From assembly GCA_022784065.1 (NCBI GenBank), contig JALFUO010000024.1:1-33337 (forward strand): a DNA stretch of 33,337 bases, written 5' to 3'. Position 1 is the stretch's first letter, and each line of letters starts with the position of its first letter. This DNA is from Bacteroidales bacterium. GTDB taxonomy: Bacteria; Bacteroidota; Bacteroidia; Bacteroidales; Bacteroidaceae. The notes beneath the pieces were generated by a model, which searched no databases, had not been told where the DNA came from, and saw only the letters and a list, made by a program, of their open reading frames with translations. Below, one piece after another: positions 1 through 33,337 of the stretch. Made by a program: the position numbers and the translations under genes.

Positions 1-113
1 CAATCAGAGTAAGGATGCCGGAAAACAGGACTTACTTCACTAAGACACTCTTCTTGACGGAGAAGCACCTCGCTGTGAAACCTCTTTTCGACCTATCTGA
101 CAGTAAATCTTAG
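1..113 (+). CDS. 3' end of an unidentified CDS (partial)
   Basis: A frame open from position 3 to a TAG at 111-113 gives 36 residues and runs off the left edge. The peptide contains MPENRTYFTKTLFLTEKHLA and ends in LSDSKS. Its composition is protein-like, but I do not recognise the family. The other two plus frames close by position 42. The downstream spacer is rich in repeats, as expected after a gene end. It could be a chance open frame, because only 36 codons are visible. Confidence 0.4.
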   Translation, partial: IRVRMPENRTYFTKTLFLTEKHLAVKPLFDLSDSKS

Positions 114-136
114 TTTGGGTGGCGCATTGATGAAGT

Positions 137-200
137 CAGGAAATATCTGCCTGAAAATAAAAAATATCTCCGAGCAAATAAAAAACATCAGGCAGATAGT
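137..200. repeat. Inverted repeat around an A-rich core
   Basis: Perfect 11-bp arms TATCTGCCTGA (144-154) and TCAGGCAGATA (188-198) enclose an A-rich loop. The loop holds AAAAAATATCTCCGAGCAA at 159-177. The same 19 bases recur exactly at 14697-14715, inside the palindromic element upstream of the thioredoxin gene. This suggests a dispersed repeat family. A terminator role for the upstream gene is possible, but there is no T run after the right arm. Confidence 0.6.
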
Positions 201-313
201 TTCTATTTGTTTACTGAAAACCCCGCGCCCCTGCAATTTGTTATCTCCAATCTTGATTCCTTTGCTTGGTATTCTTATTGCAAAGGTACCTGGAAGGCAC
301 TACGGGGCTTTGT

Positions 314-330
314 ACTGCCTTTCAGGCAGT
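314..330. other. Short hairpin in the spacer before the ATPase gene
   Basis: ACTGCCT (314-320) and AGGCAGT (324-330) form a perfect 7-bp stem with a TTC loop. The rest of 199-368 shows no ORF that I trust. A 72-codon frame at 115-333 runs through both hairpins and looks spurious. Confidence 0.4.
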
Positions 331-368
331 TAATGCCTTAATCCAGTGTTTCATTATGCGGCAATGAA

Positions 369-453
369 GCTAATTATACTTCGTAAAAACCGCATCTGAA
401 ACTAATTATATTTCGTAAAAACGCGATTTATTACTAATTATGTTTCGTAAAAC
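369..453. repeat. Three direct repeats with exact 32-bp spacing (possible operator)
   Basis: Copies of (a/g)CTAATTATnTTCGTAAAAAC begin at 369, 401 and 433, so the period is exactly 32 bp, about three helical turns. Each copy combines the palindrome TAATTA with TTTCGTAAA, which has TTT/AAA symmetry. The third copy supplies the -33 part of the predicted ATPase promoter. This fits a multi-site operator, possibly autoregulatory; that role is inferred. Confidence 0.7.
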
Positions 454-473
454 AGAGAGAAAACGTAACTTTG
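443..473 (+). promoter_or_regulatory. Bacteroidetes-type promoter for the ATPase gene
   Basis: A perfect -7 box TAACTTTG (466-473, consensus TAnnTTTG) follows TTTC (443-446) after 19 nt, the spacing expected for a -33 element. The predicted transcription start lies just before the ATG at 496, so the leader is very short. The -33 half overlaps the third 32-bp-period repeat. Confidence 0.6.
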
Positions 474-495
474 CAAGCAGATAAATAGCGAAACT

Positions 496-1773
496 ATGGA
501 ACAGACACTGGTACAGCAAAACCCGCATTGGAACGGAAAGCAGTATGGCGGCATCGTGGAAAGGACAATCATGCGCAACCTGCGCGAGAAACAGGGCCTG
601 CCGCATATCCAAATCCTGACAGGCGTGCGCAGATGCGGCAAGTCGACGGCGTTCAAGCTCCTGATCAACGATTTGCTCAAGGCTGGCGTTTCGCCGAAGG
701 CGATACTCAACGTGAACCTCGATGCGCCTGCTTTTATCCCGTATTGGGCAGAGCCGGGCAGGTTGCAGCAAATAGTAGACACCGCCGAACGGCTGACAGG
801 AACGAGCGTGGAATGGCTGTTCCTCGACGAGATACAGCAGGTGAGGGACTGGGAAGTGTTTGTGAAAGCCGCCTACGATGCCCGCCGCTTTCGGAAAATC
901 TATATCACGGGCTCAAACTCCAACCTCCTTGCCAACCGCTTCTCTTCGATGCTCGCCGGCAGATATTTCGCCAATGAGATGCGCCCGTTCAGCCTGAAAG
1001 AAGTCTTTGCCGCCTCCGGCGTGGAGACTTTGCTCGAAGGCTATCAAAACACGCCCCTGCTACTGCGCCTGACAAGCAGTTGCATCAAGTACGGCACGTT
1101 TCCCGAAATCGTTTTGGGCAAGATGGGCGAAAGCGTAAAGGCGGAACTCCTGCGCAGCTATTTCGACTCAATCGTTCAGAAAGACTGCATTATATACAAC
1201 GCCGTACGCGACCCGCACCTCTTCTATCGCGCCGTGAACTATCTGCTGCAAAATGCGGGCAATCGCTTTTCGCCGCAACAACTCGGTAAGGCTATCGGAA
1301 GCAATGAGAATACCATGAACGCCTATCTCAACTATCTTTGCGACAGTTATATATGCAGCGATATACGTAATTTCTCATATTCGCAAAAAGAAACGAAACG
1401 CTCCGACCACAAATGCTATTGCATCGACAATGGTCTGATGCAAGCAAATACGCTGCGCTTCTCGCCCGACAACGGAAGGTTTTTTGAAAACCTTGTGTAC
1501 AATGAACTCGTAAACAATGGCTACGAAAACATCTCGTTCGACAATAGTAAGGGCGAGTGCGACTTTCTCGCTTGGCGCGATGGCGGACTGCATGCTTTCC
1601 AGGCGTGTTACGAATTGACGGAGCAAAATCGCCGCCGCGAGCTGGCCGGTTTGACTGTGCCGCAAACCGCCCTTGCTTCGCAAACAGTTATAACTTATAA
1701 CCAGAAGGAAGATGCTGACGGCGTGCGCGTCCGTCCGCTTTGGGAGTGGGTGCTTGAAGAGAAGCAGGCATAA
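496..1773 (+). CDS. AAA ATPase with DUF4143 domain
   Basis: This is a 425-residue P-loop ATPase. Walker A GVRRCGKST lies at about 43-51, Walker B WLFLDEIQQV at 107-116 and the sensor-1-like ITGSNS at 137-142. A winged-helix-like middle region follows. The C-terminal DUF4143 part has FFENLVYNEL (329-338), ECD (354-356) and QACYEL (369-374), the pattern of a PD-(D/E)XK nuclease-like fold. The family is common and often multicopy in Bacteroidetes, and its biological role is not settled. The gene stands alone between repeat-rich spacers. ATG 496 fits the promoter directly upstream. The odd point is the set of 32-bp-period repeats on both sides. The ATPase/DUF4143 call is firm; any function in defence or mobile DNA is speculative. 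Confidence 0.93.
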   Translation: MEQTLVQQNPHWNGKQYGGIVERTIMRNLREKQGLPHIQILTGVRRCGKSTAFKLLINDLLKAGVSPKAILNVNLDAPAFIPYWAEPGRLQQIVDTAERLTGTSVEWLFLDEIQQVRDWEVFVKAAYDARRFRKIYITGSNSNLLANRFSSMLAGRYFANEMRPFSLKEVFAASGVETLLEGYQNTPLLLRLTSSCIKYGTFPEIVLGKMGESVKAELLRSYFDSIVQKDCIIYNAVRDPHLFYRAVNYLLQNAGNRFSPQQLGKAIGSNENTMNAYLNYLCDSYICSDIRNFSYSQKETKRSDHKCYCIDNGLMQANTLRFSPDNGRFFENLVYNELVNNGYENISFDNSKGECDFLAWRDGGLHAFQACYELTEQNRRRELAGLTVPQTALASQTVITYNQKEDADGVRVRPLWEWVLEEKQA

Positions 1774-1831
1774 GAGGCCGAGTTGTGCGCTACTGCAAGC
1801 AACGCCCGCCGAAGCCCCTAAATCTTTGCTT

Positions 1832-1903
1832 TCCTATGGAAAATGTGCGAAATCTCACGTTTTTCCTATGAAAAATGTGCGAAACCCCACGTTTTTCATA
1901 GGA
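1832..1903. repeat. Tandem 32-bp repeats forming two hairpins after the ATPase gene
   Basis: Two direct copies beginning TCCTATG(g/a)AAAATGTGCG start at 1832 and 1864. The second copy is closed by an inverted arm at 1888-1903, so TCCTATGAAAAATGTG (1864-1879) pairs with CACGTTTTTCATAGGA with one G-T wobble. The first unit also folds, AAAATGTG against CACGTTTT. Both end in a T run, so they could be tandem terminators for the ATPase gene. The same 32-bp period occurs upstream of the gene. Confidence 0.7.
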
Positions 1904-1986
1904 ATAATGTTTTTCAAGTTGCGCTTGCTTTGCACTGCCTCTTGCTCTAAAAATCGGATTTGCTTGTAAGAAAAACGGGGCGTTGC

Positions 1987-2017
1987 TTGCATGTTAGGCG
2001 GGCAAATGCTAATTTTG
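1987..2017 (+). promoter_or_regulatory. Predicted promoter of the nuo operon
   Basis: TTG (1987-1989) and a perfect -7 box TAATTTTG (2010-2017) are separated by 20 nt, matching the Bacteroidetes sigma-factor consensus. No other good match lies closer to nuoA. If this promoter is used, the nuoA leader is about 260 nt long. Confidence 0.55.
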
Positions 2018-2061
2018 CAGTGCAAAAGAAAAACGACGTGAAAGGAATTGACCTGAATACA

Positions 2062-2145
2062 CCTGCCACGTGGCAGGAAAATCACGCATATTTATATTTA
2101 TAGAAAATGCAGGAGAGAGAATCGCCACGCAGCGGTTTGCTCTCC
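2062..2145 (+). promoter_or_regulatory. Structured leader of the nuo operon
   Basis: A perfect 16-bp palindrome CCTGCCACGTGGCAGG (2062-2077) lies about 45 nt after the predicted start site. It is followed by a second stem, GGAGAG (2112-2117) with CTCTCC (2140-2145). The palindrome could bind a dimeric regulator or form an RNA hairpin. The rest of the spacer to 2284 is AT-rich and holds no gene that I can see. No known riboswitch class is recognised. Confidence 0.4.
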
Positions 2146-2284
2146 CTTTCTGCGTTGTTTGGATTTTGCGCAATAAAGATACTTAGAAAACGTTCCTTAA
2201 AAGATTTTTCTTTTGCACCGCTTGTGACCGACAGATTGCGAGCAATAAATATTTATTAAACAACAATATAACACTTAAAGAGCT

Positions 2285-2635
2285 ATGAACTTTACCCTGT
2301 TTGTTACAGCATTGCTGACAGGTATCGCATTCGTGGCCGTCGTGACGCTTTTGGCAAAACTCATTGCGCCGCGCAGCTTCAATGCGCAGAAGGAAGAGGC
2401 TTACGAGTGCGGCGTGCCCACACGCGGCAAGAGCTGGATGCAGTTCCGCGTGGGTTACTACCTTTTCGCCATTCTCTTCCTCATGTTCGACGTGGAAACG
2501 ATGTTCCTCTTCCCCTGGGCCGTCGTGATGCGTACGCTCGGGCCGGCAGGTCTCGTTAGCGTGCTCTTCTTCCTGTTTATCTTAGTTCTGGGCCTCGCTT
2601 ACGCCTGGAGGAAAGGAGCTTTGAAATGGCAGTAA
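2285..2635 (+). CDS. nuoA: NADH-quinone oxidoreductase subunit A
   Basis: This 116-residue inner-membrane subunit of complex I has three predicted membrane helices. The family loop motif ECGVP is at 41-45 (the Cys near the quinone site) and FDVE at 68-71 carries the conserved Asp and Glu. It is the first gene of the operon. Its stop overlaps the nuoB start region by 10 nt, which suggests translational coupling. The length is typical for NuoA. Confidence 0.97.
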
Positions 2636-3264
2636 TGAAGAAACCCCACATCAAGTCGATACCCTACGAGGAGTTTAACGACAATGAAACTTTCGAGCAA
2701 CTGGTTGCCAAACTCAACGAGCACGGCACGAACGTCATCGTGCGCAGCCTCGATGAACTGATTGACTGGGGGCGCAGCAATTCCCTCTGGCCGCTCACGT
2801 TCGCTACGAGCTGCTGCGGCATCGAGTTTATGGCCGTCTGCGCCGCACGCTACGACATCGCCCGCTTCGGCTTCGAGGTGACGCGCAACAGCCCCCGACA
2901 GGCCGACGTGATCCTTGTGAGCGGCACGATTACCACAAAGATGGCCCCCGTGCTCCGTCGCCTCTACGACCAAATGGCTGACCCGAAATACGTGGTTGCC
3001 ATCGGCGGCTGCTCTATCTCCGGCGGCCCGTTCACAAAGTCGTACCACGTGGTGAACGGCGTGGATCAAATCATTCCCGTTGACGTCTACGTGCCCGGCT
3101 GCCCGCCGCGCCCCGAGGCATTCCTCTACGGCATGATGCAGCTGCAGCGCATCGTGAAGGTGGAAAACTTCTTCGGCACTACCAACCGCAAGGAGAAAGA
3201 CCCCTACCGCGCCGCCGCCGCTGAAAAAGAAGAAGAAATCTATAATCAACAGGAACAGGCATGA
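2626..3264 (+). CDS. nuoB: NADH-quinone oxidoreductase subunit B
   Basis: This peripheral-arm subunit carries the terminal Fe-S cluster N2 next to the quinone site. The four ligands are visible: tandem C63-C64 in TSCCGIEF, C129 in IGGCS and C159 in VPGCPP. At 212 residues it is longer than many NuoB proteins because of a charged Ala/Glu/Lys-rich C-terminal tail. ATG 2626 is favoured because AGGAG (2614-2618) lies 7 nt upstream, an unusually good Shine-Dalgarno site here. ATG 2635, which overlaps the nuoA stop as TAATG, is the alternative. The gene overlaps nuoCD by 4 nt (ATGA). Confidence 0.97.
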
Positions 3265-4952
3265 GCGAAGAACTGAAACCCCAGGCTGCTGCCCCCGCAA
3301 CGCCGCAGGCAGCACCCCAAGCCCCGGCAGCCGCTCCCAAGAAGCCTGCCGCACCCGCCGCAGCTGCACCCGCAGCACCGGCCGAAAACGACTGTCACGT
3401 GCGCACCATCGAGCGCGCCGCCTTCCGCAAGGAAATGGAACGCCTGCATAAGGAAGAAAAAATGGACTTCCTCGAATGCCTCACGGGTATCGACCGCGAG
3501 GAAGACGGGCTGGCAGTCATTTACCATCTCGAATCAACTGCGACCGGCAAGCGCACCTGCGTGCAGGTGGTTTGCGAAGGCCGCGAAACGCCCAACGTGC
3601 CCACGGTAAGCGACCTTTGGGACATTGCAAACATCTACGAGCGCGAGGTCTACGACTTTTACGGCATCATCTTCACCGGCCACCCCGATATGCGCCGCAT
3701 CTATATGCGTGAAGACTGGGTGGGCTATCCTTTCCGCAAGGACGACGAGACGGAGAAGAACAACCCCCTGCGCATGACCAACGAGCCGCTCGCCGACACC
3801 ACCGACACCTACACCCTCACCCCCGACGGCACGCTCACGAAAGAGCAGCGCAATATCTTCGGCGAGGAAGACTACGTGGTGAATATCGGCCCGCAGCACC
3901 CCTCCACCCACGGCGTACTCCACTTCCGCGTGTGCCTGCAAGGTGAGGTGATTAAAAAGATTGACCCCATACTCGGCTATATCCATCGCGGCGTTGAGAA
4001 AATCAGCGAGCAGATGACATATCCGCAAACCCTTGCCCTCACTGACCGCCTCGACTATCTCGGCGCGATGCAGAACCGCCACGCGCTCTGCATGTGTATC
4101 GAAAAGGCCATGGGCGTTGAGGTGAGCGACCGCGTGAAGGTGATCCGCACTATTATGGACGAGCTGCAGCGTATCGACTCGCATATTCTCTTCTTCTCCT
4201 GCCTCGCGCAAGACCTTGGGGCAACCACTGCGTTCCTCTACGGCTTCCGCGACCGCGAGAAGATACTCGACATCTTCGAGGAAACCTGCGGCGGCCGCCT
4301 TATCCTCAACTACAACACGATAGGCGGCGTGATGGCGGATATTCACCCCAACTTCCAGAAGCGCGTCAAGGAGTTCATCCCCTATATGCGCAAGAACATC
4401 AATGAATATTTCGACATCTTCATCAACAACGTCATCTTCCAGCATCGCGCCAAGGGCATCGGCACGCTCACCAAAGAGCAGTGCATCGCTTTCGGCTGCA
4501 CCGGCGGCACCGGCCGTGCGGCAGGCTGGCACAACGACGTGCGCAAGCGTATGCCCTACGCTGCCTACGACCGCGTGCAGTTCAACGAAGTGACGCGCAC
4601 CGAGGGCGACAGCTATGCCCGCGTGCTTGTTCGTATGGACGAGATTTTGGAAAGCCTCAATATCATCGAGCAACTCATCGACAATATCCCCGAAGGCAAC
4701 TACCGCGAGAAGATGAAGCCCATCATCAAGGTGCCCGCCGGCACGTACTACACGGCCGTCGAAGGCAGCCGCGGCGAGTTTGGCGTGCTGCTCGAAAGCA
4801 AGGGCGACAAGTCGCCTTACCGCCTGCACTACCGCTCTACCGGTTTGCCGCTCGTGGCAGTGATGGACACGGCCTGCAAGGACCATCTCCTCGCCGACCT
4901 TATCACCATCGGCGGCACGGTGGACTACGTTGTGCCCGATATTGACAGATAA
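3261..4952 (+). CDS. nuoCD: NADH-quinone oxidoreductase fused subunits C/D
   Basis: This 563-residue fusion has a NuoC (30-kDa) domain from about 45 to 190 and a NuoD (49-kDa) domain from about 200 to the end. NuoC shows the [11 protein letters not shown] signature. NuoD carries GPQHPSTHG (about 210-218), whose His lines the quinone cavity, and DRLDY near 262, whose Tyr is the usual quinone partner. Fused NuoCD is known from other bacteria. Residues 5-43 are an Ala/Pro/Lys-rich low-complexity extension that is not part of the canonical fold and is probably a flexible tether. The gene is coupled to nuoB by an ATGA overlap. Confidence 0.97.
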
Positions 4953-4960
4953 GCGGCGGT

Positions 4961-5009
4961 GCCCGCCAATGCAGCTCTATACATATAATATATATATGGT
5001 GCGGCGGGC
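4961..5009. other. Hairpin in the nuoCD-nuoH gap
   Basis: GCCCGCC (4961-4967) pairs with GGCGGGC (5003-5009) across an AT-only centre that includes ACATATAATATATATAT (4981-4997). There is no T run, so it is more likely an mRNA-processing or stability hairpin than a terminator. The same 17-base AT tract occurs next to the terminator of the TPR gene at 22146-22162. Confidence 0.4.
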
Positions 5010-5060
5010 GGGGCGCAGTTTCCCAATTCAATAAAAAGACAAACGAATAAATAAACATTT

Positions 5061-6140
5061 ATGTTCGACTTTCAAATAGTATCCACTTGGCTGCACGGCG
5101 TGCTCACGGGCGTAATGCCCGAGTGGGCGGCCATTCTGACCGAGAGCGTATTGGTGGCATTGCTCATCATCACGCTTTATGCCGTGTTCGCCATTGTCCT
5201 CATCTATATGGAGCGCAAAATCTGTGCGTTCTTCCAGTGCCGCCTCGGCCCGATGCGCGTGGGTAAATGGGGACTTTTGCAAGTGTTCAGCGACGTGTTC
5301 AAGATGCTGACCAAAGAAATCATCGAGATGCGCCAGAGCGACCGCCTGTTGCACAACATGGCGCCTTTCCTCGTTGTGGCGGCTTCAATGACCACTTTCG
5401 CCTGCCTGCCTTGGAACATGGGCGGACACATCATCGACTTCAACGTCGGCGTGTTCTTCTTCCTTGCCATCGGCTCGATCGGCGTGGTGGGCATCTTGCT
5501 CGCCGGCTGGAGCAGCAACAACAAGTACTCGCTCATCGGCGCCATGCGTAGCGGCGCGCAGATTATCAGCTACGAACTCTCTATCGGCATGGTGATGCTC
5601 ACAATGATTTGCCTCACCGGCACGATGTCGTTCTCTGAAATCTGCCAGCAGCAGGCTGACTATGGTTGGAATATCCTGCGCGGCCACGTGCCCGCAGTGC
5701 TGGCTTTCATCATTTACCTCATTGCCGGCAACGCCGAGTGTAACCGCGGCCCGTTTGACCTGCCTGAGAGCGAGAGCGAACTGACTGCCGGCTACCACAC
5801 AGAGTATTCGGGTATGCACTTCGGCTATTACTACTTGGCCGAATACCTCAACCTCTTCATCTGCGCCGGTATGGCAACGACGATCTTCCTCGGCGGCTGG
5901 GCTCCGATTTACTTCCCCGGCCTCGAAGGCTTCAACGATGTCATGGCCATGATACCCGGTTGCGTGTGGTTCCTTGGCAAAACGTTCTTCGTAGTGTTCC
6001 TGCTCATGTGGGAGCGTTGGACGTTCCCCCGCCTGCGTATCGACCAAATCCTTTCGCTTGAATGGAAGTACCTGCTGCCCTTCACGATGGTGCTGCTCGT
6101 AGTAATGGCGCTTTGCGTATCGCTGGGCCTCACTTTCTAA
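5061..6140 (+). CDS. nuoH: NADH-quinone oxidoreductase subunit H
   Basis: This is a 359-residue membrane subunit of about eight helices that links the quinone cavity to the proton-pumping arm. The family signatures are YMERKICAFFQCRLGPMRVG in the first cytoplasmic region and NRGPFDLPE (about 228-236) followed by SELTAGYHTEYSG, the acidic loop at the quinone channel. The length is normal. It lies 108 nt after nuoCD, with a hairpin in the gap. ATG 5061 follows an A-rich leader typical of this group. Confidence 0.97.
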   Translation: MFDFQIVSTWLHGVLTGVMPEWAAILTESVLVALLIITLYAVFAIVLIYMERKICAFFQCRLGPMRVGKWGLLQVFSDVFKMLTKEIIEMRQSDRLLHNMAPFLVVAASMTTFACLPWNMGGHIIDFNVGVFFFLAIGSIGVVGILLAGWSSNNKYSLIGAMRSGAQIISYELSIGMVMLTMICLTGTMSFSEICQQQADYGWNILRGHVPAVLAFIIYLIAGNAECNRGPFDLPESESELTAGYHTEYSGMHFGYYYLAEYLNLFICAGMATTIFLGGWAPIYFPGLEGFNDVMAMIPGCVWFLGKTFFVVFLLMWERWTFPRLRIDQILSLEWKYLLPFTMVLLVVMALCVSLGLTF

Positions 6141-6180
6141 GCCCTCTCCACATACAATATATAATATAGATATTTTGAAA

Positions 6181-6645
6181 ATGGAAGAAAAATCATATTT
6201 TGAAGGACTGGCGTGCGGCATAAAGAGCTTGTGCACGGGTTTGAAGACCACGATGCGCGAATTCTTTACGCCGAAAATCACGGAGCAGTATCCCGAAAAC
6301 CGCAAAGAACTGCAAATGTTCGAGCGTTTCCGCGGGTCGCTCACTATGCCCCATAACGAAAAGAACGAGCACAAGTGCGTCGGCTGCGGACTCTGCCAAA
6401 TGGCCTGCCCCAACGGCACGATCAACGTGACGAGCGAGTTCTACGAAACCGAAGACGGCAAGAAGAAAAAACGCCTCGTCAAGTACGAGTACAACCTCGG
6501 CTCGTGCATGTTCTGCCAACTCTGCACGCAGGCCTGCCCGCACGGTGCGATTGAGTTTGACCAAAGTTTCGAGAACGCAGTTTTCGACCGCGCCAAACTT
6601 ATCAAGACCCTCAACCGCGAAGGCTCAAAGGTGCAAGAAAAATAA
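6181..6645 (+). CDS. nuoI: NADH-quinone oxidoreductase subunit I
   Basis: This is the ferredoxin-like subunit that holds the two [4Fe-4S] clusters passing electrons to NuoB. The cluster motifs are C66-x2-C69-x2-C72-x3-C76 and C109-x2-C112-x2-C115-x3-C119, each followed by Pro. From ATG 6181 it has 154 residues, slightly short for the family. A TTG two codons upstream could also start it, but the ATG is preferred. A dispersed inverted repeat separates it from nuoJ. Confidence 0.96.
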   Translation: MEEKSYFEGLACGIKSLCTGLKTTMREFFTPKITEQYPENRKELQMFERFRGSLTMPHNEKNEHKCVGCGLCQMACPNGTINVTSEFYETEDGKKKKRLVKYEYNLGSCMFCQLCTQACPHGAIEFDQSFENAVFDRAKLIKTLNREGSKVQEK

Positions 6646-6648
6646 CTT

Positions 6649-6735
6649 GTAGGGGCGTTTTGCAAAACGCCCGCCCATGCGCCGCAAGGCACGGCTGAAA
6701 CGCCAATCGTTTACCGGCGTTTGCGAAGCCCCTAC
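6649..6735. repeat. Dispersed inverted-repeat element between nuoI and nuoJ
   Basis: The left arm (6649-6671) begins GTAGGGGC and contains the perfect 18-bp palindrome GGCGTTTTGCAAAACGCC. The right arm GGCGTTTGCGAAGCCCCTAC (6716-6735) is its imperfect inverted copy. The first 28 bases (6649-6676) recur exactly at 33286-33313. A related short form in opposite orientation is at about 28277-28299. It resembles a small non-autonomous repeat inserted inside the operon. Confidence 0.7.
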
Positions 6736-6759
6736 TGCTCACCCAACATCTTTAACAAC

Positions 6760-7281
6760 ATGAATTCAGAAAACATAATGTTCGTCATTTTGGCAGTGGT
6801 CATCGTGCTCTCGTCCATCGCGACGGTGGTGACCAAGAGCATCGTCCGCGCTGCCACGTACCTGCTCTTCGTGCTCCTCGGCACGGCAGGCCTGTACTTC
6901 CTGATGGGCTACACATTCCTCGGCTCCGTCCAAGTGATGGTCTACGCCGGCGGCATCATCGTGCTCTATGTGTTCTCCATTCTGCTCACCGAAGGAGGCA
7001 AGGACGAAGTTTTCAAGCGTAAGGCCAAGGACGCCTCTTGGGCGTTCCTGCTCTCGCTTGTGGGCTTCATCACCTTTATCTCCGTATTCCTGACCCACGG
7101 CTTCAAGGCCGCCGTGCTCAGCGCACCGAGCGAAACGGCCAACGCCGCCACCACTATCAGTTCCATCGGCAGCAACATGCTCTCGACGGGTGAGAACGGC
7201 TATCTGCTTCCCTTCGAGGCAGTCAGCGTTTTGCTCCTCGCCTGCATCGTGGCCGGCTTGCTCATTGCCCGTAAACGTTAA
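6760..7281 (+). CDS. nuoJ: NADH-quinone oxidoreductase subunit J
   Basis: This 173-residue membrane subunit has about five helices, including the conserved third helix GSVQVMVYAGGIIVLYVFSI, which in family structures carries the pi-bulge used in coupling. ATG 6760 is chosen. An upstream TTG at 6721 in the same frame would start inside the repeat arm and add 13 unlikely residues. Thus the repeat element ends 24 nt before the start and may affect nuoJ translation. Confidence 0.95.
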   Translation: MNSENIMFVILAVVIVLSSIATVVTKSIVRAATYLLFVLLGTAGLYFLMGYTFLGSVQVMVYAGGIIVLYVFSILLTEGGKDEVFKRKAKDASWAFLLSLVGFITFISVFLTHGFKAAVLSAPSETANAATTISSIGSNMLSTGENGYLLPFEAVSVLLLACIVAGLLIARKR

Positions 7282-7308
7282 ACGATAAAAAGAATCACAC
7301 ACAACGCT

Positions 7309-7617
7309 ATGATACATTTGGACTATATCCTGATTATCTCCGCCGTGATGATGTTTGCAGGCATCTTCGGTTTTCTCACCCGCCGCAGCACATTGGCCAT
7401 ATTGCTTTCCATCGAGTTGATGCTCAACGCAACGGACATCAACTTCGCAGTGTTCAACCGTATGCTCTACCCAGAGGGTTATGAAGGCTATTTCTTCGCG
7501 CTCTTCTCCATTGCCATTTCAGCAGCCGAGAGCGCCATCGCCATAGCAATCATGATCAACATCTACCGCATGCTCAAAAACATCTCTGTCGACGAGCTGC
7601 AGAAGATGAAGTGGTAG
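7309..7617 (+). CDS. nuoK: NADH-quinone oxidoreductase subunit K
   Basis: This 102-residue, three-helix antiporter-related subunit carries both conserved membrane glutamates: E36 in SIELMLNA and E74 in SAAESAIAIAI, which match the two proton-pathway residues of the family. The length is typical. It lies 27 nt after nuoJ and 40 nt before nuoL. Confidence 0.97.
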   Translation: MIHLDYILIISAVMMFAGIFGFLTRRSTLAILLSIELMLNATDINFAVFNRMLYPEGYEGYFFALFSIAISAAESAIAIAIMINIYRMLKNISVDELQKMKW

Positions 7618-7657
7618 GCACAAGTTTACATACCCTCTAACAAGTTAAATTCAGATT

Positions 7658-9559
7658 ATGGAATTATCATTTTTGATTTTGCTGATACCTTTCCTCTCCT
7701 TCCTCGTTTTGGGAATTTGCGGAAAATGGTTCAGCCACAAAGTGGCAGGGCTTATCGGCACCTGCTGTCTGCTCGCAGTCGCCGCGCTCTCTTACAGCGT
7801 AGCCTTCGAGTATTTCTTCCAGACCGAACGGACTGCCGAGGGCGTGCTTCCCACGCTTGTGCCCTACAACTTCACGTGGCTGCCCTTCTTTGTTGAAGGC
7901 TTGCACTTCGACATGGGCATCATGCTCGACCCGATTTCCGTGATGATGCTGATTGTCATCTCCACCGTGTCGCTCATGGTCCACATTTACTCCTTCGGCT
8001 ATATGCACGGCGAGCGCGGTTTTCAGCGTTACTACGCTTTCCTCAGCCTCTTCACGATGTCGATGCTCGGCCTCGTAGTTGCCACAAATATTTTCCAGAT
8101 GTACCTCTTCTGGGAATTGGTAGGTGTTTCGTCCTATCTGCTCATTGGCTTCTACTTTACTTCGCCCGCAGCGATTGCCGCTTCCAAGAAAGCCTTCATT
8201 GTGACGCGCTTCGCCGATATGTTCTTCCTGATTGGTATCCTCATCTACGGATTCTACTGCCGTTCCTTCGGGTTTGAGTTCAACGAGGCAGGTTTTGCCC
8301 AGGGCAGTTTCATGCTTCCCACGGCTTTGGTGCTGATGTTTATCGGCGGTGCCGGTAAGAGTGCCATGTTCCCCCTGCACATTTGGTTGCCCGATGCTAT
8401 GGAAGGCCCCACACCCGTGTCAGCCCTTATCCACGCTGCTACGATGGTCGTTGCCGGCGTGTTCCAAGTGGCTCGTCTCTTCCCGTTGTGGATACAGTAT
8501 GCCCCCGAGGCTTTGAGCGTCGTGGCTTGGGTGGGCGCGTTCACCGCTTTCTATGCCGCCGCCGTGGCTTGTGCCCAGAGCGACATCAAGCGCGTGCTCG
8601 CCTTCTCTACCATTTCGCAAATCGCCTTTATGATGGTGGCGCTCGGCGTTTGCACCGAGTGGGCTACGGGTCATGAGCACGTGGGCAGCCTCGGCTACAT
8701 GGCTTCCATGTTCCACCTCTTCACCCACGCCATGTTCAAGGCATTGCTCTTCCTCGGCGCGGGCTGCATCATCCACGCCGTGCACAGCAACGAGATGAGC
8801 GCGATGGGCGGATTGCGCAAGTACATGCCCATCACCCACTGGACGTTCCTCATCGCCTGCCTCGCCATCGCCGGCATACCTCCCTTCTCCGGCTTCTTCT
8901 CGAAAGATGAAATCCTCACCGCCGCCTTTGCCTATCACCCCGCAATGGGTTGGATCATGACGGGCATCGCCGCCATGACGGCTTTCTATATGTTCCGCCT
9001 CTACTTCGGCATCTTCTGGGGCACGGAGAATAAGGAACTCCATGCGCACCACACGCCGCACGAGGCTCCCTGGACGATGACATTCCCGCTCATCTTCCTC
9101 GCAGCCGTTACCTGCGTGGCAGGCTTCATTCCCTTCGGCCACTACGTGAGCGCTGACGGTCAGCTCTACGATATCCACCTCGACTGGAACGTTGCAGGCA
9201 CGAGCATCGTGATTGCCGTTGCCTCTATCGCTCTCGCCACCTATATATATATGGGTGAGAAGCAGCCCGTGGCAGAAGCCATGCAGGAAAAGTTCCAGAA
9301 ACTCCACCGCTGGGCTTTCAAGCGCTTCTATATGGACGAGGTGTACCAGTACATCACGCACCGCATCATCTTTGCCCGCATCTCCAAGCCCATCGCATGG
9401 TTCGACCGCCACGTAGTGGACGGCTTCTTCGACTTTCTTGCTTGGGGCACCAATGCCCTTGGCTATCAGATACGCGGCCTGCAGAGCGGCTCCGTTCAGA
9501 AGTACGCTTTCGTGTTCCTCTTGGGTATCATCATCTTGCTCTTAATTATGATATTATAA
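7658..9559 (+). CDS. nuoL: NADH-quinone oxidoreductase subunit L
   Basis: This is the distal antiporter-like proton-pumping subunit, 633 residues with many membrane helices. The Mrp-type core signature WLPDAMEGPTPVSALIHAAT begins at W243. The conserved Glu/Lys helix regions (MYLFWELVGVSSYLLIGFY and GAGKSAMFPLHIW) are present. The last ~100 residues fit the long lateral helix and the terminal membrane helix. Its stop is 3 nt before the nuoM start, so the two are tightly coupled. Confidence 0.97.
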   Translation: MELSFLILLIPFLSFLVLGICGKWFSHKVAGLIGTCCLLAVAALSYSVAFEYFFQTERTAEGVLPTLVPYNFTWLPFFVEGLHFDMGIMLDPISVMMLIVISTVSLMVHIYSFGYMHGERGFQRYYAFLSLFTMSMLGLVVATNIFQMYLFWELVGVSSYLLIGFYFTSPAAIAASKKAFIVTRFADMFFLIGILIYGFYCRSFGFEFNEAGFAQGSFMLPTALVLMFIGGAGKSAMFPLHIWLPDAMEGPTPVSALIHAATMVVAGVFQVARLFPLWIQYAPEALSVVAWVGAFTAFYAAAVACAQSDIKRVLAFSTISQIAFMMVALGVCTEWATGHEHVGSLGYMASMFHLFTHAMFKALLFLGAGCIIHAVHSNEMSAMGGLRKYMPITHWTFLIACLAIAGIPPFSGFFSKDEILTAAFAYHPAMGWIMTGIAAMTAFYMFRLYFGIFWGTENKELHAHHTPHEAPWTMTFPLIFLAAVTCVAGFIPFGHYVSADGQLYDIHLDWNVAGTSIVIAVASIALATYIYMGEKQPVAEAMQEKFQKLHRWAFKRFYMDEVYQYITHRIIFARISKPIAWFDRHVVDGFFDFLAWGTNALGYQIRGLQSGSVQKYAFVFLLGIIILLLIMIL

Positions 9560-9562
9560 GCC

Positions 9563-11101
9563 ATGGATAATATATTGTTCTTATCATCTTTCGTATTCAT
9601 TCCGCTGGTGATGCTCTTCGGCCTCTGGGTGGCCCGCAGCATCAACCAAGTGCGCGGCGTGATGGTGGCAGGCAGCACGGCCTTGCTCGTGCTTTCCGTC
9701 TACCTCACCATACGTTTCCTCGGCGACCGCGCCGCCGGCATCGCCGACGAAATGCTCTATACCGGCGCAATCAGCTGGTTCGAGCCGCTTAACATTAAGT
9801 ATTCCGTGGGCGTAGACGGCATTTCCGTTGCCATGCTCCTGCTTTCGTCCGTGATTGTCTTCACCGGCACGTTTGCTTCTTGGCAGCTCAAGCCGCTCAC
9901 AAAAGAATACTTCCTTTGGTTCACGCTCCTCTCAATGGGTGTGTTCGGCTTCTTCATCACCGTGGACATGTTCGCCATGTTCATGTTCTATGAAATCGCG
10001 CTCATTCCCATGTACCTCCTGATTGGCGTATGGGGCAGCGGCCGCAAGGAATATTCCGCCATGAAGCTCACGCTCATGCTTATGGGCGGTTCCGCTTTCC
10101 TCATGTGCGGCATCTTCGGCATCTTCTACGGATCGGGCGCAGCCACGATGAACATCGTCGAGATTGCCAACCAGACGGGCGGTGCCCACGCCATCGACTT
10201 CACGCAGCAGTGCATCTGGTTCCCGCTCACGTTTATCGGTTTCGGCGTGCTCGGAGCACTCTTCCCCTTCCACACATGGAGCCCCGACGGCCACGCCTCC
10301 GCGCCTACCGCCGTTTCTATGCTCCACGCCGGCGTGCTCATGAAGCTCGGCGGCTACGGCTGCTTCCGCATTGCCATGTACCTCATGCCCGAGGCTGCCA
10401 ACGAACTCGGCTGGATTTTCCTTATCCTCACGGGTATCTCCGTGGTTTACGGTGCTTTCTCCGCCTGCGTGCAGACCGACCTGAAGTATATCAACGCCTA
10501 CTCCTCCGTGTCGCACTGCGGCCTCGTGCTCTTCGCCATTCTGATGCTCAATCAGACGGCCTGCACCGGCGCCGTGCTGCAAATGCTGAGCCACGGTCTG
10601 ATGACGGCCCTGTTCTTTGCCCTCATCGGTATGATTTACGGCCGCACCCACACCCGCGACGTCCGCGAGCTCAACGGCCTGATGCGCATCATGCCCTTCC
10701 TCTCCGTGTGCTACGTCATTGCCGGTCTTGCCAACCTCGGTTTGCCGGGCCTTTCGGGCTTCATCGCTGAAATGACCATCTTCGTAGGTTCATTCCAGAA
10801 CGCCGACACCTTCCACCGCGTGCTTACCATCGTGGCTTGCTCCAGCATCGTTATCACGGCAGTCTATATCCTGCGCCTTGTGGGTAAGATCCTCTACGGC
10901 ACTTGCACCAACGAGCACCACCTCAAGCTCACCGACGCTACTTGGGACGAGCGCTTCGCCGTTATCTGCCTCATCGTGGCCGTGGCAGGCTTGGGTATGG
11001 CTCCGCTTTGGGTGAGCGATATGATCAGCACGGGCGTCGTGCCTATTGTCGACCACATCAAGGACGTGGCTGTCGTTTCCACAAGTAATCCGTTTATGTA
11101 A
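9563..11101 (+). CDS. nuoM: NADH-quinone oxidoreductase subunit M
   Basis: This 512-residue antiporter-like proton pump has about 14 helices. The family motif appears as HTWSPDGHASAPTAVSMLHA near residue 237, followed by GVLMKLGGYG. The Glu of the key helix is in FMFYEIALIPMYLLIG. The form SPDGHASAP differs from the commoner LPDAHTEAP of proteobacteria but keeps the fold signature. Confidence 0.97.
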   Translation: MDNILFLSSFVFIPLVMLFGLWVARSINQVRGVMVAGSTALLVLSVYLTIRFLGDRAAGIADEMLYTGAISWFEPLNIKYSVGVDGISVAMLLLSSVIVFTGTFASWQLKPLTKEYFLWFTLLSMGVFGFFITVDMFAMFMFYEIALIPMYLLIGVWGSGRKEYSAMKLTLMLMGGSAFLMCGIFGIFYGSGAATMNIVEIANQTGGAHAIDFTQQCIWFPLTFIGFGVLGALFPFHTWSPDGHASAPTAVSMLHAGVLMKLGGYGCFRIAMYLMPEAANELGWIFLILTGISVVYGAFSACVQTDLKYINAYSSVSHCGLVLFAILMLNQTACTGAVLQMLSHGLMTALFFALIGMIYGRTHTRDVRELNGLMRIMPFLSVCYVIAGLANLGLPGLSGFIAEMTIFVGSFQNADTFHRVLTIVACSSIVITAVYILRLVGKILYGTCTNEHHLKLTDATWDERFAVICLIVAVAGLGMAPLWVSDMISTGVVPIVDHIKDVAVVSTSNPFM

Positions 11102-11128
11102 TAATCTTAAAACACTTTGACTAAAACA

Positions 11129-12583
11129 ATGGATTATTCGCAATTCTTAATTATGCACGAAGAACTGTCGCTGCTGGCAGTTATCGCCATACTTTTTGTT
11201 GCCGACCTCATCATGTGTCCCGACAAAAAGAGCGGGCGCGGCACGTTCAACACCTGCCTCCCCGTCGTGCTGCTCGCGGCGCACACCCTCCTCAACTTGC
11301 TGCCCTGCTGCGAAGCGGCCGAAACCTCCGCGTTCGGCGGTATGTACCAGTACACGCCGATGATGACCATCATGAAGAGCATTCTCAACGTGGGCACAAT
11401 CATAGTGTTCCTCATGGCGCACAAATGGCTCAGCCGCGAAGAGAACCTCGTGAAGCAGGGAGAGTTCTACCTCCTCACGCTTTTCACGCTCTTCGGCATG
11501 TATCTGATGATTTCCAGCGGTCACTTCCTCATGTTCTTCATCGGCCTTGAACTCGCCTCCGTGCCCATGACGGCACTCGTGGCGTTCGACAAGTGCCGCT
11601 TCGAGAGTGCCGAGGCCGGCGCGAAGTTCATCTTGCTCGCCCTCTTCTCCAGCGCGTTGCTCCTCTATGGCGTGTCGCTCATCTACGGAGCCACGGGCAC
11701 GCTCTATTTCAGCGAAATCGGCGCATTGCTTTCGGGCAACAGCGTGCTGAGCATCTTCGGTCTCGTGCTCTTCATCTCGGGCATGGGCTTCAAGATATCG
11801 CTCGTTCCCTTCCACCTCTGGACGGCCGACACCTATGAAGGCGCGCCTACCGTGGTGACGGGTTATCTCAGCGTCATCTCCAAAGGCTCTGCCGCCTTCG
11901 TGCTGATGACCGTGCTGATGAAAGCCTTTGGCACCTGCGCCCTCGTTGAGGCTTGGAACGTGGGGCTCTTCTGGATCATCATTGCCTCAATCACCATCGC
12001 CAACCTCTTCGCCATTCGTCAGAAGAACCTCAAGCGATTTATGGCTTTCTCAGCCATTTCGCAGGCTGGTTACCTCATTCTCGGCGTGATGGACGGCACG
12101 GCGCAGGGCATGACCTCACTCGTGTTCTACCTCCTCGTCTACATGGCCGCCAACCTCGGCGCCTTCGTTGTGATGACCACGATTGAGCAGAACTCCGGCA
12201 AGATTGGCATCGACGACTACGACGGACTCTACCAGACCAACCCCAAGCTCGCGTTCCTCATGACGCTCTGCTTGTTCTCCCTGGCAGGTATCCCGCCGTT
12301 CGCCGGCTTCTTCTCCAAGTTCTTCGTGTTTATGGCTGCTTTCAAGGCCGGCTTCCACCTCCTTGTGTTCATTGCCTTGGTAAATACGGTGATTTCGCTC
12401 TACTACTACCTGCTCATCGTCAAGGCCATGTACATCAAGCCCAACGACAACCCCATCGCCACGTTCCAGAGCGACGGCTACACCCGCGTAGCCCTCTTCC
12501 TGAGCATTCTCGGCGTGATTGTCCTCGGCATCGGCGGCGTGTTCTACAACTACCTCGACCTTTTCAGCTACGGCATCAACTAA
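11129..12583 (+). CDS. nuoN: NADH-quinone oxidoreductase subunit N
   Basis: This is the last subunit of the operon: 484 residues, about 14 membrane helices, the antiporter-like pump next to NuoK. The core motif is [20 protein letters not shown], and the Glu-bearing helix is [21 protein letters not shown] 11129 is preferred to an in-frame TTG at 11117. A strong hairpin terminator follows 21 nt after the stop. No nuoE, nuoF or nuoG is present anywhere in the window. Confidence 0.96.
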
Positions 12584-12604
12584 GCCTTAGTTGCAAAATA
12601 TCAG

Positions 12605-12638
12605 AAAAACGGAGTGTCCGCGCGGGCACTCCGTTTTT
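12605..12638 (+). terminator. Terminator of the nuo operon
   Basis: AAAAACGGAGTGTCC (12605-12619) pairs with GGGCACTCCGTTTTT (12624-12638), a 15-bp stem with one G-T wobble and a 4-nt loop, ending in a T run. The A/T-symmetric ends mean it could act in both directions. Confidence 0.85.
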
Positions 12639-12691
12639 GGTTATGGATATTTCCTTTGGTCTCACGAGTAGTGGCTGGTGAAATGACTGTG

Positions 12692-13012
12692 GCGGGCTGT
12701 AAGCCCAAATGTTGCCCTTAGCCCGGGGCAGCGCCCCGGGGAAACGCACGCCGCGTTTAATACATTTGGCATTTTTGAGCTGGCTCAAAAATGCCACGCG
12801 CCGAAAGCGCGTAACCCTCTTCGTCACACGGGGCGTTGCCCCTCATAAAGCAGATTGCTCTTTTCATAATGTCGGCCGCACTCGGCAATCCAAGCAAGCT
12901 TGATTGCCCTCGTTTGCACGACATTTCAGAGCGTGACACTTTTATTAATGCACCGTCGCCCACCCCGGGGCGCTGCCCTGGGCTAGGTGCAACATTTGGG
13001 CTTTCAGCCCGC
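12692..13012. mobile_element. 321-bp MITE-like element with 50-bp inverted ends
   Basis: The left arm 12692-12741 (begins GCGGGCTGTAAGCCC, ends GCGCCCCGGGG) and right arm 12963-13012 are inverted copies with 4 mismatches in 50. Inside are further stems: TGGCATTTTTGAGC with GCTCAAAAATGCCA, and GGCAATC with GATTGCC. No transposase gene is present and no clear target duplication is seen. It sits between convergent genes, nuoN and the minus-strand oxidoreductase. Short frames through it look spurious. It could also be a structured RNA or a large bidirectional terminator-like repeat. Confidence 0.65.
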
Positions 13013-13034
13013 TTCAACCTATTATTCTTTGTAA

Positions 13035-13622
13035 TTATTTCTTCACCAACCTCCCCGCCGCTTTACGGCATCTCTTCAACACCCGTTCCGGCAACCCTTT
13101 CTTTCCTTTCGTTCCCCCTTTCTCTATCGTTGCCACAATCTTAAATCCGCTGTATTTGCACACCTCCTTCATCGCCCTTATCGCGCCGTGGCTCTGATGC
13201 AGCAGAATGTTGAAGGGCCATGGCGTGGTGGACGTGCTCATCAGTACGCACCGCTTCCCCTTGTGCAAGGGCAGGGGCAGTCCTAAGGAGTTCTCATCCA
13301 TAAGGCCATATACCAAGCGGTCGAATAGCAGTTTCAGCGTACCCGGCATATTGCCCCAGTAACACGGGGCGGCAACCGCCAGCGCGTCGGCCGCTTTGAT
13401 TTTTTCCAATACCCGTTGCGCGTCGTCCTCCGGCAGCACGCACGCGTGCCTCGATCGGCACGCCATACACCCCGTGCAGGGCCGCACCGTGAGAGCCTGC
13501 ACCCAAATTTCTTCTACCTCCGCCCCGAGGCGTTCCGCCTCCTGTTTCAGCGTGCCGGCCATAAGCGCGATGTTGCCAGAGCGGCGCGGGCTGGCGTTTA
13601 AGATGAGCAGTTTCATTCCCAT
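13035..13622 (-). CDS. Flavodoxin-fold NAD(P)H-dependent oxidoreductase
   Basis: This protein of about 195 residues has the FMN-binding start MKLLILNASPRRSGN, the Cys-rich segment CTGCMACRSRHACVLPEDD typical of the iron-sulfur-flavoprotein-like NADPH-dependent FMN reductases, and the flavin loop AAPCYWGNMPGTLKLLFDR. It would transfer electrons from a nicotinamide to small acceptors; the substrate is unknown. ATG 13622 is used (MGMKLL), with ATG 13616 equally possible. The start lies 12 nt after the rhodanese stop, so the two are probably in one transcript. Confidence 0.88.
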   Translation of the reverse strand: MGMKLLILNASPRRSGNIALMAGTLKQEAERLGAEVEEIWVQALTVRPCTGCMACRSRHACVLPEDDAQRVLEKIKAADALAVAAPCYWGNMPGTLKLLFDRLVYGLMDENSLGLPLPLHKGKRCVLMSTSTTPWPFNILLHQSHGAIRAMKEVCKYSGFKIVATIEKGGTKGKKGLPERVLKRCRKAAGRLVKK

Positions 13623-13634
13623 ATTGGTGATCAA

Positions 13635-14021
13635 TCAGCGCACCACGGGCCTGCCCTCGCTTGTCCACTGCAAATAGCCGCCCTTCATGTCGAACACGCG
13701 GAAACCCTCGCGTCTCATTTTCGAGGCAGCGGCATTGCTGCGCCGTCCGCTCCGGCAATATATATAATAGGTATGGTCCTTATCGAGTTTGGCCATGCCC
13801 TCGCTGAACGCAGAAGGGTTGAGCCAGTCCAGATTTATGGCTTTTGCCAAATGTCCGGCAGCAAATTCGTCGGGCTGGCGCACGTCGAGGATAACGGCGG
13901 CAGAGTCCGCTTCGGCGGCCGCGATAAACTCTTGCGGAGTAAGCACCTCAACACCGTTTTGCGCCGTGCAGCCCGAGCAAAGCCCGAGCGCGGCCATGAG
14001 AGAAAAGAATAGATTTTTCAT
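13635..14021 (-). CDS. Rhodanese-like domain lipoprotein
   Basis: This is a 128-residue, single-domain rhodanese. The substrate Cys is in the active loop CRSGRRS, and the N-terminal signature DVRQPDEF is present. Rhodaneses carry sulfane sulfur on this Cys. The first 18 residues form a signal peptide ending LCSGC, a weak lipobox with Cys at -3, so it is probably exported and may be lipid-anchored. It is the middle gene of the trio, 48 nt after the thioredoxin gene. Export of the rhodanese while its thioredoxin neighbour is cytoplasmic is slightly odd. Confidence 0.88.
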   Translation of the reverse strand: MKNLFFSLMAALGLCSGCTAQNGVEVLTPQEFIAAAEADSAAVILDVRQPDEFAAGHLAKAINLDWLNPSAFSEGMAKLDKDHTYYIYCRSGRRSNAAASKMRREGFRVFDMKGGYLQWTSEGRPVVR

Positions 14022-14069
14022 ATTGAAAGATTTAGTTGTTGGGTTTCAGATGACGAGTTTGCTTGTTTA

Positions 14070-14378
14070 CTAAAAACTCGTTGTAAGATACGAGCGCACA
14101 ATGCGCACCAAGTAGTCTTTCGCCACCACGCCGCTTTGCCGCCAAAGCATCTCGCCGTTCCTGAAAATCATGAGCGTAGGCACGGAGCGGATGCCGTAGC
14201 GCGCGGCTGTGGCCTCGTGCTTGTCCACGTCCACCTTCACGATACGCACCGCATCGCCCAGTTCCGCTTTCGCTTCCAAGAGGATAGGGTGCATCATCTT
14301 GCAGGGCTGGCACCAAGTGGCAAAGAAATCCGCGAGCACCAGCTGCCCGGAGGAAATCACATCGTTAAACTGTTCCAT
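14070..14378 (-). CDS. Thioredoxin (WCQPC active site)
   Basis: This 102-residue single-domain thioredoxin has the fold signatures LVLADFFATWCQPCK, VKVDVDKHEATAARYGIRSVPT (cis-Pro loop) and a C-terminal helix. The active site is WCQPC, not the standard WCGPC; a changed middle residue usually shifts the redox potential. There is no signal peptide, so it is cytoplasmic. ATG 14378 is preferred to a TTG 15 nt upstream. It begins the minus-strand trio and sits directly behind a good promoter. Confidence 0.93.
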   Translation of the reverse strand: MEQFNDVISSGQLVLADFFATWCQPCKMMHPILLEAKAELGDAVRIVKVDVDKHEATAARYGIRSVPTLMIFRNGEMLWRQSGVVAKDYLVRIVRSYLTTSF

Positions 14379-14402
14379 ATAATATAGTATCAATTATCAC
14401 TG

Positions 14403-14434
14403 CAAAAGTATATAATAAGAATTATCTGCGCAAA
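14403..14434 (-). promoter_or_regulatory. Promoter of the thioredoxin-rhodanese-oxidoreductase operon
   Basis: Read on the minus strand, TTTG (complement of 14431-14434) and TACTTTTG (complement of 14403-14410) are separated by 20 nt, both exact consensus matches. The start site would be about 18 nt before ATG 14378. The -33 box lies at the outer edge of the large palindromic element at 14424-14780. Confidence 0.7.
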
Positions 14435-14780
14435 CTGTTCCGCGTATCTTATATGAGCGGAGCGCGTTGCTCGGACAGATTTTTTCCTTTCATATTAGAA
14501 AATTTTCCCTAAGTCCGTGATAATTTTCACGCTCTGCGCAGAAATAGTTTGTTACAAAGTTTGTAACACGTATTACAAACTTTGTAACATATGTTAGAAA
14601 CTTTGTAACAAGCGTTACAAACTTTGTAATAAAAAATCTCTTATAGGTTAGGAAAAAATGTCTGCGCAAAGCGTGAAAAATCTCTTATAAGACAGGAAAA
14701 AATATCTCCGAGCAACGCGCTGCGCTTATATATGTTACTTGTGCGAACCATATAAGCAACTCTCTATACGCTGCGCAGAT
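14424..14780. repeat. Nested palindromic element with a four-unit palindrome array
   Basis: The centre has four 17-bp palindromes, GTTACAAAGTTTGTAAC and variants, starting at 14551, 14572, 14593 and 14614 (exact 21-bp period). Around them are inverted arms: 14524-14542 with 14661-14679 (one mismatch in 19), 14451-14474 with 14708-14731 (two mismatches in 24), and ATCTGCGCA 14424-14432 with 14772-14780. No transposase or trustworthy ORF is present. A sister array is at 31084-31163. It resembles a minisatellite-bearing MITE or a multi-site protein-binding locus. Confidence 0.75.
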
Positions 14781-15029
14781 ACTTTTTGATATTTCTCTGA
14801 AATGTTCTATTTATCTTGAATTTTGGTAGTTTTTGTTGCGAGTTGGCAAAAAAATCGCCCATTAAGTGTAAAATTGTCGTTAAATTCGGGGGGGGTATTT
14901 GCAAAATGCGGTTTTTTATGTAGATTTGTTGCGTTATTTTGCTGTGGAAGCACGATTTTGTTAAGTTTTAGTGATAGAAAAATAGGCAGTATCCTGTCCT
15001 TTGAATTGTTAACGATAAATCACAGAACT

Positions 15030-15533
15030 ATGTTTCGCCAGTTATACATATCAGCATTGTGCTATTTGGGCTTTGGAATCGATATTGACCACAACGGTCC
15101 ATATCCGGCTTTTATGCTCTCAAACCTCGAACCGTATAAGTTCGTATTTCGCGGCAAGCAGTTCCTTTCGATAGAGAGCCTATTTCAAGGATTGAAGTAT
15201 CGCGACATCGCGCAGCAGAACCGCGTTTTTGGAAAAGTAGGCATTGACGCGAAAGTGCGCCGTGCGCGGTCCAATTGGCAGGCAAGCCAGACGCTGTATT
15301 GGCAGGGAGAGCCGATGGGGCGCCATTCGAAGGAATATAAAGACTTTATCGATGAAGCCTACGCCGCCCTTGCCGCTAACAGCGACTTTTGCGAGGCACT
15401 GCTCGCCACGGGCAACAAATGCCTTTATAATTCATACGCCAAAACCAATTCCTCCAAAACCGTTCTCACCGCCAAAGAGCAGTGCAAGGCCCTTATGCGC
15501 CTGCGCAAAAAACTGAAAGATAGCGCACCGTGA
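15030..15533 (+). CDS. NADAR-family protein (YbiA-like fold)
   Basis: This 167-residue protein shows the NADAR layout: AFMLSNLEPYKFVFRGKQFLS near the start, then SIESLFQGLKYRD, then the tail KCLYNSYAKTNSSKTVLTAKEQ. NADAR proteins act on ADP-ribose-linked substrates, and some members remove ADP-ribose from guanine in DNA. ATG 15030 begins MFRQLYIS; the frame stays open upstream to 14823, but that part looks non-coding. No DarT-like partner, riboflavin gene or phage gene is nearby. The family call comes from motif pattern only. The substrate is not predictable. Confidence 0.72.
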   Translation: MFRQLYISALCYLGFGIDIDHNGPYPAFMLSNLEPYKFVFRGKQFLSIESLFQGLKYRDIAQQNRVFGKVGIDAKVRRARSNWQASQTLYWQGEPMGRHSKEYKDFIDEAYAALAANSDFCEALLATGNKCLYNSYAKTNSSKTVLTAKEQCKALMRLRKKLKDSAP

Positions 15534-15578
15534 GGGTAGAGCGGCACCGCCATGCCGCCCGCACCCAATAAAGCCTGC

Positions 15579-15625
15579 GCCTCGGGCGCGTAACTCATTA
15601 TTACCAGTGGTTACGCGCCCGAGGC
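15579..15625. other. Long perfect hairpin in the NADAR-exbB spacer
   Basis: GCCTCGGGCGCGTAAC (15579-15594) and GTTACGCGCCCGAGGC (15610-15625) form a perfect 16-bp stem with a 15-nt loop. No T run follows, so it may be a dispersed repeat or an RNA-protecting hairpin and not a classical terminator. The remainder of 15534-15780 shows no gene. Confidence 0.55.
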
Positions 15626-15780
15626 ATATCTATAAAGACGTGCATCTCCGCTCCTTGCTTCTTGCGGCGCGTTGCGCGGATATCCTTGCATTTTCCCTGT
15701 AAATCTTCAAAAAGGGGCTTTATCATATAAGATAATGAAAAAATAACACGATAAATTTACGTTGTGTATTGATTATTTCC

Positions 15781-15788
15781 TATCTTTG
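15781..15788 (+). promoter_or_regulatory. -7 box of the exbB operon promoter
   Basis: TATCTTTG is an exact TAnnTTTG match about 100 nt before exbB. The -33 position holds only a weak TTTA, so confidence is moderate. Confidence 0.45.
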
Positions 15789-15891
15789 CCCTGCAAAGAG
15801 TGCGAAAAAACGGGTTGGCTTGCCAACTCGACGTTACAAAATCAAATAAACCAATTCATTATTATCTACAAACCACAAATCATTTAACAAA

Positions 15892-16758
15892 ATGGCAACT
15901 ACAAATGCTACCGCACCCAAGGGTGCTCCCAAGAAACAGTCTAAGGGTTTCACCGGCATTAAATCCGGTCTTTCTGTCATTGCATGCTGCGCTGTAATCG
16001 CTGTCTGCATCTATCTCTTCGGTTTCGGTCACATCTCCAACTTCAAGGGTGCTGAAGCTGCTACGGCTCAGTTCTCTTTCCTTGCAGAAGGTGACTTTGA
16101 ACCCGCTAACCTCATGGGTACGGTCTACAAAGGCGGTTTCGTTGTGCCTATCATCTGGACCCTCTGTATCACCGTTGTGGCTCTTGCCATTGAACGCTTC
16201 TTCGCTATCCGCAACGCTTACGGCCGCACCAGCCTCACGAAGTTCGTTGCCGACATCAAGGTGGCTCTCAACAACAACGACCTCGCTAAGGCTCAGCAGC
16301 TTTGCGACGCTCAGCGCGGTTCTGTTGCCAACGTTGTAGGCGCTACGATGAAGAAGTACAAAGAGATGGAAGAAAACACCGTGCTCACCAAGGAGCAGAA
16401 GATTCTTGCTATCCAGAAGGAACTCGAAGAAGCTACCGCTCTCGAAATGCCTATGATGCAGGAGAACCTTCCCATTATCGGTACTATCGTTACGCTCGGT
16501 ACGCTGACCGGTCTGTTCGGTACGGTGTTGGGTATGATTAAGTCGTTCTCCGCTATGGCAAGCGGCGACGGCGGCGCAGACTCCTCCGCTCTTTCAACCG
16601 GTATCTCCGAGGCACTTGTAAACACCGCTTCTGGTATCGCAACCGGTGCCCTCGCCGTTATCGCTTACAACTACTACACGAACAAGATCGACCGCCTTAC
16701 GTTCAGCCTTGACGAAGTTGGTTTCACAATCGTACAGACTTTCTCTGCAACTCACTAA
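15892..16758 (+). CDS. exbB: MotA/TolQ/ExbB proton channel family protein
   Basis: This 288-residue inner-membrane subunit of the TonB energising complex forms the proton-driven stator with ExbD. Predicted helices lie at about 26-45, 83-102, 192-216 and 240-262, with a large cytoplasmic segment between the second and third. The family motif LPIIGTIVTLGTLTGLFGTV starts near 193, and GISEALVNTASGIATGAL near 238. The extra N-terminal helix is common in Bacteroidetes ExbB. It is first in a four-gene cluster, 31 nt before exbD. Confidence 0.95.
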   Translation: MATTNATAPKGAPKKQSKGFTGIKSGLSVIACCAVIAVCIYLFGFGHISNFKGAEAATAQFSFLAEGDFEPANLMGTVYKGGFVVPIIWTLCITVVALAIERFFAIRNAYGRTSLTKFVADIKVALNNNDLAKAQQLCDAQRGSVANVVGATMKKYKEMEENTVLTKEQKILAIQKELEEATALEMPMMQENLPIIGTIVTLGTLTGLFGTVLGMIKSFSAMASGDGGADSSALSTGISEALVNTASGIATGALAVIAYNYYTNKIDRLTFSLDEVGFTIVQTFSATH

Positions 16759-16789
16759 TTCAAGTATTAAGATAGGTAATATTTAAGAC

Positions 16790-17398
16790 ATGGGACGTTT
16801 TAAAGTCAAAAAACAAGACACGTTCATCGACATGACGCCGATGAGCGACGTCATGGTCCTGTTGCTTACCTTCTTTATGCTTACTGCAACATTCGTAAAG
16901 GAAGAACCGATTAAGGTCAACACCCCGGGCTCCGTGTCGGAAGTCAAAATCCCCGAGAACAACCTGCTCACCATCTTTGTTGAAAAGAACGGCAAGGTGT
17001 TCATGACGATGGACTCTCCCGCCACGCTCCGCAAACTCGCTAACGCGATGAACGAGAAGGGCTCGCTCAACCTCAGCCCACAGCAGGTTGAAACCTTTGC
17101 ACAAGCCCCCACGTTCGGTACGCCGCTCAACACCATCGCAGGATGGCTCGAGACCGACAACCGCAACGAACTGCTCATCAAGAGCCAGGAAGCGGGTATT
17201 CCTTGCGATAGCTTGAATAATGAGTTGAAGACATGGGTAAGCACAGCCCGCGAGGCATGTGGCGAAGGTATGGGTATAGCCATTAAGGCTGACAAATCCA
17301 CTTCCTATGCCGTAATCAAAAGAGTTATGGACACCTTACGCGAAATTGACGAGGCGCGCTACAAGCTGATCACGTCTCTCAAAGGAGTTGAGGAATAA
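16790..17398 (+). CDS. exbD: Biopolymer transporter ExbD (first copy)
   Basis: This 202-residue ExbD has a short N-terminal cytoplasmic tail, one membrane helix and a periplasmic domain. The proton-accepting Asp is D20 in MTPMSDVMVLLLTFFML. Its periplasmic region is longer than in enterobacterial ExbD (about 140 residues) because of an insert around residues 80-165. It is followed after 12 nt by a second, diverged exbD, so the stator may be a heteromer. Confidence 0.94.
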   Translation: MGRFKVKKQDTFIDMTPMSDVMVLLLTFFMLTATFVKEEPIKVNTPGSVSEVKIPENNLLTIFVEKNGKVFMTMDSPATLRKLANAMNEKGSLNLSPQQVETFAQAPTFGTPLNTIAGWLETDNRNELLIKSQEAGIPCDSLNNELKTWVSTAREACGEGMGIAIKADKSTSYAVIKRVMDTLREIDEARYKLITSLKGVEE

Positions 17399-17410
17399 AA
17401 ATGAAATGTT

Positions 17411-18055
17411 ATGGCAAAAAAAGGTGGAAGTAAACAGAAAAAGATGAACTCGCGCGTGGACTTCACGCCGATGGTAGATATGATCATGTTGCTCGTGACC
17501 TTCTTCATGCTCTGTACCACGCTTCTCAAGCCCCAGGCTATGGATATCGCCATGCCCTCGGACAAGGAAGACATCAAGGACGAGAACAGAAGCCAAGTCG
17601 CAGCATCTAAGGCCGTCACTATCCTCATCGACGAGAACAACGCGCTCTACTACTTCAAAGGTAAGCCCGACGGCGGCACCGACATCCCCGACGAAGGTAA
17701 GCTCTTTGCCACTACCTACGGCAAGAACGGCATTCGTAAGGTGTTGCTCGAAAGCAACCCGCAGGCTGTCCTCGAAGTGCAGAAACTCAAAGAAGAGTTC
17801 GCCAACAAGAAAACCTCTAACGTGCAGGATGAACAGAAAATCAAACAAGAATACAAGGAGCGCCTCAATAAGATTAAGAACGCCGACTATACGCCGAGCG
17901 TGATTATCAAGGCTTCCAATAAATCCGTATTCGACAATTTGATTCAAGTTCTCGATGAAATGCAGATTTGTAATATCGGACGCTACGTAATCGACAATTG
18001 GCAGCCCGGCGACCAGGCTAAGATTGACGCTTTCAAGGCTAATCCGGCGCAGTAA
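17411..18055 (+). CDS. exbD: Biopolymer transporter ExbD (second copy)
   Basis: This is a second ExbD of 214 residues with a Lys-rich N-terminus and the membrane helix motif FTPMVDMIMLLVTFFML, in which D23 is the conserved Asp. Residues 120-160 are highly charged and helix-prone. The periplasmic part is clearly different from that of the first copy, so this is an old duplication and not a recent one. It lies 37 nt before tonB. Confidence 0.94.
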   Translation: MAKKGGSKQKKMNSRVDFTPMVDMIMLLVTFFMLCTTLLKPQAMDIAMPSDKEDIKDENRSQVAASKAVTILIDENNALYYFKGKPDGGTDIPDEGKLFATTYGKNGIRKVLLESNPQAVLEVQKLKEEFANKKTSNVQDEQKIKQEYKERLNKIKNADYTPSVIIKASNKSVFDNLIQVLDEMQICNIGRYVIDNWQPGDQAKIDAFKANPAQ

Positions 18056-18092
18056 TAACACACTATAAGTGAAGTAACAAAGAGATATAATT

Positions 18093-18947
18093 ATGTCTAA
18101 GATAGATTTAGCATCTCGAGAATGGTGCGACCTCGTCTTCGAGGGACGTAACAGAGAGTACGGAGCTTATCGTGCACGCGCCAACAAAGGCAAGTTCCAG
18201 CTCAGAGCACTTATCTTTGTGCTTATCCTCATCGCTGCGATTATTGCCTTCCTTATTGCAAAGAATGCAGTAGAGGCCGCTATCGAAAAGAACCGCGCAC
18301 TTGACGGTGAACAAGTCACCGAACTTTCGCAGCTCAAGAAAGATGAGCCTAAGAAAGAAGAGAAGAAAAAAGAGCCTGAACTCAAATACGAAGAGCCCAA
18401 GCAGGAGAAGGTCAAGGTGAAAGCCTCTATCGAGTTCACCGTGCCTAAAATCGTCGACGACGACAAGGTTGACCACTCCAAGGAACTCAAAACGCAGGAT
18501 GAAGTTACCAAGAGCAGCTTCGCCATTGCATCGCAAGACTATGCTGGCGATGGTGAGGGCGGTATCAACATCGACGACTTGAAGGACAACCAGACCGCAG
18601 GCGGCACCAGCACGCCTAAGGAAGAAGAAGTTGTGGACAACGCCCTCGTGGAGGTGCAAGCCTCTTACCCCGGCGGCGAAGCAGCCCTTATCGCCTTCAT
18701 CAGTAAGAACCTTGTCTATCCGCAAATCGCTGTAGAACAAGACTTGCAGGGCACGGTTATCCTTCGTTTCCGCGTAAATGCCGATGGCTCCGTGGGCGAC
18801 ATTATCGTGAAGAAGAGCCTTTCTCGCGAATGCGACCAAGCCGCAGCCGACGTTGTGAAGAAGCTCAAGCGCTTCATTCCCGCTAAGCAGCAGGGTCATC
18901 CCGTGCCCGTTTGGTTCACGCTTCCTATCCGCTTCCAGCTTCAGTAA
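18093..18947 (+). CDS. tonB: TonB family energy transducer
   Basis: This 284-residue protein carries the Bacteroidetes-type N-terminus DLVFEGRNREYGAYRAR, one membrane helix at about 39-57, a Lys/Glu/Pro-rich spanning region (82-110) and a C-terminal TonB domain from about 190 with LQGTVILRFRVNADGSVGDI and PVPVWFTLPIRF. It transmits the proton-motive force from ExbBD to outer-membrane SusC/TonB-dependent receptors. It is last in the ExbB/D cluster and is followed by a terminator. Confidence 0.95.
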   Translation: MSKIDLASREWCDLVFEGRNREYGAYRARANKGKFQLRALIFVLILIAAIIAFLIAKNAVEAAIEKNRALDGEQVTELSQLKKDEPKKEEKKKEPELKYEEPKQEKVKVKASIEFTVPKIVDDDKVDHSKELKTQDEVTKSSFAIASQDYAGDGEGGINIDDLKDNQTAGGTSTPKEEEVVDNALVEVQASYPGGEAALIAFISKNLVYPQIAVEQDLQGTVILRFRVNADGSVGDIIVKKSLSRECDQAAADVVKKLKRFIPAKQQGHPVPVWFTLPIRFQLQ

Positions 18948-18982
18948 GATTTAGTTGAAGTTTTGAAGTAAATCTCTATATT

Positions 18983-19035
18983 CGGCAGATTAGCAAGCCT
19001 GTTGTTTTAACCGGCCCACTAATCTGCCGTTTTTT
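18983..19035 (+). terminator. Terminator of the exbB-tonB operon
   Basis: CGGCAGATTAG (18983-18993) pairs with CTAATCTGCCG (19019-19029), a perfect 11-bp stem, directly followed by six T. It separates tonB from the PstS-like gene. Confidence 0.85.
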
Positions 19036-19070
19036 GTAGGGGCGTATTATATATATTGTGTATGGCGTTA

Positions 19071-19270
19071 TATAGGTGGGTTCTATAAATTCGCTTTGGC
19101 AGATTTTGGATTTATTTTCGCGGATAAATTGTAAGTTGAAGAGGGAGCGTAGCGTGCTACGTGACCGATGAGACTTACGATTTAGACCGAAAAGAAAGCA
19201 AAAGATGACAAAACGTCAACCCAACATTATTGTAAATTTTTACGGTGGGAATTTATAGAACCCACCTATA
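19071..19270 (+). mobile_element. 200-bp MITE-like element, copy 1
   Basis: The ends are perfect 22-bp inverted repeats beginning TATAGGTGGG and ending CCCACCTATA; a TA target duplication is possible. Copy 2 at 20404-20603 has the same length, with 6 differences in 200. Internal stems are CGTAGC/GCTACG and ATAAATTGTAAGT with its near-complement downstream. An ATG at 19205 opens a 17-codon ORF, MTKRQPNIIVNFYGGNL, ending in TAG at 19258 within the right arm. No transposase is present. The element ends 33 nt before the ATG of the PstS-like gene, in the same orientation as copy 2 relative to its gene. Confidence 0.8.
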
Positions 19271-19303
19271 CATTATCGCTCCCCAATCTAAAACTCATCG
19301 ATT

Positions 19304-20257
19304 ATGAAAAAGCACCTCCTTTTTCTCTTTTCTCTCGCTGCCGCCGCATTTATAGCCAGTTGCAGCAGCGACAAGAAAGCCAGCAACAACTGGCTTGCCG
19401 AAGACGACGTGAACGTGGCCTTCGACGAAACCTTTCGGCCCATTATGCAGGAAGAGGTCGAAACCTTTGCCATGATGCATCCCGAAGCAGGCATGAAGCC
19501 CGTATATTGCAGCGAAGACTCCGCCCTGCGCCTCCTGCTTGCAGATAGCTTGCGTTGCTGCGTCATCACGCGCAAGCTCCTGCCCAATGAACTCGACATC
19601 ATCAAAGCCCACACCCTCGGAGCCAAGCAGGCACTTGTTGCCACTGATGCCGTGGCGCTCATCGTTAATAAAAACAACCCCGACTCACTTATCACCCTCG
19701 ACGAAATCAAGCAAATCGTCACTGGTAAGATTACCCGCTGGGAACAGCTCGAAAAGTCGAGCAAGAAAGGTACGCTCAGCCTCGTCTTCGACCATTCAGG
19801 TTCAAGTACCGTGCGATTTATGAAAGACAGCCTTTGCGCCGGACGCGACATAACCGGTAATGTCTTTGCTTCCGAAAACGGCACCAATCGTTCCGTCATC
19901 GAAATGGTGCAGCAAAATCCCGACATCATCGGCGTAGTAGGCACGAATTGGCTGAAAGAGGGCGTTGACAGCGTGCTTACCTCATTTAAGAAACTCCCCG
20001 TGAGCGTTATGAAAGTCAGCCGCAAGAGCGGCACCGATGCTTTCTACGTGCGCCCCTTCCAATATTATATAGCCACGGCGGACTATCCTCTCTTGCGCTC
20101 CGTTTATATCATCAACACCGACCCGCGCACGCAGTCCTTCGTCAAGCAGTTCTATTTCTTCCTGAAAGGCCAGAAAGGGCAGACCATCATCTGCAACAAC
20201 TCCCAGCTTCTGCCCATTACGCCTGTTCAAGTTAAGGCGGTGCGCACGGTTGATTAA
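19304..20257 (+). CDS. PstS-like substrate-binding lipoprotein
   Basis: This 317-residue periplasmic-binding-protein-like protein has a signal peptide with lipobox IASC (lipid-anchored C20). The PstS/PBP-like fold is suggested by ALVATDAVALIVNKNNPDSL, TLDEIKQIVTGKITRWEQ and the ligand-loop-like FDHSGSSTVRFM. PstS proteins bind phosphate. However, no pstCAB genes are near, so the ligand and role are open. The location after tonB and before a TPR gene suggests a role linked to that envelope cluster. It is flanked on both sides by copies of the same 200-bp element. Confidence 0.85.
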   Translation: MKKHLLFLFSLAAAAFIASCSSDKKASNNWLAEDDVNVAFDETFRPIMQEEVETFAMMHPEAGMKPVYCSEDSALRLLLADSLRCCVITRKLLPNELDIIKAHTLGAKQALVATDAVALIVNKNNPDSLITLDEIKQIVTGKITRWEQLEKSSKKGTLSLVFDHSGSSTVRFMKDSLCAGRDITGNVFASENGTNRSVIEMVQQNPDIIGVVGTNWLKEGVDSVLTSFKKLPVSVMKVSRKSGTDAFYVRPFQYYIATADYPLLRSVYIINTDPRTQSFVKQFYFFLKGQKGQTIICNNSQLLPITPVQVKAVRTVD

Positions 20258-20310
20258 GGCTTTCTCGCGCTTTTTTCCCATTCTCTTACGTGAAAATGTA
20301 GAATATTTCT

Positions 20311-20318
20311 TATTTTTG
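20311..20318 (+). promoter_or_regulatory. Possible -7 box upstream of the TPR gene
   Basis: TATTTTTG matches TAnnTTTG. There is no good -33 match at the right distance. If it is used, the whole second 200-bp element lies in the mRNA leader of the TPR gene. Confidence 0.35.
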
Positions 20319-20403
20319 CAAGCAGTATCCGCGTTTTCACGGCAGAGTAGGCAATAATCCGACCGCCGCTCGCGTTATAAATATTGATAAAGCAGACACT
20401 AAA

Positions 20404-20603
20404 TATAGGTGGGTTCTATAAATTCGCTTTGGCAGATTTTGGATTTATTTTCGAGGATAAATTGTAAGTTGAAGAGGGAGCGTAGCGGGCTACGTGACCG
20501 ATGAGACTTACGATTTATACCGAAAAGAAAACAAAAGATGACAAAACGTCAACCCAACATTATTGTGAATTTCTACGGTGGGAATTTATAGAACCCACCT
20601 ATA
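20404..20603 (+). mobile_element. 200-bp MITE-like element, copy 2
   Basis: It has the same length, orientation and perfect 22-bp ends as copy 1, with 97% identity. The 17-codon ORF is at 20538-20591 and encodes the identical peptide; the two nucleotide differences inside it are synonymous. The stem loop CGTAGC-gg-GCTACG differs from copy 1 only in its loop. The element ends 26 nt before the TPR-gene ATG. The two copies bracket the PstS-like gene as direct repeats. Confidence 0.8.
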
Positions 20604-20629
20604 ATCAACCAAATACAAAAATCTTTCTT

Positions 20630-22123
20630 ATGAAGAAAAACCTTTTACGCAGTGTTGCCCTTTCCGCCCTTTTGCTCGTTGGAATAGGTGCACCCAAGGC
20701 GCAGGCGCAGACCTCTTACGAGGTTCCGCCCCTCAACCCCGAGTATCAGACAATGGCCGACCAAATCAATGAGCTTAACCTCGATGATCCCGAAGCCGCA
20801 AACAAAGTGTTCTCTAAGCTCATCAGGAAGATTAGCAAGAGCAAGGAAGACCTCGTTAGCGTGGGCACATATTTCCTGCAAAACAATAACTATCCCGCTG
20901 CCAACCAGTGCGCCACGAAACTCTACGACCTCTCTGCCGAGTATGTCCCTGGACTTATGTTTATGGGCGAGGTGTGCATGAAGCGCAAGGATTGGGGCGG
21001 CGCAGGTCAGAAGTTTGACGAAGTGCTGCTTATCGACTCCACCTACGTGCCCGCTATTAAGCGTAACGCCTTTGTTTATAAAAACGTGAACCCCCACGTT
21101 GCTATCGAAATGCTTGAACGCATCAAGCGCCTTGAACCAGAGAACTACGAAGCCGACAAGGACCTTGGCGATATCGCATACAAGCAGGAACAATACAAGA
21201 CTGCTGTCGGTCACTACGATGCTTATTACAGCCGCGTGCCCAAAGACACGACCGTTATCGACATTCGCTCTTGCGAAAACTATCTCATGTCGCTCTATTC
21301 GACCACTAAGTTCGAAAAGGTGGCCCAGCTCGCAGCCGAAATGCTGCCCCTTGCTCCGAACGATATGATGTTTAAGCGTATGCGCTTCTTCGCCGACATT
21401 GAGAACTATGAACTCGATGCAGCGGCTGAGCACATGGCTTATATCAATAATAAAGAATACGAAGACAGCCTGTACCTCTATCTTGACTACGCTTACGCTG
21501 CTCAGTATCACAACCTCAACAACGACCCCGCCACAGCTATTGAGTGCTACAAGAAAGCACTTGAAGTTGACCCCACAAAGGCACAGGGCTACAAAGAACT
21601 TTCTACCCTCTACGGCCAGAACAAGCAGGCTGAGCTCGGACTTGAAGCCTATAAGAAGTATCTTGAACTCATTGGCGATAAGGCAGAACTTAGCGACCGC
21701 TTCCTCCTCGGCGTTCAGTACATGAAGGTTTATCAGGAAGAAGGCACCGACCCCGAAAAGAAGCAGCAGTTCTTCCAGGATGCCGACAGAATCTTTGCCG
21801 AAGTCATGGAGCAGAAGCCCGACTACGTAACCGCCATTATCTATCGTGCCCGCCTCAATAACACCGACCCCACGAAGATCAACGAAGACGTGAAGAACCT
21901 TTACGTCAAGGTGCTCGAAGTTTCTGCCGACCGCCCCGATGAAACCATGCGCGAACGTTTCGAGGCATCTCGTTACCTTTTCTTCTATGCTGTGAACGTT
22001 GAGCCCAACGATATGGAACTTGCCGGGCGTGCCTACGAGATTGCCAAGAGCATCGCTCCCGAAGATAAGTTTGTGCAGAATGCCGGTCGCTTCATGGAAA
22101 TAAGCAAGGCAGAGCAGAAGTAA
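20630..22123 (+). CDS. Secreted tetratricopeptide repeat protein
   Basis: This 497-residue protein begins with a signal peptide (MKKNLLRSVALSALLLVGIG, likely cleavage after AQA near 25). The mature part is helical with TPR-like units, for example around ATAIECYKKALEVDPTKAQGYKELS and GLEAYKKYLELIGDKAEL. TPR proteins are protein-protein adaptors; the partner is unknown. ATG 20630 is used. The frame is open upstream through the 200-bp element, but that part would not encode a signal peptide. It follows the PstS-like gene, and a strong terminator ends the unit. Confidence 0.9.
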   Translation: MKKNLLRSVALSALLLVGIGAPKAQAQTSYEVPPLNPEYQTMADQINELNLDDPEAANKVFSKLIRKISKSKEDLVSVGTYFLQNNNYPAANQCATKLYDLSAEYVPGLMFMGEVCMKRKDWGGAGQKFDEVLLIDSTYVPAIKRNAFVYKNVNPHVAIEMLERIKRLEPENYEADKDLGDIAYKQEQYKTAVGHYDAYYSRVPKDTTVIDIRSCENYLMSLYSTTKFEKVAQLAAEMLPLAPNDMMFKRMRFFADIENYELDAAAEHMAYINNKEYEDSLYLYLDYAYAAQYHNLNNDPATAIECYKKALEVDPTKAQGYKELSTLYGQNKQAELGLEAYKKYLELIGDKAELSDRFLLGVQYMKVYQEEGTDPEKKQQFFQDADRIFAEVMEQKPDYVTAIIYRARLNNTDPTKINEDVKNLYVKVLEVSADRPDETMRERFEASRYLFFYAVNVEPNDMELAGRAYEIAKSIAPEDKFVQNAGRFMEISKAEQK

Positions 22124-22166
22124 GAAGTTCCTTCCCCAAGAATACACATATAATATATATATACAT

Positions 22167-22204
22167 GGCGGCGCGTCCTCATCGGGACGCGCCGCCTGTT
22201 TTGC
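22167..22204 (+). terminator. Terminator of the TPR gene
   Basis: GGCGGCGCGTCC (22167-22178) and GGACGCGCCGCC (22185-22196) form a perfect 12-bp GC-rich stem with a TCATCG loop, followed by TGTTTT. It is preceded by the AT tract ACATATAATATATATAT. Confidence 0.8.
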
Positions 22205-22321
22205 GCTTTCGAGTGCATGATAAGGGAATGTAAGGGCTAAAATATCGTCTTTTTATTGTCTATATTGCGCTTTGCTGCCGGGTTTTTCATGTGAAAATCC
22301 GCTTGTCTGCGCTTAAAAGCG

Positions 22322-22329
22322 TACCTTTG
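22322..22329 (+). promoter_or_regulatory. -7 box upstream of the large secreted protein gene
   Basis: TACCTTTG is an exact TAnnTTTG match 62 nt before the ATG at 22392. A -33 element at standard spacing is not clear. The rest of the 22205-22391 spacer shows nothing else. Confidence 0.45.
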
Positions 22330-22391
22330 TATTGATTTTAGATGGAAACTACACTCTTTTATTTATTAACAATATAAAAACAGAACGGCTT

Positions 22392-25300
22392 ATGAAGCAC
22401 AGATTTTTACTTTTCTCCTTGTTCCTCGCATTGGCGCAGCTTTCCGTCTTTGCCGACAATCGCGGCAGGGAAAGAGTGAGCGCGTCGCATCTCTCGCCCT
22501 CGGCATTGCAGCAGGGTGGGGCGGCTCGCGAGGGCGTTTTAAAACATTCTCCCAAACGCTTGGCGGCGCAGGCCGAGAGTGGCACTGTTCAGATACCTAC
22601 TATCTGGGGTGCTATGATTTACGCCAATTCATGGCAAGACGAGAGCGTTACTGCCACGTACGGCATTTACGCCTACGGGCCTACGGTTTCCGGTCCCTAT
22701 CTTTACGCCTCGCCGGTTAAGGTGGACAATGACATTTACGCTAACGGCTCCGGTGCGTACTATAACGGCAGGTTGCATTTCTTTACGAACAATGTTGACC
22801 GCATGTATCAGGAGTGGGATTACAAGACTTGGCAGCGCAAGCGTTTCGAGTACGTGCTTAGTTCAAGCCTGATGGCCACCGATGCCGATTATGACGAAGT
22901 GACGGGACAGGTGTATGGTTGTTTCTATAACCCCTCTACTTCTGCTTACGACTTTGCCGCCGTTGAGTATAGCAATGGCATTAAAAGCATTATCCGTCCT
23001 TGCGATATGTACATAGCCGTTGCTGCGCGTGCTGATGGATCTATCTATGCGATTAAATATAAGGACAGCAGCCTTTACCGCATAGACAAGGAAACGGGTG
23101 AAGAAACCCTCATCGGCGAAACCGGCATCAAGGTTGGCGACTATTTGCAAAGTGCCACGTTCGACCGCACCGCCGACGTGATGTATTGGGCAGCGAGCGA
23201 CGAGACGGGCACCACGATGCTCTGCACCGTTAATGTGGAAACGGGACGTGCCAATGTCTTGGCTCATTTTGCCGATGCCGAGCAGCTTTCCTGCCTTTAT
23301 GTTCCCTACATCGCTGCTGCCGGTGCTCCGGCGCAGCCTGCCGACGCGCAGCTCAACTTTGCAGGTGCTGCATTGGAGGGGACAGTTAGTTTCACGATGC
23401 CTGCCACGGCAACCGACGGAGCAGCCCTTTCCGGCGAACTAACTTATAAGGTGACGCTTAACGGCAAACAGATTGCCTCGGAAACTGCGCAACCCGGCGC
23501 GGCAGTCGAAGTGCCGGTAGCAGCAAAGGAGGGTGTGAACCTTATAAATATTGTGGTGTCTAATGCCGCCGGTGCTTCCGAGCCTCTCGGGCTAAGGCGA
23601 TGGATAGGCAACGATACGCCGAAAGCCCCGACTTATTTGACGCTGACGATTGACAATGACAACAACAACCAAGCCGACCTCACGTGGAAAGCACCCACCG
23701 AGGGCATTCATGCCGGTTATGTCAATCCCATGCTGCTGCGCTACGATGTCGTACGCTTGCCCGACAGCGCGCGTGTCGCCACCGACCTTGCCACGCCGAG
23801 CTTTACCGAAATTCTCGGCAACGATAAGCCGGGCAGTTGGAAATATGCCGTAACGGCGAAGGCTGCCGGACTCGTTTCCCAAACAGCCGTGTCGAACGTA
23901 GCCATCGCTACGGGTGTCTTTACGCCGCCTTATTGCGAAACTTTCGATACGCAGGAAGCGTTCAATGCTTGGACGGTTATCGACAGCAACAATGACAACT
24001 ATACGTGGGCGTTCAACAAGAAAGCGAATATGGCGCAATACACTGCCAGCATGACGACTGCGGGCGACGATTGGCTCATCTCGCCCAAGTTGGCACTCAA
24101 TGCCGAAAACTCTTACGACCTTTCTTATATATATAAAGGATTCAGCAACGTTTGGCCCGAAAAGATGGAAGTCTGTGTCGGTACGGGCGACGACCCGACC
24201 GCTTACACGGTTGTCGTTGCGCCGCACGAGATTGGCAATTACGACCGCGAGCTGGCGCGCCACACGTTCAGCGTGCCGCAGACGGGCAATTATCGTCTGG
24301 CTTTCCACGCGCTCAGTCAGGCTAAGGCCTATTATCTTTATATAGATAGCGTGCGCATTGCCCCCTCCGCCGTTAAAACTGCGCCCGGTGCCGTAACAAA
24401 TCTCGTTGTCGCGCCCAATGCCCTCGGCGAGCCCAAGGCCGACATCTCGTTTGTTGCCCCTGCCGTTACCACAACGGGCGAGGCGCTCACAGCCATCGAC
24501 CGCATCGAGATTGTTCGCCGCGCCAAAGACCTCAATGGCGACCCCGTTACGGTGAAGACCTTTGAAGCACCCGCCGTCGGCGAGGCGTTGCAATTCACCG
24601 ATACAGCCGTGCCCAATGGTTGGCACACCTATGAGGTGACTCCCTATAACGCCCAAGGGCAAGGGCAGACGCAGACGGCCGATGCTTTCGTGGGCGAGGA
24701 TATGCCTAAGGCTCCGCAGGCTGTCGGACTGGCTGAGAATGCCGACGGCACGCTTACGCTCTCGTGGACAAATCCCGGCAATGTGGGTGAGAATGGACAA
24801 TATGTCAATCCCGAGAACACGCGCTTCAATGTCTATACCACAGATATTCGCAATTTTGTTTACGATTACAAGAGCGGACTTACGGGCGGCAGCCTCTTGA
24901 TAGCCGACACGCTTGCCACCGGCCCGCAGCAGCAGTTGCGTATGGCGGTAAAGGCGCAAAGCGTAGGCGGCGAAAGCCCTGCGGCATACTCCAATTATGT
25001 TCTTGCCGGCGCGCCCTATGCCCTTCCTTATGTAGAGAGTTTCGCGGGTGCAGAAGCAGGTACCTATTGCTCTTCCGACGGTTACAATCCGTTCCGCCTT
25101 GCCGATAATATTTCTTACGACAACGATGGCGGCTGCATCGGCTGGAAGTCCAATGGCCTTGACAATGAAGGCAGTTTTGAGATGGGTAAGATTTCTTTGA
25201 AAAATGCCGCACACCCTTATTTCATTTATGCCTATTATGCTTTGCCGGGCGAAGAGGGCACGCTGACCACCTATGTCACGCCGCGTGGCGGGTCCATGCA

Positions 25301-26756
25301 GGAAGCCGGCACGCTCGACTTCAAGCAACTCGCGGGCGAAGAGGGTTGGCGCGTCCAAGCCATCGACCTTTCGCAATGGACGGGCAGCGATTACGTGCGC
25401 ATCACGCTCACTGGGCGCGGCACGGACATTTATGTGCCGATTTACGTTGACCGCCTCCGCGTGGAAGGCGACAGCCGCAGCAACCTGCGCGTTTCCGAAT
25501 TGAGTGTCCCCGCCACGCTGAAAACGCAAATGCCGCAGCCCATCACCGCCCGCGTTGAGAACACCGGCGCAGAGACTTCCGACAGCTACACGCTGCATCT
25601 GCTCGCCGATGGCAACACTGTGCTCACCAAATCTTGTTCCGCCCTTGCCGGATTTAGCGGTGAGAACATCGTGTTCGATTATCAGCCCGTTGTAAGCCTT
25701 TGCGGCAAAGAGGTTGCGCTTTCCGTGCAGCTCGTGCCGGGCGGCGACGACGCCGATGCTTCCGACAATGCCTCGGAAACCAAGAAGGCCGAGGTGCTTG
25801 CTCCTGAGTATCCCGCTATTCACGACCTTTCTTATCTTGAAACGGGCGGGGCACATCTTGAATGGACGCAGCCTGAGCAGGTAAACCGCAAGGTAGAGGA
25901 AAGTTTCGAGACTTATCGCCACAAAGACACCGTCTTTGCGCCGTGGACAACCATCGATGCCGAGCGCGGATTGACTTACACGAATACGCAGATGGACGCA
26001 GGCCCAAGCAATGAGGAGGCTTCCTTCTGGGTGTTCAATCCCACGGTTGCCGCCTGCACGGTAGACAATCTGCCTTATTACACGCCTTACGACGGCTATC
26101 AGTGCCTGATGGCAACTTCTTCGCAGCCCACGACCATTAAGATTGGCGACCGCAACGACGACTGGCTCATCTCGCCCGAGCTTGGCAGCTGCGCACAGAC
26201 CGTCAGCTTTATGGCACGCACGGCAAAGGAGAAATATGGACTTGAAGATTTTGAAATCCTCTATTCAACTACTTATCCTTATCCCGAATGCTTCACGCTG
26301 CTCACGGCGCACACCGCCCCCGAGGCTTGGACGCGCTACACGGCCGACCTGCCCGAAGGCACGCGTTACTTTGCCATTCGCTACCGCAGTCAGGATAAGT
26401 TTATTTTCCTTGTCGATATGGTATGCTACGAAACGGGCGTGATGCCGGTGCGCGGTTACAACGTTTACTGCAACGGCAAGCTCATAGCCTCTTTGCCGGC
26501 AACGCAGCTCAGCTACGACCTCACCCAGCAGCCCGACGAAGCCCATGCCTATACCGTTACCGTTATCTATGAAAACGGCGAGTCTGCGCCCTCCAACGTG
26601 GCCAATTCCACAACGGGCATCGTTTCTGTTGCGACCGGTGCCGATGCGCTTGCGCCGTCTTTGCTATACGATGCTTCGGGCCGCAGGGTATCAGCCCCCG
26701 TGCGCCACGGCGTGACTATTGACAGCAAGGGAGGCAAACGCGTAGCGAAACAGTAA
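22392..26756 (+). CDS. Large secreted multidomain adhesin-like protein (choice-of-anchor J domains)
   Basis: This is a 1454-residue exported protein with a signal peptide ending near SVFA. Residues ~60-320 resemble a beta-propeller or WD-like region (repeats such as DGSIYAIKYKDSSLYRIDKETGEE). Three jelly-roll, cleaved-adhesin/choice-of-anchor-J-like units follow at about 512-656 (ETFDTQEAFNAWTVID, DDWLISPKL), 877-1023 and 1168-1349 (second DDWLISPEL). Fibronectin III-like linkers lie between them, and a CARDB-like segment at about 1029-1133. The tail LLYDASGRRVSAPVRHGVTI resembles a degenerate C-terminal sorting domain, so surface export is likely. ATG 22392 is set by the signal peptide. The ligand is unknown. 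Confidence 0.85.
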   Translation: MKHRFLLFSLFLALAQLSVFADNRGRERVSASHLSPSALQQGGAAREGVLKHSPKRLAAQAESGTVQIPTIWGAMIYANSWQDESVTATYGIYAYGPTVSGPYLYASPVKVDNDIYANGSGAYYNGRLHFFTNNVDRMYQEWDYKTWQRKRFEYVLSSSLMATDADYDEVTGQVYGCFYNPSTSAYDFAAVEYSNGIKSIIRPCDMYIAVAARADGSIYAIKYKDSSLYRIDKETGEETLIGETGIKVGDYLQSATFDRTADVMYWAASDETGTTMLCTVNVETGRANVLAHFADAEQLSCLYVPYIAAAGAPAQPADAQLNFAGAALEGTVSFTMPATATDGAALSGELTYKVTLNGKQIASETAQPGAAVEVPVAAKEGVNLINIVVSNAAGASEPLGLRRWIGNDTPKAPTYLTLTIDNDNNNQADLTWKAPTEGIHAGYVNPMLLRYDVVRLPDSARVATDLATPSFTEILGNDKPGSWKYAVTAKAAGLVSQTAVSNVAIATGVFTPPYCETFDTQEAFNAWTVIDSNNDNYTWAFNKKANMAQYTASMTTAGDDWLISPKLALNAENSYDLSYIYKGFSNVWPEKMEVCVGTGDDPTAYTVVVAPHEIGNYDRELARHTFSVPQTGNYRLAFHALSQAKAYYLYIDSVRIAPSAVKTAPGAVTNLVVAPNALGEPKADISFVAPAVTTTGEALTAIDRIEIVRRAKDLNGDPVTVKTFEAPAVGEALQFTDTAVPNGWHTYEVTPYNAQGQGQTQTADAFVGEDMPKAPQAVGLAENADGTLTLSWTNPGNVGENGQYVNPENTRFNVYTTDIRNFVYDYKSGLTGGSLLIADTLATGPQQQLRMAVKAQSVGGESPAAYSNYVLAGAPYALPYVESFAGAEAGTYCSSDGYNPFRLADNISYDNDGGCIGWKSNGLDNEGSFEMGKISLKNAAHPYFIYAYYALPGEEGTLTTYVTPRGGSMQEAGTLDFKQLAGEEGWRVQAIDLSQWTGSDYVRITLTGRGTDIYVPIYVDRLRVEGDSRSNLRVSELSVPATLKTQMPQPITARVENTGAETSDSYTLHLLADGNTVLTKSCSALAGFSGENIVFDYQPVVSLCGKEVALSVQLVPGGDDADASDNASETKKAEVLAPEYPAIHDLSYLETGGAHLEWTQPEQVNRKVEESFETYRHKDTVFAPWTTIDAERGLTYTNTQMDAGPSNEEASFWVFNPTVAACTVDNLPYYTPYDGYQCLMATSSQPTTIKIGDRNDDWLISPELGSCAQTVSFMARTAKEKYGLEDFEILYSTTYPYPECFTLLTAHTAPEAWTRYTADLPEGTRYFAIRYRSQDKFIFLVDMVCYETGVMPVRGYNVYCNGKLIASLPATQLSYDLTQQPDEAHAYTVTVIYENGESAPSNVANSTTGIVSVATGADALAPSLLYDASGRRVSAPVRHGVTIDSKGGKRVAKQ

Positions 26757-26779
26757 CTCCGATTTTCTCCATTTGTGAT

Positions 26780-26810
26780 AAAGGTGCATCGCCGTCGGCG
26801 GTGCACCTTT
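26780..26810 (+). terminator. Terminator of the large secreted protein gene
   Basis: AAAGGTGCATCGCCG (26780-26794) and CGGCGGTGCACCTTT (26796-26810) form a 15-bp inverted repeat with one G-T pair. The A/T ends make it usable in both directions. Confidence 0.7.
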
Positions 26811-26818
26811 ACTATGCA

Positions 26819-26859
26819 AAAGCAGCGGACGCGCCAGGTTTCGGCATGTCCGCTGCTTT
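26819..26859 (-). terminator. Terminator of ackA
   Basis: AAAGCAGCGGAC (26819-26830) and GTCCGCTGCTTT (26848-26859) are perfect 12-bp arms. On the minus strand the stem ends in GCTTTTG. It lies 29 nt past the ackA stop, back to back with the terminator of the convergent gene. Confidence 0.7.
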
Positions 26860-26888
26860 ATGTTGAATGATTCTAACGTGCTAATTGC

Positions 26889-28079
26889 TTATTTCACGAG
26901 GTTGAGCGTATCAGAGGCGATGAGCAGTTCCTCGTCGGTGGGCACAACGACCACTTTCACCTTGCTGTCGGGCGTGGAGATGATTTCCTCCTCGCCGAAG
27001 TTCTTGCGGTTCTTCTCTTCGTCGAGCTTGATGCCGAAGAATTCGAGGCCGCTCACGCTGGCGCGGCGGATATCCCACTGGTGCTCGCCCACGCCGGCGG
27101 TGAAGACGATGGTGTCAACGCCGCCCATGGCTGCCGTGTATGCGCCGATGTATTTCTTGATGCGGTAGCTGTACATATCGAGGGCGAGGCGGGCGCGCTC
27201 GTTGCCTTCCTTGATGGCTGCTTCCACTTCGCGTATGTCGCTCGACACTCCGGAGATGCCTTTCACGCCGCTCTCCTTGTTGAGCAGGTCGCTCATCTGG
27301 TCGGGCGTGAAGCCTTCCTTCTTCATGATGGCGAGCACGGCGGAGGGGTCAACGTCACCGCTGCGGCTGCCCATCATCAGGCCTTCGAGCGGTGTGAGCC
27401 CCATCGACGTGTCCACGCATTTGCCGTGGAGCACGGCCGATACCGATGCGCCGTTGCCGATGTGGCAGGTGATGATGCGCTGATCCTCGGGCTTCACGCC
27501 GAGCACCTCGCAAACGCGGGCGGTGACGAAGCGATGGCTCGTGCCGTGTGCGCCCCAGCGGCGAATGTTGTCGTTCTCATAATATTTGTAGGGAACGGCG
27601 TACATGTAGGCGTGCTCGGGCATCGTTTGGTGGAACGACGTGTCGAACACGAACACCTGCGGCAGTTCGGGCAGCATTTCCTTCACGGCCACGTAGCCTT
27701 TGAGGTGTGCGTAAGAGTGGAGCGGGGCGAGATCCATGTACTGTTTCCATTCTTCCAGCATGGCATCGGTCACGACCTGGCTCTTCGTGAAGCGTCCGCC
27801 CGCCACGATGCGGTGGCCTGCGGCAGAGATTTCGTCGAGGCTCTTGATTGCGCCGTACTCGGGCGAGAGGAGCGTGTCGAACATGAGTTTGATGCCTTCC
27901 GTATGGGAGGGGCAGGGGTGTTCGATGATTTTCGTTTCGCCGTTGATTTTTGTTTTCAGGAAAGAGCCTTCCAGCCCAACCTTTTCAATGCCGCCTGCGG
28001 CGAGCACGCTGCGGTTGTCCATTTCGTAGAGCTTGTACTTGATGGAGCTGCTGCCGCAGTTGATGACTAATATTTTCAT
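26889..28079 (-). CDS. ackA: Acetate kinase
   Basis: This 396-residue enzyme catalyses acetyl phosphate + ADP to acetate + ATP. The family signatures are present: MKILVINCGSSSIKYKLYEM at the start, LAPLH with the catalytic-site His, VFDTSFHQTMPEHAYMYAVP, RRWGAHGTSH, CHIGNGASVSAV and DTSMGLTPLEGLMMGSRSGD, then GVGEHQ near the end. Variants are IVAGG where many have VVHGG, and GEH in place of GEN. ATG 28079 is clear; the frame upstream runs into an 8-bp tandem repeat that is not coding. Its usual partner pta is not in the window. Confidence 0.97.
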   Translation of the reverse strand: MKILVINCGSSSIKYKLYEMDNRSVLAAGGIEKVGLEGSFLKTKINGETKIIEHPCPSHTEGIKLMFDTLLSPEYGAIKSLDEISAAGHRIVAGGRFTKSQVVTDAMLEEWKQYMDLAPLHSYAHLKGYVAVKEMLPELPQVFVFDTSFHQTMPEHAYMYAVPYKYYENDNIRRWGAHGTSHRFVTARVCEVLGVKPEDQRIITCHIGNGASVSAVLHGKCVDTSMGLTPLEGLMMGSRSGDVDPSAVLAIMKKEGFTPDQMSDLLNKESGVKGISGVSSDIREVEAAIKEGNERARLALDMYSYRIKKYIGAYTAAMGGVDTIVFTAGVGEHQWDIRRASVSGLEFFGIKLDEEKNRKNFGEEEIISTPDSKVKVVVVPTDEELLIASDTLNLVK

Positions 28080-28123
28080 AATTTGGATTGAAAAATATGA
28101 TGTGAGTTGTATGATGCCGTTCG

Positions 28124-28180
28124 GTAAACGAGTAAACGCGTTTACGAGTAAACAAGTTAACAAGTAAACGAGTAAACAAG
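28124..28180. repeat. Seven-unit 8-bp tandem repeat in the ackA leader
   Basis: The units are GTAAACGA, GTAAACGC, GTTTACGA, GTAAACAA, GTTAACAA, GTAAACGA and GTAAACAA, in perfect 8-bp register. The array lies between the predicted ackA -7 box and its ATG, in the 5' leader. Such arrays can change copy number by slippage. Confidence 0.8.
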
Positions 28181-28204
28181 CCGAAGTGTTCACTTTCTGC
28201 TATG

Positions 28205-28212
28205 CAAAATTA
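28205..28212 (-). promoter_or_regulatory. -7 box of ackA
   Basis: Read on the minus strand this is TAATTTTG, an exact consensus match. The matching -33 region is weak. The leader to ATG 28079 would be about 120 nt and would contain the whole 8-bp repeat array. Confidence 0.45.
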
Positions 28213-28231
28213 CAAAAAAATGATAAGGGCG

Positions 28232-28263
28232 TTGATGTACCTGCTTGAAATATGCTAATTTTG
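28232..28263 (+). promoter_or_regulatory. Promoter of the epimerase operon
   Basis: TTG (28232-28234) and TAATTTTG (28256-28263) are 21 nt apart. Downstream in the leader is the stem GGGCGTA/TACGCCC (about 28279-28296), related in reverse orientation to the GTAGGGGCG repeat family. Confidence 0.55.
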
Positions 28264-28327
28264 TGCTAAGATACGTGCGGGCGTATGCTTACGCCCCTGT
28301 TTAATTCAATAAAATCCTTAAATAAAA

Positions 28328-29500
28328 ATGTCACTTGATTTCAAAGCCCTTGCAGCACAGTATAAGTCCGAGCTGCTCGACAAGGTGATGCCTTTCTGGC
28401 TCAACAACTCTATCGACCGCAAATGCGGCGGCTATTTTACCTGTTTGGAGCGCGACGGCAGCGTCTTCGACACCGACAAATTCATTTGGCTGCAAGGCCG
28501 CGAGGTGTGGATGTTCGCCACATTATATAATAAAGTGGAGCAGCGTCCCGAATGGCTCGCGGCAGCCGAGCACGGCGCGGAATTCCTCAAGAAGTACGGG
28601 CACGACGGCAATCTTAACTGGTATTTCGCGCTCGACCGCGAGGGCCGTCCGCTCGTAGAGCCTTACAACATCTTTTCCTACACCTTCGCCGTCATCGCTT
28701 TCGGGCAGCTCGCCCTTGCAACGGGCAATAAGGAGTATGAGGAGATTGCCCGCAAGACGTTCGACATCGTGCTTTCGAAAGTAGACAACCCGAAAGGCCG
28801 TTGGAACAAGGCGGCCAAGGGCGCGCGTTCGATGAAGAGTTTTGCCTTGCCCATGATTCTTTGCAACGTGGCTTTGGAGATAGAGCCGCTACTCGACCCT
28901 GATTTTTTGAAGAAAACGATTGACACGTGCATTCATGAGGTGATGGACGTTTTCTATAAGCCCGAACTGGGGCTGATTGTGGAGCATCTCGGCACGGACG
29001 GCGAACTGGTGGATTGCATGGACGGCCGCCAGCTCAATCCCGGCCACGCCATCGAAGCCATGTGGTTTATCATGGATTTGGGCAAGCGTCTCGGCCGCCC
29101 CGAACTCATAGAACGCGCCAAGAACATCGCCCTCCAAGAGGCCGAATACGGTTGGGATAAGCAGTATGGCGGCATCTTCTACTTTATGGACCGCCTCGGC
29201 CGTCCCTTGCAGCAGCTCGAGTGGGATCAGAAACTTTGGTGGGTGCACATCGAAACGCTCATCACGATGATTAAAGGCTATCGCCTCACGGGCGACCCGC
29301 GCTGCCTCGAATGGTTCGAGCGCGTTCACGATTATGTCTGGTCGCACTTTGCCGACCCCGACTATCCCGAATGGTTCGGCTATCTCAATCGCCGCGGCGA
29401 GCGTTTGCTCTCGCTCAAAGGCGGCAAATGGAAAGGCTGCTTCCACGTGCCGCGTGGCTTGTACCAGTGCTGGCAGGTTTTAGAAGAGTTGGGCAAATAA
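28328..29500 (+). CDS. AGE-family epimerase (N-acylglucosamine 2-epimerase-like)
   Basis: This 390-residue (alpha/alpha)6-barrel sugar 2-epimerase has the family blocks FIWLQGREVWMFATLYN, NPGHAIEAMWFIMDLG with H240, QLEWDQKLWWVHIETL and GCFHVPRGLYQCW with H373. The two His fit the catalytic pair of the family. The likely reaction is N-acetylmannosamine to N-acetylglucosamine, as for the AGE-type NanE used by Bacteroides in sialic acid use. Cellobiose or mannose 2-epimerase cannot be excluded. The YhcH gene 22 nt downstream supports the amino-sugar reading. No sialic acid lyase or transporter is in the window. Confidence 0.9.
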   Translation: MSLDFKALAAQYKSELLDKVMPFWLNNSIDRKCGGYFTCLERDGSVFDTDKFIWLQGREVWMFATLYNKVEQRPEWLAAAEHGAEFLKKYGHDGNLNWYFALDREGRPLVEPYNIFSYTFAVIAFGQLALATGNKEYEEIARKTFDIVLSKVDNPKGRWNKAAKGARSMKSFALPMILCNVALEIEPLLDPDFLKKTIDTCIHEVMDVFYKPELGLIVEHLGTDGELVDCMDGRQLNPGHAIEAMWFIMDLGKRLGRPELIERAKNIALQEAEYGWDKQYGGIFYFMDRLGRPLQQLEWDQKLWWVHIETLITMIKGYRLTGDPRCLEWFERVHDYVWSHFADPDYPEWFGYLNRRGERLLSLKGGKWKGCFHVPRGLYQCWQVLEELGK

Positions 29501-29522
29501 TTATTGTATAAAAATCTCAATC

Positions 29523-29972
29523 ATGATTTTTGGAAAAATTTTTGACAGCGCACGCATCGAGGCTTTGCACCCCGCGCTGCAACGTTTGTTCGAGTTCGTC
29601 AAGACGCACGACCTCATGCAACTCCCGCTCGGCCGCAACGAAATCGACGGCGACCGCTTGTATATAAATATCGCAGAGAGCACTCTCGTTGCCTCCGAGG
29701 CGCAGAAACTCGAGGTGCATCGTGCCTATATGGACGTGCATCTGCCTTTGAACAATGTCGAGACCATCGGCTGGCGCGCCCTTTCCACCATTGACGTGCC
29801 CTCTGAACAGCCGTTTGACGAAGCGTCCGATTACGCCCTCTTTGCCGCTCCCGCAACAAGCTATGTGGACGTGCATCCCGGCGAATACCTCATCGCCTAT
29901 CCCGAAGACGCGCACGCTCCGCTTATCGGCGAGGGCTGCCTGCGCAAGGCCGTTGCAAAAATTAAATTGTAG
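29523..29972 (+). CDS. YhcH/YjgK/YiaL family protein
   Basis: This 149-residue cupin-like protein carries the family pattern GRNEIDGDRLYINIAES, EVHRAYMDVHLPL and FAAPATSYVDVHPGEYLIAYPEDAHAP, with conserved His/Glu residues of the putative metal site. The E. coli member YhcH (NanQ) has been linked to sialic acid anomer conversion. The adjacent epimerase gene fits this. It lies 22 nt after the epimerase and 3 nt before the nuclease gene, so co-transcription is likely. Confidence 0.92.
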   Translation: MIFGKIFDSARIEALHPALQRLFEFVKTHDLMQLPLGRNEIDGDRLYINIAESTLVASEAQKLEVHRAYMDVHLPLNNVETIGWRALSTIDVPSEQPFDEASDYALFAAPATSYVDVHPGEYLIAYPEDAHAPLIGEGCLRKAVAKIKL

Positions 29973-29975
29973 CAA

Positions 29976-30857
29976 ATGGCACGCAGAAAACATAGCCCCA
30001 CCAGCATTAACTTCTTGCCCCTGCGCATAGTTGTTATCCTCGTCGTCCTCGTCGCGTTGGGCGTGGGCAGCATGTGCGGTTCGGGCAATAAGGAGCAAGA
30101 GTCTGCCGAAGAGCAGCTGCCAGCTTCGGAAACGCAGCAGGCCGCGCAGGAGGCGCTTGCGGCAGGCAAAATCGAGCAGCCCGCCGCCTTGCAGGGCGTT
30201 CCCGAGCAGATCATCGAGCATACGGGCTTTATCCTTTCTTTTAACAAGGACCTCGGCCAGCCCAATTGGGTGGCTTGGGAACTTACCGCCGAGGAGGCGG
30301 AGGGCACCGTGCCCCGCGCCGACGATTTCCTGCCCGACCCGCAGGTGCCCGAGGCGTATCGCGTCACGACGGCCGATTATCGCGGTTCGGGCTACGACAG
30401 AGGGCACATGTGTCCCGCGGCCGATATGAAATGGAGTTATAAGGCGATGAACGATTGCTTCTATATGACGAACATTTGCCCGCAGGACCACAGCCTCAAT
30501 GCCGGTTCGTGGAGCACGCTCGAGAAGGCGTGCCGCCGCTGGGCGTTGCGCGAGGGCAGCGTCTATATCGCCGCCGGCCCCGTGTTCAAGGCAGGCAAGC
30601 GCCCAGCTCGGATAGGGCAGGAGCACCCCGTGGCAGTGCCCGACGGCTTCTTCAAAGTGGTCCTTTCGTTGCGCAAAGGCGCAGAAAAAGCCATTGGGTT
30701 TTATTATGAAAACAATTCCGTGAAGCAACCTATGGAGCAGACCGCCATGTCGGTCGATGCCGTTGAGACGCTCACGGGCATGGATTTTTTCCCCGCCCTC
30801 GACGATGACCTCGAGAACCGCCTCGAAGCCACGTTCAAGTTGAAAGAATGGCGGTAG
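29976..30857 (+). CDS. Membrane-anchored DNA/RNA non-specific endonuclease
   Basis: This is a 293-residue NUC1-type (beta-beta-alpha metal) nuclease. Residues ~15-33 form a membrane anchor, followed by an acidic Gln/Ala/Glu linker (38-66). The catalytic motif DRGHMCPAAD is at 141-150 with H144 as general base. The metal-site region MTNICPQDHSLNAGSW has N175, and E183 follows. Orientation suggests an extracytoplasmic catalytic domain. It may degrade nucleic acids for nutrition. It is third in the epimerase-YhcH unit. The functional link to sugar genes is unclear. Confidence 0.92.
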   Translation: MARRKHSPTSINFLPLRIVVILVVLVALGVGSMCGSGNKEQESAEEQLPASETQQAAQEALAAGKIEQPAALQGVPEQIIEHTGFILSFNKDLGQPNWVAWELTAEEAEGTVPRADDFLPDPQVPEAYRVTTADYRGSGYDRGHMCPAADMKWSYKAMNDCFYMTNICPQDHSLNAGSWSTLEKACRRWALREGSVYIAAGPVFKAGKRPARIGQEHPVAVPDGFFKVVLSLRKGAEKAIGFYYENNSVKQPMEQTAMSVDAVETLTGMDFFPALDDDLENRLEATFKLKEWR

Positions 30858-30888
30858 ATACGCAAAAACAATACCCGCCCCAAATAAG

Positions 30889-30934
30889 TCAGTCGATATT
30901 GCAAGGACTTTTTGTGCCCTGCAATATCGACTGA
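30889..30934 (+). terminator. Terminator-like hairpin after the nuclease gene
   Basis: TCAGTCGATATTGCA (30889-30903) and TGCAATATCGACTGA (30920-30934) are perfect 15-bp arms with a T-rich loop, followed by TTTATG. It would end the epimerase-YhcH-nuclease transcript. Confidence 0.65.
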
Positions 30935-31056
30935 TTTATGTTACATAAATAATGTTCCATAATGAAAAATCGCGTTGCACGCCGCTTTCGGGCTTTCTTT
31001 TTGTGCGCAGACAAATCTTATTATCCCCAAGCTATTTTTTCCTTTCCCCTTGCAAG

Positions 31057-31246
31057 TTTTCACTATCTTATAAGATATTTTTTGTTACAAACTTTGTAAC
31101 GCGTATTACAAAGTTTGTAACATGTGTTAGAAAGTTTGTAACGGCCGTTACAAAGTTTGTAACAAACTTTTTCTGCGTAGATAGTAAAAAATATCAGGCA
31201 TAAAGCAAAAAATATCACGGAGGAAAGAAAAAATTCCTCCGTGATA
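31057..31246. repeat. Second palindrome-array element
   Basis: Four 17-bp palindromes (GTTACAAACTTTGTAAC and variants) start at 31084, 31105, 31126 and 31147, exactly 21 bp apart as at 14551-14630. Flanking features are TTTTCACTATCT (31057-31068) with AGATAGTAAAAA (31179-31190), the palindrome TATCTTATAAGATA (31064-31077), and a perfect 13-bp hairpin TATCACGGAGGAA/TTCCTCCGTGATA (31213-31246). No gene is credible in 30940-31406; frames here come from the repeats. Confidence 0.75.
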
Positions 31247-31406
31247 GTAGCGGCGGTCATGGGTAATGGCCATCAGCTGCTCGCATTCATTTCCCCTCTC
31301 CCTGTTTTAATTCGTCCCAAAAACATACAAAACGTTAATGAAGTCCCGTATAAATATACAAAAATGGCAGAAAAATCAATTTTCTGCGGAAATAATGCCA
31401 TATTTA

Positions 31407-31438
31407 TTTGGTCGGGTTAAAAATATTTTACAAATTTG
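31407..31438 (+). promoter_or_regulatory. Promoter of the Omp28-type gene
   Basis: TTTG (31407-31410) is followed after 20 nt by CAAATTTG (31431-31438), one mismatch to TAnnTTTG. The leader to ATG 31517 is about 70 nt. Confidence 0.45.
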
Positions 31439-31516
31439 CCGCAGACGAAAACCATTGCTTGCATTTCTCTCTGCCGATAGAGTGGCAATTTTATTAACCG
31501 AAATACATATATATTT

Positions 31517-33289
31517 ATGAAATATTCTTTACGCTCCTTATTCCTTGCATTTTTCATGTCGGTAGCCGCGCTCGCCTTTGCGCAGACCTCTATTCACTTA
31601 GGATATTGCTCCGACGAAATTCCCTCAAATCATCAGTCGGCCGTGCTTAGCGATGCCATTTCCGCCCGCTTCCGCGCCGCCGCCGTGATACCCGCAGCAC
31701 GCCTCAAAGCATTGGCAGGTGCAAAGGTGACGAAAATCAGAGTAGGTTGCCCCGAGGGCATGACCAACTGGTACGTCACGCTGCGCACCTCCCTCGAAGG
31801 TACCGCCGCCACGAAGAGCGTGGATTTGCCCACAACGGTTGAAGGTTGGAATGAGGCGGAACTCACTGCGCCTTACGTGATTACGGGCGAGACAGACCTC
31901 GTGCTCTATTACGCCGGTACGCTGCCCGCAGGCAAGGGCTTGGTGCTCGGCGATAAGAAAAACCCCAACGGTTTTTATATAAACTATGCCTCCGAATGGG
32001 TAAACGGATCGGCTTTGGGCTGGAACGCGCTGTGCTTGCAGGCGGTGGTAGAGGTGGAAGGTGAAGTGCCAGCCAACGACCTCGCCGTCGAGAATATTGC
32101 CTTTGAAAGCACCTTTGCCAAAATCGGAGAGGGTGCGAATGCCACCGTTCGCATAGCCAACTATGGCTTTGCCGATGCCGCCGCACCCGTGCTGCACTAT
32201 GCCGTGGGCGAGAGCGAACCTGCGCAAATCGCGCTCGAAGGCACGATAGCTGTGGGCGATTATAAAGAAGTAGATGTGCAACTGCCAACTGCGTCTTGCA
32301 CGGAGGGTTACAACGATGTTCGCTTCTGGATTGACAGCGAAGATGCCGTGGCCGAGAACAACGAGCTCTCCAAACAGTTGGCCTGCTACGTCAATGCCTA
32401 TCCGCGTCGCACGCTCATCGAGCATTTCACAACGCTCGCCTGCGTGAATTGCCCCTATGGCGATGCCACGCTCCGCTCCGTCGTGTCGGGCAGGAACGAC
32501 TACGTTTGGGTGGCCCACCACGTGGGGTATCGTGAGGACGAACTGACGGTTCAGGACTCATATAACGTTTCAGGCATCAACGGCGTAAGCTCTGCGCCCA
32601 TGGCAGCGTTCGACCGCACCGTGCTGCCGTTCAGCAACGGCAGTTCCGCTCCTGGCGGCGGCATCGGCTACATGAACCCTTCCGAAGGTAAGGCCGCCCT
32701 GCTGCCGTGCTTCAACTACTGCGCCGAGACGCCGGCGTTCGTGAGCGTGGACATCAATGCTGCCTTCGATGCCGCCACCCGCACGCTGACCGCCACGGTG
32801 AGCGGCGAGCGTAACGGCCTGCTCAACCTTTTCTATCCCGAAGCTAACCTCACCGTGCAGCTGGTGGAGGATGCCGTGGAAACCATCGGCAAGCAAACGG
32901 GCAGCGGCTCGCAGATACACGACCACGTGTACCGCACCGTACTCACCCAGCCGTTGGGCGAACCCATCGTGTGGCAGGGCGACGCTTATAGCCAAAGCTT
33001 CACGGCTAATGTCCCCGAAACATGGAACGAGGGCAACCTCCGTGTTGTGGCGTTCGTGAACCGTCCCTACAAGAACAGCGACTGCACCAACATTCAGGTG
33101 CTCAACGCCAACGACCTGCGCCTCTCTACGCTCGAGGGCATAGACAATATTAATATAGACCGCTCCGCCGCTTCGCGCCGCGAGTATTTCAACCTCCAGG
33201 GCCAGCGCATCGCCGCCCCGCAAAAGGGCATCTATATAGAGAAAATCACTACGGCGGAAGGCACGCTTTGCGTGAAGCGCGTAAAGTAG
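31517..33289 (+). CDS. Omp28-related secreted protein with CARDB-like domain
   Basis: This 590-residue exported protein has a signal peptide (MKYSLRSLFLAFFMSVAALA, cleavage near AFA). A beta-rich N-terminal part is followed by a CARDB-like segment (about 190-295). An Omp28/thioredoxin-like region begins LIEHFTTLACVNCPYG with C309 and C312 in a CxxC. In the family this resembles a thioredoxin fold exported to the envelope. The C-terminal tail YFNLQGQRIAAPQKGIYIEK resembles that of the large secreted protein, which suggests a shared sorting signal. The TAG stop lies inside a GTAGGGGCG-family repeat. Function is not known. Confidence 0.85.
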   Translation: MKYSLRSLFLAFFMSVAALAFAQTSIHLGYCSDEIPSNHQSAVLSDAISARFRAAAVIPAARLKALAGAKVTKIRVGCPEGMTNWYVTLRTSLEGTAATKSVDLPTTVEGWNEAELTAPYVITGETDLVLYYAGTLPAGKGLVLGDKKNPNGFYINYASEWVNGSALGWNALCLQAVVEVEGEVPANDLAVENIAFESTFAKIGEGANATVRIANYGFADAAAPVLHYAVGESEPAQIALEGTIAVGDYKEVDVQLPTASCTEGYNDVRFWIDSEDAVAENNELSKQLACYVNAYPRRTLIEHFTTLACVNCPYGDATLRSVVSGRNDYVWVAHHVGYREDELTVQDSYNVSGINGVSSAPMAAFDRTVLPFSNGSSAPGGGIGYMNPSEGKAALLPCFNYCAETPAFVSVDINAAFDAATRTLTATVSGERNGLLNLFYPEANLTVQLVEDAVETIGKQTGSGSQIHDHVYRTVLTQPLGEPIVWQGDAYSQSFTANVPETWNEGNLRVVAFVNRPYKNSDCTNIQVLNANDLRLSTLEGIDNINIDRSAASRREYFNLQGQRIAAPQKGIYIEKITTAEGTLCVKRVK

Positions 33290-33313
33290 GGGCGTTTTGC
33301 AAAACGCCCGCCC
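33286..33313. repeat. Second full copy of the GTAGGGGCG repeat
   Basis: These 28 bases are identical to 6649-6676 and include the 18-bp palindrome GGCGTTTTGCAAAACGCC. The repeat begins at the last base before the TAG of the Omp28-type gene, so it supplies that stop codon. What follows is cut by the window edge. Confidence 0.75.
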
Positions 33314-33337
33314 TATGCGCTGACAGGAAAAATAATG

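Follow-up and report, generated by a model that had tools for sequence, protein, structure and literature searches.

The MITEs of Porphyromonas gingivalis (BrickBuilt, MITE239, MITE464/PgRS and MITE700) are, in the parts of that account drawn on here, linked to IS5-family ends (PMC4596501). NEMIS-type MITEs of Neisseria lie adjacent to genes and, according to the sections of the source used here, are in general transcribed and folding and alter mRNA stability (PMC3733652).

The elements considered here lie in a window of 33,337 nucleotides (the whole stretch of DNA that was analysed) from a member of the Bacteroidales. As the earlier note had described, the repeats at 19071-19270 and 20404-20603 have the same length, orientation and ends and differ at 6 of 200 positions (51, 85, 115, 128, 164 and 170), and the 22-nt inverted ends of both are perfect. 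Each 22-bp arm is made up of an 18-bp inverted repeat and a TATA target duplication. The outer TATA is read as a 4-bp duplication because other copies carry TAGA, TAAA, TTCA or TTAA in its place; the element proper is therefore 192 bp long with 18-bp inverted ends (Table 1). The copies alternate with three + strand genes in the order TonB_C, copy 1, PBP_like_2, copy 2, TPR, the genes being named for the families that they match. In agreement with the earlier note, no transposase was seen in or between the two copies. When folded as RNA and compared with dinucleotide shuffles, the whole of copy 1 gave z = -11.3, and its other strand -10.2. Directly 3' of the TonB gene and upstream of copy 1 is an inverted repeat followed by a T-run (18983-19029), a likely terminator.

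Table 1. Features of the two element copies, in positions of the window.
Feature	Position	Strand	Basis or remark
MITE copy 1	19075..19266	+	192 bp between outer ends of inverted repeats
MITE copy 2	20408..20599	+	192 bp
TATA target duplication, left, copy 1	19071..19074	.	read from sequence
TATA target duplication, right, copy 1	19267..19270	.	read from sequence
TATA target duplication, left, copy 2	20404..20407	.	
TATA target duplication, right, copy 2	20600..20603	.	
Conserved stem-loop, copy 1	19119..19188	+	covariance model R1, 72.4 bits
Conserved stem-loop, copy 2	20452..20521	+	covariance model R1, 78.9 bits
26-nt hairpin core, copy 1	19141..19166	+	pattern match; 0 matches in 100 shuffles
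26-nt hairpin core, copy 2	20474..20499	+	pattern match
17-codon ORF, copy 1 (held probably fortuitous)	19205..19258	+	coordinates read by eye
17-codon ORF, copy 2 (held probably fortuitous)	20538..20591	+	coordinates read by eye

The draft assembly of the source genome (103 contigs) yielded 51 match rows, 4 of which are the window's own ends. Grouped by hand, these rows represent about 39 places, many of them interrupted by contig ends; as one genome holds this number of places, chance can be ruled out for the element. Matches were found in 15 of 58 genomes of the genus, the source genome included. A congener (G044) contains 378 terminal inverted repeat (TIR) halves with at most 1 mismatch, corresponding to about 190 elements, and the type strain of Prevotellamassilia timonensis holds about 50 copies. 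In the 2.7 Mb of G044 (loci L149-L168) this amounts to roughly one copy per 14 kb, and DDE_Tnp_1 was not found there. Elements delimited by end pairs fall mostly into the length class of 188-194 bp (58/80; pairs enclosing another end were skipped, and copy 1 of the window is thus absent from this set). Of 77 copies, 47 have a perfect 4-bp direct repeat at their borders, whereas shuffled flanks produced 7.8 on average and at most 17. In 29 of the 47 the repeat is non-palindromic and hence does not merely prolong the inverted repeat. For other TIR types a TA duplication was seen in 10 of 12 rows, which, being palindromic, is inseparable from the element end. An automatic search found inverted ends (at most 3 mismatches in 18) around 38 of 47 hairpins and none around the other 9, although this search ran without a control and some of its boundaries are plainly off. 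Several of its rows show TNA duplications, likewise without a control and with a scoring that rewards duplications. Direct repeats of 2, 3 and 4 bp are thus all seen across element types, and the transposase was not found. The IS5 subgroups make duplications of 2-4 bp and have G-rich ends. Short, bounded by inverted ends, transposase-less, present in many copies and flanked by a target site duplication, the elements are a non-autonomous DNA transposon (MITE).

An autonomous partner was sought among loci with a transposase, among wide pairs of ends and in viral contigs. The family search covered DDE_Tnp_1 (PF01609) and returned 34 rows; these come from 7 of the 11 genomes searched, G044, G053, G050 and G031 having none. 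At none of the 30 loci checked did DDE_Tnp_1 lie inside a pair of element ends, although at L072 a 79-bp pair is found about 1 kb from the transposase. The block common to seven DDE_Tnp_1 loci of P. timonensis starts with a different sequence. Wide end pairs of 1353 bp (L140) and 2860 bp (L167), both without matching flanks, and of 994 bp (L330) were encountered. Across all loci there were 26 inward-facing pairs 700-2800 bp apart; in 24 both ends had a nearer partner and in 2 one end did, so that a permissive test (up to 6 mismatches) left none of the 26 free. Seven of these 26 were picked for matching flanks or a missing partner, and their longest frames held no transposase family: 3 are host-type (AAA-ATPase_like with PDDEXK_9, Aldo_ket_red and Exonuc_VII_L) and 4 were unmatched. 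TIR scans of viral contigs (four) gave 18 matches, all single. An autonomous partner bearing the element ends was therefore not found among the places listed, at the DDE_Tnp_1 loci, in the wide pairs or in the viral contigs. The window element had no matches in plasmids or phages, two other elements were unmatched in plasmids and one of them in phages too, and the core pattern was absent from the viral contigs searched.

Some copies depart from the usual layout. Long variants in the source genome (L058 1069-1401, L059, L060, L061 and L065) enclose other G+C-rich palindromic repeats, which contain CCTCCTTCGCGCCTCGGC or GTAGGGGCGTTCTGCAGAACGCCC, and the G044 elements L103 and L155 have a similar palindromic insert at a different place in the element. 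It seems that hairpin repeats of a second family insert into those of the first, and the long variants are taken for the same element carrying palindromic inserts at different places in G000 and in G044; they would not be an ancestral longer form. In elements of P. timonensis (L319 1501-1683 is one example) the last 9 nt at the right end are repeated in the same orientation about 30 nt inward; judging from this repeat, such an element may offer a transposase two sites at its right end and one at its left.

The best conserved stretch across divergent elements, GAGGGAGCGTAGCGNGCTACGTGACC, lies at the tip of a stem. The arms of this stem differ between lineages yet remain complementary, and the core is present in elements with different ends. 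Tandem GA/GA (G.A-A.G) 2x2 motifs break up the stem around the 26-nt core. In a gap-free alignment of 27 diversity-picked sequences, 89.4% of the cells of the 22-pair stem are paired and 17 of the 22 pairs have changed on both sides. Double-change cells number 138, compared with 51.2 +/- 5.7 after shuffling, and covariation is 0.572 compared with 0.186. Related sequences can exceed shuffles without any structure; with a slid partner, a control which keeps relatedness, covariation reached at most 0.209 and double-change cells at most 58. The covariance model found 54 hits in 57 loci, giving 39 distinct rows outside the seed. Here the double-change cells were 212 versus 60.7 and covariation 0.693 versus 0.233, in an alignment fitted to the model and hence biased towards it. 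Compensatory changes reach the core itself, where CGTAG/CTACG becomes CATAG/CTATG and an outer G-C pair becomes A-T. Judged from these alignments the hairpin is not fortuitous, and the "RNA-like stems" that the earlier note saw in a MITE are borne out by a central hairpin that covaries and recurs across the order. Searches of Rfam gave 3 matches up to E = 10 for window positions 18900-20800, none overlapping the element, and 8 matches up to E = 1 for six further loci, none at the gathering score; the sole weak overlap with an element is V_AS5 in L319 (23.4 of 96 bits). A transcription terminator was rejected as the identity of the hairpin, since the window sequence has no T-run 3' of it. No published account of the hairpin was found in a literature search that covered mostly titles and abstracts and few full texts, and core 10-mers looked up in printed sequences turned up in 139 papers, of which the 20 entries listed are all unrelated by title.

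The ends of a MITE are expected to be its best conserved part because they are what the transposase reads. Among 10 element types, TIR identity averages 0.60 when the best offset out of seven is taken; shuffled ends give 0.43, and the ends may therefore be distantly related. Core identity averages 0.91 and exceeds TIR identity in 44 of 45 pairs, a comparison which favours the core in that it was the core or the model that led to these types. Within G044, 60 copies located by TIR alone (alignments of at least 165 columns) vary from consensus by 1.3% in the core stem, 3.8% in the loop, 4.4% in the arms, 3.3% in the rest and 3.2% in the ends. Core position 26, which is C or T and pairs with G either way, varies by 18.3% and was excluded from the stem count. 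Of 89 windows of the same length placed elsewhere than on the core, 9 vary as little in this genome as the core stem does; a first pass over 23 copies gave no clear difference between core and rest. Selection in place on the core within one genome is thus possible from these alignments.

The range of the hairpin was searched with a core pattern and with the covariance model. Order-wide, the pattern search recovered 1 of 393 genomes, namely the source genome, and within its family 18 of 301 genomes and 8 of 30 genera. The covariance model, whose E-values are rough, was positive in 15 of 393 Bacteroidales genomes, representing 13 of 207 genera and 10 families by the tool's labels, and phylum-wide in 2 of 395 genomes, both of the source family. 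Ten of the 15 have more than one match, with all 12 candidates positive in five, while the remaining five have a single match. These figures are lower bounds because 12 candidates were scored per genome under strict filters.

The stem is markedly asymmetric between strands. On the + strand, arm mismatches are G.A rather than C.T in 51 versus 3 cases among 29 representatives, and in 104 versus 8 among 69. For 37 order-wide hits (the 54 model hits after near-duplicates had been removed by hand) the + strand folds better than the other in 37/37 and the 2x2 loops are GA/GA in 58/79, with the caveat that RNA energies favour tandem G.A and that the model was trained on the + strand. By analogy with known RNA structures, the tandem G.A would be sheared pairs. 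A palindrome kept as DNA only would be expected to show no such preference for one strand. Elements of Muribaculaceae Isolate-013 have two convergent hairpins at 4 of 4 loci (L178, L184, L197 and L224), and each strand therefore carries one. At L178 (5867-6190) the two facing hairpins lie within one end pair with TGA flanks. A different arrangement is found at L352 (1501-1828, genome G265), with three closely spaced hairpin matches in the same orientation.

With these data in mind, we lean towards a Bacteroidales MITE superfamily with a selected stem-loop, most likely working as RNA. Such a MITE would depend for its movement on a transposase supplied in trans, one that this analysis did not find, and would insert at A+T-rich sites, leaving a 4-bp duplication. 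The superfamily, seen here only in Bacteroidales, would be old, its TIRs and duplication lengths having diverged while the central stem-loop was kept, and selection on the stem-loop would act on just one of the two strands, folded by itself. The element lies between genes and would be read through in transcripts, and its hairpin may favour spread or tolerance, for example by host-factor binding, transcript protection or insulation.

Nevertheless, a folded strand of one polarity could also be DNA. The hairpin might be exposed as single-stranded DNA during movement and be bound or cut by the transposase or a host protein, RNA being uninvolved. Precedents are the REP hairpins with their RAYTs and the folded attC sites with the integron integrase, attC sites acting through just one of their strands once it is folded. 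This reading agrees equally well with the strand asymmetry and the covariation, and as DNA too the + strand is the better folded (-11.2 versus -7.3 kcal/mol for the other strand). The arms hold 34 G.U versus 26 A.C, or 81 versus 46 in the larger count; as both nucleic acids fold and G.U exceeds A.C only modestly, the polarity accommodates RNA and single-stranded DNA alike. The retention of the core in multiplying lineages with different ends, and the slight orientation bias relative to genes (below), also suit a role in movement. However, the inverted ends and exact duplications point to double-strand cut and paste, which needs no internal hairpin, and a dedicated transposase was not seen in the search for DDE_Tnp_1. 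We regard this explanation as unlikely, though a serious contender, and retain selection for a folded RNA as the preferred reading.

Further down the scale, and in our view distinctly improbable, is a functionless MITE born as a near-palindrome, with hairpin and covariation as by-products of that birth and of shared descent. The folded elements are indeed near-complete foldbacks, and the windows in G044 that vary as little as the core are in keeping with it. A DNA palindrome, however, leaves the one-strand G.A mismatches (51 versus 3) unexplained and is hard to square with them. It likewise gives no reason for a G.U pair retained in 27 of 27 sequences, and in 38 of 39 in another set, nor does it account for the fact that, in nearly all pairs of types, conservation is higher in the core than in the TIRs. 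The earlier note had proposed that frequent frameshifts in the short reading frame together with a lack of covariation in the stems would mark a plain MITE; the frameshifts did appear, whereas the lack of covariation did not.

Those frameshifts concern an ORF for MTKRQPNIIVNFYGGNL, which is present in both window copies as first reported, with its TAG stop within the right arm, and which differs between them by two synonymous changes only. That the element "keeps" this frame does not hold up. Whole copies in the source genome number 23 (32 rows less 2 spurious ones and 7 cut by contig ends); the full 17 codons survive in 14, among which 3 carry a single residue change, while in the other 9 the frame is altered, being shifted in 8 and encoding other residues in 1. 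Among 32 distinct ATG-context segments from relatives, 12 stop at codon 5 and further ones are frameshifted or changed, although the CALZJQ genome has a 16-codon variant in 10 of 11 segments. The ORF lies mostly within the right-end spacer, which is variable between subfamilies, and subfamilies with other interiors are without its sequence. The conserved reading frame of a coding leader peptide is thus not seen, and the 17-codon ORF is, on these comparisons, probably fortuitous. A function of the peptide is rejected because of the altered frames and early stops, despite the frames that stay open in the source genome and in CALZJQ.

The orientation of neighbouring genes was also considered. Both window copies are in sense orientation a short distance upstream of genes. 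In a set of 140 distinct copies, with those less than 600 bp from a locus end and flank repeats dropped, 134 are intergenic: both neighbours are sense in 51, both antisense in 34, divergent in 26 and convergent in 18, and 5 lack one neighbour. By assignment, 83 of these 140 contexts come from one genome. In other genomes order-wide, 41 copies (44 of the 54 model hits were used, 41 remaining after flank-repeat removal) comprise 14 sense, 8 antisense, 8 divergent and 9 convergent, with 2 inside ORFs. Contexts in both sets were taken from a simple longest-ORF caller. The two sets sum to 65 sense, 42 antisense, 34 divergent and 27 convergent, so that the "mobile regulatory leader" put forward earlier finds no support in this near-random gene orientation. 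The weak sense bias speaks against an orientation-dependent leader, whereas an RNA that is simply tolerated would be compatible with it. A mobile leader with a translated 17-codon peptide, for which the frame kept in 14 of 23 source copies, the synonymous changes and the placement of the window copies might be cited, is scarcely credible: already contradicted by sequence, it meets altered frames in 9 of 23 copies, codon-5 stops in 12 of 32 segments of relatives, nearly unbiased orientation and a frame largely in a spacer that differs between subfamilies.

What sets the family apart is that, across several lineages, an internal, strand-specific stem-loop is better conserved than the ends, contrary to what is expected of a MITE. 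Selection of a bacterial mobile repeat for the structure of its nucleic acid can thus be put to the test, and one gut bacterium with about 190 copies and Prevotellamassilia timonensis with about 50 provide the material. A bolder proposal, possible but somewhat doubtful, is that these elements represent a new Bacteroidales-specific class of transposon-borne structured RNA, in which a stacked tandem G.A stem-loop, borne by MITEs of one superfamily whose ends have diverged, would be selected as a folded RNA and recognised by a host factor, and the transposon would be the vehicle for the RNA and not the other way round.

Compared with known systems, the elements resemble the Porphyromonas gingivalis MITEs, as far as the relevant parts of that account extend, both being transposase-less Bacteroidales repeats with inverted ends (PMC4596501). 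However, the terminal repeats given there, among them GAGACCTTTGCA, ACGTGAGTTCGA and GAGACTGTTGCA, differ from the present ends, and the P. gingivalis MITEs are described as having long stem-loops and, internally, tandem repeats of 23 nt and 41 nt rather than the present hairpin, a separation made by description (PMC4596501). GTAG REPs with RAYTs resemble the elements as high-copy palindromic repeats, which in the sections of the source used here have a tag at one end and are transposase-linked (PMC3733652). REPs are 20-40 bp long, whereas the present element is 192 bp with TIRs, target duplications and a hairpin in the middle, and is not a 20-40 bp hairpin tagged at one end. The Neisseria NEMIS-type MITEs, as described in part of that source, are similar in being MITEs beside genes (PMC3733652). 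An internal core conserved across an order is not known to us from NEMIS-type MITEs, a contrast drawn by description. The likeness to attC sites lies in a folded strand of one polarity, from which the present elements, compared by description only, differ by their TIRs and target duplications. Taken together, this is an ordinary MITE in its mobility with an unusual cargo, a strand-specific covarying stem-loop that has outlasted the ends.
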